Shown piece after piece: positions 1 through 64,000 of a stretch of DNA of 64,000 bases. A program made the translations under genes and the position numbers. The notes under the pieces were generated by a model. The model was given only the letters and a program-made list of their open reading frames with translations, made no database searches and was not told the origin of the DNA. How positions within the stretch are numbered: position 1 is the first letter of the stretch; each line of letters begins with the position of its first letter. Location of the stretch: the IMG/VR virus record IMGVR_UViG_3300028786_000006, positions 1 to 64,000 of that record; one strand, 5' to 3'. This DNA is from a virus.

Positions 1-2
1 AC

Positions 3-122
3 AGAGATAGATTTGTGAAAGAGTATTTCCAGAAACGCCCGGCCCTTGTTGATGACTTGATAATGGTCGGGATGGTCGCCATTCTGGTCTTTGCGTATTG
101 TTTCCGACACCGGCTTGCGTAA
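3..122 (+). CDS. partial small membrane protein (C-terminal end)
   Basis: The frame is open from the window edge and ends at TAA 120-122; 39 codons are visible and the start lies upstream. The last 20 residues form one hydrophobic segment (from LIMVGMVAIL) followed by a basic tail, so it looks like a single-pass membrane protein. It precedes other small accessory genes on the same strand. Function unknown. Confidence 0.5.
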   Translation, partial: RDRFVKEYFQKRPALVDDLIMVGMVAILVFAYCFRHRLA

Positions 123-180
123 TCATCGACCCAGGCCTACCCTTTAACGACTGAACCCACCGACACATTGAGGTGTAACT

Positions 181-306
181 ATGAGCAGCATGGAAACTTG
201 CAACCCTGGACCAAAGTCCCACGACACTTCCGGCGTTGCCGGCTTCATCAACATCTGCGTGCTGTTCGCGCTTGCCGTAATGATGTCCTCAGCGTTACCG
301 ATTTGA
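181..306 (+). CDS. small hydrophobic protein, 41 aa
   Basis: ATG at 181 follows the ribosome binding site GAGGTG; the 41-codon frame ends at TGA 304-306, 9 nt before a strong terminator. The C-terminal half is a probable membrane segment (FINICVLFALAVMM); the N-terminal half is polar with one Cys. No family is recognised. Position and size fit a small inner-membrane early phage protein. Confidence 0.55.
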   Translation: MSSMETCNPGPKSHDTSGVAGFINICVLFALAVMMSSALPI

Positions 307-315
307 GACCAAAAG

Positions 316-349
316 AAAGGCCCCCATGGTTTGCACCGTGGGGGCCTTT
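316..349. terminator. bidirectional terminator between convergent genes
   Basis: A 10-bp perfect stem AAAGGCCCCC / GGGGGCCTTT extends inward by about four more pairs around a TTTGCA loop. It separates the + gene ending at 306 from the - gene ending at 366; A/T flanks give a U tract in either direction. Confidence 0.8.
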
Positions 350-365
350 CTCGTTTCGGGATTCG

Positions 366-599
366 TTACGCAGGGACGCCCTGGTGGAGCCGTTCGCCGC
401 GCATCTGGCTAACCAGAAGGCTGACGAGGATGTCTTTCGCCCGGTTGGCTTCATATAGGGTTGGAATGACACCGTGGAACTGGCGGGTGATGTCTGGGTA
501 GACTTTGTGATCGACTCGAACCCGGAATTGCCCGGCCTTGTCTTTACGCATGTCGGTACGCAGGTGCTGGATGGTCAACAGCTTCGGGTCATGTTGCAT
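366..599 (-). CDS. hypothetical small protein, 77 aa
   Basis: ATG at 599 is preceded by CCACTGAGGATGCACT, the recurrent accessory leader motif with an SD core. The product is basic and rich in Arg/Lys/His, with no recognised domain. It has its own good sigma70-like promoter (634-662) and runs into the shared terminator at 316-349. Probably an early accessory gene of unknown function. Confidence 0.6.
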   Translation of the reverse strand: MQHDPKLLTIQHLRTDMRKDKAGQFRVRVDHKVYPDITRQFHGVIPTLYEANRAKDILVSLLVSQMRGERLHQGVPA

Positions 600-633
600 A
601 GTGCATCCTCAGTGGTGCTTGATTTAGATCGCC

Positions 634-662
634 AGTATACCTTTTGGCTTTGACCTAGTAAA
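634..662 (-). promoter_or_regulatory. sigma70-like promoter for the 366-599 gene
   Basis: Read on the minus strand: -35 TTTACT (657-662), 17-nt spacer, -10 TATACT (634-639). The gene start lies 35 nt downstream. The -10 is flanked by short GCCA/TGGC arms. Confidence 0.7.
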
Positions 663-695
663 CTGGGTTGAACTACACCAGCCGGGACTTGAATT

Positions 696-956
696 ATGGA
701 AATCAGACAGATCAAGCGGGTCGGGGCTACGCCTGAGACCAAACAAGAGCGCCGCCAGGCAACCGCCGGGATGGTCAAATGCCGGTGCGGGAACGTCCTG
801 GGCCTTGATCGCCAGCGTATCGGTTACCACCGCTGTCGCGGGTGCGTGCCTGATGAAAACCTCCCGGAAGGTATCGACCAGAACCCAACACCAGAACAGC
901 CATCTTTTGGTGAGATGCTGAAGGAAAGGATGGTCGCCCTTGCCCGCCGCCCTTGA
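696..956 (+). CDS. hypothetical protein with CxC/CxxC zinc-like motif, 86 aa
   Basis: ATG at 696 is preceded by GGGAC. Two cysteine pairs are visible, KCRCGN near residue 28 and HRCRGC near residue 46, a pattern compatible with a small zinc ribbon. The N-terminus is basic. The gene is divergent from 366-599. No family assignment; a nucleic-acid-binding accessory protein is only a guess. Confidence 0.55.
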   Translation: MEIRQIKRVGATPETKQERRQATAGMVKCRCGNVLGLDRQRIGYHRCRGCVPDENLPEGIDQNPTPEQPSFGEMLKERMVALARRP

Positions 957-966
957 CATCCTGGGC

Positions 967-993
967 TTTACTTGCGCGATCGGGCTGTATACC
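967..993 (+). promoter_or_regulatory. possible weak sigma70-like promoter
   Basis: TTTACT (967-972), 15-nt spacer, TATACC (988-993), upstream of the 1029 gene. Spacing is short, so this is weaker than the other promoters listed. Confidence 0.35.
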
Positions 994-1028
994 CTACTGC
1001 TGACAATTTCATTCAACGGAAATCAACA

Positions 1029-1571
1029 ATGAACCTCTCCTCCCTGCTCGCCAACGTAGGCGACTCCAATGTCAAAGTCGAATGGCTGCTAAGCGGCCTG
1101 AAAAAGTTCAACAAGACCAAGCATGGCAGCGTGTTGTCCCTGGCAACCTCCATCCCCTACCCCGACATCCGCGACCGCAAGCAAGTCGGTGTGTTGGTCT
1201 GGTTCTTCAAGGACGAGCTGGACTCTGCGATGGCGGCCAAGCCGCCGACCCACGCTGAAGAGGTCGACCGTATCCTCGGGGTGTTGGCTGCCAAGTGGGC
1301 ACTGATTACCGACGACCAGCGGGCCGAAATTCTAAACAACGGCGGCCGGGCGGCCTTGCGCGGGATGTTGGACGACCCCACCGAAGAAATTAGCTGGACA
1401 GACAATCTCACCCTCACCGCACCGGATTATTTCGCCAATGGTGACGGCGACATTGAAGTCGAATATCGGAACGGAGATCGGGAAACCATCCTCGTCACCA
1501 TGGACCGCTCTTGCCTATATTGGCATCATACGACAGAAGACTTCGACGTCGTGCGTTGGAGAAAGTTATGA
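1029..1571 (+). CDS. hypothetical protein, 180 aa
   Basis: The reading frame is open further upstream from a TTG at 972, but the ATG at 1029 (MNLSSLL) is preferred: it has GGAA upstream and lies downstream of the candidate promoter. The product is a soluble mixed alpha/beta protein with no recognised motif. Its stop overlaps the start of the next gene (ATGA), so the two are probably translationally coupled. Confidence 0.6.
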   Translation: MNLSSLLANVGDSNVKVEWLLSGLKKFNKTKHGSVLSLATSIPYPDIRDRKQVGVLVWFFKDELDSAMAAKPPTHAEEVDRILGVLAAKWALITDDQRAEILNNGGRAALRGMLDDPTEEISWTDNLTLTAPDYFANGDGDIEVEYRNGDRETILVTMDRSCLYWHHTTEDFDVVRWRKL

Positions 1572-1810
1572 ACCGTACCCCTGAAGAACAAGCCGAACTG
1601 GAAATCATCGAGGGGATCGAAAAGGACTGGTATCTCACCGTGGTCACCTCGAACCGGGACGAGTCTGAATTCACCTACTTCTTCGGTCGGCGGGACATGT
1701 CTGATGGCTTACGCCCAACCAAGGTGCAAGTCAAGGCGTCTGAACCAAACCGCGCCCGAGCCGCCTGGTTAGCCCTGGGTCAAAGTTTGACCGAACCTAA
1801 AAAAGTTTGA
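1568..1810 (+). CDS. hypothetical protein, 80 aa
   Basis: The start ATG at 1568 overlaps the previous stop as ATGA and has GGAGAAAG upstream; a longer in-frame reading from 1511 lies inside the previous gene and is rejected. The protein is acidic at the N-terminus (TPEEQAELEIIEGIEKD) and ends in KKV. No family recognised. Second gene of a two-gene unit. Confidence 0.6.
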   Translation: MNRTPEEQAELEIIEGIEKDWYLTVVTSNRDESEFTYFFGRRDMSDGLRPTKVQVKASEPNRARAAWLALGQSLTEPKKV

Positions 1811-1816
1811 TTCAGG

Positions 1817-1845
1817 TTGCGCCACGGGGTGTCAGCGCTTATACT
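1817..1845 (+). promoter_or_regulatory. sigma70-like promoter
   Basis: TTGCGC (1817-1822), 17-nt spacer, TATACT (1840-1845). The -10 overlaps an imperfect inverted repeat GGTGTCAG...CTGGCACC. Drives the 1893/2135 pair. Confidence 0.7.
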
Positions 1846-1892
1846 GGCACCTTGAATACCAACTCTTATTTGAACCACTGAGGTCCAAACCC

Positions 1893-2132
1893 ATGAATTT
1901 ACAAGCCCATGCAGCCCCTGCCGTCGTCGGTTTCCGAATCAACTTCGAAGAACTGGTTCCCTCAAAGGTAGACCGCAGCGGTAAGGTGATCGGTCATATA
2001 TGGCACCCGGCTGCTACCCTCATGGTGTTTGGTGACCGCCGCTTGGTTGACCTGGCAAACCTCCTCCCCAACCCGGCGAGCTTCCACATTCGCAACGTCC
2101 GGGTCCAAAAAGAAACCATCCACGCGGTGTAA
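1893..2132 (+). CDS. hypothetical protein, 79 aa
   Basis: ATG at 1893 follows the leader motif CCACTGAGGTCC. The product has no signal peptide or transmembrane segment and no recognised domain. It is followed after 2 nt by the next small gene; both sit under the 1817-1845 promoter, consistent with an early accessory operon. Confidence 0.6.
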   Translation: MNLQAHAAPAVVGFRINFEELVPSKVDRSGKVIGHIWHPAATLMVFGDRRLVDLANLLPNPASFHIRNVRVQKETIHAV

Positions 2133-2134
2133 CC

Positions 2135-2362
2135 ATGAGTATTGAACTGCTCCCTCCCGACCCGGTGTACCCGGCCGGCTACCATGTCCGCCCAAACTAT
2201 TGTCGGTGTCACCCGGAAACCTGCTGCTGTTCGAATTACGCAGTACACGACAAGGCTGGCGCCAAGGTAACGACGGATGATGACCGCAGCCACCTGGAAA
2301 CCGTTGCGAAACATTTGAACGAACACCCTGAGTCAATCAAGCTTTACAAGACGTTGCGCTGA
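2135..2362 (+). CDS. hypothetical Cys-rich protein, 75 aa
   Basis: Starts 2 nt after the preceding stop. The N-terminal half has a cysteine cluster (CRCHPETCCC, residues about 23-32), compatible with metal binding or a disulfide knot; the C-terminal half is a predicted charged helix. No family recognised. The next promoter's -35 lies inside its last codons. Confidence 0.6.
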   Translation: MSIELLPPDPVYPAGYHVRPNYCRCHPETCCCSNYAVHDKAGAKVTTDDDRSHLETVAKHLNEHPESIKLYKTLR

Positions 2363-2383
2363 TTTCCCCTACGCGGTTATACT
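2354..2383 (+). promoter_or_regulatory. sigma70-like promoter upstream of a terminator hairpin
   Basis: TTGCGC (2354-2359), 18-nt spacer, TATACT (2378-2383). The -10 lies in the loop of GCGGT/ACCGC. Unusually, a terminator follows at about +10 (2399-2426), before the next gene. Confidence 0.6.
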
Positions 2384-2398
2384 CCGACCGCTACCTTC

Positions 2399-2426
2399 GC
2401 CCCCTGCCGCAAGGTACGGGGGCTTT
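2399..2426 (+). terminator. intrinsic terminator with GCAA tetraloop
   Basis: GCCCCC / GGGGGC stem with an inner TGCC-GCAA-GGTA hairpin, followed by TTTTCTTT. It ends the 1893/2135 operon, and would also stop a transcript from the 2354-2383 promoter after roughly 40 nt. Confidence 0.7.
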
Positions 2427-2510
2427 TCTTTGTCCGGGAGAAGCCATGTAGTCCCCGAGCAACGGATGTTGGTCAGCTTCAAATTAGAATAACCCATACG
2501 AGGATACATC

Positions 2511-2768
2511 ATGCACACGATCGTATTGACCGAAGCCCAAGGCGCCGTCGACGAATCCGGAACCCTGATTCTGACTGACGGCCGCGAATCCCGATGCTTC
2601 ACCATTGTCGAGGATTCGGATACCGCCCTGGTCGCGGGACAGAATATCGTTACCATCACCCAACGGTGTAAGCATAACGAAGCCATGATCTGCGTTGAAC
2701 TACCGGGCGTCGCCCATAAGTCCCACGCCGCAATGCGCTACGCGTATGGGTTATTTCCTGCGAAATAA
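2511..2768 (+). CDS. hypothetical protein, 85 aa
   Basis: ATG at 2511 is preceded by GAGGAT. Beta-rich small soluble protein with no known motif; the segment ILTDGRESRCFTIVED suggests strands. About 85 nt of leader separates it from the upstream terminator; no convincing promoter of its own is seen there. Confidence 0.6.
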   Translation: MHTIVLTEAQGAVDESGTLILTDGRESRCFTIVEDSDTALVAGQNIVTITQRCKHNEAMICVELPGVAHKSHAAMRYAYGLFPAK

Positions 2769-2771
2769 AAG

Positions 2772-2813
2772 TTGAGCTTTGGGGTTTACGGACCCCAAAG
2801 CTCAAAGTATACT
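2772..2813 (+). promoter_or_regulatory. promoter embedded in a 13-bp inverted repeat
   Basis: Perfect inverted repeat 2772-2784 / 2793-2805 with an 8-nt loop. The -35 TTTACG (2785-2790) occupies the loop; a 17-nt spacer made mostly of the right arm leads to -10 TATACT (2808-2813). It can act as operator, promoter and 3' hairpin of the gene ending at 2768. Confidence 0.7.
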
Positions 2814-2847
2814 GGGGCCTCAACCGAACGCTCACTAAGGAGCACGA

Positions 2848-3282
2848 ATGAAGAATCGCGCAGTTTTAACCGCCGTTGCCAGCCCTACCCCGGAACAGCC
2901 GGGCCGGATTATGTTCCGGGCGACCATCTTGGGGTTCTACCACTACCAGAACGAACTAACCGAAAGTCCACAGCGGATTGCCGGGCGCGAAGAATTCTCA
3001 ACTTCCGACGATGCGTATGGGTGGGCAATCGACCAAGGCGTCCCGCCATTATTGATCGAAAACCGGGTATCCGAATCCCTCGACCTACTGCTCGCCAACG
3101 CCCCTATAGCCGGGCCGCTTACCCTGGCCCCATCGGGCTCTATCCGTGGCGACAACAACCATCTGGTGGGGTTCTATGACCGCAGCACCGGCATGGTGTT
3201 TATCGACGGCCTACCTAACGAGATACGGGCAACCGACGACGCTCATGCGATGGAAATCGTGAAGGCGTACTACAAAGAGTAA
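2848..3282 (+). CDS. hypothetical protein, 144 aa
   Basis: The start follows the hairpin-forming leader GCTCACTAAGGAGC, which is also used by the 3366 gene. Soluble alpha/beta protein with conserved-looking segments (RATILGFYHY, NHLVGFYDRS) but no assignable family. A single-gene unit with its own promoter and a following inverted repeat. Confidence 0.65.
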   Translation: MKNRAVLTAVASPTPEQPGRIMFRATILGFYHYQNELTESPQRIAGREEFSTSDDAYGWAIDQGVPPLLIENRVSESLDLLLANAPIAGPLTLAPSGSIRGDNNHLVGFYDRSTGMVFIDGLPNEIRATDDAHAMEIVKAYYKE

Positions 3283-3288
3283 TCTTTT

Positions 3289-3329
3289 TGAACTTGGGGG
3301 TTTACAAGCCCTCAAGTTCAGACTACAAT
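3289..3329 (+). promoter_or_regulatory. promoter embedded in an inverted repeat (second copy of the design)
   Basis: Inverted repeat 3289-3300 / 3309-3320 (one mismatch). The -35 TTTACA (3301-3306) lies in the loop, spacer 17 nt, -10 TACAAT (3324-3329). Same layout as 2772-2813. Confidence 0.7.
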
Positions 3330-3365
3330 GTACCGACCAACCAAAGCTCACTAAGGAGCAACACC

Positions 3366-3818
3366 ATGAACACTATCGTATCCCACGCTGCCCCAACCGA
3401 AGCCGGCCAAACGCACCAGGCCTGGTACGTCCACATGGAAGGCAAAAGTGTCTCCCAGTATTTCGAATACATGGACCGCCGCCTCGGTGACCTGGCTCTG
3501 TCCACCCTGCTGTTGACCAAAACCCCGTACAACCCGCAAGCCCTGGAAATTACCGGCCTGGGTTACAGCGACATTACCATCGTGTTCGACGACGAAATCC
3601 ATGCCCGTGCGATGGTTGAAACGCTGGCCCGGATCCTGCCCCCGGCAAGTGCTGCGTGGCAGCACGATGTTGACCAGGTCAACGTTTACGCCATGCTCCA
3701 CGATGAAGTCGCCGAAGACGACGGCCAGGGTAACCTGTTCTGGGTTGCAACCGAACCCGCCAGCGGTGACGACATCATTATCACACCAACCAACCTCGGC
3801 CCGAAAGGTATCCGCTGA
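3366..3818 (+). CDS. hypothetical protein of a dispersed phage paralogous family, 150 aa
   Basis: ATG at 3366 follows the leader GCTCACTAAGGAGC; an upstream in-frame start at 3288 would lie inside the promoter hairpin and is rejected. The core (GYSDITIVFDDEIHARAMVETL, residues about 62-82) resembles the - strand genes at 14005-14457 and 14501-14887, with a similar N-terminal W-Y-[VI]-H strand. Function unknown. Confidence 0.65.
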   Translation: MNTIVSHAAPTEAGQTHQAWYVHMEGKSVSQYFEYMDRRLGDLALSTLLLTKTPYNPQALEITGLGYSDITIVFDDEIHARAMVETLARILPPASAAWQHDVDQVNVYAMLHDEVAEDDGQGNLFWVATEPASGDDIIITPTNLGPKGIR

Positions 3819-4006
3819 TGTCCCACGAAGAACCCATTTTCGAAGATGGAACCCAATTCACTTTCAGGGGCGCCCGCTTTACCCTGGTTCGCTGGTACGG
3901 ACCTCCAACTGACCTAGAGTCCGTCTACCACTGTACCGACGCCAAGGGTGAGGAATGCACCTTCCTCCCCGAGGACGAGCCAGAGATGCTCCCTCTGCCG
4001 GCCTAA
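3818..4006 (+). CDS. hypothetical acidic protein, 62 aa
   Basis: The start overlaps the preceding stop (TGATG). Small acidic protein with an SH3-like run of short strands (FTFRGARFTLVRWY) and a Pro/Leu C-terminus. Co-transcribed with the 3366 gene and terminated by the hairpin at 4021-4054. Confidence 0.6.
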   Translation: MSHEEPIFEDGTQFTFRGARFTLVRWYGPPTDLESVYHCTDAKGEECTFLPEDEPEMLPLPA

Positions 4007-4020
4007 ACGCCAGGCAAAAG

Positions 4021-4054
4021 AAAACCCCCGAGGCTTGCGCCAAGGGGGTTTTTT
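4021..4054. terminator. bidirectional terminator, GGC-TTGC-GCC apex
   Basis: AAAACCCCC / GGGGGTTTT outer stem with inner GGCTTGCGCC (GCAA tetraloop on the minus strand). Sits between convergent + early genes and the - tail operon. Confidence 0.85.
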
Positions 4055-4057
4055 CGT

Positions 4058-5983
4058 TCAACCGAAAGTAAACATGCCGCCGGTTGTGCCCTGGTCTGGG
4101 TTGGTGGTGCTAATCTTCGGCGCGCTGACGCTGGTGTTGTTGCTGACGTTGGTGTTGTTGTTCTGTTGAACCACAGCCCCGGCCGCCGATTTGGCCTTCT
4201 CCTCTTCCTTCTTCGCCTTCTCCTCCTTGATATTATCCGCCGTCTTCTCGTATGTCTTCGGGAAGTTGGCCTGGTCTTTCTTGATTTGGAGGTCGGTCTT
4301 CTGCTTGATGATGTTGTTCATCGCGTCTGTACGGGCAAACTCCGGTAACATTTCGACCAACGAACCGATGCCATTGACAAGCAGATCCTGGATGGAGTCC
4401 TTGACGAAGCTGAACATGTCCTCAACCTTCTTCTTGAACCCCAGCTTGACATCGGTCATGAACTCGCCGACGTCGAAGTCGGACACCGCCTGGAACAGAT
4501 CAGAGAACATCTTCTTCTTACCGTCGAAGAACTCGCTAATGAGACCGACGGAGCTAACCCCGAACGAGACGATTTGCTTCACCCCGTTGGTGATGAAGTC
4601 GGCCACCGCGTTGTAGAACCCCGACATGTAGTTGTTGTACAGGGTAGCCAAGCCCTTCTCCACCATCCCAGCGAGGTTGGTGTCGAACCCGAACAACCCG
4701 GCAACCGTGTCGGCGATGCCGGCGATGCCCTTCCATACCCCGATGAAGCCTGACATCACCTTGTCGATGACCGACGGGTTCTCCTTACCCAGGACACTCG
4801 CTGCGTTGCTGAACCCGTCGAAGAAGTCGAACGCGGTCATGATGATGGTGATGATACCAGAGGCCTTGCCAGCCACTTTCAGGAACTTACCGGCCGTCTT
4901 GAATATGCCACCGAACGACTCAAAGATCTTACCGAACCCCTTACCACCCAGGCCTTTCGTGAGGAAACCTGGGACCCATTTCCCGACCATGTTCCCGACG
5001 GCTTCGCCTAGGATGTTCCCGATCATCCCACCGCTCTTACCGCCGTCGCCCTTACCGATTACTTTGGCGTCGTTGGCTGCTGGAAGGAGCTTGAAACGGC
5101 TCTCCTTGGCGTTCTCCAGACCCTGTAGCTTCGCAACCTGGGCATCCTGTTGTGCTTTAGCGGCCAGGCGGTTGGCTACCTTCTGGGCTTCTACACTCTT
5201 CTCCAGCTCGGCCTGTGAACCACCCAGGCGCTCGTAGATCTTGATCAGAACATCGAGCTGTTTCACTTGGGCGCTTTGGCCACCCTTGATGAACTTACCG
5301 TTCTCATCCCGGTCTGCCCCGCCGCCCTTGGAGTCGTTGGCTGGTGTCAGCTTACCTTCTTTCTCGTCCTTCAGCTTTTTCAGCTTCAGAGAGATTGCGT
5401 CTGCTTCCGACTTGACGTTGGCCAGGCGAGCACCGCGTTCGGCGTCGGCCTTGGCCTTGGCTTCCTTCATCATGCGCCCGGCGCTACCCACAACCTTCAA
5501 ACCCAGAGCGATCATCGGGTTGCTGGCGCTTGCCAGACTGACCAGGTTGTCGAGGGTTGGGAGCTTGGCAAGGAACCCGCCGTGCATATCGCCGGCCAGC
5601 TTGGATACCAGCCCAGAGGTTTCGACCGACTGGTTGATCAGCTTGTCGAAGATGTCCTCGAACTCTTTGACATGCGTGCCACCGCTGCCGTTGCTTGCCA
5701 GTTTCAGCTCGGTACGCAGCGACTTCAGATCCTTGAGGTTCTGGCGTTTAGCGACGGCGTTACCCTTGGCCTGGATATCGATGGAACGCATGAGGGTGGC
5801 CTCAATACGCTCGTTCAGTTCCTTGCCCTGGGCGTCACGTTGGGACTTGGCATCGCGCTCGAGGCGAGCAATTACGTTGGTCAGGCCAGAAGCTTCTGGT
5901 TGGATAACCGGGGCGGCCTGGGCTTGCGCCTGTGTCTGAGGCCGCCGAGGGGCCTGACGGGATGGTGGTTTCTGGCTCGCCAT
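4058..5983 (-). CDS. 29: gp29-like baseplate hub / tail length determinator
   Basis: 641 aa; T4 gp29 is 590 aa. The N-terminus is Pro/Gln-rich, followed by long charged coiled-coil stretches (residues about 40-330), then a Gly/Phe/Ile-rich hydrophobic region with FG repeats (about 340-560), and an Ala/Lys/Gln-rich tail ending in GGMFTFG. This is the pattern of a tape-measure protein extended inside the tube. It is the last gene of the operon 48-53-27-29, where its hub partner gp27 lies 9 nt upstream. Assignment rests on composition and gene order. Confidence 0.8.
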   Translation of the reverse strand: MASQKPPSRQAPRRPQTQAQAQAAPVIQPEASGLTNVIARLERDAKSQRDAQGKELNERIEATLMRSIDIQAKGNAVAKRQNLKDLKSLRTELKLASNGSGGTHVKEFEDIFDKLINQSVETSGLVSKLAGDMHGGFLAKLPTLDNLVSLASASNPMIALGLKVVGSAGRMMKEAKAKADAERGARLANVKSEADAISLKLKKLKDEKEGKLTPANDSKGGGADRDENGKFIKGGQSAQVKQLDVLIKIYERLGGSQAELEKSVEAQKVANRLAAKAQQDAQVAKLQGLENAKESRFKLLPAANDAKVIGKGDGGKSGGMIGNILGEAVGNMVGKWVPGFLTKGLGGKGFGKIFESFGGIFKTAGKFLKVAGKASGIITIIMTAFDFFDGFSNAASVLGKENPSVIDKVMSGFIGVWKGIAGIADTVAGLFGFDTNLAGMVEKGLATLYNNYMSGFYNAVADFITNGVKQIVSFGVSSVGLISEFFDGKKKMFSDLFQAVSDFDVGEFMTDVKLGFKKKVEDMFSFVKDSIQDLLVNGIGSLVEMLPEFARTDAMNNIIKQKTDLQIKKDQANFPKTYEKTADNIKEEKAKKEEEKAKSAAGAVVQQNNNTNVSNNTSVSAPKISTTNPDQGTTGGMFTFG

Positions 5984-5992
5984 GCGCGTACC

Positions 5993-7189
5993 TTATGACG
6001 TGATTGGTTGAGTACCGAAGCTGTCCTTGGAAAACTCCAGCGACATCTTGTATTGCTGCTTCGAAAAGGTCTGTTTCATCGCACTGACAATCCACGCACC
6101 CGAGAGGAGCTTGTCCTCTTTCAGCTGTTCACCGGCTTGCGGCTCGTGGGATGGGATCTTGAAGTCGATCTTGGAACCGTTGGTCAGCTCATCGTCGCCG
6201 GCTACCACGCAGAGGATCTTGGTGTTCCCAAGGAAGTGGCGACTCGAGTTGCGCTGGAAGACCGACACGTGGCTCATGTCCGGCTTTGTAAACGTGAACC
6301 CTACCTTAGATCGCTTCCCGGCCATGTCATCGAACGGCGTGTGTTTATCGATCTGTACCGCGTTGGGTTTGGCCGGGATGACGGTGGTGGTCTTGCTTCG
6401 AATGTCGAAGGTGACCAGGTCCTGCTCGAACATCCCATTCTGGTTCTGCTTCAGCTTGTCGTTTGACCGGCTGATTTCCATATGCTCGACGTTCAAGAAC
6501 TTCTTGACCATGTCGCGCCGGCCCTTGTCGTCGCGCTGATCGTTCGGTTCCGAGAAATACTCACGGACAGACGGTTGCGCATACAGGTAGGCCAGGGACT
6601 TGAAGTGATACCCGTCGACATCCTCCCAGAAGTAGAAGGGGCTCTGCTCACCGTCGGTTGCCCGGTCGGCCATGAACTTGGCAACCTTCAGGGGGCTCCA
6701 TTGCGGTGAGATAAAGCTCGATGTTCCGACCGAGGGTGAAGCATCGAGCTTCTTGGAAGAGCCCAGTAACGCGGGGATCTTCGAAATCATTTCTGTGTAT
6801 GATCCGGTGAAGGCCTGAGACACGCAGGTGTTGGCGTCGGCGTACTTCTCTGGGGTAACCAGGTGGACCCAATAGGCCAGGGTCTCCCCTTTCACCGGCT
6901 GGCGGTCACCCAGGCTGGATACCTTGAACAACAAGGTGCGATAGGAGCTGCGGCCGGCGGTGCGGTATCGAAGCTCGATCGTCTCTCCGCCCAGGATAGG
7001 CAGGTTCATCGGGAGGTTGTTGGCATCGGTCAACAAGACGCTGGCCGTCATGCTACCACTGCCCAGGGCGGTGTAGATGTTGAGCTCCTGAAACAGAAGC
7101 TTCAGGTCAACAACCGCCCCGCTGTGTGCTGTCAATTTCAACCCACCGAGGTCGTACTCGGTAGGCTGGACCATCTCGTTCGTGCTCAT
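5993..7189 (-). CDS. 27: gp27-like baseplate central hub protein
   Basis: 398 aa, close to T4 gp27 (391 aa). In T4, gp27 forms the trimeric cup that joins the gp5 spike to the tail tube, with tube-like beta domains. Here the beta-rich N-terminal part (SMTASVLLTDANNLPMNLP) and the mid-region (SPFYFWEDVDGYHFKSL) match this family. ATG at 7189 overlaps the stop of gp53 as ATGA. Gene order 48-53-27-29 supports the call. Confidence 0.8.
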   Translation of the reverse strand: MSTNEMVQPTEYDLGGLKLTAHSGAVVDLKLLFQELNIYTALGSGSMTASVLLTDANNLPMNLPILGGETIELRYRTAGRSSYRTLLFKVSSLGDRQPVKGETLAYWVHLVTPEKYADANTCVSQAFTGSYTEMISKIPALLGSSKKLDASPSVGTSSFISPQWSPLKVAKFMADRATDGEQSPFYFWEDVDGYHFKSLAYLYAQPSVREYFSEPNDQRDDKGRRDMVKKFLNVEHMEISRSNDKLKQNQNGMFEQDLVTFDIRSKTTTVIPAKPNAVQIDKHTPFDDMAGKRSKVGFTFTKPDMSHVSVFQRNSSRHFLGNTKILCVVAGDDELTNGSKIDFKIPSHEPQAGEQLKEDKLLSGAWIVSAMKQTFSKQQYKMSLEFSKDSFGTQPITS

Positions 7190-7725
7190 TCAGACATCAC
7201 CTTTTCAATCTCACGGCCGAAGGCGTCGATGTATACCGGATCAATCATGACGATCTTCCGCTTGGCATCGTTCACCATGGTCTCGTGGATTTCATTCGAA
7301 ATCGGAACCAGGGACATGTAGGTGGCAGCGTCTCGCATTGTCTCGAACCCATTGACGATCTTGACGCCACGCGGGTCGGTGATGTTACCCTCAAGGTCAA
7401 CCCAGTGGTGAACCTTGCCCCGGTCATTACCGTATTTCAGATCGATCAATGCCTCGAGTTCAACCGCGTTGAGTGGCCAACCTTCGTTCACGTCCATGAT
7501 GTTGTTGATCATCAGAACCAACCACCAGTAATCTGTGGTGTCGTACAGCCGGTATGATAGCACCTCCGGCCGCTCGTTGCCCTTGATTGTGTAGTCAAGG
7601 AGCAGCGTTTGATTGGTCCTGGCAGACTCGCTGATTGCAAAGCGGCGCGTAATGTTGCAGAGTAGCACCTTCTCGCCGGTGGGTAACTCATGCCACCGGG
7701 TGGGGAAATACTTGAAGTAAGACAT
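7186..7725 (-). CDS. 53: gp53-like baseplate wedge subunit
   Basis: 179 aa (T4 gp53 is 196 aa). The start MSYFKYFP and the segment YRLYDTTDYWWLVLMINNIMD are typical of the gp53 family, whose LysM-like wedge protein joins baseplate wedges to the hub. ATG at 7725 has AAGGAAGG upstream. Translationally coupled to gp27. Confidence 0.85.
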   Translation of the reverse strand: MSYFKYFPTRWHELPTGEKVLLCNITRRFAISESARTNQTLLLDYTIKGNERPEVLSYRLYDTTDYWWLVLMINNIMDVNEGWPLNAVELEALIDLKYGNDRGKVHHWVDLEGNITDPRGVKIVNGFETMRDAATYMSLVPISNEIHETMVNDAKRKIVMIDPVYIDAFGREIEKVMSE

Positions 7726-7734
7726 GACCCTTCC

Positions 7735-8676
7735 TTAGAAACTGTTTTCGCTGTCTTCAAAGCGATTTTTGGTGAGCGTTTCCATCTCAGTGAACACCAA
7801 ATCGATGGTGATCTGAGTAGGGGCGTCGCTAGACAGAACCGAATATTCCCCTACCGCCGTATCGTTCACCGTCATGGTCGTCAGCGCGCAGGTACTGAAC
7901 CTGTGGAGCCACTTGTTGTGGTCGGCGCGGATCATGTAAGTGATGTCGAATGTCGATGGGTACAGGAAGTACGAACTACCCTCAGACTTGTACTTGTACT
8001 CCGGGTACATGTGGAACTTGAACCGGCGAATGATCTCGTGGATGACCCGGGACTCTTCCTCGTTGCGGGCGGCAAACTTGAACGTCATCGGGATTTCCCG
8101 GTTGTTCACGCCCTTGAAGAGTGTCTCTACGAAGGGGTTGGCAATCGTACCGGTGTACAGGTCAGCGGCATCCTTCGCGTTGAACCCAGTCAATCCCTGA
8201 ACCATACCAGTGATCGTGTTCTTCGCAGACTCGCCCAGGCGGTTACCCACGTCTTGCAGGGTGATCTGGTCATAGTTCTGGATGGCGTTCATCACGGCGG
8301 CGGCCGTACCCAACTCAGCACCCTGCCACTGCACGCCGTACGTGGAGATCACGTTCTCCGGCATCGGTAGCACCATGCTCTCGATCGTCCGCTTGTAGCT
8401 TGCGGACATCTTCACTTTCGAGCGGATGGAGGCGCTGCCCTCTGACTGGAACACCGGGGTCTCGCCATACGGGTTGGCCTGTTCGTTCTCGATCCTCTGG
8501 GTTGCTTTGGAGGTGAACGAAGAGCCTGTAATCTGGTTGATGTTGAAAAGGACGTAGTGGCCCTGGGTGGATGTAGGGTCGAGCAAGGCCAGAGGGTACA
8601 CCAACTGGGCCTGAGCGCTCGGGTCAGCTGTCTTATTCAGCTTCGCGTATTTCTGTTCTGTAGCGGTCTTGGCCAT
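7735..8676 (-). CDS. 48: gp48-like baseplate tail tube cap
   Basis: 313 aa (T4 gp48 is 364 aa). It carries the family features YVLFNINQITGSS near residue 40, KVKMSASYKRTIESMVLPMP, and a C-terminal tube-like domain (ITIDLVFTEMETLTKNRF). With gp54 it forms the platform on which the tail tube starts. First gene of the - hub operon, with a TAAATA late element 31 nt upstream (8708-8713). Confidence 0.85.
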   Translation of the reverse strand: MAKTATEQKYAKLNKTADPSAQAQLVYPLALLDPTSTQGHYVLFNINQITGSSFTSKATQRIENEQANPYGETPVFQSEGSASIRSKVKMSASYKRTIESMVLPMPENVISTYGVQWQGAELGTAAAVMNAIQNYDQITLQDVGNRLGESAKNTITGMVQGLTGFNAKDAADLYTGTIANPFVETLFKGVNNREIPMTFKFAARNEEESRVIHEIIRRFKFHMYPEYKYKSEGSSYFLYPSTFDITYMIRADHNKWLHRFSTCALTTMTVNDTAVGEYSVLSSDAPTQITIDLVFTEMETLTKNRFEDSENSF

Positions 8677-8707
8677 GTTGGCACCCGTCTAGATAAGTCA
8701 CTGAAGC

Positions 8708-8713
8708 TATTTA
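8708..8713 (-). promoter_or_regulatory. candidate late promoter core (TAAATA)
   Basis: On the minus strand CAGTAAATAGC, 31 nt before the gp48 start. T4 late promoters are TATAAATA at -10 and need gp55/gp33, both encoded here. Confidence 0.55.
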
Positions 8714-8726
8714 CTGGAGACCAGAT

Positions 8727-9191
8727 ATGGCTCGCAATTATGTACAGGGGTTTTTCGTCCCCTTGAACCCAACCAAGTACAAAGGCGATCGCAATCAGAT
8801 CGTGTTTCGGTCCAGCTGGGAGCGCGCCGCTTTCAACTTCTGTGACACTGAGAAGGCTATCATTAAGTGGGCGTCCGAAGAGGTGATTATCCCCTATAGT
8901 GATCCACTCACCGGCAAGCCCCGGCGGTACTTCACCGACCTGTGGATTCGCACACGGGCGCCTGATGGTACCACGGCAGACTTCATTGTCGAGATTAAGC
9001 CTCAGTCTCAGGTAGACGAACCGGTACGCGGGAAAGGCCCAAAGGCCGAGAAGCGACACCAGGAAGCGGTAGTGGAGTGGCTGACCAACCAGGCGAAATG
9101 GAAGTCGGCGAAGGCGTGGTGTGAGAAGAACGGGATGAAGTTCTTGATATGGACCGAGCACCACATCTTCCCCGGCCGCAAGGTCTGGTGA
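8727..9191 (+). CDS. 4: gp4 (gp50) head completion protein, endonuclease-like fold
   Basis: 154 aa, matching T4 gp4 (150 aa). N-terminal FRSSWERAAFNFCDTEKAI and the core PRRYFTDLWIRT...TADFIVEIKP give the PD-(D/E)XK (TnsA-like) layout: E near residue 32, D near 72, E-x-K near 90-92. Head completion is needed before tail joining. ATG at 8727 has GGAGA upstream. The gene diverges from gp48 and ends before a strong terminator. Confidence 0.88.
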   Translation: MARNYVQGFFVPLNPTKYKGDRNQIVFRSSWERAAFNFCDTEKAIIKWASEEVIIPYSDPLTGKPRRYFTDLWIRTRAPDGTTADFIVEIKPQSQVDEPVRGKGPKAEKRHQEAVVEWLTNQAKWKSAKAWCEKNGMKFLIWTEHHIFPGRKVW

Positions 9192-9257
9192 TACGTTTGG
9201 GTGGAGGTTGAGACAAGACCTCAGAGGCGGCACTGGAGGAGATCCAGGGACCAAAAG

Positions 9258-9289
9258 AAAGGGGACTCGGCGCAAGCCGAGTCCCCTTT
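9258..9289. terminator. bidirectional terminator with perfect 14-bp stem and GCAA loop
   Basis: 14-bp perfect stem (9258-9271 / 9276-9289) with loop GCAA on +. It closes gp4 on + and would also close a minus-strand transcript from the promoter at 9426-9454. Confidence 0.9.
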
Positions 9290-9425
9290 CTGTTTGTGTA
9301 AAGTGGCCCCGGTCTGGAAGCCAAACCAACCGGGACCAAACTCTTTCCGTGAGCCGGGCAAGTGTCCGTCTGCCTAGATAATCCCCTTTCCTCTCTCTAG
9401 TACGACCGTTACGGGAATGAATAGG
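9290..9425 (-). ncRNA. candidate small structured RNA in the gp4/gp2 gap
   Basis: The 280-nt gap 9192-9471 has no credible gene. On the minus strand a sigma70-like promoter (9426-9454) is followed about 135 nt later by a strong terminator (9258-9289). Between them a GC-rich hairpin forms from GGTCCCGGT / ACCGGGGCC (about 9306-9342). This is compatible with a noncoding transcript of roughly 160 nt. Alternatively the promoter is fortuitous. Confidence 0.3.
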
Positions 9426-9454
9426 AGTATCGCAGGCATTTGATACAATTGCAA
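9426..9454 (-). promoter_or_regulatory. sigma70-like promoter with no gene downstream
   Basis: TTGCAA (9449-9454), 17-nt spacer, GATACT (9426-9431) on the minus strand, pointing into the gene-free gap. Confidence 0.45.
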
Positions 9455-9471
9455 CCAGCAGATAGTTCGAG

Positions 9472-10200
9472 TTACTTCGACTTGGCGAAAGCCAGGGCGT
9501 CCTTGTACACCTCGTTCCGGCCGGCCTTCTGCCATTGGTCGATGTTCAGAAATAATACCACCTCCCAGACGTTGGCCGGGATCTCAACCAGCTCACTCAT
9601 TACATGGTCGGCCCGGTAGGTTTTCACGCATGGGAGATACAGACCGGTCTGGCTGGCACCCTTGATCAAGTCATACTGCATCCGCAGGCTGGTGCGCGGG
9701 GTGTACTTCTTGGAGGTCTTCAGCTTCAGAAGTTCCAGGAACAGGATGTACCTCAACCGGGGTGGCAGGTAGTGCATGTTCAGGCCGTGAAGCAGCGTCT
9801 TGCCGGCCTTGGACTTGGAAGTGTTGAAGAAGAACGTCACCGGGAATTTATCCCAGTATGGCAGCTTCCCCCCTTCATCGATCGCGTCGTAGTGGTACAG
9901 GTACATGCGCCCAGGTACGATTGCAGACACACCTCTGTGTTTGAACTGCGACGCCTCGAAGAGCTTGTTACGCTGGGCTCGAACGTTAAAGTCCTTTGAC
10001 ACCCGCTTGTAGAACCACTCAGCGCTTTCTCTGGTGTTACGCTGGGCGGTTGCCCCCCGCGCTTCACGGTACTTCCGGATGTAGCGGCGGACGAGGTCTG
10101 GGGTATTTTCAATCTCGCCTTTTGATAGGAGGTCATCCCCTACCACGGCCTTGTCGACCGGAGTACCTTTGGTTTGGACTACAGGTTTTGGAGCAGCCAT
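9472..10200 (-). CDS. probable gp2-like DNA end protector / head completion protein
   Basis: 242 aa. The segment PGRMYLYHYDAI...LPYWDKFPVTFFF (about 96-130), then HYLPPRLRYILFLELL, is characteristic of a conserved T4-like virion protein that I recall annotated as DNA end protector (gp2) in distant T4-like phages. In T4 gene 2 is next to genes 4 and 53, as here. ATG at 10200 has GGAGG upstream and a TAAGTA late-like element 30 nt before it. The exact gp number is uncertain. Confidence 0.5.
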   Translation of the reverse strand: MAAPKPVVQTKGTPVDKAVVGDDLLSKGEIENTPDLVRRYIRKYREARGATAQRNTRESAEWFYKRVSKDFNVRAQRNKLFEASQFKHRGVSAIVPGRMYLYHYDAIDEGGKLPYWDKFPVTFFFNTSKSKAGKTLLHGLNMHYLPPRLRYILFLELLKLKTSKKYTPRTSLRMQYDLIKGASQTGLYLPCVKTYRADHVMSELVEIPANVWEVVLFLNIDQWQKAGRNEVYKDALAFAKSK

Positions 10201-10212
10201 TCTCGGCCTCCG

Positions 10213-10218
10213 TAAATA
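10213..10218 (+). promoter_or_regulatory. candidate late promoter core (TAAATA) for gene 54
   Basis: CGTAAATATGG, 33 nt before the gp54 ATG. On the opposite strand a related TAAGTATCG (10231-10236) precedes the gp2-like gene. Confidence 0.55.
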
Positions 10219-10251
10219 TGGTCAGTACGATACTTATCTTAGGGGCTCATC

Positions 10252-11523
10252 ATGGGCGAAGAACCGTCGTTTTACGACAACATCATGTTTAGCATGCCTG
10301 ACAGTGTGAAGAGCACCGCTGGTAGCATCGGCGCCGGTCTGGATGAGGCCTGGGATGGTGTCAGCGACTACTTCAGCGGCACCCCTGATGGGTTAACCGG
10401 ACCTAACGGCCTGGGGAGCTCTCGAACGCTTACGCCGCTGGACGAGTTCATTGGCCACGTCAAGAAGAACGGTGTCACCCGCCCTAACCGATTTCGCATC
10501 ACCATCCCGTTGCCGACCCACGTGCTTGAAAAGCTTGACCCAGGGGCCGGCGAAGACTCTTCGGCCGGGTTTGTCCAGTCGGCGGTAAAGGTGATCGTGG
10601 GCACTGAGGGTGGGCGCGAAGGTTCAGCTCGAAGCTTGCAGATCATGTGCCAGGTTGCATCGTTCCCCGGTGTCAACGTCGATACCGCAGAACTGAAGGC
10701 CGGCGGCAAACCCAGGAAGATGGCATATGGCTTGTCATACGACAATGCTGATTTCGCCTTCGTGGTCTCGGGTGACATGCGCGAGAAGAAGATCTTCGAC
10801 TATTGGATCAAGACTGTTGTCGACCCAACAACCGCCGCCGTGGGATACTACGACGACTACATTGTCGACATCACCATCGAACAGCTCGATGTATGGGGCA
10901 ACAGCACCCACGGTGTGATCCTTGAGGATGCTTACCCGGTCGTGGTAACCCCGATGGAACTTGACATGGGGTCGGCCAACACCGCTGCGATGCTCAGAAC
11001 CAGCTTCACGTACCGCCGTCAAGTGCCGATGGACAAGGACGTGACAGAGCGTACCGCTTCAGGTTTACCTGGATCGGCCGACCAGTCGTTGTTCGGCCAG
11101 GTCATGGACAACTTCCGCCCGGCCCAGATCATCAAAGACGTTATGAACGGTGACATCAGCGGCGCGGTGAACAAGGCTGCGGATGTCTACATGGACGCAG
11201 TAACGGGTAACTGGGGCGAAGAGCTGACGGGCGTCTACAAGACTGTCAGCGATGTGTCTCGCAAGTTTACGGGCCTGGGCGCCCGCGAGCTGGAAACCAT
11301 CTACGGGGTTGTCAAGGGGGATGTGGCGAAGAACGGTAAGATCGGCCAGGCGGACAAGGCTGAGCTGATGCGAGTGATCACTGGCGTTATGGGTTCCGTC
11401 AAGAAAGTCGGCGGGCCACCAACGGCGCAGTACTCGCAACCGAAGCCATCAACCTTGATTACACAGAGCGCAAAAGACGCGGCGTTGCTACAGCTGGACG
11501 CAGACGAGGGTATCACAACCTAA
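10252..11523 (+). CDS. 54: gp54-like baseplate tail tube initiator
   Basis: 423 aa, longer than T4 gp54 (320 aa). The domain starting LDEFIGHVKKNGVTRPNRF (residues about 63-81) and continuing to about 265 has the tail-tube-like fold of gp54/gp19: MCQVASFPGVNV, DADF-type strands and SFTYRRQVP. A helical C-terminal extension (about 275-423) is additional. gp54 caps gp48 and starts tube polymerisation. Single late gene with its own TAAATA element and terminator. Confidence 0.82.
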   Translation: MGEEPSFYDNIMFSMPDSVKSTAGSIGAGLDEAWDGVSDYFSGTPDGLTGPNGLGSSRTLTPLDEFIGHVKKNGVTRPNRFRITIPLPTHVLEKLDPGAGEDSSAGFVQSAVKVIVGTEGGREGSARSLQIMCQVASFPGVNVDTAELKAGGKPRKMAYGLSYDNADFAFVVSGDMREKKIFDYWIKTVVDPTTAAVGYYDDYIVDITIEQLDVWGNSTHGVILEDAYPVVVTPMELDMGSANTAAMLRTSFTYRRQVPMDKDVTERTASGLPGSADQSLFGQVMDNFRPAQIIKDVMNGDISGAVNKAADVYMDAVTGNWGEELTGVYKTVSDVSRKFTGLGARELETIYGVVKGDVAKNGKIGQADKAELMRVITGVMGSVKKVGGPPTAQYSQPKPSTLITQSAKDAALLQLDADEGITT

Positions 11524-11525
11524 CG

Positions 11526-11559
11526 AAAAGGGGAGCCAGCGCAAGCCGGCTCCCCTTTT
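11526..11559. terminator. bidirectional terminator, GCAA loop
   Basis: AAAAGGGGAGCC / GGCTCCCCTTTT with GC-GCAA-GC apex. Lies between convergent gp54 (+) and the 11570 gene (-). Confidence 0.88.
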
Positions 11560-11569
11560 TTATTCATGG

Positions 11570-11776
11570 CTATTCCGGGAGGATTAGTTCAAGAAAATCA
11601 AGATCGAACACTTCCATGAACTTGAACATGTCAAACACTTTGCCGGACATATCAGGTTTGGATGGGTGGGTGTCGATGCGGACGCCTTTCATCTGGCGGT
11701 TGATCGTGAGTGTAGCGCCGGCTTCTTCGCCGGCGGTGACGCGGTATTGGCGGACGTGTGGTTTAGAACCAGCCAT
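11570..11776 (-). CDS. hypothetical small protein with LDFL motif at C-terminus, 68 aa
   Basis: Small protein ending MFKFMEVFDLDFLELILPE. The FDLDFLE segment resembles C-terminal sliding-clamp-binding peptides of T4 gp55 type. The N-terminal part is short-strand-like and polar. It follows the 44-aa gene and topoisomerase gp39 on the same strand. Clamp binding is inference only; no family recognised. Confidence 0.5.
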   Translation of the reverse strand: MAGSKPHVRQYRVTAGEEAGATLTINRQMKGVRIDTHPSKPDMSGKVFDMFKFMEVFDLDFLELILPE

Positions 11777-11796
11777 TCGGACTTCCGATTGAACCC

Positions 11797-11931
11797 CTAT
11801 TGTTTGGGGTCTGTTGATTGGGCGGTATCACCGAGGGGTGTCGACTGGGCCTGCTTCTCAACGTACGCGCTGAGAGCGATAAGGAGAATCAGGACTGCTG
11901 CCAACATGAAGCCGAAACGCTTGAATCTCAT
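11797..11931 (-). CDS. small membrane/secreted protein, 44 aa
   Basis: ATG at 11931 has GAGGAA upstream; stop TAG at 11797-11799. A basic start (MRFKRFGF) precedes a hydrophobic segment (MLAAVLILLIALSAYV) and a polar tail, so a signal-anchor peptide facing the periplasm is likely. A hairpin-promoter element lies upstream at 12007-12055. Function unknown. Confidence 0.6.
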   Translation of the reverse strand: MRFKRFGFMLAAVLILLIALSAYVEKQAQSTPLGDTAQSTDPKQ

Positions 11932-12006
11932 AACGGTGTTCCTCGGGAACGTTGTAGGACGATAGGGGCGCCAAGATCATCAACATATAGCCGGTCGCCG
12001 TTGTCT

Positions 12007-12055
12007 ATCGTACTGCGGCCGGGCGTTTGAACACAAGCTCTAACGCCCGGCCGCA
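12007..12055 (-). promoter_or_regulatory. 14-bp inverted repeat with promoter-like -35 in its loop
   Basis: Perfect arms 12014-12027 / 12042-12055, loop 14 nt. On the minus strand TTGTGT (12031-12036) lies in the loop and TACGAT (12007-12012) follows after 18 nt. It directly follows the gp39 stop, so it may act as 3' hairpin of gp39 and promoter of the 11931 gene. Confidence 0.5.
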
Positions 12056-12058
12056 AGT

Positions 12059-13939
12059 TCAAGCGACCGCTTCGAGAATACTACACCCTTCGAGCCAGAC
12101 CTTACGGTCGTCGGCGCGCTTGGGGTTGAACGCCAGGTCAATGGCCTCTACATCTTCCGGGGTGTCGACGGTCATGGTGTCCCAGTATTTCGGGTCACGC
12201 AGGTAGCGGCGGAAGTCGTCGAGTTCGTTAGAGCCCAGGCCCTTGAGGTATGTGTGGGTGTGCTTGGCGCCCTTGCGAGCCCAGGCCTCGTAATCTTCAA
12301 CGCTGAAGAACTCGAGGAATTCGCCCTTGGTCGGCACCACCTTGAAGACCGGGGTGCTCAGAAACTTGAGCCGACCCTGTAGAACAAACTCTGGCCAGAA
12401 GACCCAGAAGAAGCAAGTCATCAACCCCCGGATGTGGGCACCATCCTTGTCCGCGTCGGTCGCAACCAGCACGGTGCCATAGCGCAAGTCTTCGGCGTGG
12501 TACTTCTTACCGACGGCCAGACCCAGGATCTTGCAGATGTTGATGACTTCAACGTTCTTGACGATCTTGGCCAGCTCGTTGCCCAGGGCGCTGATACTTG
12601 CCCCTCGCATCGGGAACACGCCGTGGAGGTTGGTGTCTCGGGTTGAGATAATCGGGTTGGCCGCCGAGTCGCCTTCCGCCAGGATCAGGATCTTCTCTTC
12701 GGGGTTGGTACTGTTGGCCGGCTCGTACTTGACAATCTCAAACAGCTCGTTCTTGGCAGACTTGGCCTTCTCCCGCGCCTCGGCCAGCAGGTCAGCTTTG
12801 GCCTTGCGCTCAGCCCACTCGATAATGTCTTTGACGATGTCGGTGGTCAGCAACTTCTTGATGAACTTCTCGCTCACCTTGTACGGGGCGCCGTACGAGC
12901 TGACCGGGGTGATCAGGTTGTCTTTGGTCTGGCTGTTGTACCGGGGGTTGTTGACGGTGCAGTCCAGGAACAGGCGCAGGTGGTTGCGGATTTCGCTCGG
13001 ACTCAGGGTCTGCTTGGTCTTCTTCGCGATGTGGCCTCGAATGCCCGCTATGATCTGGTCAATGACGTACACCACATGTGTACCACCGTTGTACGTGGAC
13101 GTCGAGTTGACGAAGGAGAAGTGCTCGAAGCCCAGGTTGTTGGACGCCTTTGCGATACCCACGCGCCAGTTAGGCGTCGACTCGAAGACATACTCGCTGG
13201 TGAACGCCTTGATGTAGTCTTCGAACGAGCGGATTGCCAGGCGGGTGCCGTTGAAGAACACCTCCAAATGCGGGGCCGTGGCCGCCATTTCGTAGACCCG
13301 GCGCTCGATCAGCTTGACAAATGCGCGGTCGAAATCGAAGTTCAGGGCTTCCTGGTCAGGCAGATACGTGATGCGGGTGTACTTGAGGGGGCAAGCGCTG
13401 ATGACCGCTTCGGACTTCTTGTGCATGTTGTCGGAGAAGGTCATCTCAAACCGCTTCTTGCCGTCAGCCGTCTCAACCTTGAATTCAGTAGAGAAGATGT
13501 TGGTCAGCGCGGCACCCTCGCCGTTTTGGCCGGCGGACTCGGAATCGGCCTCGTCGTCGAAGTTGGTGCCCGCCCGTACCCGACCCAGCAGAATCTCGGG
13601 GACCCAGGTCTTGTATTCGGGGTGCTTGAGGACAGGGATACCGCCGTCGTCATACACAGATATGGAACCCAACATCGCATTCACGTCAACCCGGATGGTC
13701 TTCATGTGCTTACCCTCGGGTGTGAGGGAGAAGTCGCGGCTGTTGGTGATAATTTCGTCAAAGATTTTGAGGGTCGCCGGGACGAAGGTGACTTCCTCGC
13801 GCACAGCCTTGCCGTCGGTCAGCAGGTATTGCTGACTCGGCTCCGGTGTGGTGGAACCGACGTAACGCGCCGGGCGCTTGAGAATGTGCTCGACCTCGGT
13901 GAGAATCTTGACTTTCCCGAGGTAATTGGCTGCGGACAT
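12059..13939 (-). CDS. 39: DNA topoisomerase II large subunit (gp39, fused gp39-gp60 type)
   Basis: 626 aa. GHKL ATPase: FDEIITNSRDF (Glu62, Asn66), GQNGEGAAL lid (about 137-145), then the transducer. Toprim: LAEGDSA (about 421) and DKDGAHIRG (about 500). In T4 the same functions are split into gp39 and gp60 by a mobile-element event; here they are one chain, as in most relatives. With gp52 (not in the window) it makes the type IIA topoisomerase needed for replication. ATG at 13939 has a GGAG upstream. Has its own promoter (13972-14000). Confidence 0.92.
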   Translation of the reverse strand: MSAANYLGKVKILTEVEHILKRPARYVGSTTPEPSQQYLLTDGKAVREEVTFVPATLKIFDEIITNSRDFSLTPEGKHMKTIRVDVNAMLGSISVYDDGGIPVLKHPEYKTWVPEILLGRVRAGTNFDDEADSESAGQNGEGAALTNIFSTEFKVETADGKKRFEMTFSDNMHKKSEAVISACPLKYTRITYLPDQEALNFDFDRAFVKLIERRVYEMAATAPHLEVFFNGTRLAIRSFEDYIKAFTSEYVFESTPNWRVGIAKASNNLGFEHFSFVNSTSTYNGGTHVVYVIDQIIAGIRGHIAKKTKQTLSPSEIRNHLRLFLDCTVNNPRYNSQTKDNLITPVSSYGAPYKVSEKFIKKLLTTDIVKDIIEWAERKAKADLLAEAREKAKSAKNELFEIVKYEPANSTNPEEKILILAEGDSAANPIISTRDTNLHGVFPMRGASISALGNELAKIVKNVEVINICKILGLAVGKKYHAEDLRYGTVLVATDADKDGAHIRGLMTCFFWVFWPEFVLQGRLKFLSTPVFKVVPTKGEFLEFFSVEDYEAWARKGAKHTHTYLKGLGSNELDDFRRYLRDPKYWDTMTVDTPEDVEAIDLAFNPKRADDRKVWLEGCSILEAVA

Positions 13940-13971
13940 GGGGGCTCCTGTCTTGAATTGAACGCCCCAGC

Positions 13972-14000
13972 ATTATACCGGGGCTTGAGGCGTTGGGGTA
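13972..14000 (-). promoter_or_regulatory. promoter for gene 39, consensus -10
   Basis: TATAAT (13972-13977) in the loop of CCCC/GGGG arms; the -35 position reads TACCCC, so the -35 is poor and activation or an alternative sigma partner may be involved. Confidence 0.5.
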
Positions 14001-14004
14001 GTGT

Positions 14005-14457
14005 TTAGCAGTCAGCCTTGGCTAACATGATGTCCCCAGGGGCGGTACACTCCCACATACCCCAGCCCCACTCGAACTCAGGGTCGGTCGCAGGTTCATT
14101 GAACCATTCCCACCGTTCTTCCATGTACTGGGCGTAGAGGTTGCGGGCACCGGTTTCTTCTTTCCACCAGGCAGGGGCTTCCGGGAATTGGTCGTACATG
14201 GTGTTGATGAACTCTTCCACCAGGGCCTTGTCTTCCATCACGATAGTGACGTCGTTATACCCCACATTATGCAGGTTCAACGCGTTGGCGTAGTTGTGGC
14301 CCATTACGCTGGCAACGATTTCGCGAGTTTTCTCAAAGGCCACTTTAATGTCGGCACTCTTGAGGCTACATTTGAAATCGACGAGGGTATCAACACAGAC
14401 GTACACGTGGTACACTTCTCGGATTTCGCCTTGCTTGTGTGTTGGACGTGGGAACAT
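14005..14457 (-). CDS. hypothetical protein of the dispersed paralogous family, 150 aa
   Basis: Same length as the 3366-3818 product and sharing the core GYNDVTIVMEDKALVEEFINTM (residues about 68-88) with it; the C-terminal part is rich in Trp and Glu (EWGWGMWECTAPGDI). The leader CCACTGAGGGCTGAATC precedes ATG 14457. Driven by the promoter at 14493-14521. Function unknown; family relation is by eye. Confidence 0.65.
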   Translation of the reverse strand: MFPRPTHKQGEIREVYHVYVCVDTLVDFKCSLKSADIKVAFEKTREIVASVMGHNYANALNLHNVGYNDVTIVMEDKALVEEFINTMYDQFPEAPAWWKEETGARNLYAQYMEERWEWFNEPATDPEFEWGWGMWECTAPGDIMLAKADC

Positions 14458-14492
14458 GATTCAGCCCTCAGTGGCTTGGTTGGTGTGGGCGT

Positions 14493-14521
14493 ATTATGGC
14501 CTAAAAGATTGAACCACGCAA
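14493..14521 (-). promoter_or_regulatory. sigma70-like promoter
   Basis: TTGCGT (14516-14521), 17-nt spacer, CATAAT (14493-14498), partly inside the end of the upstream gene. Confidence 0.65.
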
Positions 14522-14887
14522 CTGGCTCGGGTAAATTATTTCAAGATCGGAACGGCCTTCCGGTATCCATGCCAATTCCTTGGTGTCGTTGTAGCCAACC
14601 TTCTCTCTGGTCGAGGTTGCGAACGACGGGTAACCGTAGGCGGAGAGCCACTCCCGGCTGGCCATCAGTTTAGCAGCAAACATGTCAACCAGGTCGCGGG
14701 CTTCCAGCTCATCGTGTACTGCAATGATCACCAGGCCGTCGCAGACGATGACTTCGACATTGTACGGGCTGACGTTGGTATAGTCGCTCACCAGGGCGGT
14801 AACGCTCTGCGGGGCCTTCTCCGGGTTACCCCCGAGGGCCGCCAAATCTGTGTGGATGTACCAACGTTCTCGCCTGTAGCTGTCCAT
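14501..14887 (-). CDS. hypothetical protein of the dispersed paralogous family, 128 aa
   Basis: N-terminal RWYIHTDL and core VIIAVHDELEARDLVDMFAAKL (residues about 52-74) match the plan of the 3366 and 14005 proteins: a strand, an acidic turn, then an amphipathic helix. ATG at 14887 has GGGAGG upstream. Own promoter in an inverted repeat (14912-14946). Unknown function. Confidence 0.65.
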   Translation of the reverse strand: MDSYRRERWYIHTDLAALGGNPEKAPQSVTALVSDYTNVSPYNVEVIVCDGLVIIAVHDELEARDLVDMFAAKLMASREWLSAYGYPSFATSTREKVGYNDTKELAWIPEGRSDLEIIYPSQLRGSIF

Positions 14888-14911
14888 GTCAACCTCCCAA
14901 ATTAGACCTGA

Positions 14912-14946
14912 AGTATAACCCCAGAACTCAGGAAGTAAACTCTGGG
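14912..14946 (-). promoter_or_regulatory. promoter with -35 in hairpin loop
   Basis: TTTACT (14934-14939), 16-nt spacer, TATACT (14912-14917). CCCAGA/TCTGGG arms (14920-14925 / 14941-14946) enclose the -35, as in the 2772 and 3289 elements. Confidence 0.65.
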
Positions 14947-14950
14947 CAAT

Positions 14951-14984
14951 AAAAAGGCGGCCCGGTTACCCGGCGCCGCCCTTT
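14951..14984 (-). terminator. terminator of the 15736-15013 unit
   Basis: GGCGGC.../...GCCGCC hairpin followed on the minus strand by TTTTTATT. Confidence 0.8.
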
Positions 14985-15012
14985 ATTCAGAACCCCTCGT
15001 ATTCCTCGCGTT

Positions 15013-15336
15013 TCATTTCCGCAACCTCACGGATTGACCGCTAACTGAGCTCTCGACGGTGACAGAACCGTACTTGCCCATGCATTCGCGAACCGCACCA
15101 CAAAGCTCTGGCGCGTCGCTGATGAAACGATCCCACCGGGAATACTTCTTCTTCCCCTTGCGGATGTTCCGATAGATGTTGTCTGGAACGGTGTAGTGAG
15201 GGTGGTTACCCTTCATCACGCGCTTGTAGCCGCCGGCCTCGGGTTGGGCGATAGAAGCACCCACGTCATTGCTGGGCTCCCCTTCCTCGTCGATGCGGTG
15301 GCGGTAGTTCTTCAGAAAGTCTCCGAAGTCGGCCAT
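15013..15336 (-). CDS. hypothetical protein, 107 aa
   Basis: ATG at 15336 (MADFGDFLKNYRHR) has GAGGAC upstream. Basic, Gly/Lys-rich middle (RNIRKGKKKYSRWDRF), C-terminal Ser/Val-rich tail. The start resembles the F-x-x-F-L pattern of head-targeted proteins but lacks the usual Glu. It follows a conserved T4-like gene. Function unknown. Confidence 0.6.
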   Translation of the reverse strand: MADFGDFLKNYRHRIDEEGEPSNDVGASIAQPEAGGYKRVMKGNHPHYTVPDNIYRNIRKGKKKYSRWDRFISDAPELCGAVRECMGKYGSVTVESSVSGQSVRLRK

Positions 15337-15361
15337 TGTGTTGTCCTCGTGAAATTTCTAC

Positions 15362-15736
15362 TTACCTGCTGGCCAGGTTACCCTCGATCAGCCGGTAAAA
15401 CCTTACGCATGGAGTGAGTTTCTTGAACTCTTCGCTCCCAACATACCGGCCGGTGGCGATGAGTAACGCTTTCAGCTGGCGGTGGAGCTTCTTGTCGACC
15501 TTGAAAGCCAGCAAGCGGGTGGCCGCGATAGTACCGAACACATTGAACACGATGACCACGCAGTTAATCATCAACAGCAGGTTGGTCGTGTCTTTCTCGT
15601 CGACAGCTTCCTTCAGACACCGGTTGATCCTCGACAGGACGTTAACGTCGCGGACGAACTCCTCTCGGGAAGACCCGGCAACAAACTGATAGTTGTCGAG
15701 GGCATAGCTGGTGAAGTTGGCTTGGGTAAGGACCAT
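15362..15736 (-). CDS. conserved T4-like phage protein of unknown function, 124 aa
   Basis: The frame opens at a TTG (15745), but ATG 15736 (MVLTQANF) with AGGA upstream is preferred. The segments REEFVRDVNVLSRINRCLKEA and LLLMINCVVIVFNVFG...TRLLAFKV are characteristic of a small helical protein common in T4-like phages that I know only as uncharacterised. Mostly alpha-helical; the hydrophobic stretch is probably a buried helix rather than a membrane anchor. Forms a pair with 15013-15336. Confidence 0.6.
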   Translation of the reverse strand: MVLTQANFTSYALDNYQFVAGSSREEFVRDVNVLSRINRCLKEAVDEKDTTNLLLMINCVVIVFNVFGTIAATRLLAFKVDKKLHRQLKALLIATGRYVGSEEFKKLTPCVRFYRLIEGNLASR

Positions 15737-15775
15737 CGGTCGCAATCCTGAGACTTTCAGATGCTATACCTTAGC

Positions 15776-15812
15776 CAAAAAGAAAGCCGGCTACCCGAAG
15801 GCGGCCGGCTTT
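15776..15812 (-). terminator. terminator after the Pro/Val-rich protein gene
   Basis: AAAGCCGGC / GCCGGCTTT stem followed by CTTTTTGG on the minus strand. Confidence 0.8.
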
Positions 15813-15816
15813 GGTA

Positions 15817-16317
15817 TTACGCTTCTGATGCCGGAGCAACCTGGGCGTCCATGATCTTGTCGATCAGTTTGGCTTTGGTGGTGTCCTTGACCTTGAACTT
15901 CTCGCCGATAACGCGCAATTCGTCCATTTTCAGGGCGTCCAGACCTTCGTGAGTGAAGAGAGGGGCGCTCTCGTCTCCCGAAGTGCCGTTTCCGGCGTTG
16001 TCTTCCTTGTCGCCTTCGGTAATGACAACCGGGACAACGGGCGCTGGAGGCGCTACGACAGGCGGGGCTTCAACAACAGGTGGTACGATCACCACTGGCG
16101 GCTCAACTACGACCGGCTGCGGAATCACAATCGGCTCGACAACCGCAACTGGGGCGGATTGGCGATCGAGGGCTTCCTTCAGGTCTGGGTACGAAACCAG
16201 GATTTCAGAATAGCCGCCTGGCTGGATCACTTCCCAACCGCGATGGGTGGCAAAGGGTTCGCCGTAGGAGACCTGGGGTTTTGGGGGGAGGTTCAATTCT
16301 TCGCGTCGTTCAGACAT
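15817..16317 (-). CDS. Pro/Val-rich linker protein with SAP/Rho-N-like C-terminus, 166 aa
   Basis: Start at ATG 16317 (MSERREEL, GAGAG upstream); an in-frame ATG at 16329 would overlap the previous stop as ATGA and cannot be excluded. Residues about 55-95 are a Pro/Val repeat (PVVVEPPVVIVPPV type), an extended linker. The C-terminal about 45 residues (LDALKMDELRVIGEKF, TKAKLIDKIMDAQ) look like a helix-extended-helix SAP/LEM/Rho-N fold that binds nucleic acid or protein. Such two-part proteins could be virion decorations or DNA-bridging factors; unproven. Confidence 0.6.
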   Translation of the reverse strand: MSERREELNLPPKPQVSYGEPFATHRGWEVIQPGGYSEILVSYPDLKEALDRQSAPVAVVEPIVIPQPVVVEPPVVIVPPVVEAPPVVAPPAPVVPVVITEGDKEDNAGNGTSGDESAPLFTHEGLDALKMDELRVIGEKFKVKDTTKAKLIDKIMDAQVAPASEA

Positions 16318-16325
16318 GGGTTCTC

Positions 16326-16634
16326 TCATTGGTTCTCGTATACCAGATACACCGCAAACCCGAAGTCTTTAGCCTTCGTGTCGTCGCGGCACTCTGAATG
16401 TACGAAGGCGATCACATCCTGAACGGATACGTCGCCGGCACGGGTGAATGTATTGGTCACGTGATATGTCGCATCACGCTTCAGCAGCCAGGTGTCGACT
16501 TCGATCCGAGCAAAGTTGGGGTCGAAGTCGAGCATGTCCTCGCTAGTGAAGACCGGTACGTTGGATCGTTTGACGCTGTATGTGTAGTTCGCAACCGCTA
16601 CGCGAACAACTCTGGTGTGATTGACTACTGGCAT
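16326..16634 (-). CDS. hypothetical protein, 102 aa
   Basis: ATG at 16634 has AAGGGGA upstream. Beta-rich protein (VVRVAVANYTYSV, YHVTNTFTRAG) with no known motif. Its stop region overlaps the possible start of the Pro/Val-rich gene, so the two are likely co-expressed. Confidence 0.6.
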   Translation of the reverse strand: MPVVNHTRVVRVAVANYTYSVKRSNVPVFTSEDMLDFDPNFARIEVDTWLLKRDATYHVTNTFTRAGDVSVQDVIAFVHSECRDDTKAKDFGFAVYLVYENQ

Positions 16635-16685
16635 CGGGGGTTCCCCTTCCTAGCTTGGCCACTCCATTGTTACATAGCGCCGGGA

Positions 16686-17216
16686 TCACTCCACAGTGAC
16701 GTGGGTAGTGTGCGCCCAGGCATTAGCGTGTACGGCGGTCATGTCGTCGAAATCAGCCTTCAGCATGATCTGCATTGCAGGCGGCGGGCCGCCATCTGCG
16801 TAGTGTATCAGCTGAAGTACGCGCAGACGTTTCGGGAATTGGTGGACCGAGATGGCACCGTAGAAACCGTACTTGTCTGCGGCCACGCCCTGGAGGGTCA
16901 AGCCCTCCGAACGTAACACGGCGACGTCGTCGAACTGGAACCCGCCGAGGTCCGGCAATTCATCACCGAACGGCTCAAACACCTCATATGGGCCTTCCCC
17001 AAGTTCAAGGACCGCCCGGCGCGCAAGGACAGCCATGGCAAGCATGAAGGTCTTGAGTTCGTCGGGGTGGTCGATGATAATACACGACTCATTGGCCTGG
17101 GCCACTTTACCCAGGTGGCGGTACAGCTTTTGATACCAGTCGTCGTTAGACCCTGGCTCGGCTGGGACCAGGTGGTCGATTGGGTTGAGGTAGGCCGAAA
17201 TGGGCTGAGTGTGCAC
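16686..17216 (-). CDS. hypothetical protein, 176 aa, GTG start
   Basis: The start is GTG at 17216 with AGGAG 6 nt upstream; no ATG fits better. The middle has ESCIIIDHPDELKTFMLAM, similar in plan to the core of the 3366/14005/14501 family, but the rest differs. It directly follows DNA ligase (9 nt). Unknown function. Confidence 0.55.
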   Translation of the reverse strand: MHTQPISAYLNPIDHLVPAEPGSNDDWYQKLYRHLGKVAQANESCIIIDHPDELKTFMLAMAVLARRAVLELGEGPYEVFEPFGDELPDLGGFQFDDVAVLRSEGLTLQGVAADKYGFYGAISVHQFPKRLRVLQLIHYADGGPPPAMQIMLKADFDDMTAVHANAWAHTTHVTVE

Positions 17217-17225
17217 GTGTTGCTC

Positions 17226-18632
17226 CTATGCTGCGGCTTTGAGGCCGAGCTTGCTGTTGAACTGGTCGATAATCTGCCAGACCGTGTCGGCGACCTTTTT
17301 GTCTGTCCGCCGGTCAATATAGCGCGGCAGAAACAGGCTATACAGGCCGCCGGCCTTGGACGGGAACATGATGTTGTTGAAGCGGACCGTGAAGATGCTG
17401 CCGATCAGGTTGGCCTTGTCAGCGTTGATTTCCAGGTGACGTTCCCAGGTGAAGCCGCTGGCGCCGATGTTGACACGCAGCTGACCGCATTCAGATACCA
17501 TGGTAATGGAACCGAAGGTGTCAGCATACTTGCCTTCGCCCTTGTTGAACGACTCAACGCGCAGCTCGATGTCAACTTCAGGTTTGACCTTCAGTTGCTT
17601 CTGGCTGGTGCCGTCTTTCCAGAGGCCGTCAGGGCACTTGATCACCAGGCCTTCCAGCTTGCGGGCCAGGACTTCAGCGTAGTGTGCCAGCACTTCTTCA
17701 AAGTTACGGCACCGCTTCGATTCGATCAAAGTTACGCCGCTACCGGTCACCTGGTCGATGCAGTACGACAGGTCTTCGAAGCGCTCGTCATACTTGTCGT
17801 TCGCCGCGCCGGTCTTGTACTCGCCAACGGAGACCATGTCCCACGCCTGGTAGACCGCGATGAGGGTCGGATTGTCCCAGACGCCCGTCTTGGCCCACTG
17901 GTTGAAGATGCCGTTACCGACTTCACGCGGGAGGATCTCGCCGGTGGAGAGGCTCTTGACGAGCAGTTCACCGTCCAACTTGAAATCGATTACCGGGGAG
18001 ACCTTGGACATCTGGTTGATCGCTTCACGAACGGCCGCAAACGGGGCGCCGGTCGTTGGGATCGGGGTGCCTTCGCGGGAGAACAGACCACCGTCGTTGA
18101 ACAGGTGGCCGAACATACCGTCAGCTTTCAGCTGGCTGAATACGCCCCGTTCCCAGTTCAGCTTTTCGCGATACTGAGGTTTGTTGGTCTCGCACCGCAT
18201 GTAGTGCCAGACAGGGAACAGACCTTCAAATACCGATTCGATGGTCTTCGGGCCGGCCCCGGCGCGGATGTCGCGTTTGATCATGTACGTCAGCAGCTCG
18301 TTGTCTTCGTCGCCCAGGGCGTTGACCGATTCCTGGAGCAGATAGAGCGCTTCGTTGCCGCTGACCGCCCGGTTGGGCAGCTTCGCAAACAGCTCGTTCG
18401 CGACATCCCAGAAGGTCTTGGGTTGGGCGAACATGGAGAAGACACCGCCGCCGGCTGTCTTTTCTGGAAGACCGGTTTGGAACCAGTTGTGGCCAGTGTG
18501 GTACGTGAGTTCGAGGTAGCGTTTGAGCTCAGGGTTGTCGATGTGTTTCTCGAGCAGCGCCTTTTTGGCGTTGGAACCCTTGAGTTCCTGGAGCTCTTTG
18601 ATGACGGCATATACGCCAGTGGTGCTGGACAT
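17226..18632 (-). CDS. 30: ATP-dependent DNA ligase (gp30-like)
   Basis: 468 aa (T4 gp30 is 487 aa). Nucleotidyltransferase motif I is DFKLDGE (Lys about 218); later motifs include EGLVIKCPD (motif IV, about 340) and KVKPEVDIEL (motif V). It seals nicks in lagging-strand replication and recombination. A helical N-terminal domain occupies residues 1-200. ATG at 18632 has GAGG upstream. Neighbours are small genes, one of which ends in a clamp-binding-like peptide. Confidence 0.92.
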   Translation of the reverse strand: MSSTTGVYAVIKELQELKGSNAKKALLEKHIDNPELKRYLELTYHTGHNWFQTGLPEKTAGGGVFSMFAQPKTFWDVANELFAKLPNRAVSGNEALYLLQESVNALGDEDNELLTYMIKRDIRAGAGPKTIESVFEGLFPVWHYMRCETNKPQYREKLNWERGVFSQLKADGMFGHLFNDGGLFSREGTPIPTTGAPFAAVREAINQMSKVSPVIDFKLDGELLVKSLSTGEILPREVGNGIFNQWAKTGVWDNPTLIAVYQAWDMVSVGEYKTGAANDKYDERFEDLSYCIDQVTGSGVTLIESKRCRNFEEVLAHYAEVLARKLEGLVIKCPDGLWKDGTSQKQLKVKPEVDIELRVESFNKGEGKYADTFGSITMVSECGQLRVNIGASGFTWERHLEINADKANLIGSIFTVRFNNIMFPSKAGGLYSLFLPRYIDRRTDKKVADTVWQIIDQFNSKLGLKAAA

Positions 18633-18634
18633 TA

Positions 18635-18859
18635 CTAAACCTCAAAAAAGTCAAATAGACTGTTGGTGGACGATGGCTTGATTAACGCCGGGTCAACGAA
18701 TAATACGTGGCGGTCGCACATACCACAAGCCGAGCAGGTTCGCAGTTGTACCACGGAACCCAGGGCCGGGATAGGGGTGGCCCATGCGGCTTGATCCTTC
18801 GGGGTCATGATGCGGTAGACCACCGGGGAGCCTGTTGAGCCTCCGCATTTACATTCCAT
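18635..18859 (-). CDS. small zinc-ribbon-like protein with clamp-binding-like C-terminus, 74 aa
   Basis: ATG at 18859 (MECKCGG) is preferred over an upstream start at 18892 because it overlaps the previous gene's stop region. Cysteines at CKCGG (3, 5) and CSACGMC (about 48-54) suggest one zinc site. The C-terminus NSLFDFFEV resembles sliding-clamp-binding peptides (T4 gp43 ends in a similar FD-F peptide). It lies immediately upstream of DNA ligase, a possible clamp-dependent partner. Function inferred only. Confidence 0.6.
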   Translation of the reverse strand: MECKCGGSTGSPVVYRIMTPKDQAAWATPIPALGSVVQLRTCSACGMCDRHVLFVDPALIKPSSTNSLFDFFEV

Positions 18860-19079
18860 TCGAAGGCCTGGCGGGGGGCGCAACAACCACAAAGCGTTGG
18901 CGGTTCTTGCGGCTGAGAGGGAAGAAGCCCTGGGTCACCGAACCAATGCCACAGGTAACAGGAGAGCACCCGATACCCAGCGACTCCTTCCTCCAAACGC
19001 CAGTGCTCGGATCACAGGAAGACCAGACCGCGCCGGTTTTCTTCTTGACCACATACGAACGACCTTGGCTGTAATGCAT
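18849..19079 (-). CDS. hypothetical protein, 76 aa
   Basis: ATG at 19079 has a strong GAGGAG ribosome binding site. Basic protein with two closely spaced Cys (GCSPVTCG). Overlaps the start of the next gene by 11 nt. No family recognised. Confidence 0.55.
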   Translation of the reverse strand: MHYSQGRSYVVKKKTGAVWSSCDPSTGVWRKESLGIGCSPVTCGIGSVTQGFFPLSRKNRQRFVVVAPPARPSNGM

Positions 19080-19097
19080 ATGAACTCCTCAAAGGCG

Positions 19098-19124
19098 AAA
19101 AACCCGGCGCGGGGCCGGGTTTTT
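19098..19124 (-). terminator. terminator of the ter operon
   Basis: AAAAACCCGGC / GCCGGGTTTTT stem with a 5-nt loop, 11 nt after the terD stop on the minus strand. Confidence 0.85.
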
Positions 19125-19134
19125 GTGGGGCGGG

Positions 19135-19737
19135 TTACACGTACGAGTTGATGATAGATGTTGCGTCGAGGATACCGCCGACACCTTGAGGGTGGAACTC
19201 GTGGCGGCCGTCAGGCATGCGCTTCAACGAACCGATGTGCACGGCGGTGTCGGCCGAGTAGTCTTGGGTCAGGTTGTATCGCTTCAGCACGTTGCCGGTT
19301 GCTTCGTCCATGACGTCGAAGTGTGCGTTCGAGATCATACCGAAGTTCTGCTTACGCTTGTCGGCCTCGAAGATGATCGCAAAGATTTCATGCGAGCCAC
19401 GGTCCGCAGGCAGGTCTTTGATCTTCGCCAGGAAGTGCTCAGGCAGCGCAGCCCCACCCTTCTTGTTATCGACCGGGACGCCCAGGGAATTGTTATCGTT
19501 CCACTTGTGCTTGAAGTACATCACGTGCTTGACGTCGTCGATGGTACCATCCAACGCGGTGGAGACCACGAAGATGTCAATGTCGAACTCGTAGCCGCCG
19601 GCCGTGCTGGAGGCCTTTGCGTCCCAGGTCAGTTGACCGCGCAGGGTGACCAGGTCAGGGGCTTCTTTTTCCAGGTCCAGAACCAGGGCCGGGTTACCTT
19701 TAACCAGATCGAGTACCAGTGGGGCTTTGGTGTTCAT
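19135..19737 (-). CDS. terD: TerD-family protein
   Basis: 200 aa; ATG at 19737 with GAGGAT upstream (an upstream in-frame TTG-type start is rejected). The N-terminus has the TerD tandem strands (PLVLDLVKGNPALVLDLEKEAPDL). Residues about 40-75 (YEFDIDIFVVST, DDVKHVMYF) and SLGVPVDNKKGG carry the acidic residues that bind calcium in TerD. Known TerD proteins are cytosolic, membrane-associated partners of TerC in tellurite resistance and stress response. Last gene of the phage ter operon. Confidence 0.85.
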   Translation of the reverse strand: MNTKAPLVLDLVKGNPALVLDLEKEAPDLVTLRGQLTWDAKASSTAGGYEFDIDIFVVSTALDGTIDDVKHVMYFKHKWNDNNSLGVPVDNKKGGAALPEHFLAKIKDLPADRGSHEIFAIIFEADKRKQNFGMISNAHFDVMDEATGNVLKRYNLTQDYSADTAVHIGSLKRMPDGRHEFHPQGVGGILDATSIINSYV

Positions 19738-19747
19738 AGGTGTATCC

Positions 19748-20791
19748 TCAAGCAATGGCGAGTTTATGTTCGCGACGGTTAACGATGGTGGAGTGAATGA
19801 ACGCGCCGCCGATGCAGAGTACGCTGACGGTGGCGATCAGCCATTCGGGTAAGTGGAACTGAACACCGATCATCATGGCCTGGGACAACGCCAGGATGGC
19901 GAGGAACGCGCCGTTTTCTAGGAAGCGGTAGGTCTCAAGGCTGCCGGTCTTGTCCATGTAGATGGTAAGGCAACGTACAGCCATCGCACCAACTGCCAGG
20001 CCGGCGGTAACCGCCCAGATGCTGTTACTGATTGCAAACGCAGCCACTACACCGTCAAAGCTGAACGAGGCGTCGAGCACTTCCAGATAGATGAACGTAC
20101 CCAGGCCACCGGCCAGTACCTTGAACCGGGTAGTCTTCATCCAGGTGTCGAGTTCTTCCAGGGAAGCCTTGGCGAATTCGACTGCGATGAACACGAGCAC
20201 ACCACCGACCGCCGCGTAGAAGAAGTTCGAACTACCGTTGAACGTGGAGTAAGCATAAGCGATACCGAGGACGATTAGGGCGTTGGCTTGTTCAAGCTTG
20301 CCGACCTGGATCACTTTGGCCAACCAATGCAATGGCACTTCCAAAGGTTTGAACCAGTGCATATCCTTCTCGTGGTTCACGAAGAAGTGCAGGGCGGCCA
20401 TCATCAAGAAGGCACCACCGGCGCCGGCTACGATGTCATGGGAGGACAGGAGTACCGCAGCGAACTGGTCAGGGTTACTGACAGCCAGTTGATACGCATC
20501 GACCAGGCCCATATTACCCAGCTGAGCAACGATCTCGAGCGGCAAGTAGAATCGCATGACCCCTACCGCGACGAACATACCGACCCACAGGAACATGGTC
20601 TTCCAGAAATGGTTCATTTCCTTCAGTTTGGCGGCGTTCATTACCGCGTTGTCGAAGCTGACCGAGATTTCGACGACGGTCAAGACCATGGCGGTGTACA
20701 GCAGCGCCAGGCTACCGGTAAAGAACCAGAGGAGGCTGTAGACCACCAGCGCGAAGATCAGCGTGACTCGGAAGTGTTTCAAGAGTTCCAT
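19748..20791 (-). CDS. DUF475/TerC-like integral membrane protein
   Basis: 347 aa with about nine hydrophobic segments. The paired acidic membrane motifs of the TerC superfamily are seen: VVEISVSFDNAVMNA (about 40-55) and LDASFSFDGVVAAF (about 247-260). This layout matches the DUF475 branch of TerC-like metal-handling membrane proteins. ATG at 20791 has AAGGAA upstream. Sits between the vWA gene and terD in one operon; it probably forms the membrane anchor of the Ter complex. Confidence 0.85.
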   Translation of the reverse strand: MELLKHFRVTLIFALVVYSLLWFFTGSLALLYTAMVLTVVEISVSFDNAVMNAAKLKEMNHFWKTMFLWVGMFVAVGVMRFYLPLEIVAQLGNMGLVDAYQLAVSNPDQFAAVLLSSHDIVAGAGGAFLMMAALHFFVNHEKDMHWFKPLEVPLHWLAKVIQVGKLEQANALIVLGIAYAYSTFNGSSNFFYAAVGGVLVFIAVEFAKASLEELDTWMKTTRFKVLAGGLGTFIYLEVLDASFSFDGVVAAFAISNSIWAVTAGLAVGAMAVRCLTIYMDKTGSLETYRFLENGAFLAILALSQAMMIGVQFHLPEWLIATVSVLCIGGAFIHSTIVNRREHKLAIA

Positions 20792-20831
20792 GGTACGTGT
20801 ATTCCTTGAAGTGTTGGCGAAAGCGCCGGGT

Positions 20832-21572
20832 TTAGCCGTTGATCCAGGAGGCGAACTTTTCGTTCGCCAGGAGCTCGAAGAAGTCCTCGTCCGACAGCAG
20901 GGTAGGCTGAGGGATGTGGATGAAGTGCATGTGCGGGTAATTCGCCGCGATGCGGGTCAGGTAGTTCAGGTTCACCTGGTTACCGATGGCGAAGAATTGG
21001 AAGAACGTGTCACCGGAGGTCTTTGCCATCTGGCGTTCGAATTCAGCCGGGTCCATGTTATCGCCGTCGGTGATAACACCAACATACGCACGGTATGGCG
21101 AGGTGCCTTCAGAGGTGGGTGTAGGCGCCGGGGCCTGGGCACCACCGAAAATGCGAGAGAGGAACCCAGCCTTCTTGACCGGTTCAGTAACAGCAGACGC
21201 CGATTGCACTTGACGGCTTTCGAAGTTCTGGATGATCGGACCGTAATGCGTACCGCCGCCCGGCCGGGTCATACCGTGCTTCGCCAGATACTTGCCAAGG
21301 TCAGACTTGGTGGCAGAAGGCGCTTCTTTCCACGTGGAACTGAAGAACCCGACGTCCAGGGTTTCGTTATCGTCGAAGGTTAGGGCCGCAGCCAGGAAGC
21401 GGTCGATGGTGCGCTGTACCAGCCCGCCTTCGTACTCTTCAGACATCGAGGTCGAGAAATCCAGCGCCAGGCGGGTTTCCATGGTAGGGATTTCAAGAAC
21501 CCCCGCTTTCGACAGGTCCAGGACGAGGGCGTCCCGGGCTTTGGTCAGGTCTAACACAAGTGGCGTGGACAT
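20832..21572 (-). CDS. TerF-like vWA-domain protein
   Basis: 246 aa. The N-terminus repeats LVLDL-x-K segments like those of the TerD protein. A von Willebrand A domain follows with an intact MIDAS: LDFSTSMS (DxSxS, about 36-43), the Thr of GGTHYGP (about 103) and VITDGDN (about 150). ATG at 21572 overlaps the telA stop (TGATG), so translation is coupled. In cellular ter loci such proteins act with TerC/TerD. Confidence 0.8.
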   Translation of the reverse strand: MSTPLVLDLTKARDALVLDLSKAGVLEIPTMETRLALDFSTSMSEEYEGGLVQRTIDRFLAAALTFDDNETLDVGFFSSTWKEAPSATKSDLGKYLAKHGMTRPGGGTHYGPIIQNFESRQVQSASAVTEPVKKAGFLSRIFGGAQAPAPTPTSEGTSPYRAYVGVITDGDNMDPAEFERQMAKTSGDTFFQFFAIGNQVNLNYLTRIAANYPHMHFIHIPQPTLLSDEDFFELLANEKFASWING

Positions 21573-22702
21573 CAAAGTGCTCCTTCAGCATTCAGGGCAG
21601 TCAGAAAGGCCTGTTGAGACTTCTCAACATCCTTCCAACCAATTTGTCGCTGGGTCTCGGCGGCCGAGTAGATTTCACGTACCTTGACTACCGCACCCAA
21701 CATCTTTTGACGCATGTGATTCATGGTTTCGTTGGTGATGGTCGGGGCAACCGTAGAGGCTGCTGATTCAACCATCACATCTGCAATCATGTCCGAGGTA
21801 CGGACCAGTGTTTCATTGCCAAGCTGGCGAGCCAGGTCAACCGCCTTGATCGAATCTTTACCGTCAAGGGCGGCGGCGTAGATGGCAAAATCCATCTTCA
21901 CGAACGGAATGACTTCTACCATAACTTCACGAAGGCTGGTAGCGCAACCCCGCAGAGCTTCTTGAATACCCATAATTTTTGGGCAGTTGAGCTCGGCCAG
22001 AGTTTTACCGCGCATCAGACCATCAAGTTTACCGCGCAGACGGCGCAGGCGGGTTTCAGCCTTGCGATACGCCTGGGTCTTCATGATGGCTTCTGGGTCG
22101 GTCGGGTCGATCACCGGCAGGTTGGTGATGGTGCGCTCCATGGAGGCAATCCACTGCTGGGTGCTCTGGATTTCCAGCATGGTCTGGTTGTAGACCCGGA
22201 AGTTGTCATCGTACACATCATCAAGGTCGTTTACCCAAGTTTCGGCGATGGCGATGTAGCCACTCATCTTCGTTTCCATGGCATCGAAGGACTCCTCGGC
22301 GGTACGGATTCGCTTCAGTACGGTGTGCTTGACATCGTAGATGCGGTTGGTGAGCCAGCCCAGGAGACCCTTGTTGATGATGGTAGCCGGGTCCAGACGG
22401 TCAGCCTGTAGTACCACATGCCCCAGAATGTCACCAAGCTCACCATAAGATGACGTGGCGCGTTGCTTGTTGATGTCGGTGAACTTGGTCGCCACCGTCT
22501 TCATCATTTGACCATTCTTCGTACCGATCTGGTCAATGTCCTCATCGGACACCGGTAGCAGGATCTCCTGTACGCCAACGGTGACCACGCTGCGGTTGCC
22601 CAGGGGGCTTGCCGGGCGTGCCATTACCGGCATCTCAGGAGGCGAGGCGAAGGGGCTCTGCGTTGCGACTGGGGTGGGTGTCCGGGACAATGGTGAAGTC
22701 AT
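21572..22702 (-). CDS. telA: TelA/toxic anion resistance family protein
   Basis: 376 aa. After a Pro-rich N-terminus (1-45), the long helical TelA-type body carries signatures such as KRIRTAEESFDAMETK, YRKAETRLRRLRGKLDGL and a C-terminal helical region. TelA proteins occur in tellurite-resistance loci and some envelope-stress or antibiotic-tolerance settings. First gene of the phage ter operon, with its own promoter (22741-22769) and a CTCACTAAG-type leader. Confidence 0.8.
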   Translation of the reverse strand: MTSPLSRTPTPVATQSPFASPPEMPVMARPASPLGNRSVVTVGVQEILLPVSDEDIDQIGTKNGQMMKTVATKFTDINKQRATSSYGELGDILGHVVLQADRLDPATIINKGLLGWLTNRIYDVKHTVLKRIRTAEESFDAMETKMSGYIAIAETWVNDLDDVYDDNFRVYNQTMLEIQSTQQWIASMERTITNLPVIDPTDPEAIMKTQAYRKAETRLRRLRGKLDGLMRGKTLAELNCPKIMGIQEALRGCATSLREVMVEVIPFVKMDFAIYAAALDGKDSIKAVDLARQLGNETLVRTSDMIADVMVESAASTVAPTITNETMNHMRQKMLGAVVKVREIYSAAETQRQIGWKDVEKSQQAFLTALNAEGAL

Positions 22703-22740
22703 GTTCGTGGTCTCTTAGTGAGATGGTTCCGATGGGGCGC

Positions 22741-22769
22741 AGTTTAACCAGCCCCGGTTGAGTTGTAAA
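22741..22769 (-). promoter_or_regulatory. promoter of the ter operon
   Basis: TTTACA (22764-22769), 17-nt spacer, TAAACT (22741-22746). The -10 lies between GGGGC and GCGCCCC arms, a possible operator. Confidence 0.65.
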
Positions 22770-22772
22770 GCT

Positions 22773-24038
22773 TCAGGCGTCTTTTTGTGGCTCAATACGC
22801 TTGAATTTGGCGTAGCCGATTCGGGTCTCTTTGATGTCGTTGTACGTGGAGTGCTCCATGATACGGGCGGTTGCGTGGTATACGTCACCGGCTTCCGCGT
22901 TGCGCCAGTGGCCTTCTACTTCGTCGCCCAGGGCATTACCGGTCTTGGACACGAACAAGCGCCCGGCCTCATCCGTGAACTTGTAGAGGTATGTGCGACC
23001 CCAATCGCCGTCGAAGTATGTCTTGAACGTGAGCTCAAGGATGAGGTCTATCTTGTCCTTCACGGCGCCGTAGTGCTCGTTCAAAACAGGGCGCTTACCC
23101 TCCTGGGACTTCTTCATGTTCATGTACGAGCCCACGATCCAGAACGCGATAGACCTCCATGGGCGGCCGACGTACCCGTCACGGATATAGAGGCCCAGCT
23201 CCCGGTGGAACTCGTTACCGCCTTCGGCCTGGGCCTTGGACCAGTTGATAGCGTCCTGGACCACCAGGAGATCAGCGTCGGTGACCTTGTTGGCTAGGAT
23301 GTCAAACTTGTTGTACGGGGCTTTGGGGTTGGGGTGCTGATTGAACGCAATCGACATCCACTCAGAAGTTGGCATCCCCTTTTCGGTGTTGTTGCCCAGT
23401 GCCCATCCGTCATTCTGGTCAATGATGTACTTGGCCACGGTGAGATAGTCGACCAGATCTTCCACGCAGTCATCTGAGACATACCTGGCGCCGCCGAACT
23501 CAGATTCCAGGTCAGGCCCAAGGGACTTGAGCAGGGCCATGCTCAGGATGGTTTCAGGCGTGCCCCACCCAAGAAAGTCGGCCACGCAGCTGTTACCCAC
23601 AGCTTTCTCTTCACCCTCTTCGCTGCGGACCACGATCATCTTGTTGCGGAAGACCCGGCGGTTGCAGTGGTCGCACACCTGGGCCTTACGCGGGGCTAAC
23701 CGGGTCCGCATGCTCTCTGAGATTGGGGAGACAATCTTGAACTCCGCCTCGCTCTGCTGGCCGCTGTAATCAGCTACCGCCATCAATGTCCAGCCGTTTA
23801 CCTTGATATCGCGACCGATGAAAGTGCTCTCGATGGTGACAACAACCACCTCGATTTCCACCTCGATTAGTTGGGTCGGGTCGAAAAAGCTTTGAACTTC
23901 CAGGGTAACGAGAGACCGGGCGCCGAACGTGGCCTTCACATCGTCAATAATGCCATGCATCTTCTTGATACGCTTGTTCAGGAAGCGAACCTTCTCGTTG
24001 AACTCTTCGATGCGTGACACGTTGATCTTCAGTTCCAT
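22773..24038 (-). CDS. hypothetical zinc-finger protein, 421 aa
   Basis: The frame extends to 24125 but the ATG at 24038 (MELKINVS) is chosen because upstream codons overlap the terminator at 24082-24113. The N-terminus is coiled-coil-like; a CDHCNRRVFRNK motif (about 148-159) and GNSCVADFLGW (about 177-187) suggest a treble-clef type zinc site. The C-terminus ends RIEPQKDA. I recognise it only as a large phage/plasmid protein of unknown function. Confidence 0.65.
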   Translation of the reverse strand: MELKINVSRIEEFNEKVRFLNKRIKKMHGIIDDVKATFGARSLVTLEVQSFFDPTQLIEVEIEVVVVTIESTFIGRDIKVNGWTLMAVADYSGQQSEAEFKIVSPISESMRTRLAPRKAQVCDHCNRRVFRNKMIVVRSEEGEEKAVGNSCVADFLGWGTPETILSMALLKSLGPDLESEFGGARYVSDDCVEDLVDYLTVAKYIIDQNDGWALGNNTEKGMPTSEWMSIAFNQHPNPKAPYNKFDILANKVTDADLLVVQDAINWSKAQAEGGNEFHRELGLYIRDGYVGRPWRSIAFWIVGSYMNMKKSQEGKRPVLNEHYGAVKDKIDLILELTFKTYFDGDWGRTYLYKFTDEAGRLFVSKTGNALGDEVEGHWRNAEAGDVYHATARIMEHSTYNDIKETRIGYAKFKRIEPQKDA

Positions 24039-24081
24039 GACGGCGTCTCGGTTTGTCAGTATGTTGAACATAATAAAACAA

Positions 24082-24113
24082 AAAGTCCGCCCCGGCAACC
24101 CAGGGCGGACTTT
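24082..24113 (-). terminator. terminator after the 24122 gene
   Basis: AAAGTCCGCCC / GGGCGGACTTT perfect stem followed by TTGTTTTATT on the minus strand. Confidence 0.85.
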
Positions 24114-24121
24114 ATTTTGAA

Positions 24122-24598
24122 TCATTCGAACTCGTTGTATCGACGAACGCCCATGAAGTCCACCTGCTGCCCGGTATGCTGGACGGCCCAGGACAACGCA
24201 GAGAAGAAATACGGCTCATCCATCGCGGTGCCTTCCTTCATAAAGTCGCACACCAAGTCTTCGATATCGAACTCGTATACATGGCGCCGCGACACCACTC
24301 CGACATCTTCGTACTGCGACTCGTATTTGAAACCGAACGCCAGGAACTCATCGACTGGGCCAACCAGGCGGAACTGGATGCGGTGGTTGTCGCCGTACTG
24401 CTTGCGAAGAATTTCCTCCAGGTTGGTCTTGGTCAGGTCAACGAACAGGCAGTTGGCCGGGCGGCCGTCCATCCATACGGTGTACAGGGTCAAGATACTG
24501 GCCCGCTCCATACACTTGCGGGTTCGCATACGATCGGTGTGGACACCAAACCAACTCAGGAAGCGGTCAAACATGCCAGGGGTGCTGTTAGCTCTCAT
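24122..24598 (-). CDS. hypothetical protein, 158 aa
   Basis: Start at ATG 24598 overlaps the end of the upstream gene; an internal ATG at 24574 (MFDRFL) is an alternative. Acidic alpha/beta protein with no recognised domain (FVDLTKTNLEEILRK, VYEFDIEDLVCDF). Last gene of the long accessory operon read from about 26.9 kb. Confidence 0.6.
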   Translation of the reverse strand: MRANSTPGMFDRFLSWFGVHTDRMRTRKCMERASILTLYTVWMDGRPANCLFVDLTKTNLEEILRKQYGDNHRIQFRLVGPVDEFLAFGFKYESQYEDVGVVSRRHVYEFDIEDLVCDFMKEGTAMDEPYFFSALSWAVQHTGQQVDFMGVRRYNEFE

Positions 24599-24893
24599 CG
24601 GGTTGTAATACCAGTTCAGGGTTCGACTTCATCAGAAGCTCGAACGGTTCATGAAATTCGCGGGTCAATACACGACCGCTGCCTTCCGCCAATTGCTCTG
24701 CAGCATAGTACCCAATCATCGCCAGGCGCCGCAAGCTTTGAATCTCGGTCTCGCATTCAAGGAGGGCCGCAGCGGTGAGGTCAGTTTCGAACATCTTCTC
24801 GAGCTGGGTTTCGAGCTCTTTCACCCGAGCATCACGTTCTTTCAATTGCCCGATTAGTTCCGGGCGACCTACATCAAGTCTCAGCGGTTTCAC
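24588..24893 (-). CDS. hypothetical coiled-coil protein, 101 aa, GTG start
   Basis: GTG at 24893 overlaps the previous stop (GTGA) and has GGAG 8 nt upstream. Residues about 12-65 form a charged coiled coil (LKERDARVKELETQLEKM). Probably a small oligomeric partner of a neighbouring protein. No family recognised. Confidence 0.6.
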   Translation of the reverse strand: MKPLRLDVGRPELIGQLKERDARVKELETQLEKMFETDLTAAALLECETEIQSLRRLAMIGYYAAEQLAEGSGRVLTREFHEPFELLMKSNPELVLQPDES

Positions 24894-25522
24894 TTTTGAA
24901 TCTCCATCCAGTCAGTTACGATCTTTCGATCTTTTTCATGCCACAGGTTGAGGGTTGGGACCTCATTATCAATGGCGCATCGGTACGCGGTATTGGTGCC
25001 ACCCTTGACGAAGCCCCTGCCCTGTGGCTCGGCGAAGAACACCACCAGGTTGGAAGGAAATGCCAGGCTTTGGCCCAGTACCTGATAAATGTTGCGGGCG
25101 TGGAGCGCCTTGGACCAAGAATCCAGCTGGTCCCATACCGGGTGAATGTCAGCCGCCTCGAGCCTGGCGCCCAACCAGTTAGTCTGCCGTGGCCCTGAAA
25201 TGCAGTGGTGCCACGTCTCCGGGTCGTCATGCCGATACGTCTGTTCGGTGCGTATGCGGTGACCAGGTGGCGAAGTTTCAGATGGCATGAAGATCTTCAC
25301 CAATGGTGATGCCTGGGCGATCGTCATGGACTGTTCTTCGATGTACCGCCGGTAGCCGCTGTAGAACGCGTCATCACTACCGTGGGCATCACCACCACGA
25401 AACAACAGACCCATTCGGGCGGCCTCGTACCCAACGTCGAACATCAGACGCCAGATGTGGTCTGGTATGTTACGGGCACCAACGCCGGTGAGGATTTGGC
25501 CCTTGACCAGTTCAGATATCAT
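24890..25522 (-). CDS. SLOG/DprA-LOG-like nucleotide-binding protein, 210 aa
   Basis: Rossmann-like N-terminus ILTGVGARNIP (10-20) with RGGDAHGSD (42-50) is the pattern of DprA/Smf-LOG (SLOG) domains, which bind nucleotide-derived ligands or ssDNA; later FMPSETSPPG and FFAEPQGRGFVKGG complete the fold. ATG at 25522 follows the HD gene stop by 2 nt. Co-operonic with an HD hydrolase and a RyR protein, which suggests a nucleotide-signal role. Confidence 0.7.
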   Translation of the reverse strand: MISELVKGQILTGVGARNIPDHIWRLMFDVGYEAARMGLLFRGGDAHGSDDAFYSGYRRYIEEQSMTIAQASPLVKIFMPSETSPPGHRIRTEQTYRHDDPETWHHCISGPRQTNWLGARLEAADIHPVWDQLDSWSKALHARNIYQVLGQSLAFPSNLVVFFAEPQGRGFVKGGTNTAYRCAIDNEVPTLNLWHEKDRKIVTDWMEIQK

Positions 25523-25524
25523 GC

Positions 25525-26091
25525 TCAGTTATCCAGAAGGTCGATCATGCGAGGGTGCCAGCCGCGATAGTCCACGTCCAGGCGCTTTGCTGCCCGCATG
25601 ACCTGGTTAGCCGCCCGCTTCCACAGGGCTGAGTCACCACGCATCAGATACGGCAGGAGAAGGGCCTTCTCGGCGATGTATACCTTGGCGAACGCGGGGT
25701 CAGCCTCAGCGATGTCGCGGGTATTTGAAATCAGGTCACCCAGCTTAACATTTTGGGCTTCTCGCTCAGCATTGGCCAGGTGTCGTCGGTCTTTGGCTAC
25801 GCGGGCTTCGCGGTTGCCGTCGGCCGGCCTGGAGACGTCGGTAACCTGCAACACCAGGGAGACGGTACGCTTGGGGAACAGGAAGCGCATAAGCTGGCCC
25901 CAGAACCCGGCGTCTTCAACGACGTCATGTAACCAGCAGGCGGCCAGGGTATGCTTGCACTTGGTGACGCGCTTGACGATGTGGTACACCTCGGCCGGGT
26001 GATTGATGTACGGCACCCCGCTGTATTTTCGGCGGTGTCCGCAGGCCCAATGGGCGAAGGTGGCGTAGAACTTGGCGAAGGCTACAAGCAT
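25525..26091 (-). CDS. SpoT/MESH1-like HD-domain hydrolase, 188 aa
   Basis: HD signature residues are intact: His31 in INHP, LHDVVED (His55-Asp56, Glu59-Asp60) and VKLGDLISN (Asp119, Asn123). The HWACGHRRKYSGVPY start is that of the (p)ppGpp hydrolase/MESH1 branch, which removes pyrophosphate from ppGpp or phosphate from NADPH. A short stand-alone version, without synthetase or TGS domains. Could lower alarmone levels during infection; substrate unproven. Confidence 0.8.
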   Translation of the reverse strand: MLVAFAKFYATFAHWACGHRRKYSGVPYINHPAEVYHIVKRVTKCKHTLAACWLHDVVEDAGFWGQLMRFLFPKRTVSLVLQVTDVSRPADGNREARVAKDRRHLANAEREAQNVKLGDLISNTRDIAEADPAFAKVYIAEKALLLPYLMRGDSALWKRAANQVMRAAKRLDVDYRGWHPRMIDLLDN

Positions 26092-26093
26092 GG

Positions 26094-26297
26094 TCAGTCG
26101 CTCACGGTTACTACAGTGCAGACATCATCGTCGCACCGCAGGTTGGCGGTATAGTAGAGGGTTTCGACCCGGCAATAGCCGCTGTCAATACAGTCTACCG
26201 TGATAGGCACAAGGCCCTGGGTATTGAACATTTCGGTGACATGAGCATTGAGCTGAGCCACGGTCAAGGTTAGCGCAAGCGCCGCCCCGGTAATCAT
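26094..26297 (-). CDS. small exported Cys-containing protein, 67 aa
   Basis: ATG at 26297 overlaps the preceding stop (ATGA). The first 18 residues (MITGAALALTLTVAQLNA) look like a signal peptide; the rest has four Cys (DCIDSGYC, RCDDDVC), likely two disulfides in the periplasm. Function unknown. Confidence 0.6.
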   Translation of the reverse strand: MITGAALALTLTVAQLNAHVTEMFNTQGLVPITVDCIDSGYCRVETLYYTANLRCDDDVCTVVTVSD

Positions 26298-26863
26298 GCT
26301 TCGCCCCGAAGGATTTTGATCGCGTCCTTGATGTAAGTGCGAACATTGTCCGGGATCGTGAACGAGGTGCTGGCCAGCAACAGATTCAGGTACATGATGT
26401 GGGTCTCGATCCGGTCGTCGATTGTGCCCAGCGGTTTGTTATCCGGGTCCCAGGGGGTACAGAGGGGGTGCCCAAGGTCGATAACGAACGAATCTCGGGC
26501 GTTTGCCCGGTTGATCATGTCGGCGCAATCCGCACAGTAATGTTTGCGGGTCGAATGGTTGTACCAGGCGGCCCCCGGCTTCAAGCAGTCGCTGCGATTA
26601 CACAGACCGAACTTGGCACCCTTTTCATCGTTGAACTGGCCTTGGTCAACAACCAGGCGACAATCGAACGATGCTGGGAGAACAGCTTCAACCAGGTGAA
26701 TGCGAGAAAACGAACGCAAGTCACCAGGTTTACCCTGCTCAATCTCACGACCATTGACATAGTTGTCGTAGTCCTTGAGGGTTGCCAGCTCTGAATCAGC
26801 CACGAACACGAATGTCCCCTGGCCAAGATATTCAAACAGTTTTCCTTTGACGCCGATATCCAT
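26294..26863 (-). CDS. hypothetical protein with zinc-binding cluster, 189 aa
   Basis: ATG at 26863 (MDIGVKGK) with AGGAG upstream is chosen; the upstream extension to 26962 runs through promoter and terminator. A middle cluster (LCNRSDCLKPG, HYCADCADM, about 88-120) suggests a four-Cys zinc site. First gene after the 26891-26919 promoter, leading the HD/SLOG operon. Confidence 0.65.
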   Translation of the reverse strand: MDIGVKGKLFEYLGQGTFVFVADSELATLKDYDNYVNGREIEQGKPGDLRSFSRIHLVEAVLPASFDCRLVVDQGQFNDEKGAKFGLCNRSDCLKPGAAWYNHSTRKHYCADCADMINRANARDSFVIDLGHPLCTPWDPDNKPLGTIDDRIETHIMYLNLLLASTSFTIPDNVRTYIKDAIKILRGEA

Positions 26864-26890
26864 GACACTTCTCCTGCTCAATTTGGGTAA

Positions 26891-26919
26891 GCATACGCCC
26901 GCCCTGTTGTCAAGTAAAC
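26891..26919 (-). promoter_or_regulatory. sigma70-like promoter of the HD/SLOG operon
   Basis: TTTACT (26914-26919), 17-nt spacer, TATGCT (26891-26896); TTTGGG/CCCAAA arms lie on either side of the promoter. Confidence 0.65.
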
Positions 26920-26930
26920 CCCAAAGAAAA

Positions 26931-26954
26931 GGCCTGAGCTTTCGCCCAGGCCTC
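26931..26954 (-). terminator. terminator of the upstream RyR operon, GAAA loop
   Basis: AGGCCTGGGC-GAAA-GCTCAGGCCT hairpin followed by TTTCTTT on the minus strand. Confidence 0.8.
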
Positions 26955-26958
26955 GTGT

Positions 26959-27267
26959 TCAATTGCTGGCCTGAGCCTCACGGATCCGCGCAATGGTTGC
27001 CGGGTGCCCGTAGATGACGCCGTTGGCGAGGTATAAGGTTTCGCTAGGGCCGGCCACAGTGACCACCTTATGCGACTGGAGAGGACGCCATGGTAGGGTG
27101 AACAGGCGTTCAATCAGACCGCGCCGTTTCTTTTCTTGCTTCTCGGCCTGAAGGAACGGCGCGTCCGCCAACTTGAACCCGATGTATGACCGACCGGCGA
27201 TCATTTCATCGAGGGTTTTAAGCGGGAGTTTGTTCAAGATGAGCACTCTCTTTGGCGCTCTGCTCAT
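26959..27267 (-). CDS. hypothetical protein, 102 aa
   Basis: Basic protein with a central Lys/Arg run (QEKKRRGLIERLF) and C-terminal YLANGVIYGHPATIARIREAQ. ATG at 27267 lacks a clear SD but the gene overlaps the RyR gene by 50 nt, so translation may be coupled. No family recognised. Confidence 0.5.
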   Translation of the reverse strand: MSRAPKRVLILNKLPLKTLDEMIAGRSYIGFKLADAPFLQAEKQEKKRRGLIERLFTLPWRPLQSHKVVTVAGPSETLYLANGVIYGHPATIARIREAQASN

Positions 27268-27631
27268 CTTGTAGGCAGGCGGCGCGGTACAGGGGGGCCA
27301 TGGCGATGACCGTGTTCTTGAACATGGTATCCTTCATGCGTTGGGTCAGCGGCAGGGCCTGGTACGGCACCAGGTTAGGGTGCTCCCGCAGCTCTTCACT
27401 TTTCACTGGGCCGCGACACCAACCTTCAGACAACTTCGTTTCGCACCAGAGGTCATGCTGGGCGGCGGCCGGCGCCATTGGGTTCTTCAATCGGAACTGG
27501 ACGCCGGTACAGTAGCCGTCACGGACAGCTTGCGGGGCTTCCGACCATTCTGGTGGCACCGCATCATGCGTGACCTGGCAAAACACCCGGTTGGTTTCGT
27601 AACAGATGCGTGCGATGGACTCTACGTTCAA
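27218..27631 (-). CDS. RyR-domain protein, 137 aa, TTG start
   Basis: The TTG at 27631 with AAGGAA upstream is the only plausible start. Residues about 55-110 (HDLWCETKLSEGWCRGPVK, HPNLVPYQALPL) match the RyR repeat domain. Prokaryotic RyR domains are found in phages and conflict systems and are thought to sense nucleotide-like ligands. Nearby on the same strand are the SLOG and HD genes. Confidence 0.75.
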   Translation of the reverse strand: MNVESIARICYETNRVFCQVTHDAVPPEWSEAPQAVRDGYCTGVQFRLKNPMAPAAAQHDLWCETKLSEGWCRGPVKSEELREHPNLVPYQALPLTQRMKDTMFKNTVIAMAPLYRAACLQDEQSAKESAHLEQTPA

Positions 27632-27641
27632 AATAATTCCT

Positions 27642-27929
27642 TCACGTTGTTGGGTTTACTTCAGCTTCAACGATGGTTCGTTTCCACTTTCTGGTTTCGG
27701 GGATACGCTCGACCAGCTTCTTCTGTTGCAAGCGACGCAACAGCTCGGCGCCCATGAGGTACGATTCGCGAACGTACCCGAGGTCGGAGAAGGCTGTCGC
27801 AGCGACATCTTCATCGAACTCACCTTCTTGGTTAATCACCTCGTCAGCGGCAAGGTGAACGTGGTTCTCAATGATGAACCAGTCACTGATCTTCATGTCG
27901 CCGAGGCACAGCGTATGGCGTCTTCTCAT
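27642..27929 (-). CDS. hypothetical protein, 95 aa (winged-helix-like)
   Basis: ATG at 27929 with AAGAAGG upstream. The segment ESYLMGAELLRRLQQKKLVERIPETRKWKRT (about 56-86) looks like a helix-turn-helix with wing, so a small regulator is possible. Preceded by 27932-28624 with only 2 nt between. Confidence 0.5.
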   Translation of the reverse strand: MRRRHTLCLGDMKISDWFIIENHVHLAADEVINQEGEFDEDVAATAFSDLGYVRESYLMGAELLRRLQQKKLVERIPETRKWKRTIVEAEVNPTT

Positions 27930-27931
27930 GG

Positions 27932-28624
27932 TCAGACCTTCTTGAGTTGTTTACCAGCCAGTTCGTCGAGGGTCCGGCAGAGACCTGCCATGGCCATTGA
28001 GTTGTTACGGTTGGACAGGACACGAACCACTTGGGCGGCCTTCGACAAGATCTGATGATTCAGCTTGGGTTGGGTGTCGATTTCCGTCAGGCGGGCGGCG
28101 CGGTACAACCCGTCCAGGATGCTCGACGAAATATCCAGGCAGGGGCCGTCTTCATCTTCGACGTCATTGCCTTTTTTATACCAGGCGGCTTTGAAGCCAG
28201 CTCGCATCGCTAGGTCGTCGATGGCAGCATGGATCGCACGGGAGGTAGTGCCGAGCAGGGCCTGGTACAATTGCGACCGGTTGAGTTCATCGCAAATCAG
28301 GGACGCGGCTTCGCGGCTTTCTATTGAGGCCACGATGAGTGGGCCGTCAGGGTTCGGGCCAGTACGGACGATTTCAACAAGAGCGGTGCCATTTTCGTGG
28401 CGGGCGCTCATTCTCATCCCGTACGTGTGGGTCTGAAGGTATGGAGGGTCGTACACGACTTCAGTCTGGTCAACGATGACCATCTGGTCGAGTAAGGCCA
28501 GAGCCTGGGCGCGGTTGATGGTCAAGGTTTCCCGGTCGGTGAGACGCAAGAAGTTCTCGAGAGCAACGCGGGCGGAGGTCAACGGGGAAACTGGTTCTTC
28601 TATGAATGCTGGCGGCTGTTCCAT
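27932..28624 (-). CDS. hypothetical protein, 230 aa
   Basis: ATG at 28624 has AGAGGG upstream. Mostly helical protein (RVALENFLRLTDRETLTINRAQALALLDQM) with a beta middle; no motif. First gene of the RyR operon; a TATACT hexamer lies upstream at about 28664 but without a good -35. Confidence 0.6.
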   Translation of the reverse strand: MEQPPAFIEEPVSPLTSARVALENFLRLTDRETLTINRAQALALLDQMVIVDQTEVVYDPPYLQTHTYGMRMSARHENGTALVEIVRTGPNPDGPLIVASIESREAASLICDELNRSQLYQALLGTTSRAIHAAIDDLAMRAGFKAAWYKKGNDVEDEDGPCLDISSSILDGLYRAARLTEIDTQPKLNHQILSKAAQVVRVLSNRNNSMAMAGLCRTLDELAGKQLKKV

Positions 28625-28703
28625 GATGTACGACCCTCTGGCGTTATGTGGTTGATGGCCACAGTATACCTCAAGCGCAACCTGGATACTCGCATTTGAG
28701 CCG

Positions 28704-28737
28704 TAAAAAAGCCGGCTACCCGTGAAGGAAGCCGGCT
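28704..28737 (-). terminator. terminator after the 28765 gene
   Basis: Two AGCCGGCT arms (28710-28717 / 28730-28737) followed by TTTTTT on the minus strand. Confidence 0.8.
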
Positions 28738-28764
28738 CGAATGTGGGACAGCCGTCCTGGTTCT

Positions 28765-29094
28765 TTAGACCATGGACTCTTGGGTAACTCGTTCGAAGAA
28801 GAAGCGCGGCTCATCGCCGCCGCGATCAACGATGACGATGTAATGCGGGGTGATTTCGCCCAGACGTGATGGTTCGAAGTCATCGTGGACAGCGTAATAG
28901 CGTGTGACACCCTCGTAGTGGCTGACTTCGACGTGACAAACAATCATGCCGTCGAAGAGACCTTTGAGGAGGTCAATGTTGGATGGTTCGAGGAGTACGT
29001 TGGTGACCGTGAAACAACCGCGTCGCACACCTTCTGCGGTAGCGAGAGGGGAGGTTGCACTGGTGACTTCGAGGTTAAGCTGCTGTACCGACAT
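28765..29094 (-). CDS. hypothetical protein, 109 aa
   Basis: The ATG at 29094 (MSVQQLN, GGAAG upstream) is preferred over 29109. A beta strand-helix plan (GMIVCHVEVSHYEGVTRYYAVHDDF, HYIVIVDRG) is visible but no family. Monocistronic, with a consensus promoter at 29194-29222 and a terminator. Confidence 0.6.
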   Translation of the reverse strand: MSVQQLNLEVTSATSPLATAEGVRRGCFTVTNVLLEPSNIDLLKGLFDGMIVCHVEVSHYEGVTRYYAVHDDFEPSRLGEITPHYIVIVDRGGDEPRFFFERVTQESMV

Positions 29095-29193
29095 TCGTTT
29101 GGCTTCCATGATGAAACATACGGGTGGTGCGGGTTACCCCGCTATCTCCTGATCCCCATTCTCTTATCGGTTTGGGTGACCCGGTAGGACGCC

Positions 29194-29222
29194 ATTATAT
29201 GGCTGGTTTTGTCGCCCGGCAA
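29194..29222 (-). promoter_or_regulatory. strong sigma70-like promoter inside a short palindrome
   Basis: TTGCCG (29217-29222), 17-nt spacer, TATAAT (29194-29199). The -10 is inside GCCAT-ATA-ATGGC. About 100 nt of leader precede the 29094 start. Confidence 0.75.
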
Positions 29223-29309
29223 GTAGATGCGGATAAAGTTTCCTAAGATCCGCCTCAACATTACTTTGAACGACAGGAGCCCTGCAAACGCGAGGGATAA
29301 CGCGAAAAT

Positions 29310-29642
29310 CTAACAGGCCTCAGGAGTGATCCCAAAGATGGCGAGCAGTAAACCGGTGTGTATCCACACTATTGTCACCAACACCCAAAACGCGGCCCAA
29401 ATTCCTGCCACTACTAGGTGGTCTTTCGCGGTGATAGGCTTACACCTTGCACACACCGATGAAGACAGCAACACGGCGGCCAGGGCGGCCGCCACATAGA
29501 GCCAGAGGATAAGCTTCAGCGGCACATAGTAGTGAGCCGGGATCAGCATACACAACGCGCCCGAGAGCGCGCCTGTCATGTGAGAGAGGCTGTACCAGAA
29601 TTGAGAAGGCTCGGCGGGTTGGGTAGCCAGTACTTCAGACAT
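29310..29642 (-). CDS. membrane protein with 3 transmembrane segments, 110 aa
   Basis: Three hydrophobic segments are visible (about 24-40, 43-62, 75-100) with CARCKP between the second and third. ATG at 29642. No family. The same frame stays open for about 55 codons beyond its TAG, but that stretch contains the promoter at 29194-29222. Perhaps a small inner-membrane effector. Confidence 0.6.
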   Translation of the reverse strand: MSEVLATQPAEPSQFWYSLSHMTGALSGALCMLIPAHYYVPLKLILWLYVAAALAAVLLSSSVCARCKPITAKDHLVVAGIWAAFWVLVTIVWIHTGLLLAIFGITPEAC

Positions 29643-29674
29643 CGTTCAGATCCTTGTGGTTGATCGTTCAAGCT

Positions 29675-29714
29675 TACGCCTCAATGCTGAAGTTTACAAC
29701 AACATTGAGGCGTA
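29675..29714. repeat. 12-bp perfect inverted repeat after the DNA polymerase gene
   Basis: Arms 29675-29686 / 29703-29714, 16-nt loop, 8 nt after the polymerase stop on the minus strand. No U tract follows, so it is either an RNA 3' hairpin or an operator; a TTGTTG-17-GCGTAA promoter for the 29642 gene can be drawn through it but is weak. Confidence 0.6.
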
Positions 29715-29722
29715 TGGTCAGA

Positions 29723-32545
29723 TTAGGAGAAGAAGTCCATAACAGAGGCTTTACGCTCGTGGGACCAGCCTACCGCGTCGAGATAGTTACACAGGGGCTC
29801 GACAAAGGTCTTGGCCCAGGCAATTTCGCGGTCGACGTACTTCTCAAGTCCGAACTCACGCGGGAAGAACCCGGTGTACCCGATGATGCCGTGACCGATA
29901 GGGTTAGGCGACTTCAGCTGGACGAACAGGATCTTGTCACCGGAGCTGATCTTCGGTAGCGACAGGCCCTTGGACTTGATGACGCTATTGTAGATCAACG
30001 CAGCTTTGACCGCGATCGGGGTGCCCTTGGCGTAGACGTTAGCCGAATCGGCATACTTCTCGAGGTTGTTCGCGGACCGAGGCTGGGAGATGTCCTCGAT
30101 ACTCATCTTGTCGAACTCCTTCTTGATCTCCGCCACCCGGCGCTGCAGGGCCTCCTCTGGCTGCTCAATGACGATCTGGTAGCATTCTTGTAACCAGGTA
30201 CGGCAGTGGGCCGGCGTCGAGCTCTTCTTGGCCTCCAGACCCATGAACTTCAACTTCGGTGTATGGTAGCGGACACCCTCGGAGTCGTTGACCAGCATCG
30301 CATACCGCTTCTTGGCCTGGAACACCGCGCCCTGGGCGATTACCTCACGCTCCCAGACCATCCGGTCCTCGTAGGCGTTGGTCATGTTCGCTAGATCGAG
30401 CGTACCCTGCTTGATCATTGGGGACAGCTTGGCCTTGACGAAGCGATCGATCATATCGACTGTTTCTTCGACTGGCTTGTCCTGGTAGCCCATCTTGGTG
30501 ACGAGCTTATCGACCGTGATGTAGTTCGAGTCCGTGTCACCATAGAAGGCAAAGTCGAACCCAGGTGACGCCAGAAGGTTGCCCAGGTAGTCGTTCACCC
30601 GCAAGATGTTCCAGCGGTTGACGAATTGCCCGGCCGTGGTGATCGCGGTTGCGATGCGGATGTCGTAGTACGGCTGGAACCAGCGGTTACCCAACGCACC
30701 ATAAGCGGAGTTGAGCTGAATCTTGTACGCCTGCTGCAAGTTGAAGTGGAGCTTGACCTGGGTGTCCAAGCGCTCATACTCGACCTTGACCTCGGCGTCG
30801 TCCATGAGGTTGAACTGTTTGTGGGGTGGGATAACACCTTCCAGTTCCTTGAACACCACGTCCGGGCCGCGCTTGCCGGCTTCGCGTTCATGCTTCTCGT
30901 TCTTGAGGTCAGCCTGGTATTGCTCATAGTAGAGCATCCGCTTCTTCATGACTTTCCGGAGGTTGTATACCTCGCGGAACTTCTCGCTCAAGAACGACAT
31001 TTCGCCGTTGCGGAAGAACTGCAGGTTCGGAGTCATGTTGACACCGTGTGCTATCAGGGTGTCAAACCTGATGCCCGGCAACACATGGAACCGGAGCAAC
31101 TCGTCTACGATGTTACCTTTCTTCTGCTGCAGAGCGGAGATCAGGCCGCCGAAGATAGGGCGGTGGATGAAGTCACAACCCAGGGCCTTCTCCGTAAGCT
31201 CAGCGATCAGGTCTTCGATAATCTGGTTGCGATGTACCGGGTCGCGGATCAGGGTTTCTGGGCCCATGTTGTACTGCTGCACCAAGTGCGGGTACAGGCC
31301 ATTCAAGTCGACGGAGAGAGACCACGGGTAGCGGCCGGGCTTCACCTCCTTCACGTAGGCACCCTCGTACTCGGTGTCTTCGTTGGTCGGCTTCAAGATC
31401 TCAGGGATCTTGTTCTTGTTGTACAGCGAGCAGTAGGCCAGGGCCGACCACGGTTTCACTGTACCCAGGCCGTCGCCGTAGTTCGAGAACGAGCTGTACG
31501 CCAGGGCGAACATCACTTCCAACAGGCCGAGCTTGTCATTCAAGCGCTTGACCAGCATGGTGTCTTTGATGTTATAGTTTACGCGACGCGTGTGGTTCTT
31601 GACGTATAGCTCTGCCAAGTTGCGGCTGTCGTCATAGTCGAGCTTGTTCTCACCCAACTCTTCGTGCGCGATGTCATCCAGCTTGTACGACGATCGCGTG
31701 ACATAGGTGTGCTTCTTGTACACCTGGAGGTAGTCGAGGCCGGGGCAACCCACGAACTCATAGGTGGTGTAGTCGCCACCCCATTGGTCGTGCACCTTGC
31801 GGGCGTTGACCACACCCCAAGGGCTGAAGCGGTTGGCCGTACCTTCGCCCAGGATGTTGTTGACCCGGTTGACCATGTACGGGCAGTCGAACTGCTCGAT
31901 GTTCCAGCCGGTCCAGCAGTTGAACCCCTGGGATTCCCAGTAGTTCATAAACTCGGCGAGCATCGGCGCTTCGCCGTCGTACTCCTTGAGCACCACCTCG
32001 ACGCCGTGGTCCATCAGTTCCTTGACGCGGTCACCTTTAGCCCAGGGCGTGGTAAAACAGTGAGCCACCTTGGTGTAGCTGTTGTAGATCGCGATCTCGG
32101 TGATCGGGAACTCCGCCTGGTCTGGCTCAGGGAACGGCCCCTGGAAGATGTTACCCTCTTCGTCAACGCCACCAGAGAAGGTCTCGATGTCGAGGTAAGC
32201 AACACGGATCTTGGACGCATCGTACTTGATGGTCGAGCTGCTGAAGTTGTGGGCGATGAACTGGAAGTCAAACGACTTCATCCCGAACATCCGGAACCCG
32301 GTAACGCCTTCGTACTGCTCCATGAACTCGCGACATTCGCGGATGGATTCAAAGTCAACCTGCTTCAGCTTTACGCCGTCGAGGGACACGAATGGCGTCT
32401 CAACCCCGGCGGCGGCCGGAACCCAGAGTTTGGGCTTGAACGGGTGTTTGGTGACGCCTTGCTCGCCGGTCTCGCTATTGGTCCAGCGGTACAGGATGTT
32501 CTGCCCACGTACGGAGACGTCGGTATAGAAAATAGGATCGCTCAT
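29723..32545 (-). CDS. 43: B-family DNA polymerase (gp43)
   Basis: 940 aa (T4 gp43 is 898 aa). 3'-5' exonuclease: VAYLDIETF (Asp/Glu about 118-120) and YNIKDTMLV. Polymerase: motif A SVDLNGLYPHL (about 415), motif B KIQLNSAYGALGN, motif C YGDTDS (about 667). The C-terminus KASVMDFFS is the clamp-binding peptide, comparable to the end of T4 gp43. Replicates the phage genome with the clamp and loader, which are not in the window. Confidence 0.95.
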   Translation of the reverse strand: MSDPIFYTDVSVRGQNILYRWTNSETGEQGVTKHPFKPKLWVPAAAGVETPFVSLDGVKLKQVDFESIRECREFMEQYEGVTGFRMFGMKSFDFQFIAHNFSSSTIKYDASKIRVAYLDIETFSGGVDEEGNIFQGPFPEPDQAEFPITEIAIYNSYTKVAHCFTTPWAKGDRVKELMDHGVEVVLKEYDGEAPMLAEFMNYWESQGFNCWTGWNIEQFDCPYMVNRVNNILGEGTANRFSPWGVVNARKVHDQWGGDYTTYEFVGCPGLDYLQVYKKHTYVTRSSYKLDDIAHEELGENKLDYDDSRNLAELYVKNHTRRVNYNIKDTMLVKRLNDKLGLLEVMFALAYSSFSNYGDGLGTVKPWSALAYCSLYNKNKIPEILKPTNEDTEYEGAYVKEVKPGRYPWSLSVDLNGLYPHLVQQYNMGPETLIRDPVHRNQIIEDLIAELTEKALGCDFIHRPIFGGLISALQQKKGNIVDELLRFHVLPGIRFDTLIAHGVNMTPNLQFFRNGEMSFLSEKFREVYNLRKVMKKRMLYYEQYQADLKNEKHEREAGKRGPDVVFKELEGVIPPHKQFNLMDDAEVKVEYERLDTQVKLHFNLQQAYKIQLNSAYGALGNRWFQPYYDIRIATAITTAGQFVNRWNILRVNDYLGNLLASPGFDFAFYGDTDSNYITVDKLVTKMGYQDKPVEETVDMIDRFVKAKLSPMIKQGTLDLANMTNAYEDRMVWEREVIAQGAVFQAKKRYAMLVNDSEGVRYHTPKLKFMGLEAKKSSTPAHCRTWLQECYQIVIEQPEEALQRRVAEIKKEFDKMSIEDISQPRSANNLEKYADSANVYAKGTPIAVKAALIYNSVIKSKGLSLPKISSGDKILFVQLKSPNPIGHGIIGYTGFFPREFGLEKYVDREIAWAKTFVEPLCNYLDAVGWSHERKASVMDFFS

Positions 32546-32634
32546 CGGTTTACCTGAATTAATTGTGGGTTCAAAGTGCCTATCCTCGCTATGTAAACGA
32601 AGGCACGATTATACCCCACGGGGGAGGAGACTTT

Positions 32635-33147
32635 ATGGCCGGGTTGCTCGACACAATCACGGGCTTTGTTGGTGGTGGGCTGTTCAAGGAGGTCAAGGAC
32701 ATCGTCCAGGATTATTGGCCACCTGACATTGCACCTGAGAAGAAGCTCGAAATGCAGTTAGCGCTGCAACAAGCTGAAACATCGAAAGAAATTGAGCTTG
32801 GAAAGCTCATGAACGACCAGACGGCGGCCCTCACGCAGCGCATCAGTGATCTGGAAGGTACAGCGGCTGACCTGAAGGGGATTCCCATCCTCGGTCCTAT
32901 CATGCTGTTCATCCGTGGTTCTCAACGCCCGGCTTGGGGCCTGGGTGCCATGTACGCTGACCTGATGTGGTTCAGCGGCCACTGGCAACACCTGACTGAC
33001 CAACAGGAGGCTGCGCTTTACCTGATCAACGCGTTGGTGCTTGGGTTTCTCTTCGGCGAACGTGCTGTCCAAAACGTTGCTCCGCTTCTCGGGGATGTTT
33101 TCACGAAAGCGCGTGGCCCCAAGCCAGTAGATACCAGCAAGAAGTGA
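32635..33147 (+). CDS. holin-like membrane protein (3TM holin family)
   Basis: 170 aa. ATG at 32635 with GGGGGAGGAG upstream; the longer frame from 32563 is rejected. Residues 1-90 are an amphipathic/coiled region (PEKKLEMQLALQQAETSKEIE), then hydrophobic segments around 88-100, 108-120 and 130-145, matching the 3TM phage/GTA holin family layout. It would permeabilise the inner membrane at lysis. The only + gene between polymerase and gp32. Confidence 0.65.
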   Translation: MAGLLDTITGFVGGGLFKEVKDIVQDYWPPDIAPEKKLEMQLALQQAETSKEIELGKLMNDQTAALTQRISDLEGTAADLKGIPILGPIMLFIRGSQRPAWGLGAMYADLMWFSGHWQHLTDQQEAALYLINALVLGFLFGERAVQNVAPLLGDVFTKARGPKPVDTSKK

Positions 33148-33204
33148 CCTCGAATGCCCTCTCTGGGGCGTTGTTGGTCGGCCCAGGCGGTTACGCCTCC
33201 GGGA

Positions 33205-33242
33205 CAAAAAAGGGGAGCCAGCGCAAGCTGACTCCCCTTTTT
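33205..33242. terminator. bidirectional terminator, GCAA loop
   Basis: AAAAGGGGAG.../...CTCCCCTTTT with CAGC-GCAA-GCTG apex, between the holin (+) and gp32 (-). Confidence 0.88.
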
Positions 33243-33250
33243 CTTTGGGC

Positions 33251-34345
33251 TTACGCCCCGGCCAGCAGACGCTCGAATTCGTCGAGTTCGTCACCGGCAC
33301 TTTCGGCCTTCGGCGGCTCAACCTTTTCCACTACAGGTTCAGCGGCTTTGGTGACCGGCTGTTCCGTGGTGACAACGGTGTCAGCGACCGGCGGCTTCTC
33401 GTCCAGCTTGGGCTTTTCTTCCTCTTTCGGGGCGGCACCAAGCAAGTTGGTCGCACCGGCCAATTCGTCGACGCTCTTACGAGGCGCCGCGCCCTTGACG
33501 CTGAAGTCGTCTTCCAGGTTCATCACCTTGCACAGCAGGGTTTTGAGCGCTTCGTACGTCTTGAAGTTCTTGCGGTCGTAGAATTCCATGATGGAATACT
33601 GCTTCTTCCAAACTTCTTCCATCAGCTCGTCGCTTTCGAACAGCGGCCCTTTCTTGCCGAAGGACGCCAGCTTGAAGTCTGGAACGCGGGAGGTGCGACC
33701 GTTGAAGGTCTTCTCTTCCGAGGTCAGGTTCAAGATCAGGTTGGCACCTTCGATAATGTCGAACGGGTCAATCGGCTCGATGTTGTCGAACTGAGGCTTG
33801 GCAGCGGACTTCAGGATGTTGTCGATAGCGCGCCCGTATTTGAACAGGAACACCTTGCCTTCGTTTTCCGGGGCATTTTTGTCGCGAACGACATACAGGC
33901 CGCAGATGAAGTCTTCGCTCGGCAGGCGCTTCTTGAGGATTTCAGCGTACGCCTTACCCTCAACAGTTTCCTTGCCCATTTCATTCCGAACTTTCCAGTT
34001 CGGAGTATCCATCTGGCGGACCGGGCAATCTTCGCCGAAGGTCTGCAGACTGTTTTCTTTGTACCAACCGCCAGGGCCTTGGAACCAGTGGCTGACGATA
34101 CGGGCCGCCGGGGTCAGTTCGTCCCCATCCAGCTCACCAGCTTCGGCTTTAACCATATCCACATACGGGATAGGGAGCAAGCGCACGATGCTTTCGCTGT
34201 TACCCTTGGCGTCAAACGTCCACTTCCAGAAGCGGTCATCCTTCTGCCCGCTGTAGCCGCTGGTGGCTTCAATTTTCTTTTGAAGGGCCGCCATACCAGA
34301 TTGGCCATTTTGGGAACGTGTACGGAGTTTCGAGAAATCGACCAT
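33251..34345 (-). CDS. 32: gp32-like single-stranded DNA-binding protein
   Basis: 364 aa (T4 gp32 is 301 aa). The N-terminal basic/LAST-like segment and KWTFDAKGNSESIVRLLP start of the OB core are typical. The core keeps HWFQGPGGWYKEN and EDCPVRQMD but the last Cys of the T4 CPxC zinc motif is Arg here, so the zinc site looks lost. The acidic C-terminus (DELDEFERLL) recruits partner proteins. Lies next to gp33 as in T4. Confidence 0.88.
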   Translation of the reverse strand: MVDFSKLRTRSQNGQSGMAALQKKIEATSGYSGQKDDRFWKWTFDAKGNSESIVRLLPIPYVDMVKAEAGELDGDELTPAARIVSHWFQGPGGWYKENSLQTFGEDCPVRQMDTPNWKVRNEMGKETVEGKAYAEILKKRLPSEDFICGLYVVRDKNAPENEGKVFLFKYGRAIDNILKSAAKPQFDNIEPIDPFDIIEGANLILNLTSEEKTFNGRTSRVPDFKLASFGKKGPLFESDELMEEVWKKQYSIMEFYDRKNFKTYEALKTLLCKVMNLEDDFSVKGAAPRKSVDELAGATNLLGAAPKEEEKPKLDEKPPVADTVVTTEQPVTKAAEPVVEKVEPPKAESAGDELDEFERLLAGA

Positions 34346-34422
34346 GCTTGATGTTTACCTGTACGCCCGTTAGAAGGTAAGAGGGTCCGGTATCCGGGCA
34401 ATAATCCGGCCCCAATTTTCGT

Positions 34423-34677
34423 TCAGACCCCGAAGAGGTCTGTCAGCGAAACCGTGGTGTTCTTTTCTTTGAGGAGGTTGAGGCTGGAGGCCTCGTGCTT
34501 GACTTTTTCAACCAGGGTGCTGGTCAAGTACGGCTTGATCGCTTCGATCTCGATGTCGTACTCGTCAGCCTTTTCGCAGATGCAAGCGATATGCGATTCG
34601 GACTCGCCCCGGTGGACTGCAAGTTCAACTTCTAAGCTGAACTTGTCAGGCGTGATTAGTTCTTGTTCAGGTTTCAA
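34423..34677 (-). CDS. 33: gp33-like late promoter co-activator, TTG start
   Basis: 84 aa (T4 gp33 is 112 aa). The helix pattern IEAIKPYLTSTLVEKVKHEASSLN and C-terminal SLTDLFGV, a sliding-clamp-binding peptide, are typical of gp33 of distant T4-like phages. gp33 links RNA polymerase beta-flap to the clamp at late promoters with gp55. TTG at 34677 is the only start candidate; it overlaps the zinc-ribbon gene and has GGGG upstream. Adjacent to gp32 as in T4. Confidence 0.75.
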   Translation of the reverse strand: MKPEQELITPDKFSLEVELAVHRGESESHIACICEKADEYDIEIEAIKPYLTSTLVEKVKHEASSLNLLKEKNTTVSLTDLFGV

Positions 34678-34918
34678 TGTTTGACCCCAGGTTGCCCTTT
34701 TTGATCAGGTCGAGCTTGTCGCGGAAATCGCGAGGAGTCTTCGACATCATGTCACCAACACCGGAGACGATATTGGGGCACCCGATCTTCATGTTGACGG
34801 ATTCGATGGCGTTGCACTCGGGGCATGGTTGGTCGCGGGGGGTATGTCGCAGGTCGACCTTAAAGATGGCTTCAAACGTGTGCTCGCACTTCGAGCATTT
34901 GTAGTTGTACAGGGGCAT
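34667..34918 (-). CDS. FmdB-type zinc ribbon protein, 83 aa
   Basis: MPLYNYKCSKCEHTFE followed by CPECN gives the FmdB-like CxxC...CxxC zinc ribbon (Cys about 8, 11, 34, 37). Small phage versions are widespread; suggested roles are regulatory. ATG at 34918; first gene after the 34941-34969 promoter, leading gp33 and gp32. Confidence 0.8.
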   Translation of the reverse strand: MPLYNYKCSKCEHTFEAIFKVDLRHTPRDQPCPECNAIESVNMKIGCPNIVSGVGDMMSKTPRDFRDKLDLIKKGNLGSNIET

Positions 34919-34940
34919 TCAGCGCTCCAGACATGTAGCA

Positions 34941-34969
34941 ATTATGGGCCGCCGGGCTGGCAAGAGCAA
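34941..34969 (-). promoter_or_regulatory. promoter of the zinc ribbon-gp33-gp32 unit, in an inverted repeat
   Basis: TTGCTC (34964-34969), 17-nt spacer, CATAAT (34941-34946). GCCGCCG/CGGCGGC arms (34948-34954 / 34975-34981) place the -35 in the loop. Confidence 0.65.
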
Positions 34970-34992
34970 CAGTTCGGCGGCTCAAACGGGGG

Positions 34993-35922
34993 TTACTGAC
35001 TAAAGATTCGGTCGATCAGTTCAATCACGTATTCTTCAGACAGTTCGCGTTGCGGGCTACCATCTTCGGGCTTGGCGTGCATGGCTCGAATCAGCATCGA
35101 GAAGTAGTGGCTGTCGCAACCGTTGAGCTGGTCGGACAGCACCGCCGCGTCGGTGAAATCGATCTTCTTGCACTGGATGGCCATCTTGAGGATCTGGCCG
35201 GCGTTGATTTTCCAGTCACGCTTGAGGAACTTGCGTACGCGCAGGATGGAGCAGATCGGGTACAGTGAGCCGGTATATACCAGCGACCGCGACAACAGCG
35301 ACTCCATGGCCTCGGGCTTCAGCTCCAGGTGGTCATCGTGGTAGGTGTACCAGTTCTGACAGTGGATGAAGTCGTAGTTCTTGTGAATCTGGTCTGGCTC
35401 GCCGAAGAAGCGGATGATCAGCTGCACCTTGTTGGTCAGCGTTACCGCGTTCTGGCTCAGGAAGGTCGGCTGATAGCGCTTTTCTTCGCCATCTTCAGGC
35501 GACGGGCCTTCTACCGGGGCCAGCAAATCAGCCAGCTCGATTTCTTCTTCCTGCTCTTGCGCGTCGGTTTCGGTCTGACCAGCAACACCAGCGCCTGAGA
35601 CGCGGATCATGATGCGCTCTTCGGACTCATAGTTGATGTTGGTGAAGTTGTCTTCGAAGACGTTGATCTCGTAGTTTTCACCTTTGATCAACTGGAACCG
35701 CTTGACGTAGTATTCAGCTACGGCCCTGGCGGTTGCCTTCGTCTTGAAGTACACATCGAAGTCGTTCGGTGCGTTACCCAGGAGCAGGGAAGCAATGGCC
35801 CCGCCGGTAATGATGGTATCCTTGGACGCCAGGAGGCGAACGGATTCATCTTCAATCGAGCCGAGCCATTCTTGAATCTTGGCACGGAGTACACGTCTGA
35901 TCGTTTTGCGGCGGGCGCCCAT
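34993..35922 (-). CDS. Pol-beta-type nucleotidyltransferase-like protein, 309 aa
   Basis: The signature TIITGGAIASLLLGNAPNDFDVYF (about 37-60) gives the GG...DxD active site of the nucleotidyltransferase superfamily (tRNA CCA-adding/poly(A) polymerase-like). A Glu/Pro-rich insert lies about 125-150. C-terminal helical region ends in ELIDRIFSQ. Related genes are common in T4-like phages; substrate unknown. ATG at 35922 with GAGG upstream. Confidence 0.7.
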   Translation of the reverse strand: MGARRKTIRRVLRAKIQEWLGSIEDESVRLLASKDTIITGGAIASLLLGNAPNDFDVYFKTKATARAVAEYYVKRFQLIKGENYEINVFEDNFTNINYESEERIMIRVSGAGVAGQTETDAQEQEEEIELADLLAPVEGPSPEDGEEKRYQPTFLSQNAVTLTNKVQLIIRFFGEPDQIHKNYDFIHCQNWYTYHDDHLELKPEAMESLLSRSLVYTGSLYPICSILRVRKFLKRDWKINAGQILKMAIQCKKIDFTDAAVLSDQLNGCDSHYFSMLIRAMHAKPEDGSPQRELSEEYVIELIDRIFSQ

Positions 35923-35931
35923 AGGTGGACC

Positions 35932-36369
35932 TCAGAGATTAGGGTAGACGGATCGAACCACAACCAGCGGGAGACCAGGGATCAGGGTCTGATGGTTGAA
36001 GATCGAGAGGATGATTTTGGCTTCGTTCGGGTGAAGCCAGTCCAGGATGTCGTTCAAGGCGTCCTGACGCAGACGCATGTTCCGAGCTTTGTCAGTGATG
36101 CGCTCGAGAGCCTGTACCACACCGAAGAAGGATTCGGTCGAGGCCACGTTTTCGAGGCGGCAACGGTAATCCGGGGTGAAGCCGGTCTCGCGAATGTCCG
36201 CGAACATGTCTACGGGACCGAAGGCGATCTGACAGAAAGACCTCATGGCCTTGGTGTCGTTCTCGCGCATGGCGGTTATACGCGCCGGGAGATCCTTGTG
36301 CTGGGTCACGTGTTGCATGATCTCAGACAAGGTGCCGATGCTCTGGCGGACTGAAATGGGTTGTTTCAC
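35932..36369 (-). CDS. DUF6433-like conserved T4-like phage protein, GTG start
   Basis: 145 aa from GTG at 36369, 2 nt after the previous stop, with GGTGG upstream; a TTG further up would overlap the neighbour. The pattern MRENDTKAMRSFCQIAF and C-terminal LHPNEAKIILSIFNH...VVRSVYPNL resembles the uncharacterised DUF6433 family of T4-like phages. Helical, soluble. Family call from memory. Confidence 0.6.
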   Translation of the reverse strand: MKQPISVRQSIGTLSEIMQHVTQHKDLPARITAMRENDTKAMRSFCQIAFGPVDMFADIRETGFTPDYRCRLENVASTESFFGVVQALERITDKARNMRLRQDALNDILDWLHPNEAKIILSIFNHQTLIPGLPLVVVRSVYPNL

Positions 36370-36370
36370 T

Positions 36371-36616
36371 TCAACCACCAAACTTTTCGAAGGCAACCAA
36401 CGTGGTCACCAGGATCGATACGCTGAGGCAGTACATGGCCGCGTTACCGAACCAACTGCCAGTGATGGTCAACAGGGTGTTGTCCACGGCCTTGTGAGCG
36501 ATGTAGTACTGGACGGCGTTGGTCACGAGGACGGCGCGGCAGCAGAACAGGGTGATCACGTAGGCCAGGGCGAACACGAGGACCAGTTGGAAGTACGGGA
36601 GTAGGTTGAGAATCAC
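36371..36616 (-). CDS. membrane protein, 81 aa, GTG start
   Basis: GTG at 36616 overlaps the resolvase stop (GTGA) and has GGGGAAA upstream; the longer frame to 36664 is inside the resolvase gene. Two hydrophobic segments (about 6-28 and 55-75) predict a two-pass inner-membrane protein. No family. Confidence 0.55.
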   Translation of the reverse strand: MILNLLPYFQLVLVFALAYVITLFCCRAVLVTNAVQYYIAHKAVDNTLLTITGSWFGNAAMYCLSVSILVTTLVAFEKFGG

Positions 36617-37182
36617 AGTGGTTTCCCCTGGGTGATTTTGAATGCGGTGTCGAGGACTGCCCAAGCGTCAGTCAGGTCGTCGATTGGCTTGACGTACGGC
36701 TTGTCCAGTTTGACGATCTTGTGCATTTCGACCATGAACAGGTCGTTGAACGCATCGACCATGGCCTCCTTCTTCGAGTTACCCTTACCGCTGTGATGTT
36801 TCTTGACAGTGGAGGGCGAAGGAGGCGTGGCTATTTCGATACCGGCCTTCCAGAGCATCTGCTTGAGGGCGCCGCCGTTTTCCGCCATGTTGAACACGAG
36901 GCCGGACGACGAACCCATCGAATAGCCTTCAATGGCTACTTTCTGAACCCCGTGTTCCAACATGATATCCCTGGCCCAGAGCGCGTTGTTGTGATAACGC
37001 TCTTCGTCGCAGGAGTATGGTGGGAGGGTCTGGATGGTGACGTTACCGAAGCGCCCGGCCTTCGTCTTGTATTCGCAAAGGCTGAACATCTTCACGTTTT
37101 CAAACTTCAGGGGCTGGGCGCTGTCGTAAATCGCAATGGCCGGCGAGTTCATCGAATAATCGACGCCCGCAAAAACGGTCAT
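36613..37182 (-). CDS. RuvC-like Holliday junction resolvase
   Basis: 189 aa. RNase H-fold catalytic acids: FAGVDYSMNSPAIAIY (Asp8), VAIEGYSMG (Glu about 77), DDLTDAWAVLDT (Asp about 168-171). PPSPSTVKKHHSGKGNSKKEAM is the typical RuvC loop. T4 uses endonuclease VII (gp49) for this job, so this phage may resolve packaging and recombination junctions with a RuvC-type enzyme. ATG overlaps the upstream stop (ATGA). Confidence 0.8.
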   Translation of the reverse strand: MTVFAGVDYSMNSPAIAIYDSAQPLKFENVKMFSLCEYKTKAGRFGNVTIQTLPPYSCDEERYHNNALWARDIMLEHGVQKVAIEGYSMGSSSGLVFNMAENGGALKQMLWKAGIEIATPPSPSTVKKHHSGKGNSKKEAMVDAFNDLFMVEMHKIVKLDKPYVKPIDDLTDAWAVLDTAFKITQGKPL

Positions 37183-37346
37183 TCCTCGTCACCATCTTCG
37201 ACAGGTTCTTCGGTTTGGGTTGCATCAACTACGTCCTGGCCGCCACAGATGGGACAGAATGCCGGTTGGTCTTCGCGGCGGGTCAGGACGTAGAAGGTTT
37301 CGTCGCAGTCAGCGCAACTCAACAGATGTTTGAAAGTGTTGGACAT
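37179..37346 (-). CDS. small zinc ribbon protein, 55 aa
   Basis: ATG at 37346, stop 37179-37181. Translation gives LLSCADCDETF and FCPICGGQD, two CxxC pairs 22 residues apart, followed by an acidic tail (TEEPVEDGDEE). A compact zinc ribbon. The stop overlaps the resolvase start as ATGA, so the two are translationally coupled; it may help the resolvase or bind DNA. Confidence 0.7.
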   Translation of the reverse strand: MSNTFKHLLSCADCDETFYVLTRREDQPAFCPICGGQDVVDATQTEEPVEDGDEE

Positions 37347-37361
37347 CGATACTCCGGGAGA

Positions 37362-37604
37362 TCAGTTTGAAAGAACGTGTTCCCGGAAAGAAGTGAAGTC
37401 ACCAATGTGACGCTCGTCCAGGAACACTTGAGGGAAAGACCGGGGCGGGTTGCCGCCTGCCTGCTCTACCTTAGCATTCAAATCTTCGCGAGTGAAATCG
37501 GTGTCCAGCTTGAGCACAGTATGATCAAGCTTACGCGCTTTGCACACAGTGATTACCTGGGTGCATTGCGGGCAGTTTTCCTTGGAGTAAATGATGTACC
37601 CCAT
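37362..37604 (-). CDS. nrdC: glutaredoxin
   Basis: 80 aa with the CPQC active site (residues 12-15) and the cis-Pro/GSH region SFPQVFLDERHIGD (about 56-69). It reduces ribonucleotide reductase, encoded just downstream on the same strand (38196-41604). ATG with GGAG nearby. Short, complete glutaredoxin fold. Confidence 0.9.
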   Translation of the reverse strand: MGYIIYSKENCPQCTQVITVCKARKLDHTVLKLDTDFTREDLNAKVEQAGGNPPRSFPQVFLDERHIGDFTSFREHVLSN

Positions 37605-37606
37605 GA

Positions 37607-38104
37607 TTACAGCTTGTTACCGTCGAGGCCGACAATGTCGGTGGCCGGGGTGGCGATCTTGACGGCGTTTTCGGAGCTGACCTGACTGGCTGCTTCTTTG
37701 GTCAGTTCGACCACTTTGGCACGCAGGCGGGCTTCGTCGCTGACAGCCTTGGCTTCGTACGCAACCTGGCCGAAATGAATCTGACCTTCGTTGGCACCGA
37801 AACCGGCGGCATGCGGGTCCATGTAGATCAGACCAAACTTGGTGGCGAATGCGTGGGAAGCAACGGCCAGGAAGTGGATGTCGCCGTCGAGGCTGACGGA
37901 AATGGCGTCGAACAGATCATCCTTGCCGTCCTGGTGGACGTCCAGGGCGATGCAGATGGTGCCGTACGGGCCGATCATCCACTTGGCACCTTTGTCGCCG
38001 TCTTGCAGCGTGAAGGTGAACTCCTGATTACCTTTGAAGGCTTCAGTGGCGTAGGCCTGGATTTCGTCGATGCGGGCCTGCAATTGTTCTGGGGTGCGGG
38101 ACAT
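37607..38104 (-). CDS. hypothetical protein, 165 aa
   Basis: ATG at 38104 with GGAG upstream and a promoter at 38144-38171. Soluble alpha/beta protein (GTICIALDVHQDGKDDLFDAISV) with a helical C-terminus (ARLRAKVVELTKEAASQV). Lies between glutaredoxin and nrdB. No family recognised. Confidence 0.6.
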   Translation of the reverse strand: MSRTPEQLQARIDEIQAYATEAFKGNQEFTFTLQDGDKGAKWMIGPYGTICIALDVHQDGKDDLFDAISVSLDGDIHFLAVASHAFATKFGLIYMDPHAAGFGANEGQIHFGQVAYEAKAVSDEARLRAKVVELTKEAASQVSSENAVKIATPATDIVGLDGNKL

Positions 38105-38143
38105 TCAAAACTCCGTTGTATCATGATTGGTTGAACGGGGCAA

Positions 38144-38171
38144 ACTATACCCCGCCCGTGTTGTATCTCAA
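38144..38171 (-). promoter_or_regulatory. sigma70-like promoter within CGGGG/CCCCG arms
   Basis: TTGAGA (38166-38171), 16-nt spacer, TATAGT (38144-38149); the -10 lies in the loop of a GC palindrome. Confidence 0.6.
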
Positions 38172-38195
38172 ATGGTTTCTACGCTCAAACGGCGG

Positions 38196-39227
38196 TTAGT
38201 CCCACTCAAGACCTTTGTCTTGGTAGTCGAGCACTTTCGCCTTCTCGAAGAAGTTCGACTCGATCACGATGCCGTGCTGGCCCATGTAGTCATTGATCCA
38301 AGGCATGGTGTCCTTAGTGACCTCTGGGAACACACGTTGGAGGCTCAGAAGGTCACAACCTTCGTTGGCCAGGAACTTGGTGCCACCCTCGACGATCTCA
38401 GGGGTGTAGCCCGGCAACCCGCCGTCAGCGATGTGGAGGCCCCACTGGATTTCCAGAAGCGCGCCGGTCTTGATGATCTGACGGCAGTCTTCCAGCACTT
38501 CGGTAGTGAACAGCTCAGGACGCTCAGCCTTCAGGTCATGCCACATGTCGCTGAACAGGTAGGTGTGTTCAGTTTCGTCGCGGGCGATGTATCGGATGTT
38601 GTTGGACACACCCGGGAACTTGCCGCCGTTGCGGTTTTGGCTGAAGAACAGACGGAAGCCGGAGTTGAACATGATCTTCTCGATCACGATGTTACCGGCG
38701 ATGGCCCGCACGAAGTTTTCAGGGGAGTAGTCGTCACGCAGGAGCGAGGTCAGGCGCAGGACGTGCTCGTTCTTGTCAGCCAGCAACGGGTTGGTGCGGT
38801 ACAGGCTGTACGTTGCGTCTGGGTCCATCCCCAGGGTGTCCACGATCCGACCGTAGGTCAGGCAGTGAATCATTTCCTGTCGGGTCTGCTCGGTCAGAGC
38901 GAAGATGTACTCAGGGGTGGTGATGTGCTGCCCGATTGAGGTGGCCAAGGTGCTGAGCTGGATACCGTCCAGGTTGGACAGGAAGCCCAGGGCGCGCTGG
39001 ATTGCCTGGCGCAGCTTGGGGGTGGCCGCTTCATAGTGAGAGCGGTCGACGACCATCTCAACGTCAAAATGTGTCCACTGGTCGTGGATCATCTTTTCCA
39101 GGCGGCGGATCGGTTTGTCATACTTGCACGGACTCACCTTCATCATGTTGTCATTGACACCTTCGATGATACGGCGGTCTTCCAAGCGGACGAACTTCAG
39201 TTTTTCGGGTTGAGCGGTGCTCGTCAT
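38196..39227 (-). CDS. nrdB: ribonucleotide reductase small subunit (class Ia)
   Basis: 343 aa from ATG 39227 (MTSTAQPEK, GGAG upstream); the frame continues to 39353 without coding character. Di-iron ligand motifs: EQTRQEMIHCLTYG (ExxH) and DETEHTYLFSDMW (ExxH). It makes the radical used by NrdA to reduce ribonucleotides to deoxyribonucleotides. The C-terminal DYQDKGLEWD is a plausible NrdA-docking tail. Follows nrdA by 100 nt. Confidence 0.9.
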   Translation of the reverse strand: MTSTAQPEKLKFVRLEDRRIIEGVNDNMMKVSPCKYDKPIRRLEKMIHDQWTHFDVEMVVDRSHYEAATPKLRQAIQRALGFLSNLDGIQLSTLATSIGQHITTPEYIFALTEQTRQEMIHCLTYGRIVDTLGMDPDATYSLYRTNPLLADKNEHVLRLTSLLRDDYSPENFVRAIAGNIVIEKIMFNSGFRLFFSQNRNGGKFPGVSNNIRYIARDETEHTYLFSDMWHDLKAERPELFTTEVLEDCRQIIKTGALLEIQWGLHIADGGLPGYTPEIVEGGTKFLANEGCDLLSLQRVFPEVTKDTMPWINDYMGQHGIVIESNFFEKAKVLDYQDKGLEWD

Positions 39228-39327
39228 TCTTACTCCGGGACAATGATACCACCAGTACAACGGGTCTGGTAGGAGGGGAAAGCACCGGAGGCGGCACGAG
39301 AGGCAGCCTCCGGGGTAGGTCAGGGTG

Positions 39328-41604
39328 TTACTGGCAGGACTCGCAAACTTCACCGCTGTCCTGGTGGAATTCAGGCTCTTCCTTCAGAACGACCGGTGGG
39401 TTATTCATGTCACCGTTCTGCTGTTCGCCGGAACCGGCTTCAGACTGGACCGGCTTGTTGCGCAGGTAATACGACGTCTTGTTGCCGCCGTCGTACATGC
39501 GGAAGTACCAGTCGTTCAGGGTGCGACCCTTGTGCTTCAGTGGGTCACGGTACAGGTTGGTGGACTGGCCTTGGTCGATCCACTTGGCGCGCACGGTGGC
39601 CGCGTCGATGATCCAGATCTGGTCAACTTCCCAGACGGTCTTCACCAGGTCAGGGCGGTTATACTTCGCCAGAGGGTTGATGATCTTGAAGTTCCCCGAG
39701 AGGTTCTCTTTGACCAGCACACGCTCGTTGATCGGCTGGGTGACTTCGGTGGTACCAACGATGTTGGCGATGGTCGCGGTAGGGGCCAGGGCGATGATGT
39801 TGCAGTTACGCATACCACCTTTGACGTACTCACGCAGCTCTTGCCACTCGGCTTCGCTGTACACAGACTTGGTCTGGTTACGGGCGGTGTCGATGGTCAG
39901 GATACCTTTGGACCACAACGAACCTTCGAACGACTCGTACGAGCCGCGCTCGCGGGCCAGTTCTGCGGACGCACGGATCGATTCATATGACATGATCTCG
40001 AACAGCTCGTCGGCCCACTTCAGGTGCTCTTCGCTTTCGAAGTCGATGCCACATGCAACCAGGGCCTCTGCGTAACCCATCATACCCAGGCCGATCGGGC
40101 GGTGCTTCATGTTGCTGTTGCGAGCCTGTTCGGTTGGGTAGAAGTTCAGGTCGATCACGTTGTCCAGGTTGCGGACAGCCAGGCGGATGGTCTTGCGCAG
40201 CTTCACGCGGTCGATCTCGCCATGCTTTACGTGCTTGGAGCCGTTGATCGAGCCCAGGTTGCAGACGAAGTGCTCGTCCTTGCTGTTGTTCAGGATGATC
40301 TCAGTGCACAGGTTGCTGTTGTGCACGACACCAACGTGTTGCTGTGGGTTGCGACGATTGGACTCGTCCTTCCAGGTGTTCCACGGCGCACCGGTACGGG
40401 TCAGGCGATCCAACATACGCTGCCACAGCTCGAAGGCTGGGACTTGCTTGCGGGCCAGGAAGTTGGCTTCAGCTTCCAGGTAACCACGTTCGAACTCTTC
40501 CCCCCACGTTTCGTGGAGGTGTGGTACGTCGTTCGGGCAGAACAGGGACCACATTTCCTTGTTACGAACCCGTTCCATGAACAGGTCAGGGATCCAGGCC
40601 GCCGGGTACACGTCACGTGCACGCAGGTAGTCGTCACCGGATTGCAGCTTCAGGTCTACGAAGTCAGGGAAGTTCAGGTGCCACACTTCCATGTACGGTG
40701 CGAATGCGCCCTTGCGCTTGCCGCCCTGGTCGACCGAGACCGCTGTATCGTTGTAGATCTTGATGTACGGGATCGGGCCGCTGGACTTGCCGTTGGTCGA
40801 CTTGATGTGCGAGCCCATGGCCCGTACCGGGGTCCAGTCGCTGCCAACACCGCCAGAGAACTTGCTCAGCAGGGCGCAGTGCTTGAATCCGTCGAAGATG
40901 TCAACGATGTCATCCTGGAACTGCGTACCGTAGCAGCTGGACATCTGGCTGTGGTTGGTGCAGCTGTTGAACAGCGTCGGGGTGCTGTTCATGAAATCGA
41001 ACGAAGACAGCAGGTGGTAGGTCTCGATCGCAGCAGCCGTCGGGTCTTTTTCCAGCAGGCTCAGACCCATGGCCACACGCATGAACATGTGCTGAGGCAG
41101 CTCATACACGCGGGAGCGCTTACCGTGCAACTGCGGAGAACGCAGGAGGTATCGGTCAGCGATGGTCTGGATGCCCTGGTACGTGAACTGGTCATCACGA
41201 TGGATGTGTTCAAATACCACATCACACAGAGCATCGATGTCGAAGAAGCCTTCGGACAGTACCAGAGGATTCAGGTGACCGAAGTTTACTCCGGTCTCCA
41301 GGTAGGTGCGGAGTTCGCCGTAGTGAGCAACGAACGTACCGGCTTCCTTCTTCAGTTCTTTGATCACGAAGCGGGCCGCGACCTTGTCGAACTCCGGGCT
41401 TTCTTCGCTGATCAGGCCGGCGGCGGTGTTCTTCAGCGCCACGTTGATCTCGGCGGTGGTCATATCATCGAAGAACTGCATGTTGAGGTTCGCCAAAAGC
41501 TCGGCGCGGTTGACGTTCAGGCCTTCGCACACCTCTTCAGCTTGGCGGGCGATTCGAGTGGCGTCAAAGTCGGCTCGATTACCGTCGGACTTGATTACTT
41601 GCAT
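39328..41604 (-). CDS. nrdA: ribonucleotide reductase large subunit (class Ia)
   Basis: 758 aa from ATG 41604 (MQVIKSDG, AGGAG upstream); the 41640 start is rejected. An ATP-cone-like region covers 1-90. Catalytic NLCTEI (Asn-x-Cys-x-Glu about 427-431), the first redox Cys in NSCTNHSQ and the C-terminal redox pair CESC are present. Catalyses NDP reduction for phage DNA synthesis. Gene order A-B-(165 aa)-glutaredoxin. Confidence 0.93.
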   Translation of the reverse strand: MQVIKSDGNRADFDATRIARQAEEVCEGLNVNRAELLANLNMQFFDDMTTAEINVALKNTAAGLISEESPEFDKVAARFVIKELKKEAGTFVAHYGELRTYLETGVNFGHLNPLVLSEGFFDIDALCDVVFEHIHRDDQFTYQGIQTIADRYLLRSPQLHGKRSRVYELPQHMFMRVAMGLSLLEKDPTAAAIETYHLLSSFDFMNSTPTLFNSCTNHSQMSSCYGTQFQDDIVDIFDGFKHCALLSKFSGGVGSDWTPVRAMGSHIKSTNGKSSGPIPYIKIYNDTAVSVDQGGKRKGAFAPYMEVWHLNFPDFVDLKLQSGDDYLRARDVYPAAWIPDLFMERVRNKEMWSLFCPNDVPHLHETWGEEFERGYLEAEANFLARKQVPAFELWQRMLDRLTRTGAPWNTWKDESNRRNPQQHVGVVHNSNLCTEIILNNSKDEHFVCNLGSINGSKHVKHGEIDRVKLRKTIRLAVRNLDNVIDLNFYPTEQARNSNMKHRPIGLGMMGYAEALVACGIDFESEEHLKWADELFEIMSYESIRASAELARERGSYESFEGSLWSKGILTIDTARNQTKSVYSEAEWQELREYVKGGMRNCNIIALAPTATIANIVGTTEVTQPINERVLVKENLSGNFKIINPLAKYNRPDLVKTVWEVDQIWIIDAATVRAKWIDQGQSTNLYRDPLKHKGRTLNDWYFRMYDGGNKTSYYLRNKPVQSEAGSGEQQNGDMNNPPVVLKEEPEFHQDSGEVCESCQ

Positions 41605-41672
41605 GGATACTCCTGTGGTTGAAACATGATCGCTAAGCAACCTCAGCGACCGATTAATCTATGGAGGACAAA

Positions 41673-42407
41673 ATGAGTCTGCCAATTCTACCCAAGGCCA
41701 CGTTCCCGTACAAGAACAAGTGGCTCAAGGGCGCTATTAAATTTCACCCTTTCACCTGCGGCCAGGAATCTATCTTGGTTCAAGTGAAGGATTCGGAAGA
41801 CCCGAAAGAAAAGCTTGTGGCAATCGCCCAAATTCTGGACGAGTGTGTTACCGGCGCTGACTCTCAGACCTTGCCGCTGTTTGCGGTTGAAGATCTGTTC
41901 CTGCGAATTCGCGAGAAGTCTGCCGGCGAAACCCTGTCGCTGACTTATGTATGCAGCAACGAGGTGGAGCTCCCAGAAGGCCCCGAAGGAGCCCTGGTCA
42001 AACGTTCGTGTAACACCCCGGTAAACGTGGTGATCAACCTCAAGGAAGTCCAGTTACAGCAGGAGGGCGAGCACATCACCACCTTCCAGGTGTCTGAAGA
42101 CATCGGTATCAAGATGACTTATCCGACCCTGAAGTCGGCATCAGCTTCGGACTCCAACCCGGCGGCCATCGTGCTGTCCTGCATCGAAAGCATCTTCGAC
42201 GCCGAGACCGTTTACCCGGCCGCTGATAGCACGCCTGAAGAACTCAAACAGTTCTACAACAGCATGCCGCTGTCAGTCAAGAACGAAATCAAACTCAAGT
42301 TCTTCGACAGTATGCCCACCCTGCGTTACACCATCAAGGCCAAGTGCCCGAAATGCGGTTACGACCACGTCCAGGAGATTGAGTCCCTCAACAGCATTTT
42401 CACCTGA
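41673..42407 (+). CDS. 26: gp26-like baseplate hub protein
   Basis: 244 aa from ATG 41673, with GGAGGA upstream; an ATG at 41661 would lack its own SD. T4 gp26 is 208 aa. MSLPILPKATFPYKNKWLKG and the following beta-rich part are typical of the gp26 family; near the C-terminus KCPKCGYDH is a zinc-like CxxC. The end overlaps a short ORF (TGATG). In T4 the locus 25-26-51 is similar. Confidence 0.75.
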   Translation: MSLPILPKATFPYKNKWLKGAIKFHPFTCGQESILVQVKDSEDPKEKLVAIAQILDECVTGADSQTLPLFAVEDLFLRIREKSAGETLSLTYVCSNEVELPEGPEGALVKRSCNTPVNVVINLKEVQLQQEGEHITTFQVSEDIGIKMTYPTLKSASASDSNPAAIVLSCIESIFDAETVYPAADSTPEELKQFYNSMPLSVKNEIKLKFFDSMPTLRYTIKAKCPKCGYDHVQEIESLNSIFT

Positions 42408-42580
42408 TGTTTGAATTGGAGCTCATTGAATATTTTGAGATTGGTCATATCCTGAAGCGTGATTGCGACATAACCCTCACCGAGTACAATGCGATGCTGC
42501 CATGGCACCGTGAAGTGTACACCACCCTCATCAAGCGGGATCAACAAGCCGAAGCACAACGTCAGACCGGGCGGAGGTAA
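42407..42580 (+). CDS. short overlapping ORF after gp26, 57 aa
   Basis: ATG at 42407 shares bases with the gp26 stop. The peptide FELELIEYFEIGH...LTEYNAMLPWHREVYTTLIKRDQQ is helical and resembles the short C-terminal partner of tail assembly chaperone pairs. It is in the -1 frame relative to gp26, so a -1 frameshift fusion is conceivable, though no classical slippery heptamer is seen. Function uncertain. Confidence 0.6.
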   Translation: MFELELIEYFEIGHILKRDCDITLTEYNAMLPWHREVYTTLIKRDQQAEAQRQTGRR

Positions 42581-42638
42581 TCCTCCCCCTCCCTGGCGGG
42601 TCTCTAATTAGCTGAGACAACCAAATTCGGATACCGCT

Positions 42639-45600
42639 ATGATCGACAATCCTTCCCTGTTTTTTGGCACGGTTGAGGACGTAGACGACCCTCTCCAAGT
42701 GGGGCGGGTCCGCGTTCGCGTCGTCGCCATGCACTCTACCAACAAATCCCTAATCCCCACTGAATCATTGCCTTGGAGCCACGTCAGCTCCGATGCAAAC
42801 AACGCCGCGTTCGACGGCCTGGGCTGGTCCCCAACTGGTATTCAGGTTGGCACCGTGGTCTGGGGCTTCTATACCGATGGTGATAAGCTGGAACCGTTTG
42901 TCGTTGGCACCTATCATGGTGTCGGGGAGGACGGTACTCACGACGTGAACCCGTTGGCTCGGGGTATTGTTAGCCCCGCGATGGCAGCCAATAAGACGCA
43001 GTTCGCTACAGCGGGCGTCGGGGTACGGGCTACGAGTCCGAATAGTACTCCAGAGGAGGACGCCGGGCAAGCGCAAACCAGCTCTGGGGGCGCTGCCGAC
43101 CCGGCTTTAGCAGTCAAAAACGATATCTCGGCGAAACAGGCTGCTCAACTGGAAACGGTCAAGTTGACTGATGCCCAGGTTGCCACTCTGAAGTCCGTAT
43201 GCGCAGGTGACACCAAGAAGTATGCGTTCATGTGTAACGTGCTGTCAATCGAGAACCGGGGCAAGCCTGCCCCCTCGAACGCAGTCAGCCCGGCGGGCGC
43301 GGCGGGACCATTCCAACTGATGCCTGCTACGGCCAAGGCCGTGGGTCTCACTGGGGTTGGCGGTGCCAACGACGAACGGAACAGTTTCCCTGCTGCAGCC
43401 GGCGGCGTAAGCGACCTGTATGACGAACTGAATAAGCGATACAATGGCAACCGCCGGGGCATGTACGCCGATTATAACGGTGGTCCCAAGTTCGGCAAAG
43501 CCGAAGTGGCCGGTTCGCCGCTCAGCAACAGCGAGAACAATCAGTATGTGGCGATGGCCATGTACCTGGAAGAAAAGAACGGCACCTCCACGCCACCAGC
43601 CCAACCCAACACCGACCCAGATACCACCAACGAATTCGACCCGAACAAGTGGATGTCGATCGCTGAGAAGGAAATCGGTATCAAGGAGGTCAGCGGTTCT
43701 GGTGCGAACGCTCGGATCCTCGAGTACCACGCCCAGACCAGCCTCAATGCATCCAGCGACGAAACCCCTTGGTGTTCAGCGTTCGCATGCTGGGTGATGA
43801 AACAGGCCGGTATCGCTGGTACACGCTCCGCATCCGCTCGGTCGTGGGTGAACTGGGGTTCATCCCTGACTGGCCCCCGGTACGGTGCCGTGGTTGTCAT
43901 CACACGCGGTAACGACCCTCGGTTGGGTCACGTTGGCTTCGTCTCGCGGTTTGACAAGGACTATGTGTGGCTGCTCGCGGGTAACCAGACTGACTCGGTC
44001 AGCGTTGTACGGTTCAGCCGCGCCAACGTATTGGCCTACCGCTGGCCAGGCCCCACCAACACCCTGGAAGCGGTGTCTGAGGCTGAAGCCAACCCAACCT
44101 GGTCCCAACCTATCGGCGGTGCAACCGTCTTCGTCCCACCAGCCGCCGGGGCGCCGATCGTTGTTGGTGCAGGCCCGTACCCTCACAACCGGGTATTCCA
44201 GAGCAAATCTGGGCACGTGATCGAGCTGGATGATACGCCGGGCAACGCCCGGATGCATCACTACCACATGTCCGGCACCTTCCGTGAAGTACTGAACGAA
44301 GGCACCCTGACAGACAAGAGTGTTCAGGATCGGTACACAATCACCACGTTCAACAGCTATGAGATGGTCGGGAAGAATTACAGCCTGACGGTCAATGGCA
44401 CAGCATACCATCGGTATGGCGGCGCGGCGGTGTTTCACAGCGATACCACGCTCTTCCTGGAAGGTGGGTCCCGGGTCCAGGTAAACTCGCCACTGGTAGC
44501 ATTCAGTGAACAGATCGCGGCCCCTTCGGCTTCGTTCCAGGCTCTGGACGTGCTGGGTGTCATCGAGGGCACTTGTAAGAACGCCCTGTGGGCAGCCCAG
44601 GCTGGTAGCATCGGCGGCGCGGCCCAGGCCGTCATCAACAAGAATATCAACACCGCGATGGAGGCATCCGTCAAGGCCGCTCAGGACATGTCTGCTGACA
44701 AGTTCACCGCTTCCTTCGGGCCAACCCCTCCCGCCGCTTCTACGGCACGAGAGGGTGATATCTGGGTGCCTACCGGCGTTTCAGGTACACAAAGTGGACA
44801 GCAGATCTTTAAAGACGGAGCCTGGGTCCCAGATACCGAATCCAAGGTCAGGATGGTCCCAGTTACCGCCGCTGGTGAAGACGGGAAGCCGACCTACTTC
44901 ATCCCTGACTCAGCTACCCCGGTCACGGTCATCGCAGGTTCTTCTGAGCCTATCCTGTCTGAACTGGAGAAAGCTGAAGCTGGGCACATGTGGGTCAACA
45001 AGCTCACTGGTGTCGTGAAAGAATGGGCGCCGGTGGCAATGAAGTGGGCTGTGGTCGGTGGCATGGCCGCGAAGATTTACTCGGATGACACGAACAATGT
45101 TGGCGGGCAACCGGCCGGCGTGGTAGCGTCCAAGGCGATCGACGGTTACGAGAAGGCTGTTCAGGCCCTCAGCTCCCTGGCCAAAACGAGCACGGCACTG
45201 GATGGCCAGGTGAAGTCGTTCTACCAGGAATCTGAGCCAACCCCAGAGCAGAACGCGGCGGTGGGTGACTACTGGTTCGACGTCGATAACCAGTACCGGA
45301 TGTACGTGCTGACCATCGTGGACAACGCCCCTGTCTGGAAACGCGACGAGAGCGAAATTGGCATCTTGCTGAAGAACCTCTCAGGCCTTCAGACCGGTAA
45401 GTCCACCACATTCTTCCAGGAAGAAGACCCGACCCTCAACGTGGCCATCCGCGTAGCAACCGGCGACATCTGGTTCCAGCCCGAAGAAAAGCTGTCTCGT
45501 CGATGGGACGGTAGCCAATGGGTCCTGGTGAAAAGTAGCGGTGACTCGATCAACGGCGGTACGATCTCGAACACCAGCATCACCACCAATGCGAACGAGA

Positions 45601-46028
45601 CCCAGGAACGCCTGGTAATCGACTCCGCAACCAACAGCACCAGCTACTACGGCCCTGACGGTACAGGTACAGTCACCGAGCTTGCCCGAACCGGCGGCAC
45701 CAGTGAAGTGGGTACGGAGAGTGTCCAGAAACTCGGGAGCACTACCAGCCCGCTGATCGCACAGGAACTGGAAAGCTCTGCCACCGCGTTGAAGGTAACC
45801 GGTGGTTCAGAGTTCAACGGTCCAGTGTTGATCAAGGATGCGATGGCGACCACCAAACCATTGAAGGTCGGCCCATACATCATCGGTTCCGGTACGCCCC
45901 CGGCCGCCGCGTCTTACCCTTTGTCTATGATGATCTTCGCAACGTCAGACGCTACCCCGGTGGTGACTCCGTGCTACTCAGACGGTGTCAACTGGCGCAA
46001 ATTCAAAGACGACACGGTGTTCATCTAA
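42639..46028 (+). CDS. 5: gp5-type baseplate spike with two peptidoglycan-degrading domains
   Basis: 1129 aa (T4 gp5 is 575 aa). Order: OB-fold (LFFGTVEDVDDPLQVGRVRV, 8-110); lytic-transglycosylase-like domain (SIENRG with Glu about 205, AAGPFQLMP; about 195-300); CHAP/NlpC-type endopeptidase (WCSAFACW Cys about 379, HVGFVSR His about 431; about 338-470); gp5 C-terminal needle (SGHVIELDDTPGNARM, about 520-630); then a long extension with repeated GDIW/GDYW modules (about 690, 862, 925). T4 gp5 has only a lysozyme domain. Late + operon with gp26 and gp25. Confidence 0.88.
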   Translation: MIDNPSLFFGTVEDVDDPLQVGRVRVRVVAMHSTNKSLIPTESLPWSHVSSDANNAAFDGLGWSPTGIQVGTVVWGFYTDGDKLEPFVVGTYHGVGEDGTHDVNPLARGIVSPAMAANKTQFATAGVGVRATSPNSTPEEDAGQAQTSSGGAADPALAVKNDISAKQAAQLETVKLTDAQVATLKSVCAGDTKKYAFMCNVLSIENRGKPAPSNAVSPAGAAGPFQLMPATAKAVGLTGVGGANDERNSFPAAAGGVSDLYDELNKRYNGNRRGMYADYNGGPKFGKAEVAGSPLSNSENNQYVAMAMYLEEKNGTSTPPAQPNTDPDTTNEFDPNKWMSIAEKEIGIKEVSGSGANARILEYHAQTSLNASSDETPWCSAFACWVMKQAGIAGTRSASARSWVNWGSSLTGPRYGAVVVITRGNDPRLGHVGFVSRFDKDYVWLLAGNQTDSVSVVRFSRANVLAYRWPGPTNTLEAVSEAEANPTWSQPIGGATVFVPPAAGAPIVVGAGPYPHNRVFQSKSGHVIELDDTPGNARMHHYHMSGTFREVLNEGTLTDKSVQDRYTITTFNSYEMVGKNYSLTVNGTAYHRYGGAAVFHSDTTLFLEGGSRVQVNSPLVAFSEQIAAPSASFQALDVLGVIEGTCKNALWAAQAGSIGGAAQAVINKNINTAMEASVKAAQDMSADKFTASFGPTPPAASTAREGDIWVPTGVSGTQSGQQIFKDGAWVPDTESKVRMVPVTAAGEDGKPTYFIPDSATPVTVIAGSSEPILSELEKAEAGHMWVNKLTGVVKEWAPVAMKWAVVGGMAAKIYSDDTNNVGGQPAGVVASKAIDGYEKAVQALSSLAKTSTALDGQVKSFYQESEPTPEQNAAVGDYWFDVDNQYRMYVLTIVDNAPVWKRDESEIGILLKNLSGLQTGKSTTFFQEEDPTLNVAIRVATGDIWFQPEEKLSRRWDGSQWVLVKSSGDSINGGTISNTSITTNANETQERLVIDSATNSTSYYGPDGTGTVTELARTGGTSEVGTESVQKLGSTTSPLIAQELESSATALKVTGGSEFNGPVLIKDAMATTKPLKVGPYIIGSGTPPAAASYPLSMMIFATSDATPVVTPCYSDGVNWRKFKDDTVFI

Positions 46029-46039
46029 GGAGGTGACTT

Positions 46040-46429
46040 GTGGCATCAACGCCTGCATACCGGGACTTCGACCTAACGTTCGGAGCCCACCCAATGTCCG
46101 GTGACGTAAGCATGAGGACTGACGCCGCTGCTGTGCTTCAGTCCATCAAGACCCTGGTTATGAGCATGGAGGAGGAAATCCTCTTTGCCCCCCAGATCGG
46201 CGGCGGGGTGTACAACCTGCTGTTCGACCTGGCCGGGCCGCTTACCGAGATCAACATCAAGAACCGTATCGAGGATACCATCAGGGCATTCGAGCCCCGG
46301 TGCGACCTCAAGACGGTGGTGGTGAACCGCTCGCCCGATGGGCACGGGTTTATCATCAGCCTGCTGTTCTTCATTCTCAACAACCCGGACCCGATCGAAG
46401 CGGTCATCCCGCTGAAGCGTCTCCGCTAA
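46040..46429 (+). CDS. 25: gp25-like baseplate wedge protein, GTG start
   Basis: 129 aa (T4 gp25 is 132 aa). GTG at 46040 has AAGGAGGTGA upstream. The family pattern is clear: SIKTLVMSMEEEILFAPQIGGGVYNLLFD, INIKNRIEDTIRAFEPR. gp25 has the lysozyme-like sheath-initiating fold that nucleates the contractile sheath. Last gene of the + hub unit before a terminator. Confidence 0.92.
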   Translation: MASTPAYRDFDLTFGAHPMSGDVSMRTDAAAVLQSIKTLVMSMEEEILFAPQIGGGVYNLLFDLAGPLTEINIKNRIEDTIRAFEPRCDLKTVVVNRSPDGHGFIISLLFFILNNPDPIEAVIPLKRLR

Positions 46430-46434
46430 ACGAC

Positions 46435-46470
46435 AAAACCCCCGCCCGGCTTGCGCTGGACGGGGGTTTT
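46435..46470. terminator. bidirectional terminator, GGC-TTGC-GC apex
   Basis: AAAACCCCCG / CGGGGGTTTT outer stem between gp25 (+) and the 46480 gene (-). Confidence 0.88.
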
Positions 46471-46479
46471 CTTTTGAGG

Positions 46480-46758
46480 TCAGACAACTGTGGGACGCAT
46501 CACCTCGGTGAATTCCTTCAGGATTTGCTCGCGCTCCTCGCCGGTGAATGTATCCGCGTAGACCACCATTGCGTCACGCAATGCGATCTCCATCAAGTCG
46601 GCCATGAGCTTGGACTTGGTGATACCCAACTTATCGGTCAGCATGTTCAGACCCCGGTCGACCCCACCAGGGAGCCGAACCGTGTTCGACATCTTGGGTT
46701 CCTTGTTCGCTGCATTCACCAAACCTTCGACATACTGCTTCACGTTATTCGACAACAT
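46480..46758 (-). CDS. small ribbon-helix-helix-like protein, 92 aa
   Basis: ATG at 46758 (MLSNNVKQYVEG, GGGAGA upstream) is preferred over 46800. The middle SNTVRLPGGVDRGLNMLTDKLGITKSKLMADLMEIAL (strand, helix, helix) resembles a ribbon-helix-helix DNA-binding core. May be a small transcriptional regulator of the phage; no closer family. Confidence 0.6.
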   Translation of the reverse strand: MLSNNVKQYVEGLVNAANKEPKMSNTVRLPGGVDRGLNMLTDKLGITKSKLMADLMEIALRDAMVVYADTFTGEEREQILKEFTEVMRPTVV

Positions 46759-46800
46759 CACAATCTCCCAAGTGGCCCCGGTTGCCCAGGGCCGTATCAA

Positions 46801-47331
46801 TCACAGTTGTTTGAATTTCGCTTCCGACATAAACTTCAGATTTACATAAATTCTTGCTGGAAATTGGTTGAAAACCTTACCCTTCGAGGATACGTTCAGG
46901 ATCATGTCCTGCTCGATCCGCACGTTGTTGCCGTTCTTGATACCGACGATGGCGAAGCGGCAACCGTTGATGTGGAGACATTCAGCTTTTTCCAGCTCAC
47001 CCATCTTACCTTCGATCTTGTTGGCCCAGGCCATCACGGTTTCGGTGGCGTGTGCTACAGCCATGCGCTCTACTGCTTCTGGGTTCAGGGCGTAGATTGC
47101 GGCGCCGTCACGGGTGCGGTTGCGGCTACCTTCGACCGGGTTAGTGCAGACAACCACGCGGCGGACGGTCTCGGTCCAGAGGCTGTAATACTTGCTGTTG
47201 GACACGTTGTCGAAGGTGTTGGTGAATTCACCAACCAGGAAATCGTACTGCTGGCCGATCAGGCGGGTGTAGTTGGCGGTCAGTTCTGGGATGCGGGCTT
47301 CGAGGGCGGCTTTCAGGGCTTCGGATTTCAT
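46801..47331 (-). CDS. hypothetical protein, 176 aa
   Basis: ATG at 47331 follows TTCACTGAGGAACTAGCC (accessory leader motif) and a consensus promoter. Helical N-terminus (SEALKAALEARIPEL), beta C-terminus (RIYVNLKFMSEAKFKQL). No family. Forms a two-gene unit with the RHH-like protein. Confidence 0.6.
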   Translation of the reverse strand: MKSEALKAALEARIPELTANYTRLIGQQYDFLVGEFTNTFDNVSNSKYYSLWTETVRRVVVCTNPVEGSRNRTRDGAAIYALNPEAVERMAVAHATETVMAWANKIEGKMGELEKAECLHINGCRFAIVGIKNGNNVRIEQDMILNVSSKGKVFNQFPARIYVNLKFMSEAKFKQL

Positions 47332-47366
47332 GGCTAGTTCCTCAGTGAACTCGTTTCGATGGGCCC

Positions 47367-47395
47367 ATTATACCAGTGTTATTGAACCAGTACAA
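47367..47395 (-). promoter_or_regulatory. strong sigma70-like promoter
   Basis: TTGTAC (47390-47395), 17-nt spacer, TATAAT (47367-47372). A perfect palindrome ATGGGCCCAT (47359-47368) lies just downstream of the -10. Confidence 0.75.
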
Positions 47396-47404
47396 CCCCC
47401 AAAA

Positions 47405-47428
47405 GTAAAATAGTTCAAACTATTTTAC
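47405..47428. repeat. AT-rich 10-bp inverted repeat over the dCMP deaminase stop
   Basis: GTAAAATAGT-TCAA-ACTATTTTAC; its right arm contains the TAA stop of the deaminase (minus strand). Unlike the GC-rich terminators of this genome; followed by TTTTGGGG on the minus strand. Confidence 0.6.
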
Positions 47429-47961
47429 CAGTGACGCGGAAACTCCAGAACGTCACCGTCTTTTGCGCGAAGTACCCAGTTCTCGTCGATGCGCAGGAAC
47501 ACGCCCCGGTGTACGTCGCCATCGACCATCTTCTGGCAATACTTCGACACCCTGACGCCCCGGTCGGTCAGATACTTCAGACCATCGAAAGTGGATGGGC
47601 TCTTGTCCGACTTATAGAGCTGCTCGAACACCACGGCCTCGATCCTCGACTTGATGATCTCGCGAGCGCAGCCCAGGCAAGGCTCGTGGGTAACGACCAG
47701 CGTGGCCCCGGCGGCGGTTTCATGGATGTGGCGCAGCTTGTCTAGGCAGTTGATCTCGGCGTGGACGACATCTTCTTTGGTGACGTTGTTGATTTCACAC
47801 TCGTTGTCGTCTCCTGGGTATGTGCCATTATAACCACACCCCAGGGGGCTGTCGTGCTTGATCAGAACAGCCCCGACCTTGTTGCGCTTGGCTGAGCTCT
47901 GCATGGCATAGGCCCAGGCCGCTGCCATGTGGGCTCTCATGTTCTTCGGTTTGTAGCTCAT
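47425..47961 (-). CDS. cd: dCMP deaminase (gpcd)
   Basis: 178 aa (T4 Cd is 193 aa). Zinc deaminase motifs HAEINCLD (about 71-78) and EPCLGCAREI (about 100-109) are intact. Converts dCMP to dUMP for dTTP synthesis. ATG overlaps the DexA stop (ATGA), so it is translationally coupled to it. Nucleotide supply gene. Confidence 0.9.
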   Translation of the reverse strand: MSYKPKNMRAHMAAAWAYAMQSSAKRNKVGAVLIKHDSPLGCGYNGTYPGDDNECEINNVTKEDVVHAEINCLDKLRHIHETAAGATLVVTHEPCLGCAREIIKSRIEAVVFEQLYKSDKSPSTFDGLKYLTDRGVRVSKYCQKMVDGDVHRGVFLRIDENWVLRAKDGDVLEFPRHW

Positions 47962-48566
47962 ACCACACCGCCCATGGCTTTCTGGAGGCGGAGGAAATCC
48001 AGTACCGAGTCATGGACAGGGTCATGGTAGACCATCTGTGGATAGTCCGACGGCTTCACACCGGCGTACCGGTCGTTGATGCCACAACCACGGAAGAAGC
48101 TGACGATCTCGGTGGTGTGGTGGTAGTGCCACGGCTCGCGGTCTTGCTGGCCACAGGTGATTTCGATGATGTGCTGGAGCTTCTTGAAGTCGAAGGCGTT
48201 CCGGTCAAACCACATCACCGAGCGCGGCTCAACCCCGAGCGAACGACAGAAGATGCTCATGGTGTCAGCGATCTTGTCCAGGGACAAGAACTCGGTTTCT
48301 GGGCGCACGGTGAAGGACTTCTCGCGGGCGGCGTCGGTTACGCTCTTGTCTTCACGCCACCAGTCGATGGTACGCTTCTCACGCACCCGGCCGCGCTTGG
48401 CCTGGTCCATCGGGTCTAACCGGAAGAACAGGCTCTGCTCTTGAGCCAGCTGGTCAAACGTGTAGTTCTTCGACAGATCAGCAACGACAAGCCCGACCGA
48501 CAGGACGATTGCATCGTCGTACCGGGCCAGGGTTTCAGTATCGAGCACGGCAATTGGATTTTCCAT
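47958..48566 (-). CDS. dexA: DexA-like 3'-5' exonuclease
   Basis: 202 aa from ATG 48566 with AAGGAG upstream (the longer frame to 48611 overlaps the next gene). DEDD exonuclease fold: AVLDTETL (Asp/Glu 7-9), MWFDRNAFDFKKL, and a C-terminal HDPVHDSVLDFLRL. T4 DexA (227 aa) degrades ssDNA and host DNA. Lies upstream of and coupled to dCMP deaminase. Confidence 0.8.
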   Translation of the reverse strand: MENPIAVLDTETLARYDDAIVLSVGLVVADLSKNYTFDQLAQEQSLFFRLDPMDQAKRGRVREKRTIDWWREDKSVTDAAREKSFTVRPETEFLSLDKIADTMSIFCRSLGVEPRSVMWFDRNAFDFKKLQHIIEITCGQQDREPWHYHHTTEIVSFFRGCGINDRYAGVKPSDYPQMVYHDPVHDSVLDFLRLQKAMGGVV

Positions 48567-48574
48567 ACAGCTCC

Positions 48575-48874
48575 TTAATGTCGGTATTGAACCTGGCCGG
48601 CGATAGACCACGTAGGTTGGTTGATGCCGTCGTTGAACAGGCGGTACAGGTTGGGGTCAGGGCGGATGGCCAGGAGGGTCTCGTAATCTCCCTCTCCAGG
48701 GCTTGCATGTTTTGTGACGATAACGTTGGCCTTCAGCGGTAGACGCTCGTCCAGCTCCTGCAGGAAGTCCATGGTCTTCATCAATCGCCCTTGGATGTAG
48801 GCGGGCGGGTACTCTTTACAGACGAACGTGATATCACGAACACTGCCCGGCTCTTGAGGGACAGGTTTAATCAT
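48575..48874 (-). CDS. hypothetical protein, 99 aa
   Basis: ATG at 48874 with AAGGAG upstream. Mixed alpha/beta protein (LQELDERLPLKANVIVTKH) with no known motif. First gene of the dexA/cd unit and divergent from the 48932 late gene. Confidence 0.6.
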   Translation of the reverse strand: MIKPVPQEPGSVRDITFVCKEYPPAYIQGRLMKTMDFLQELDERLPLKANVIVTKHASPGEGDYETLLAIRPDPNLYRLFNDGINQPTWSIAGQVQYRH

Positions 48875-48888
48875 TCTTTGCTCCTTGG

Positions 48889-48894
48889 TAAATA
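48889..48894 (+). promoter_or_regulatory. candidate late promoter core (TAAATA)
   Basis: GGTAAATACACG, 37 nt before the 48932 start; same element as before gp54, gp20 and the 54673 gene. Confidence 0.5.
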
Positions 48895-48931
48895 CACGAT
48901 AACCATCCGGCCACCCCTAGAGGAACCAGCC

Positions 48932-49258
48932 ATGATCATCACTAGCGAATACACCCCCGTGGCCAACGCGGCACTTGTCGAACTGGCCCAGCACAATCTC
49001 TTCCGCATCCACGTTGGTGTGAAGTATTACAACCTGGTCTCAGGTTCCTACGTCGAAGTCAACCCAACTGCTGGGTCCATCGATGTGACGGTTTCCAAGC
49101 CGACGCTGCGGGCTCCGAAACCTGTGGGGACGTTGGTGGCGACCGATAAGGTAACCGATCTTGTCAACGATGGCCCTATCACGGCGCTTCAAGCTTCGAA
49201 AAACGTGAACATCGCCGGGGCCACCCACTACAAGCTCGTCATCGTCACCGAGCGGTAA
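48932..49258 (+). CDS. probable small virion protein, 108 aa
   Basis: ATG at 48932 with GAGGAA upstream; the frame from 48791 is rejected as it precedes the late element. Beta-rich with a long loop (SKPTLRAPKPVGTLVATDK), like a decoration or fibre-tip protein. A lone late gene between early - genes, with a TAAATA element and a strong terminator. Function inferred from context. Confidence 0.6.
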   Translation: MIITSEYTPVANAALVELAQHNLFRIHVGVKYYNLVSGSYVEVNPTAGSIDVTVSKPTLRAPKPVGTLVATDKVTDLVNDGPITALQASKNVNIAGATHYKLVIVTER

Positions 49259-49261
49259 CAG

Positions 49262-49293
49262 AAAGGGGAGCCGGCTTGCGCCAGGCTCCCTTT
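49262..49293. terminator. bidirectional terminator, GGC-TTGC-GCC apex
   Basis: AAAGGGGAGCC.../...GGCTCCCTTT with GGCTTGCGCC apex, between the 48932 gene (+) and gp46 (-). Confidence 0.85.
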
Positions 49294-49297
49294 TTCG

Positions 49298-51436
49298 TTA
49301 TTCAGCCAACAGAACGGTGAAGTCGTCGCGCAGCTGGTACTTGATGACCTTCTCGAAATATTCGCTGAATTCATCTTCGCGCTGGGTCACCACCATCAGG
49401 TTGGTGCTGTTGGCCATCTGGGCTTCGAACATGCCCATGAAGTCCACCACGCCTTGCTGGCTCAGGTTTTCCAGCACTTCGTCGAGGATCAGCAGGTTGC
49501 AACTGATCGAACTTTTCATCGAGGCGATTTCGCGCCAGGTGAACAAGATGGCCAGGTCGATCCGGCGCTGTTGACCGGTAGACAGGTCATACAGGTTCTG
49601 GTTCTTGCGGGTAGGGTCCGCCATCTCGATATTGAAGTCTTCGTCCATGACGAAGTTGATGTACATGCCCATGCCATCCAGGATCTCATTGACCCGGCGG
49701 TTGAAGAATGGGATGTACTGCTTCACCACGTCGGCCTTCACGCCGTTGTCCTTCAGGATGATCAGCAGGTCGCTGTAGTTCCGCACTTCCGCCTTCAGGG
49801 CGTCATACTTGGATACCAGGGCTTCCTTCTGGGTGTTCAACTCCTCCTGCTCAACTTTGAGCTTCTTCAGCTGCTCGTCAGCACCTTGGTCCAGGTTGCG
49901 TTCGATGATGTCGCGCTGGGTCTTGATCTCCGCCTGGAGAACCAAGATCTGGCCGTCCAACGAAGCAATCGCCGCGTTAAACTCATTCAGCTTCGTTACG
50001 AAGGCCATGTTGGCCTCTTTCAACGGCACCCTTTCGGCTTCGAGCTGGGCAGTTGCCGCCTTCCATTCAACCCGGACGCTGTCCAGGGCGCCTTCCATTT
50101 CAGAAGAGATACCCTGTACCACGGCCGGGCCGCTGAGGGCTTCCAGCGCCGCTGTTTGGTCGCTCACGTCTTTGGAGATGGCCGCGATTTCGTCTTCAGT
50201 GGCCTTCTTGGCGTCCAGGACCGCTTGCTCAGCCTCGGTCAGTTTCGGGGCCAGGCGCTCCAGACCAGAATTCACTTCAGCCGCGCTGGTTTCCATCTCA
50301 CCAGCAATGCGGTCTTTGTGCGCGTCAGGTACAACCTGCATGCAAGTTGGGCAATCACCCAACGAGCGGAAGCTGTTAGCCTTCGATAGTTCACCGCTCG
50401 CCTTGCGTTCCAGGTCACCCTTGATACCACGCATGCGGGTCAGTTTGGAGCTGGCTTCGTCCTGGGCGGCCCGGCCGCGAGCCGATGCTTCTTCAGTGCG
50501 GGTACGCTGATCGGTGTTCAGCGTACGCAGTTGGGTCTGGTGGGACAGGTTGATCTGTTGGATCCTGTCGCTGAAGCCCTTGCGGGTTTCTTCCAGGTTC
50601 GCATTGAACTGGTCATCGACGGTCTTGATCGATGTCTGGATCGCGGAAAGCTTGTCGGCTTCTACGGCTGCCTCTTCTGCCGTCTCCTGCCGCTTCGCGT
50701 CTAACCGGCTACGAACGTCACCCTTCTTACTGAGATCATCCTCGAGCGCGGTAATACGCTCCCGAGCGCTGGTTACGATGTCGCCCCGGTTCGTGTTGTG
50801 CTGCTCTACCAGCCGGGTCACTGAACTCAGCTTTTGGTCTACCGCGGTCATTTCAAACTCGACATCGCTGACCTGGCGGGCCAACACCTTCATGTCTTCC
50901 TTGGCCACTTCGTTCATAGAGCCGAAGATGCCGGTGCTGAGCATTTCGTCGGCCACGTGGCGGCGGGTACTGGCATCCATCTTGATGAACGGAACGAAGC
51001 GGTCACGGCCCAGGGCGATGACGTTTTCGAAGATGACGTGGTCGAAGCCCAGGACTTCCAGCAGACGCTTCTGGTTGTCCGTGTTATCGGAATCGTTCTT
51101 CCACAACTCACCTTCTTCGTGGACTTCGAACACTGCAGGCTTCTGGCCCCGGCGGACCAGGTAGTTCTTCCCACGAGCTTCGAACTCAACTTCTACCAGG
51201 CTGTCCTTGTTGGACTTGCTGTTGATGAGGGAAGTCTTGCGGGCCTTCTCGCCGTACGCCTTGTCGAACAGGCCGTAGTACAGGGCCGAGATAGTCGTGG
51301 TCGACTTACCAGCGCCGTTGTCCACCGACACGACCAGGGTGGAAGGGTTCTCGATGAGGTCAACCTCAATGAAGCTTGCCCCCACCGATCGGAAGTTCTT
51401 GCTGCGGACCTTCTGCAGAATTACCTTGTGGCTCAT
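49298..51436 (-). CDS. 46: gp46-like recombination nuclease ATPase subunit (Rad50/SbcC type)
   Basis: 712 aa (T4 gp46 is 560 aa, so the coiled coil is longer). Walker A NGAGKSTT (about 40-47), two long coiled-coil arms (about 190-350 and 380-560) around a CPTC zinc hook (about 362), Walker B LLILDEVLENL (about 652). With gp47 it resects double-strand ends and degrades host DNA. Coupled to gp47 by ATGA. Confidence 0.92.
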   Translation of the reverse strand: MSHKVILQKVRSKNFRSVGASFIEVDLIENPSTLVVSVDNGAGKSTTTISALYYGLFDKAYGEKARKTSLINSKSNKDSLVEVEFEARGKNYLVRRGQKPAVFEVHEEGELWKNDSDNTDNQKRLLEVLGFDHVIFENVIALGRDRFVPFIKMDASTRRHVADEMLSTGIFGSMNEVAKEDMKVLARQVSDVEFEMTAVDQKLSSVTRLVEQHNTNRGDIVTSARERITALEDDLSKKGDVRSRLDAKRQETAEEAAVEADKLSAIQTSIKTVDDQFNANLEETRKGFSDRIQQINLSHQTQLRTLNTDQRTRTEEASARGRAAQDEASSKLTRMRGIKGDLERKASGELSKANSFRSLGDCPTCMQVVPDAHKDRIAGEMETSAAEVNSGLERLAPKLTEAEQAVLDAKKATEDEIAAISKDVSDQTAALEALSGPAVVQGISSEMEGALDSVRVEWKAATAQLEAERVPLKEANMAFVTKLNEFNAAIASLDGQILVLQAEIKTQRDIIERNLDQGADEQLKKLKVEQEELNTQKEALVSKYDALKAEVRNYSDLLIILKDNGVKADVVKQYIPFFNRRVNEILDGMGMYINFVMDEDFNIEMADPTRKNQNLYDLSTGQQRRIDLAILFTWREIASMKSSISCNLLILDEVLENLSQQGVVDFMGMFEAQMANSTNLMVVTQREDEFSEYFEKVIKYQLRDDFTVLLAE

Positions 51437-52554
51437 ACCCGCTCCTCGGCGCGCTTCAGGACGTCAGCAGCAATCACCTTGAGGCGAGCCGCATCACTGA
51501 CCATTTCCTGGCGGTCGATGTAGTTGCTGACGACCTCGTTGGTCTTCAGGGTGTAGTTGATTTCGGAATGACCCGTACCGGCTTCAGTTTCAGCCTTCGT
51601 GGTTTCAACCATGATGGTCTTGTCGATCACCGCGTAGTCGATCAGCTCCAGCTTGTTGATGGCCGCGAGAAACTTCTTCATGTGGGCCGGCGTGCCGTGC
51701 TCGTTGATCAACACCTTCATTATGGTGCCTTTGAAGGCATCCAGCAATGAATCGTCAGTGTAGTCAGCCTTCGGGTCGTACTCGACCACAGAGAACATGG
51801 TCATCCATTCCGGGTTGTTGTTCTCGGTTTCTTCCATTGTGTCATGGTCGAGAACAGTGAAGCCCCGGTTGGCCCCGTCGACGTAATCGGCCCAGGTCAG
51901 GTGGTATGGTGCACCGATGTACCCGATGTTACGGCGGCGGCTGCGTGTGTGGTAATGGCCTGTCAACACCAGATCGAATCGATCGAAGATGCTGCTCTCC
52001 ATCCCATGCTCGCTCATGACACCGGAGTACATTGGGAACCCGGCCAGCTCAAGGTGGCCCACTACCACGTTTGCATCAACGGTGCGGAGGAACTCTAATG
52101 ACGCTTCGCGGTTTTCGTCGTTGATCCAGGGGAGCATGGCGATCTTGACGCCGTCCACCGGGGACACATACAGCTCAGCTTCGCGGTATGATTTGACCAG
52201 GCCGCCAGACAATCGATCAAGCAGCTCAACCCAGCTGATGCGGTTGGACTCACGGAGGGTGATGTCGTGGTTACCGGTGATGGCCATGATTTCGACGTCG
52301 ACGCCCTTGGCCTTCATCTGGTCCCGGTAGTTCTCCATCATTGGGAGCAACTTGGTGATGAGGAATTCGTAAACCCGGCCGTGTAGGGTCTTGCGGACAT
52401 CGAACAGGTCACCGACGAACACAACGCGAGCGATGCCCTGTTCGATCAGCTGGTCAAACATCCATTCCAACCACTGGGCCTGGAATTCCAGGAAGTGGTG
52501 ATTAGAGCTGCGAACCCCGAGGTGGAGGTCGCCAATCCATGCGGTACGCTTCAT
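51433..52554 (-). CDS. 47: gp47-like recombination nuclease (Mre11/SbcD type)
   Basis: 373 aa (T4 gp47 is 339 aa). Metallophosphoesterase motifs: GDLHLG (8-13), FVGDLFD (about 46-52), TGNHD (about 94), VVGHLEL, LTGHYHTR (about 198). Forms the nuclease complex with gp46. The start overlaps the gp55 stop region; operon order rnh-55-47-46 corresponds to T4 55-47-46. Confidence 0.93.
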   Translation of the reverse strand: MKRTAWIGDLHLGVRSSNHHFLEFQAQWLEWMFDQLIEQGIARVVFVGDLFDVRKTLHGRVYEFLITKLLPMMENYRDQMKAKGVDVEIMAITGNHDITLRESNRISWVELLDRLSGGLVKSYREAELYVSPVDGVKIAMLPWINDENREASLEFLRTVDANVVVGHLELAGFPMYSGVMSEHGMESSIFDRFDLVLTGHYHTRSRRRNIGYIGAPYHLTWADYVDGANRGFTVLDHDTMEETENNNPEWMTMFSVVEYDPKADYTDDSLLDAFKGTIMKVLINEHGTPAHMKKFLAAINKLELIDYAVIDKTIMVETTKAETEAGTGHSEINYTLKTNEVVSNYIDRQEMVSDAARLKVIAADVLKRAEERV

Positions 52555-53243
52555 ACTTCAAGTGCCTCTTCAGACATATCAGGTTCTTCAGCAGCGAAGA
52601 ATTCATCGAAAATGGATCGCGCTTGCGGCGGGGCGGCGGCGCGGGCTTTTTCAGCGTTCTTGACCCGGGTCACTTCCATCTTCGCTTCATACTCAGCGAT
52701 TCTGGTCATGTAGTCCTGAGTGAAACCGGATTCTTCCAGGGTGGCCATGGTATCCACGTTGTCCATGTCGTCGCCCAGGGCGGCAAATCCACCGGCCATC
52801 TCGAACAGCTTCAGCTTGTAGTACTCTTGGCGCTGTTCCATCTGGATACGGTTACCGAAGGTGTTCATCACAATGCGAGTGATGTACGAGAAGGCGTTCG
52901 GCTTGCCGCTGCGAGTGATGGCGAACGGGTCGAAGTTGTGCAGGTATGCACAGCAGTTTTCGATCGCGTCTTCAATCATCTCTTCTTTGTAGCTGTACCG
53001 GTTGTAGTTGAACCGGGTCGCGATGTTGCGGCTGATCTTGAGGATGCACAGACCAACAAACTCTGGCATCTTCGGGCGCTTTTCGTCGCCATTGGCGGCC
53101 GCCGCGTTACACTTGATACGCCACTCGGATAGGGAAGCGCTCAGCTTCACGTTGTCGACATAATGCGGGCGGGCGGGCTCTTCGGCTTTCAGGCTGTCGA
53201 GGGTGAGGCTGTCAATATCTTCAATGTCAAACTTCTCAGCCAT
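52551..53243 (-). CDS. 55: gp55-like late sigma factor
   Basis: 230 aa (T4 gp55 is 185 aa). Region-2-like helices are seen in the middle (NIATRFNYNRYSYKEEMIEDAIENCC, FAITRSGKPNAFSYITRIVMN), typical of gp55. Near the C-terminus SIFDEFFA resembles the clamp-binding peptide used for enhancement. Directs host RNA polymerase to late promoters; the TAAATA elements here are its likely targets. Overlaps rnh by 8 nt. Confidence 0.88.
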   Translation of the reverse strand: MAEKFDIEDIDSLTLDSLKAEEPARPHYVDNVKLSASLSEWRIKCNAAAANGDEKRPKMPEFVGLCILKISRNIATRFNYNRYSYKEEMIEDAIENCCAYLHNFDPFAITRSGKPNAFSYITRIVMNTFGNRIQMEQRQEYYKLKLFEMAGGFAALGDDMDNVDTMATLEESGFTQDYMTRIAEYEAKMEVTRVKNAEKARAAAPPQARSIFDEFFAAEEPDMSEEALEV

Positions 53244-53718
53244 TAGATCTCCGTACGCACAGACCAGGGAGGTCTATGGTTTCTGTTGAGTTATCGGATC
53301 CCGCGTTGGCCCAAACATCAGCCAGTTCGTTATTGGGTTCGCCGCTGTGGCCACGCTCCCATTTGACGGTATGCATGGTTTCATCCCAGAGGGAATAAAC
53401 TTCCTTCCAAAGTTCAAGGTTTTTAACCTTGGCCCCGGCGGACGTCTTCCAACCCCTGTGCTTCCAGCCCTTCATGTATTCAACGATACCTTTCTGAACA
53501 TACTGACTATCAGTAATGAACAGCAGAGGGGTATCACCTTTCCCGAACAGGCGGAGGGGTCGAATGAGTGCCAATAGCTCGCCGATGTTATTCGTCGAGG
53601 GGGCTGGTAGGTGGCCATATACCACGTGTGTCTTGTCGCGGATTTGAGTTACGAACGCCCAGCCTGCGCACTCGGTAGTCCGAGGTCGAGAGGAGCCATC
53701 CGTGTGGATAGTGAGCAT
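53236..53718 (-). CDS. RNase HI
   Basis: 160 aa. The DEDD catalytic set of RNase HI is visible: HTDGSS (Asp about 6), NNIGELLALI (Glu about 48), FITDSQYV (Asp about 69), NELADVWANAG (Asp about 133), with HSGEPNN loop. T4's own RNase H is a 5'-nuclease family protein, so this is a non-orthologous version. Removes RNA primers and R-loops. First gene of the 55-47-46 operon with a strong promoter. Confidence 0.88.
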   Translation of the reverse strand: MLTIHTDGSSRPRTTECAGWAFVTQIRDKTHVVYGHLPAPSTNNIGELLALIRPLRLFGKGDTPLLFITDSQYVQKGIVEYMKGWKHRGWKTSAGAKVKNLELWKEVYSLWDETMHTVKWERGHSGEPNNELADVWANAGSDNSTETIDLPGLCVRRSNG

Positions 53719-53745
53719 AAAGAGGCCTCTTGAATACAGGCCTCC

Positions 53746-53774
53746 ATTATACCACTCAAAGAGCTTCGGGGCAA
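53746..53774 (-). promoter_or_regulatory. strong sigma70-like promoter of the rnh-55-47-46 operon
   Basis: TTGCCC (53769-53774), 17-nt spacer, TATAAT (53746-53751). A GAGGCCT/AGGCCTC inverted repeat (53722-53728 / 53738-53744) in the leader includes the SD, so RNA folding could lower rnh translation. Confidence 0.8.
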
Positions 53775-53817
53775 CGAATTACGCGGCCCGAGCGGGGAGT
53801 TGAGCCAACTATCGGGC

Positions 53818-54603
53818 TCAAGGGACGGATACTGGATCCTGGGGGATTGCCTTGTAGATCAGGCAGGAGGTGTCGTTGGCCGTCAGGGTAACCAGGGCGT
53901 TAGAACCGTGTTGGTCGATTGCGATGGTGATCAACAGGTTCTCGTCTTCTGTCTCGGCGTTCTGGAGCGCGATGGACACCGAGAAGGACGGACATTTGAC
54001 GTCCAATGATGGTACGTTACTGACCGGCGGCGAAACCACCAAATCAGTTGCATACGTGTTATCCTGATTCACCCGGATCATCAGCGAAGCCTTACGGGTC
54101 ATCGCGGTCGTATCAGGGATGAGGTATGCACGCAGGTCCATATCGACCCAGATGGTGTCCTCGACGTTCGTGGGGACAATCATCTTGAAGAAGTTCACGC
54201 GCCCTGTTACCGAAGTGACAGGCTCGTTCATCACGCTGAGCTTCCGACCATTCTCAGATACCAGGCCGGTAATCGCCTGGTACGACTGCTTGAGGTAGGA
54301 GCCGTCGGATTGCACCTGGTAGAGCCCGCGCTTGCGGGGGTCAGGGTCGGCCGTCACGTAACCGATCGCGTCTTGAGGGAGCGGAGGGATCGTCTCAATG
54401 AGTGATTCGTATGAGTCGAACTCCACAATGGGGTGAAAATACCCCGTACTGGCCATTCGCCGGGCAATAGCCCCAATGCTCTCGACCGGGCCGTTGTCGG
54501 TCTGCATGATCCCATTGCCATTGATGAAGAAGTTGAACTTCTGCGACAAATTCTTGACCACGTCGAGCGCGTTCTGTACACTGGTTTCTAGGCTATTTCC
54601 CAT
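53818..54603 (-). CDS. probable virion protein, 261 aa
   Basis: The N-terminus is helical (LETSVQNALDVVKNLSQKF), the middle has tail-fibre-like short repeats (DPDPRKRGLYQVQSDGSYLK), and the C-terminal half is beta-rich. ATG at 54603, with a TAAGTA late-like element 39 nt upstream (54643-54648). The divergent neighbour at 54673 is of the same style. Looks structural (fibre or whisker); no family identified. Confidence 0.55.
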   Translation of the reverse strand: MGNSLETSVQNALDVVKNLSQKFNFFINGNGIMQTDNGPVESIGAIARRMASTGYFHPIVEFDSYESLIETIPPLPQDAIGYVTADPDPRKRGLYQVQSDGSYLKQSYQAITGLVSENGRKLSVMNEPVTSVTGRVNFFKMIVPTNVEDTIWVDMDLRAYLIPDTTAMTRKASLMIRVNQDNTYATDLVVSPPVSNVPSLDVKCPSFSVSIALQNAETEDENLLITIAIDQHGSNALVTLTANDTSCLIYKAIPQDPVSVP

Positions 54604-54625
54604 GTTGAGGGTCTCTGAGCAGGGT

Positions 54626-54631
54626 TAAATA
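54626..54631 (+). promoter_or_regulatory. candidate late promoter core (TAAATA)
   Basis: GGTTAAATACG, 41 nt before the 54673 start; the minus-strand variant TAAGTATCG (54643-54648) serves 53818-54603. Confidence 0.5.
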
Positions 54632-54672
54632 CGTTCAACGATACTTACACGACCACCGTTCCGGGGATCGAC

Positions 54673-55413
54673 ATGCTACCAACCAAATACAGATCACTGT
54701 TCACCGGCACCGAGATCGATCAGATTCTCCAGTCGGTGCGAGACAAGATCGACAAGTCTGCAATCACACAAGACTTCAGCAGCGGCGAGGCGGACCAAGT
54801 TGTGTCTGCAGCGGCTGTCAAAGCCCTGTCAGAAGCGTTCGACAACACTTTCACCCCTACCGGCGTGAAGGAACTTCTGGCCCAGGCCCCTGACTCCAAC
54901 ATCTTCACCGATGACGACAAGCGCAAGGTCGATGCGATCAACGTCCAGTTCAAGGGCACCGTGGTGGACATTCCATCGCGTGACGCCATCGACACCGCCC
55001 AGTACACCGGGGGTGAAGTCATCCTGGTTCTGCGTACGGCGGCCCGCACAACTGAATTCCAGTGGTGGGACGGCCTGACAGACTCATGGGAGCCCGTGAA
55101 TGCCGGCGTGGGTGACATTGAGACGGTAGTTCTGCCGACTGGTACCACTGTCATCGCCGGGTACGACTCCACTCTCATCTCTGGAGTCAAATACGTCATC
55201 CACGGCAAATCCGCCACTGGGGATTCCCATATGGCGGAGGTGATGATCGTGAGCAAGGGGGTTGAGATCAGCTTCTCGGTCTTCGCTGAGGTGGTGGCCG
55301 GCGTTGATGCATTCTACCTCTCTGTCACCAAAACGGGCGACGAGGTCGAACTCAATGTTACGACCACCACGGCTCTGACTTCAATCACTATCTTGAAGCA
55401 AGCCGAGTTTTAA
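54673..55413 (+). CDS. probable structural/fibre-related protein, 246 aa
   Basis: Residues 1-60 are helical (YRSLFTGTEIDQILQSV); 75-120 contain a FTDDDKRKVDAI pattern common in phage fibre and baseplate decoration proteins; the C-terminal half is an all-beta domain (ISFSVFAEVVAGVDAFYL). Late element upstream. Its end overlaps the convergent gene 55410-56033 by 4 nt, with no terminator between. Confidence 0.6.
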   Translation: MLPTKYRSLFTGTEIDQILQSVRDKIDKSAITQDFSSGEADQVVSAAAVKALSEAFDNTFTPTGVKELLAQAPDSNIFTDDDKRKVDAINVQFKGTVVDIPSRDAIDTAQYTGGEVILVLRTAARTTEFQWWDGLTDSWEPVNAGVGDIETVVLPTGTTVIAGYDSTLISGVKYVIHGKSATGDSHMAEVMIVSKGVEISFSVFAEVVAGVDAFYLSVTKTGDEVELNVTTTTALTSITILKQAEF

Positions 55414-56033
55414 GAATGCTTCGCACCCTTCCGGATCTTGTTCGAGCGGCCGTACCGGCGGGTGGTGTCGCGGATCGATTCGCTGGTGTCGATCAAAATG
55501 GCGTCGAGCTCAAAAACAGCCGGATCGATCTCATTGAGCTTGATCTGGTATTGCTTCTCGATGGCGGCTGAGAGGTCCTTCAAGGCATCCTTCACCCAGC
55601 CCTTGACCTTCTCTTCCTTCGACACGTAGGTCCCAGGAACGCACTTGTGGCGTGGGAGGCCGGCGAACAACTTCTTCTGCTTGATCAGCTCGTGGTAGAG
55701 CCAAGTCATGTGGCGGACGTACTGCTCGAGATACAGGCGGAAGTAGGACTGATGGCCCAGGTAGCAGCCCTCAAACTCGTCATCAGGGACCAGCGGGCAG
55801 TGATGCAGCCAAGGATTGCGGCCGATCGCCGCCGGGTTGAACGAATCGCCCAGGTCAAGGCTCACACGACCTTCCCAGGTCTCCGCTTTGCGGTTCCAGG
55901 TAGGGTTACGTCGGCCGACCACCTTGCCGTCAGGGGTGGCAGTGAAAAATTTGATACCGCGCAGAAAGCGGTCGTTCATTACACGAGGGCGGCGGGCGGA
56001 TTTGACGTTCTTGACCTGGACTTCGGCGTTCAT
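55410..56033 (-). CDS. hypothetical protein, 207 aa
   Basis: ATG at 56033 overlaps the previous stop (ATGA). Basic at both ends, helical middle (YFRLYLEQYVRHMTWLYHELI), and a CVPGTYVSKEEK loop. No motif recognised; size and position suggest an early/middle gene. Converges with the late gene 54673-55413. Confidence 0.6.
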   Translation of the reverse strand: MNAEVQVKNVKSARRPRVMNDRFLRGIKFFTATPDGKVVGRRNPTWNRKAETWEGRVSLDLGDSFNPAAIGRNPWLHHCPLVPDDEFEGCYLGHQSYFRLYLEQYVRHMTWLYHELIKQKKLFAGLPRHKCVPGTYVSKEEKVKGWVKDALKDLSAAIEKQYQIKLNEIDPAVFELDAILIDTSESIRDTTRRYGRSNKIRKGAKHS

Positions 56034-56263
56034 AGTGTGACCCCAACGGAATTCAAATTGGTGGTGTAGTAGAGTTCGACAGCATTTTGAGCTGCGGTGA
56101 GGGTTTCGCGTTCTGTGTGGTTGAGGAGCGAATCAGGAATCGTGAGGCACAGGGATTCAGTCAAAACCGACAGTTCGTACATCTTGTCACGGAAACCATG
56201 GCTTTTCCGGTCTTTAGCCGGGGTGGCGTTGATCTCTTTGAGCAGTTTAGTCAATCGTTGCAT
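56030..56263 (-). CDS. hypothetical protein, 77 aa
   Basis: ATG at 56263 (MQRLTKLLKEINATP) is chosen; the frame continues upstream from a TTG at 56308 that lies inside the 24-aa ORF. Helical, charged. It starts 4 nt after the stop of the small lipoprotein-like gene, suggesting coupling, and overlaps the next gene by ATGA. Confidence 0.55.
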   Translation of the reverse strand: MQRLTKLLKEINATPAKDRKSHGFRDKMYELSVLTESLCLTIPDSLLNHTERETLTAAQNAVELYYTTNLNSVGVTL

Positions 56264-56267
56264 GTGT

Positions 56268-56342
56268 TCAAACCAGGGCCGGGGCGGCGTGGCATGCAGC
56301 CAGCGCAAAGGCCATCAAAGTGAGTTGAATTACGGCCTTCAT
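56268..56342 (-). CDS. tiny lipoprotein-like peptide, 24 aa
   Basis: ATG at 56342 with GAGGAC 8 nt upstream; stop at 56268-56270. The sequence is a lipoprotein signal (MKAVIQLTLMAFALAAC) with lipobox LAAC at residues 14-17 and only seven residues after Cys. It could be a minimal membrane lipopeptide or a leader that couples translation to the 56263 gene. Confidence 0.45.
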   Translation of the reverse strand: MKAVIQLTLMAFALAACHAAPALV

Positions 56343-56437
56343 TTGAAGGGTCCTCTATGTGTTCTATGGGGCCTAAATTACCTTAGAATCAGGGACTTAG
56401 ACAACATCCCCAGTACTCAACATCAAGGATCAAACTT

Positions 56438-56629
56438 ATGGGCCGTATCACCGAATTCAAACTACGTGCAGTTATCACTTCAACCGGTCAAGAGATTGAA
56501 GGTTTTTATCCTGTTCCACACTACGCCGAAATGGTTGAGTCTGGAATGAGCGAAGCTGAAATCCAGCTTGCGGTCATGGACGAATGGCTGGCAACCCAAG
56601 TGTCTATCGTCGAGGCCAAGAAAGTATGA
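56438..56629 (+). CDS. hypothetical protein, 63 aa
   Basis: ATG at 56438 lies about 5 nt after AAGGATC. A beta start (ITEFKLRAVITSTGQEIEGF) precedes a helix (SEAEIQLAVMDEWLATQVS). Coupled by ATGA to the small membrane protein gene that follows. The promoter upstream is unclear (a TAGAAT hexamer at about 56387). Confidence 0.6.
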   Translation: MGRITEFKLRAVITSTGQEIEGFYPVPHYAEMVESGMSEAEIQLAVMDEWLATQVSIVEAKKV

Positions 56630-56775
56630 AACCACATGCAGTCCTCATGGCTCTGCTGCTCGTCATCAACCTCTTGACGTTCGGTCAGTACCCCGTAACG
56701 CTCGAGCAACGATACCCGCGTTGGAACTCAAACGGCGCCCATTACATTGTTCGGGCACCTCGACATCGCTACTGA
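56626..56775 (+). CDS. small exported/membrane protein, 49 aa
   Basis: ATG at 56626 overlaps the previous stop (ATGA). The N-terminus KPHAVLMALLLVINLLTF is a signal peptide or signal anchor, followed by a basic/aromatic periplasmic part (RYPRWNSNGAHYIVRAPRHRY). Ends 6 nt before a strong terminator region. Function unknown. Confidence 0.6.
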   Translation: MKPHAVLMALLLVINLLTFGQYPVTLEQRYPRWNSNGAHYIVRAPRHRY

Positions 56776-56781
56776 AAAATC

Positions 56782-56814
56782 AAAAGGCCGACCTGGTTTC
56801 CCAGGTCGGCCTTT
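56782..56814. terminator. bidirectional terminator before uvsW
   Basis: AAAAGGCCGACCTGG / CCAGGTCGGCCTTTT perfect 15-bp stem with a TTTC loop; convergent + small genes and - uvsW. Confidence 0.9.
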
Positions 56815-56816
56815 TT

Positions 56817-58325
56817 CTATTGGGCTTCGAAACGCCGTTTGGTCGTCTCATGCCCCTCTGCCTCATAGAACTCAGTGCGCTTGAGTGCATGCCTGACCGC
56901 GTAGTTGTTGCGGCCGGCGGTCCTCAAATCATCCACCAGGTCGTACAGGTTGGAGTAGTCCTTCGACTTGTGAAGACGCAGCACCCGCCCGATGGACTGG
57001 AGCACCCTCACGATCGATTTGGACGGGTGACAGAACACGATGTTGCGCAACCGCTTGATGCTGATGCCCGTGCTCACGCACCCATATGTCCCCAAGATGA
57101 TCACGCCATCCTCGGCTTCGGCTAACGCCTTGATCATATCCCGCTCACCAGTCTTGACGTCGCCGTGAATTACCTTGACGTCGAGCCCGGCTTCCTTCAT
57201 CAGCCCTTCCAGCAAGAGCAAGTGGCTATCCACGCGCTCGAACAGGAACAGGCTGTTCCCCTTCAAGGATCTCGCCAGATTGACGATGACCTTGTTCCGC
57301 CACTGATGTTCGAACAGGAATTCAACCTCCTGCTGGAACGACAGCGCTTCCCCGTCTTTCCCACCCCCGTTCACGTGTAACCGGTCGGCTATGTTGTATG
57401 ACAGCAACAGCTGACGCACATAGACCTTGGTCGCCCGGCCGCTATCGATCAACTCTTTGGTGGTGACCACCCGTTGCGCCGGCCCGAAGCACGCCTGTAC
57501 TGCAATCGGGTGCAGCTCGTTGTCCTTCAGCGTACCGGTCAGGCCGATGCGGATGAAAGCGTTCGTGCTGTAGTTGCAGATGTTGGTGAGCTTCTTGGCG
57601 GACGCGCCGTGGCATTCATCGACCAGCAGTACAGCCATCTGCTCGAAGAAATCGCGATCCATGTCCTGGATGGCTTGCCATGTGGAGATAAAGATGGGCT
57701 TCGGAGAGGCCTTCGTTGCGCCGTCCACGATACCATGTACCTTGGCAGCAGCGTTCCAGCCATTCCTCTTCGAGTAGTCCGAGAAGTCCTTCGAGAGCTG
57801 GTTCACGAGCTGGGCCGTCGGCACCACCACGATCTTCTTCATCTCAGGATACAGCTCGTCATAGAAGCGGTTGATCAGGTAGATGATCAGCGACTTGCCC
57901 GCGCTTGTGGCGGCCAGCAGCGTCAGCTTCTGATACTTGACAGTCAGGAACAGGGACTCGACCTGGTAGTCATATGGCGATATGGATTCGCCGTCTTCGT
58001 CGCTGATGTCCAACGAGTCGACCCAGGCCTGAATCTCTGCCCGGGTGATCTTGTTGATCAGGTTCTTCTGGAGCCCAGGGTCTACCGTGTAGGTGTACTT
58101 GGATTCCTTCAGCCACCTGAGCAGGATGAACAACAGCCCGGCCTGCATCTTGCCGGTCTTCTTGTCGTACATGCGCACAGTCCCATCCCACTTGTTCCAC
58201 TTGGTGGGCACATGGGTCGGGTCCAGGTACTTGAACGACTGATAGATGTCCTCGATGCAGCTGTCATCTTCGGCGGTTACCTTGATGAAGCTCTCATTCA
58301 GCGAGGTGATATGGAACTGGCCCAT
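56817..58325 (-). CDS. uvsW: UvsW-like SF2 helicase
   Basis: 502 aa, like T4 UvsW. N-terminal small domain (1-110), then Walker A LAATSAGKSLI (about 140-150), DECH box LLVDECHGA (about 235), motif III LTGTL, and C-terminal motifs ILGTYGCVSTGI and QSIGRVLR. It unwinds R-loops and branched DNA and helps the switch from origin-dependent to recombination-dependent replication. Starts an operon continuing upstream on - with the nuclease gene. Confidence 0.92.
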   Translation of the reverse strand: MGQFHITSLNESFIKVTAEDDSCIEDIYQSFKYLDPTHVPTKWNKWDGTVRMYDKKTGKMQAGLLFILLRWLKESKYTYTVDPGLQKNLINKITRAEIQAWVDSLDISDEDGESISPYDYQVESLFLTVKYQKLTLLAATSAGKSLIIYLINRFYDELYPEMKKIVVVPTAQLVNQLSKDFSDYSKRNGWNAAAKVHGIVDGATKASPKPIFISTWQAIQDMDRDFFEQMAVLLVDECHGASAKKLTNICNYSTNAFIRIGLTGTLKDNELHPIAVQACFGPAQRVVTTKELIDSGRATKVYVRQLLLSYNIADRLHVNGGGKDGEALSFQQEVEFLFEHQWRNKVIVNLARSLKGNSLFLFERVDSHLLLLEGLMKEAGLDVKVIHGDVKTGERDMIKALAEAEDGVIILGTYGCVSTGISIKRLRNIVFCHPSKSIVRVLQSIGRVLRLHKSKDYSNLYDLVDDLRTAGRNNYAVRHALKRTEFYEAEGHETTKRRFEAQ

Positions 58326-58357
58326 AGCGGCTTTCCGTTAGACTTCAATATTCTAAC

Positions 58358-59065
58358 TTAGGCCGCCTCTTCGAGCTGCTTTCTGAACTGTTTGACGCGT
58401 GCTGCCAACTTGGGCAACAGCTCTTTCCTGCGGAATTCAATCACCGAAGCGCGTGGTGATTTCTCAGTGGCGATGATGTTCACCAACCGGTCGATCCGGA
58501 TGCCAAACATCTCTTCGAACATCAGGCTGTAACACAGCAGCTGAAGACCGTAGTCCTCAATGTGTTCCTTACACTTGATTTGGTTCGAAGTCTTGTAGTC
58601 GATGATACACAACTCACCTTTCCAGACTGCTATCAGGTCTACCCGGCCGGCCAAGCGGAGCATTCTACTGAAAAGCGGTATCTCAATGGCGTAGACCTCA
58701 GTCACACTGTTCAAGTATGGCCGGATCTGATTGAAGAGGCTACGGTGTATGCCAGCAGACAACTCGAAGTCGGGAAGATTATTCAAGTAATCCTCGCACG
58801 CCTTGTGTACTGCTTCACCCCGCACTGCGCACCGCTGGGTTTCAGCGGAAGCGGCCTCAGCCCCCAATCTTTCGCGCCACTCATCTAGCCAACCATGGTC
58901 GCTGGTCTTGCCGAGAAAAGTGGTTACACTGTGATACTTGAATCCGTCCGGCGTAGTATACCACCTACCGGCGTCCGTTGTTACACATTCTAGTTCTTGA
59001 AACGCAAGCTCCTTGTGCTTGAACGTTGGTCGCTCAAGCTTCAGTGATCTGAGCGAGAGTGTCAT
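58358..59065 (-). CDS. PD-(D/E)XK exonuclease (RecB/Cas4-like)
   Basis: 235 aa. Nuclease core: VRGEAVHKACEDYL (His about 87), LAGRVDLIAVWKGELCIIDYKTSNQ (Asp about 142, Asp-x-Lys about 154-156), and QLLCYSLMF after it. Matches phage PD-(D/E)XK recombination nucleases. The start overlaps the ART-like gene stop (TGATG). Located between uvsW and uvsY, so a role in recombination or DNA-end processing is likely. Confidence 0.8.
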   Translation of the reverse strand: MTLSLRSLKLERPTFKHKELAFQELECVTTDAGRWYTTPDGFKYHSVTTFLGKTSDHGWLDEWRERLGAEAASAETQRCAVRGEAVHKACEDYLNNLPDFELSAGIHRSLFNQIRPYLNSVTEVYAIEIPLFSRMLRLAGRVDLIAVWKGELCIIDYKTSNQIKCKEHIEDYGLQLLCYSLMFEEMFGIRIDRLVNIIATEKSPRASVIEFRRKELLPKLAARVKQFRKQLEEAA

Positions 59066-59589
59066 CAGCGCGGCCCGGCAACCATGACGACTTTTGCTGA
59101 CTTGACCGAATCACGGTAGAGCAGCACTTCCTGGGCCTGGGCGAAGTATTCCCAGTCATCCATGTCGTCGAGTTGGCTGAACCCTATGATGTCGGTGAGG
59201 TTCGTGGTATCGCAGATCACTTGGTCTAGCGTTGCGTCGAACTCAATGACCAACCCAGCTACGCCTTCCTGGGAGTAGCTCTCTGCCACGGCGCGACTTT
59301 TGGTGGCGTGTAGTGTGACCTGGGAGCCAGACGGCGAGAGGAAGCGCTCGGGGACTTCGTCACCGGCCTTGAGTTGGTAAAACTCTTCAGCCTCCTGCTT
59401 AGTCATGTTGGCTATACTCAACCCACGAAACAGCTTGTAACCATCGCCCTTGGCGGTTTGGGACAAGAATGTTAGGACTTCATCGCTAGGCATCGCGCCG
59501 TTGCGGCTGGCCAAGGTCACAAGGTGGAGGAACGTCACCGCTTGCTGAACCACGTTCTCGCTTTCCAGGAACTGTGTGAATGTTTTCAT
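59065..59589 (-). CDS. ADP-ribosyltransferase-like protein with capsid-targeting N-terminus
   Basis: 174 aa. Residues 1-11 (MKTFTQFLESE) closely resemble the T4 internal-protein capsid targeting sequence. The body has the ART plan: YKLFRGLS (Arg about 55), SPSGSQVTLHATKSRA (STS-like strand), and AQEVLLYRD at the ExE position, where the first Glu is replaced (A-Q-E). T4 Alt is a packaged ART injected with the DNA. This could be a small Alt-like or inactive ART. Coupled to the nuclease gene. Confidence 0.6.
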   Translation of the reverse strand: MKTFTQFLESENVVQQAVTFLHLVTLASRNGAMPSDEVLTFLSQTAKGDGYKLFRGLSIANMTKQEAEEFYQLKAGDEVPERFLSPSGSQVTLHATKSRAVAESYSQEGVAGLVIEFDATLDQVICDTTNLTDIIGFSQLDDMDDWEYFAQAQEVLLYRDSVKSAKVVMVAGPR

Positions 59590-59599
59590 GCTTCACCTG

Positions 59600-60094
59600 T
59601 TACGTGCCGGAGGTAAACCGCTTGTAATCGAGAATGGTCTTGACATCGTAGCCACGGGTCTGAAGGCACTTGATGCCATTCTCGATCGCTTTGACACGAT
59701 GCTCAGCTTCGTTGATCAACCGGTTCATGTTGGTGATCATTGGGTCAGCATCGATGTACTTGTCGACGTCGGACTTGATCACAGTTTCTTGCAGGGGATG
59801 CTTGCGATAGAAGTCACTCGGCAGCTTGCCCTGGTAAAACTTCCACCGGTTCAACCGCATCGTCTTCAGGGTGTCCTGGAGGCGCTTCAGCTTCGTACCT
59901 TCGCTGTAGAACAACCGCTGCATCCGCGACATGTTCTTGGGGCCGTTCATCATTGCAATGTCGAGGTTGTCAGTATCAAAACTGGTGTACCTCTCGACTT
60001 CATCAAGCACTTCCTCGGTCCGGTCTTGGGACTCGACGAGCATCTGATTAAAATCGTTCTGTTGGTTGTCAACCGGCGGCGAATCGGTGCTCAC
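59600..60094 (-). CDS. uvsY: UvsY-like recombination mediator, GTG start
   Basis: 164 aa from GTG 60094 with GAGG 7 nt upstream, 1-nt overlap with the previous stop. T4 UvsY is 137 aa. The C-terminal half NRWKFYQGKLPSDFYRKHPLQ...AIENGIKCLQTRGYDVKTILDYKRF matches UvsY. It loads UvsX on gp32-coated ssDNA. The N-terminal about 35 residues are an acidic extension. Confidence 0.8.
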   Translation of the reverse strand: MSTDSPPVDNQQNDFNQMLVESQDRTEEVLDEVERYTSFDTDNLDIAMMNGPKNMSRMQRLFYSEGTKLKRLQDTLKTMRLNRWKFYQGKLPSDFYRKHPLQETVIKSDVDKYIDADPMITNMNRLINEAEHRVKAIENGIKCLQTRGYDVKTILDYKRFTSGT

Positions 60095-60570
60095 TAGCAA
60101 TCCTCACATGGGTCATCTACGAAATCGAAATAGGTGTATTTGATGCTGGCCATCGTGGTCACATCAGGGATTTCGCTGTTGGTGTCAGTGTCTACCTGGG
60201 AAAGACCATAGGCGAACGCATCGTAGAAGACGACGGCCACGCCTTGCGGGTTCTTTTGGTTGTCCAGGAGTTGGACGGTGATGTCTACACGCTTGGCGAC
60301 GCCCTGATCAACGCTTTCGTTGACCCAGTTGTACATCTTGCGGTAGTTGCGGAAGCGGGAGTCAATGAAAAACTCCAGCATCATTTCTTCGTACTCGATG
60401 CGATCACCAGTGTCGGTGACCATGATCTTTCCGGGAGACGGCAATTGTACCGGTGTTGCCATGAAACCGGGGATCGGGCAGGTTCGGAGTTTAAACGTGA
60501 CGTCGTCCATCCCGGGAATGGTTGCGATCCAATTGCCCGAGGCGAAGTTGTTGAGGTTCTGTTGGGTCAT
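60094..60570 (-). CDS. tail tube-like virion protein, 158 aa
   Basis: The plan WIATIPGMDDVTFKLRTCPIPGF...EYEEMMLEFFIDSRFRNYRKMYNWV is that of gp19-like tube fold proteins (strand, exposed loop, helix), with YTYFDFVD at the end. T4 gp19 is 163 aa and is adjacent to 20, as here, but in T4 it is on the same strand. It may be a tube protein or tube-like completion protein. Coupled to uvsY. Confidence 0.55.
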   Translation of the reverse strand: MTQQNLNNFASGNWIATIPGMDDVTFKLRTCPIPGFMATPVQLPSPGKIMVTDTGDRIEYEEMMLEFFIDSRFRNYRKMYNWVNESVDQGVAKRVDITVQLLDNQKNPQGVAVVFYDAFAYGLSQVDTDTNSEIPDVTTMASIKYTYFDFVDDPCEDC

Positions 60571-60640
60571 GGAGGTGGGTCCAGGATGGGTGATGTTCTA
60601 GTTAGGGTATCCGGTCTTCCTCTCATGTACGCGTACGCGG

Positions 60641-60840
60641 TTGTTTATTATTAATACATTGGACATTTTAATCTTTGAATCATTTACACTCAGGTAATTT
60701 TTAAATGTACAATGTATTAATATATTCATTGGACATTTTAATTTTTGAATCATCAATCCTCCTTTCATTTTGAATGTTTACTTCCTCAGTTATTAATCTA
60801 ACCCTTTGAAAGTATTGATTAACATGATTAACCCGCGAAG
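60641..60840. other. AT-rich island with repeats (possible origin or transferred segment)
   Basis: About 200 nt of strongly AT-rich sequence in a GC-rich genome. It contains a 27-bp direct repeat (60657-60683 and 60727-60753, one mismatch) and a 13-bp inverted repeat (60649-60661 / 60710-60722). A palindrome GTACGCGTAC sits next to it at 60628-60637. No gene is seen. Candidates: replication origin, regulator-binding region, or remnant of a mobile element. Confidence 0.6.
60657..60753. repeat. 27-bp direct repeat, two copies
   Basis: Copies at 60657-60683 and 60727-60753 differ at one base (C/T) and are spaced exactly 70 nt apart (start to start), about seven helical turns. Confidence 0.85.
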
Positions 60841-60881
60841 CGGTTGTTTCCAGCACCACAATGGTCGGAGGCCCAGTCTAA

Positions 60882-61112
60882 ATGCCTGTCAGGCTTCCTC
60901 GAATGCCGTCTCAAGGATTTTATGTGACATCTCAAGGGTATGTCGCGCCCATAGTAACAAGGACTCAAGGAGGTGACTATACTCCCTCAATGGGTTTCGC
61001 TGGTCCAACACCTCAAACGCGGTTGCTGTTCCCAAGAACGAGGTCGCGCCAAACCTGGTTCTTGAACCAACAAGTCAAACGCCCCGCTTGCAACCGTCGA
61101 GGAACCGAGTAA
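60882..61112 (+). CDS. doubtful ORF, 76 aa, with atypical codon use
   Basis: ATG at 60882 has GGAGG 10 nt upstream. The product is basic, Pro/Arg/Gln-rich (TPQTRLLFPRTRSRQTW). Codons such as AGG, AGA, ATA and CGA are used much more than in neighbours, so it is either a recently acquired gene or not coding. A + strand terminator at 61232-61263 suggests that some + transcript ends after it. Confidence 0.3.
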   Translation: MPVRLPRMPSQGFYVTSQGYVAPIVTRTQGGDYTPSMGFAGPTPQTRLLFPRTRSRQTWFLNQQVKRPACNRRGTE

Positions 61113-61177
61113 ACTGCAAATTCCTAGCGAGAACACTGTTAAGCAGCGTCGACCATCTGGTGTAAGGAGTAAGAGCC

Positions 61178-61189
61178 ATGAAGCGTTAA
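61178..61189 (+). other. minigene ATG-AAG-CGT-TAA behind a strong ribosome binding site
   Basis: TAAGGAGTAAGAGCC precedes ATG at 61178, but the frame stops after three codons. It may be a truncated gene start, or a regulatory minigene. It lies between the doubtful ORF and a terminator. Confidence 0.4.
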
Positions 61190-61231
61190 TCAGCCTGTCC
61201 CCATCATAACTGCAAACGAGCTATACCCGTG

Positions 61232-61263
61232 AAAAAGCCCTGGCCTTGCGCCGGGGCTTTTTC
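61232..61263 (+). terminator. terminator upstream of gene 20
   Basis: AAAAAGCCC / GGGGCTTTTT stem with a GGC-CTTGC-GCC apex. It isolates the late gene 20 unit from transcription of the AT-rich island region. Confidence 0.85.
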
Positions 61264-61292
61264 GTTTCCGGTCTTCGAGTTCTCGTGACCAT

Positions 61293-61298
61293 TAAATA
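61293..61298 (+). promoter_or_regulatory. candidate late promoter core (TAAATA) for gene 20
   Basis: CATTAAATACCCC, 38 nt before the gp20 start. Confidence 0.6.
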
Positions 61299-61336
61299 CC
61301 CCAAACTGGTCTACATCGCCCAGAAAAGGGTATCAC

Positions 61337-62953
61337 ATGACATCAATCAAAGATTTTAACCCGCTGGGGTCCGGTGGAAAGCTGATCAAGGCCGGCCTAT
61401 CCCAGTATGATCAACACGCCAGTCCTGACGAACGCATCAAGGTCAGGAACCAGGAGCTCACCAAGGGCCGGGAACAAGGTGTTCAGTCCATCGACGCCTT
61501 CGGGTTCGGTACGACAGCACTCCCGCTCGGCGTAGTCGATTTCACTGACACCAAAGAACTGATCGGTGAATACCGTTCGATGGTGGTTCAGGAATCTACC
61601 GTGGATTACGCGGTCGACGACGTAGTGAACGAAGCTGTCAGTGTCGACGAAGACGAAGCGCCGATTACACTCGATATGTCGAATGTAGAGGGCATGTCTG
61701 AAGCCGTCAAGAACAAGGTCAAAGATCGCTGGGATCACATCTGCCAACTGCTCGACCTCAATGACAACGTTTATGAACGTTTCAAAGAGTGGTATGTAGA
61801 TGGGCGGGCGGCGTACCACCTTGTGTACGACAATGACAACCCAGGCGTCAAACGCTCACTCTCGAAGATCGAACTTCTGGACCCACGGTTCGTCAAGAAG
61901 ATCATCAAGAACGTGGTCAGCTCGGATCGACTGACTGGCGTCAAGCAGGTCAACGCCACCAAGCAGGTGTATGCGTACAACCCGTCTGAAGAGAACACCA
62001 ACTCTGGTTCATCGTTCTCGCCAATCTACAACTTCTCAGGTCGCACCTTCGCCGAGCTTGACCCGGCCTACGTGGTGTTCTTCCACTCTGGCATCATCAG
62101 CGCTGACGGCTCTCGCATTCTCGGCCCGCTCGAGAAAGCCCGCAAGCCTCTGAACAACCTGAAGATGGTCAAGGACAGCCTGGTGATCTACCGGTTGACC
62201 AACTCCACAGAGAAGCGCGTCTTCTATATCGACTGTGGTGACATGGGTAAGACGGCGGCTGAAGAGCACGTCAAGAAGCTGATGAACCGCTACCGCAACC
62301 GGCTGTCGTATGACCCGGCCACCGGTAAGGTGAAAGGCTCGTCCTCCCGCATGACCATGATCGAAGATTTCTGGATCCCACGGAACTCTGACGGTAAAGG
62401 CACGCAAGTCGACACCCTTCAAGCAGGCCAAAACCTGGGCGAAATGGACGACGTGCTGTACTTCCAGAAAGAACTGTACCGTTCACTGAACATCCCGGTC
62501 TCCCGCCTGAACGAAGAAGGTGGCCTGGTCGGTGGTCGCATCGCCGAGATCACCCGCGACGAATGGAAGTTCTCGAAGTTCATCAACCGCTTGCGCCGCC
62601 GCTTCAGTGCTGGCCTGATGGAAGTCCTGCGTCGTGAAGTCATCGCCCAGCGAATCATGACCGACAAAGAATGGGTCGTCATCGAACCGTTCATCAGCCT
62701 GATCTACGCTTCCGACTCCTACATCCGAGAGCAGCGCGAATCCGAAGCCCTGACTGAAAAGCTGGGTTCCCTGGATGTCGCTGACCGGTACGTCGGGAAA
62801 TACTTCAGCAAAGACTTCGTGCTGCGCAACATCATGCGCTTCAGTGAGCAGGAATGTATCGAACAGAAGGCCATCATCGTCAAAGAGAAGGCGGCCGGTG
62901 AGTATGACCCAATCGTCGAACCCGAAAATGAAGGCGGCGGTTTCCCAAACTAG
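61337..62953 (+). CDS. 20: gp20-like portal vertex protein
   Basis: 538 aa (T4 gp20 is 524 aa). Family features: VDYAVDDVVNEAVSVDED (about 90-107), the clip/stem region VYERFKEWYVDGRAAYH, LDPRFVKKIIK, ADGSRILGPLEKARKPLN, and FQKELYRSLNIPVSRLNEE followed by the helical GRIAEITRDEWKFSKFI region. Forms the dodecameric DNA portal and starts head assembly. First gene of the head cluster, with a late element. Confidence 0.95.
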   Translation: MTSIKDFNPLGSGGKLIKAGLSQYDQHASPDERIKVRNQELTKGREQGVQSIDAFGFGTTALPLGVVDFTDTKELIGEYRSMVVQESTVDYAVDDVVNEAVSVDEDEAPITLDMSNVEGMSEAVKNKVKDRWDHICQLLDLNDNVYERFKEWYVDGRAAYHLVYDNDNPGVKRSLSKIELLDPRFVKKIIKNVVSSDRLTGVKQVNATKQVYAYNPSEENTNSGSSFSPIYNFSGRTFAELDPAYVVFFHSGIISADGSRILGPLEKARKPLNNLKMVKDSLVIYRLTNSTEKRVFYIDCGDMGKTAAEEHVKKLMNRYRNRLSYDPATGKVKGSSSRMTMIEDFWIPRNSDGKGTQVDTLQAGQNLGEMDDVLYFQKELYRSLNIPVSRLNEEGGLVGGRIAEITRDEWKFSKFINRLRRRFSAGLMEVLRREVIAQRIMTDKEWVVIEPFISLIYASDSYIREQRESEALTEKLGSLDVADRYVGKYFSKDFVLRNIMRFSEQECIEQKAIIVKEKAAGEYDPIVEPENEGGGFPN

Positions 62954-62964
62954 GAGGTTCCTGA

Positions 62965-63414
62965 ATGGAGCTCAAGCTTACCCGGAAGGCCCAGATCGGT
63001 GATGCCACAATCGGCAACCTGACGTCTGACACCGGGATCAAATGTTTCACCCTGGAAGACATCGGCCGCGACAGCAAGGTCCACGGTCAGACGCGCATCC
63101 CGGCCGGCAAGTACGAGGTCAAGTTCCGGGAGGTGATGTCTGGTAAGACCACCAGCTACCGCAAGAAGTATCCGTGGTTCAGTTGGCACCTGGAGCTGCA
63201 AGATGTTCCGGGTTATCAGTACGTCTACATCCACGTGGGTAACACCGCGACGGATACCGAGGGATGCATCCTCGTTGGATCCTCCTGGGATGGCAAGAAG
63301 CCCTTTGTCGGGGCATCTGGCGTTGCCTTCACGGTCTTGTACCAGGCCGCTCGAAAGGCACTAGAGAGCGGCGAAAAGGTGACGATCGAAGTTCGAGATG
63401 AATCTGCTGCATAA
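62965..63414 (+). CDS. DUF5675-family protein inserted between genes 20 and 67
   Basis: 149 aa. RIPAGKYEVKFRE and YIHVGNTATDTEGCILVG (about 90-107, with His and Cys) are the DUF5675 signature, which resembles L,D-transpeptidase-like folds and is found in phage and secretion contexts. ATG at 62965 with AGGAGG upstream. In T4 nothing lies between 20 and 67. It could be a cell-wall-active or structural protein expressed late. Confidence 0.8.
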   Translation: MELKLTRKAQIGDATIGNLTSDTGIKCFTLEDIGRDSKVHGQTRIPAGKYEVKFREVMSGKTTSYRKKYPWFSWHLELQDVPGYQYVYIHVGNTATDTEGCILVGSSWDGKKPFVGASGVAFTVLYQAARKALESGEKVTIEVRDESAA

Positions 63415-63449
63415 GTAACCCATAACACCATTCATTGAGGGTAGATCCC

Positions 63450-63674
63450 ATGAGTCAAGCAGGAAAGATTCTGGAGGCCCTGGCCTCCGGTAACAAAGAC
63501 GAAGCCCTGGCCCTGGCCAAGCTGCACATGACCGAGAGCTCCTCGGAACTGATCGCGGCCGGCACCCAGTACATCCTCCAAACCGCAGTGGACACCTACA
63601 CTGACGGCACTTCCGGTGACCTCAACGAAGAAGAGGAACAGGAAGAAGAGGAGGAAGAAGAGGAAGAGGAGTGA
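63450..63674 (+). CDS. 67: gp67-like prohead core protein
   Basis: 74 aa from ATG 63450 (GAGGG upstream). Helical N-terminus (GKILEALASGNKDEALALAKLH) and a nearly pure Glu C-terminus are typical of gp67 (T4: 80 aa, acidic). It is part of the prohead scaffold core and is later degraded by gp21. Confidence 0.85.
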   Translation: MSQAGKILEALASGNKDEALALAKLHMTESSSELIAAGTQYILQTAVDTYTDGTSGDLNEEEEQEEEEEEEEEE

Positions 63675-63946
63675 TGGAACATTTCCAGACCTTTCTCGAA
63701 GCCTACATCTTCCGTGTTACGGCGGCCGGGCTAAAGACCCGAAAGCTGACCTGCCCCAAGGGCTATCAGCCCAATCAGGACGGGTCTGCCTGTGTACCAA
63801 TCAGTGGTGACCAGAAGATGGTCATGCGAAAGGCTCACATTAAGGGCATCCGCTCCAAGAAGAAAAAGGGCGCCGGCTACATGCGCAAAGTTATCCGCCG
63901 CCAGAAAAAGGCGATGCGGATTCGGACCAAAGTTTTCAACCTCTGA
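63674..63946 (+). CDS. 68: gp68-like prohead core protein
   Basis: 90 aa; ATG at 63674 overlaps the gp67 stop (TGATG), a GTG directly before is less likely. The start MEHFQTFLEAY has the F-x-x-F-L-x-x pattern of head-core targeted proteins. The C-terminal half is strongly basic (RSKKKKGAGYMRKVIRRQKKAMR), matching gp68 (T4: 141 aa, basic). Complements the acidic gp67 in the core. A CPKGYQPNQDGSACVP insert is unusual. Confidence 0.75.
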   Translation: MEHFQTFLEAYIFRVTAAGLKTRKLTCPKGYQPNQDGSACVPISGDQKMVMRKAHIKGIRSKKKKGAGYMRKVIRRQKKAMRIRTKVFNL

Positions 63947-63955
63947 GGTGTCACC

Positions 63956-64000
63956 ATGATTGGTACATTCGAAGACTTTCTGCTCTGCGAAGCATACCAG
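63956..64000 (+). CDS. partial gene start, head cluster (gp21 or internal head protein)
   Basis: ATG at 63956 with GAGGTG upstream; 15 codons (MIGTFEDFLLCEAYQ) before the window end. By T4 order gene 21 (prohead protease) should follow 68. The F-x-x-F-L start resembles capsid-targeting sequences, so an internal head protein is also possible. Confidence 0.6.
   Translation, partial: MIGTFEDFLLCEAYQ

Follow-up and report, generated by a model that had tools for sequence, protein, structure and literature searches.

A phage locus with two adjacent predicted transcription units, one for a RyDEP-type RyR protein and one for a small alarmone hydrolase and a SLOG protein

A 162-kb myovirus, kin of Pseudomonas phage Cygsa01, its sole close relative, carries a locus that is best read as two adjacent transcription units: one would supply an anti-Thoeris protein of the RyDEP type, and the other a small alarmone hydrolase (SAH) paired with a SLOG protein and directed against alarmone-type signals or toxSAS damage. 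The probability given to this reading is about 0.55, and under it three small proteins probably soak up or destroy bacterial anti-virus alarm molecules. The window is the whole stretch analysed, 64,000 nucleotides of IMG/VR record IMGVR_UViG_3300028786_000006. The five genes named in a preliminary description lie at 24890-27631 on the minus strand, with family assignments far above chance, and the synteny of the locus, gene order included, is kept in Cygsa01. The second unit extends beyond the named genes to 24122 through two more conserved genes, and its order is zinc protein, Cys protein, SAH, SLOG, coiled-coil protein and 158-aa protein. The features are as follows.

27218-27631, minus strand: RyR-domain (PF02026) protein of the RyDEP family, 137 aa, with a TTG start after AAGGA
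26959-27267, minus strand: 102-aa ORF between the RyR and zinc genes, overlapping the 3′ end of the RyR gene by 50 bases
26929-26954, minus strand: predicted intrinsic terminator closing the RyR transcription unit (-21.4 kcal/mol, z -4.9)
26890-26918, minus strand: predicted promoter TTTACT-N17-TATGCT of the Zn-Cys-SAH-SLOG unit, conserved in Cygsa01
26294-26863, minus strand: zinc-cluster protein, 189 aa, CX4C-X16-CX2C, belonging to the SAH-SLOG unit
26094-26297, minus strand: four-Cys protein, 67 aa, CX5C...CX4C, with ATGA translational coupling to the zinc gene
25525-26091, minus strand: small alarmone hydrolase consisting of a stand-alone HD_4 domain, 188 aa, with all catalytic residues in place
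24890-25522, minus strand: phage-type SLOG (DprA-like) protein of 210 aa; its start lies 2 nt past the SAH stop codon
24588-24893, minus strand: coiled-coil-like protein of the SAH-SLOG unit, 101 aa (Cygsa01 counterpart 43%)
24122-24598, minus strand: 158-aa protein, final gene of the SAH-SLOG unit (Cygsa01 counterpart 31%)
24082-24113, minus strand: predicted intrinsic terminator closing the SAH-SLOG unit (-27.2 kcal/mol, z -6.6)

The HD gene encodes, judged by its sequence, an intact small alarmone hydrolase with the features of the SAH of Salmonella phage SSU5, in agreement with the preliminary description of a stand-alone HD hydrolase with intact catalytic residues. HD_4, the only domain in the protein, was matched at 37.7 bits (Pfam cut-off 27.2, E=2.2e-9), TIGR00691 (spoT_relA) was matched at 2.6e-12 with the HD part covered, and the PDB matches were RelSeq (1vj7) and MESH1 (3nqw/3nr1/5vxa). 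The full RSH residue set is present: R21, H31, H55-D56, E59-D60, D119 and N123 are invariant in 13 aligned proteins, and the RSH hydrolase motif set was found in 97 of 101 strong SAH matches. A tail motif, KxxDxxxN-x7-DxxFxxxYxxE, is common to the window protein and PaSpo, the SAH of SSU5. PaSpo neutralises toxSAS toxins, FaRel2 among them, serves to tame CapRel and acts on alarmone or toxSAS products (PMC11559606, PMC9712102). Like PaSpo, the window SAH would take off the 3′-pyrophosphate from (p)ppGpp or (p)ppApp, from toxSAS-modified tRNA ends, or from both. The alarmone synthetase domain PF04607 is absent throughout the phage record; the SAH therefore has no synthetase partner of its own, and a role as antitoxin to a phage-encoded synthetase was rejected.

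The gene directly downstream was said to encode a SLOG-type Rossmann protein, and this identity stands. The protein matches phrog_768 (SLOG/DprA-like) with E=3.4e-46. Its AlphaFold model is confident (AF2 pLDDT 89.8, pTM 0.88) and bears out the SLOG fold, for which structure prediction had been proposed as a check. DprA was the best Foldseek match of the model (2.7e-4), followed by ShosA, EcThsA and the SLOG-3′cADPR structure of BcThsA, with YpsA and LOG also found. The protein is a putative Rossmann nucleotide binder that distantly resembles PpnN, a nucleosidase regulated by ppGpp, in structure. The invariant residues are G15, R17, G44, D50, H141, R143, N144, Q147 and G174-G175-T176, and the phage SLOG family has the motif LHxRNxxQxLG. 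NCBIfam gave no SLOG match, a sequence search of the PDB returned only p53 noise, and a relative (L255) scored 28.2 bits against the Pfam DprA model (PF02481, DNA_processg_A), below the cut-off of 29.6. A scan of viral contigs yielded 0 matches with a single-sequence query and gave matches with an alignment query, and phage DprA-like SLOG proteins were matched in 919 records of sequenced phages; for the SAH the number of phage records is 185.

Genes for SLOG and SAH are linked in several unrelated phages, above chance under a uniform null. They lie within 2.2 kb of each other in 4 of 10 other independent phage lineages that have both, where 0.39 would be expected (P=3.7e-4) under uniform gene placement, a null from which real genomes depart in that accessory genes cluster. 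Macro- or NADAR-like ORFs also adjoin in two of the four. In L205 and L235 the HD domain is matched weakly, with scores under the Pfam cut-off, and in phiKZ and Psa21 no SLOG gene lies within 10 kb of the SAH gene. Because SLOG and SAH recur as neighbours in unrelated phages, the SLOG protein probably binds or processes a nucleotide related to the SAH substrate.

A possible, though doubtful, alternative is that this part of the locus serves host take-over: the SAH would lower ppGpp so that host transcription and nucleotide synthesis continue, the SLOG protein would bind ssDNA and assist recombination in the manner of DprA, and the neighbours would be unrelated cargo in a dense early region. 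DprA is the nearest solved fold to the SLOG model, and in many other phages the SLOG gene lies beside replication or dNTP genes (helicases, RNR, dCMP and dCTP deaminases, ligase), which fits a DNA role. DprA/Smf has been suggested as an additional ssDNA-binding protein (PMC7824862), and the SAH of a Pseudomonas phage has been read as metabolic reprogramming (PMC12846349). However, the Pfam DprA model gives no match to this protein at any E up to 1, the LHxRNxxQxLG motif and the association with Macro-/NADAR-like and SAH genes suggest a nucleotide role, and a ppGpp-only role leaves the SLOG linkage unexplained. A sharper form of the counter-defence reading, in which SLOG and SAH are a recurrent two-protein pair of large phages against one class of hyperphosphorylated nucleotide or toxSAS damage, is itself unlikely; the SAH would strip the 3′-pyrophosphate and the SLOG protein would capture or cleave the same or the resulting nucleotide. 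If true, the phage would have two counter-signal arms, this pair and the anti-Thoeris protein of the RyDEP type.

The other component of the preferred two-unit reading is the RyR-domain protein, whose assignment was upheld by a match to PF02026 at 39.8 bits (Pfam cut-off 27.4), with no RyR match in NCBIfam. RyDEP, the RyR-domain defence evasion protein of phage DyoEdafos (gp78, PDB 35TM), cleaves or sequesters the Thoeris signals 2′/3′cADPR (PMC13232231, May 2026), and its homologues, of diverse phage origin, block Thoeris and either bind or cleave cADPR (PMC13232231). The window protein matches 35TM with E=1.4e-9, and its H59, W62, H84 and D101 are spaced as H75, W78, H100 and D117 of RyDEP (+3, +25, +42), a correspondence drawn from the spacing and from the alignment end-points with 35TM; this spacing is exact in 88 of 89 family matches. 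Its AF2 model (pLDDT 93.6) has as top Foldseek matches the R12 domains of ryanodine receptors (6uhi, BtRyR and human RyR3 R12); 35TM is not among the matches listed, and the fold library predates PMC13232231. On the preferred reading, the protein most likely binds 2′/3′cADPR made by Thoeris TIR proteins, so that the signal does not reach the effector; a possible but less probable alternative is that H59 and D101 serve to cleave its ribose-ribose bond. Two observations count against an anti-Thoeris function. The protein has lost near-invariant N-terminal residues of the family (H11 to Y, G22 to H, W35 to A, Q36 to V, S39 to G), of which H11, W35, Q36 and S39 lie outside the published definition of RyDEP, and among eight homologues tested two formed no stable signal complex and none cleaved the signals (PMC13232231). 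NARP1/NAD+ salvage or other ADPR-processing partners such as those of DyoEdafos were rejected, since no NAPRTase/NAMPT, NUDIX, NADAR or Macro genes were found in the phage. No TIR partner was found with PF01582, in a weak test whose control matched just 1 of 14 genomes, and the PADLOC defence-library search gave zero matches.

The preliminary description had joined the RyR, SLOG, HD, Cys and zinc genes in a single module, itself grouped with the adjacent ter operon and taken to sense, sequester or degrade nucleotide signals. This single system is very improbable, even though all of the genes fit into 9 kb of a single strand and their order is kept in Cygsa01. The terminator at 26954-26929 and the conserved promoter at 26918-26890 split the RyR gene from the other four, which places it in a separate predicted transcription unit, not in one operon with them; a strong terminator also lies between the RyR and zinc genes of Cygsa01 (L002 23294-23270). 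Both promoter hexamers and the 17-nt spacing are identical in the two phages, with agreement at only 17 of the 29 positions in total, and related TTTACW-N-TATRCT motifs precede four other genes in the phage. At the other end, the terminator at 24082-24113 precedes a 450-aa gene and the ter genes, assigning the latter to a predicted unit of their own, and Cygsa01 has a similar stem at the equivalent place (L002 19874-19839). Co-occurrence in relatives, the test named beforehand, was found for the SLOG-HD pair and not for the RyR gene. All three occur together only in the window phage and Cygsa01 among the phages surveyed; outside Cygsa01, 0 of 49 RyR-bearing phages have SLOG and two have an SAH, RyR is found in only two of the 50 phages with SLOG, and SAH-SLOG is found without a neighbouring RyR in 201phi2-1 and others. 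What survives of the nucleotide-signal idea is that the RyR and HD families have demonstrated activity on ADPR signals and on alarmones or toxSAS products, respectively.

The smaller genes needed some revision. The zinc-cluster gene is supported by phrog_13772 (E=1.9e-9), by a Cygsa01 homologue of 37% identity and by conserved cysteines (C88, C93, C110 and C113, equivalent to C91, C96, C113 and C116 of Cygsa01), but its start is most likely the ATG at 26863, behind AGGAGAA and in agreement with the Cygsa01 homologue, and not the TTG at 26962 inside the terminator that had been proposed. The 67-aa Cys protein has a 71-aa homologue at the equivalent place in Cygsa01; its hydrophobic N-terminus accords with the earlier label 'exported', but the first 20 residues contain no basic residue, and export is uncertain. 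The 102-aa ORF, with no Cygsa01 homologue and no Pfam or PHROG match, is probably accessory. Least likely of all is superinfection exclusion or inter-phage conflict, in which the Zn/Cys and ter proteins would alter the envelope and SAH-SLOG would shield the infected cell, with host immunity not the target: phage ter operons have been proposed for superinfection control (PMC7824862) and the ter genes adjoin the SAH-SLOG unit, but this unit has no evident surface or membrane protein, the doubtful Cys protein aside, ter is in a separate predicted unit, and the other SAH-SLOG neighbourhoods examined have no annotated ter genes.

The phrase 'undescribed system', as first put forward, overstates the case. 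HD-alarmone hydrolases and SLOG proteins were predicted as phage counter-nucleotide proteins by Aravind and colleagues in 2021-22 (PMC7824862, PMC9503650), with RyDEP demonstrated in 2026; the term 'RyR' is absent from the two earlier texts. Each component is thus of a known or predicted kind, and it is the SLOG-SAH pairing for which no description was found in the literature, the available parts of PMC7824862 and PMC9503650 mentioning no recurrent pair. For the phage DprA-like SLOG proteins, present in hundreds of sequenced phages, no demonstrated function was found in the literature, and the recurring partnership with an alarmone hydrolase provides a concrete, testable hypothesis on the SLOG ligand. 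The RyDEP anti-Thoeris family also gains a divergent Pseudomonas-phage member from this locus, which suggests that a single phage may stack counter-measures against two different signal classes.

Compared with known systems, the RyR protein shares with RyDEP the PF02026 fold, the identically spaced ligand and catalytic His/Trp/His/Asp residues and the small size of a phage protein; unlike RyDEP, it is without the near-invariant N-terminal residues, has no NARP1 neighbours and belongs to a phage with no NAMPT family. The counter-nucleotide/NAD+ networks of large phages described by Iyer, Burroughs and Aravind (PMC7824862, PMC9503650) are likewise predicted to set HD-alarmone hydrolases and SLOG against host nucleotide signals, whereas SLOG is combined there with Macro, NADAR and Nudix. 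The SLOG domain of the Thoeris effector ThsA, a 3′cADPR binder, has the same fold (Foldseek 7uxs, prob 1.00), but the window protein is 10% identical to it and stands alone, with no NADase domain. The phage SAHs (SSU5 PaSpo, phiKZ gp246 and 201phi2-1 gp325) have the same stand-alone HD_4 domain and R/H/HD/ED/D/N catalytic set, and 201phi2-1 gp325 joins PaSpo in the tail motif; the window SAH differs in being 37.7% identical to that of SSU5 and in a gene that directly adjoins the SLOG gene. Finally, the phage DprA-like SLOG proteins (phrog_768; the 44RR ORF049c and phi92 gp047 families) agree with the window protein in sequence family, fold and invariant residues, whereas the window and Cygsa01 proteins diverge as a branch of their own, with an extended insert of low confidence (around residues 80-105) and an SAH partner directly upstream.

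The virus record comprises 162,341 bases, the first 64 kb being the window, and the closest annotated relative of its phage is Pseudomonas phage Cygsa01 (PP179332), with which it shares T4-type polymerase and SSB genes. Cygsa01 also keeps the gene order, with genes for a DprA-like protein, an HD protein, a four-Cys protein and a Zn protein, then two other genes and a RyR gene. The window genes are located as follows:

24890-25522, (-) strand, SLOG protein (DprA-like)
25525-26091, (-) strand, HD protein (small alarmone hydrolase, SAH)
26094-26297, (-) strand, Cys protein
26294-26863, (-) strand, Zn protein; ATG at 26863 with AGGAGAA, in agreement with the Cygsa01 start
26959-27267, (-) strand, 102-aa ORF
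27218-27631, (-) strand, RyR protein

A strong predicted terminator (26954-26929; -21.4 kcal/mol, z -4.9) lies at the end of the RyR unit, and behind it stands a predicted promoter motif, TTTACT-N17-TATGCT, whose hexamers and spacer length are identical in Cygsa01 despite divergence of the spacer sequence; similar motifs lie ahead of four other genes in the phage. A TTG at 26962 was rejected as the start of the Zn gene, since it adjoins the terminator that the gene would need to cross. The predicted SAH-SLOG unit contains the Zn, Cys, SAH, SLOG, 101-aa and 158-aa genes, each with a Cygsa01 homologue, and ends at a second predicted terminator (24113-24082; -27.2 kcal/mol, z -6.6), past which lie the ter genes. 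Because shuffled sequence yields the same overall number of terminator-like sites, the case rests on the energies of these two terminators and on their positions, which are matched in Cygsa01. As terminators and promoter divide RyR, SAH-SLOG and ter, at least three units are predicted across the five genes and ter.

Promoter-like motifs TTTACW-N16/17-TATACT, similar to the SAH-SLOG promoter, precede genes at window positions 14939(-) and 662(-) and, on two further stretches of the phage, at L265:13048(+) and L266:7901(+); at three of these four genes an (A)CCACTGAGG leader lies ahead of the start codon. The ter set (19135-22702) is abbreviated to TerD, TerC/DUF475, vWA and TelA, in an order retained in Cygsa01, and TelA has relatives in phages of Pseudomonas, Rhizobium and Caulobacter. 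Between it and the SAH-SLOG unit, a 450-aa gene (22773-24125) has 74% identity in Cygsa01, far better conserved than the adjoining genes, and gave no match in PADLOC and NCBIfam searches.

Among 50 SLOG-bearing virus records, an HD_4-type match was found in 14 and RyR in 2, and among 50 RyR-bearing records (Cygsa01 included) SLOG was found in 1, Cygsa01 itself, and HD in 3. The triple is thus confined, among the records searched, to this phage and Cygsa01, and RyR is linked to neither partner. SLOG and HD, in turn, are linked: they lie at most 2.2 kb apart in four of the ten lineages that carry both, the window/Cygsa01 clade being left out and lineages being grouped by record size and similarity, without a tree (0.39 expected under a null of uniform placement; P=3.7e-4). 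These four lineages are 201phi2-1/L255, L260/L261, L235 and L205, the HD scores being weak in the last two. The link is qualified by the uniform null, by these weak scores and by two further results: a scan of HD-bearing records, mostly small environmental contigs, found SLOG in only 2, and no SLOG was found within 10 kb of the SAH in the counter-examples phiKZ and Psa21.

Two of these four neighbourhoods carry further ORFs, the Macro-like and NADAR-like ones being assigned by inspecting sequences. In a 67-kb virus contig (L235:9294-10945), HD, SLOG, a Macro-like ORF and then an adenylosuccinate-synthetase-like ORF form what looks like a compact nucleotide-signal cassette. In a 140-kb contig (L205:9519-11945), a NADAR-like ORF overlaps SLOG, and an HD-like gene follows 0.9 kb downstream. 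The only other RyR-SLOG neighbourhood seen was in a 148-kb virus contig (L230:5581-10489), where RyDEP-type RyR and SLOG genes lie 4 kb apart.

The SLOG protein matches phrog_768 at 3.4e-46 and has relatives in 919 phage records. Its AF2 model (pLDDT 89.8, pTM 0.88) matches DprA, ShosA, EcThsA and the 3'cADPR-bound SLOG domain of BcThsA; weaker matches are YpsA, LOG proteins and the ppGpp form of PpnN. Among the invariant polar residues are R17, D50, H141, R143, N144 and Q147. Published accounts include the placement of most viral SLOG proteins in a YpsA-like clade predicted to sense or degrade cADPR-type signals (PMC9503650) and, for DprA-like ones, a proposal of ssDNA binding (PMC7824862). 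The HD protein matches HD_4 above cut-off, has RelSeq and MESH1 as its best solved relatives and retains the complete RSH hydrolase residue set; an alarmone synthetase domain is absent from the protein and from the phage record searched. It shares the tail KxxDxxxN-x7-DxxFxxxYxxE, present in 95 of 101 strong HD matches, with PaSpo, the SAH of phage SSU5, which removes the tRNA modification made by the toxSAS FaRel2 and has been used to tolerate CapRel (PMC11559606; PMC9712102). An SAH of a Pseudomonas phage has also been discussed (PMC12846349), and a 2021 paper contains the prediction that jumbo-phage HD-alarmone hydrolases are counter-nucleotide enzymes (PMC7824862).

The RyR protein matches PF02026 above cut-off and, at E=1.4e-9, RyDEP (PDB 35TM), a phage hydrolase of 2'cADPR and 3'cADPR with the dyad H75/D117 and the ligand residues W78 and H100 (PMC13232231). 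H59, W62, H84 and D101 of the window protein reproduce the RyDEP spacing (+3, +25, +42), as do 88 of 89 RyR family matches, and the confident AF2 model (pLDDT 93.6) has RyR R12 domains as its best PDB matches. It is fairly likely that the protein binds cADPR. Six of eight RyDEP homologues tested bound 2'cADPR/3'cADPR and none of the eight cleaved them, relief of Thoeris being shown for two of the binders (PMC13232231). The near-invariant N-terminal H11, W35, Q36 and S39 of the RyDEP family are replaced here, which lowers certainty, and sequestration of cADPR rather than cleavage is therefore expected.

In conclusion, the preliminary description, which joined all five genes with the ter operon in one possible counter-defence module, holds in that the genes are real and its general direction, nucleotide counter-signalling, is probably right, but the single system is predicted to split into a putative anti-Thoeris gene of the RyDEP type and, apart from it, an SAH-SLOG unit. 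What merits following up is the recurrent pairing of SLOG with SAH. The suggestion that the system was undescribed gives way to a set in which each kind of component was known or predicted before: RyDEP, the PaSpo-type SAH and phage SLOG.
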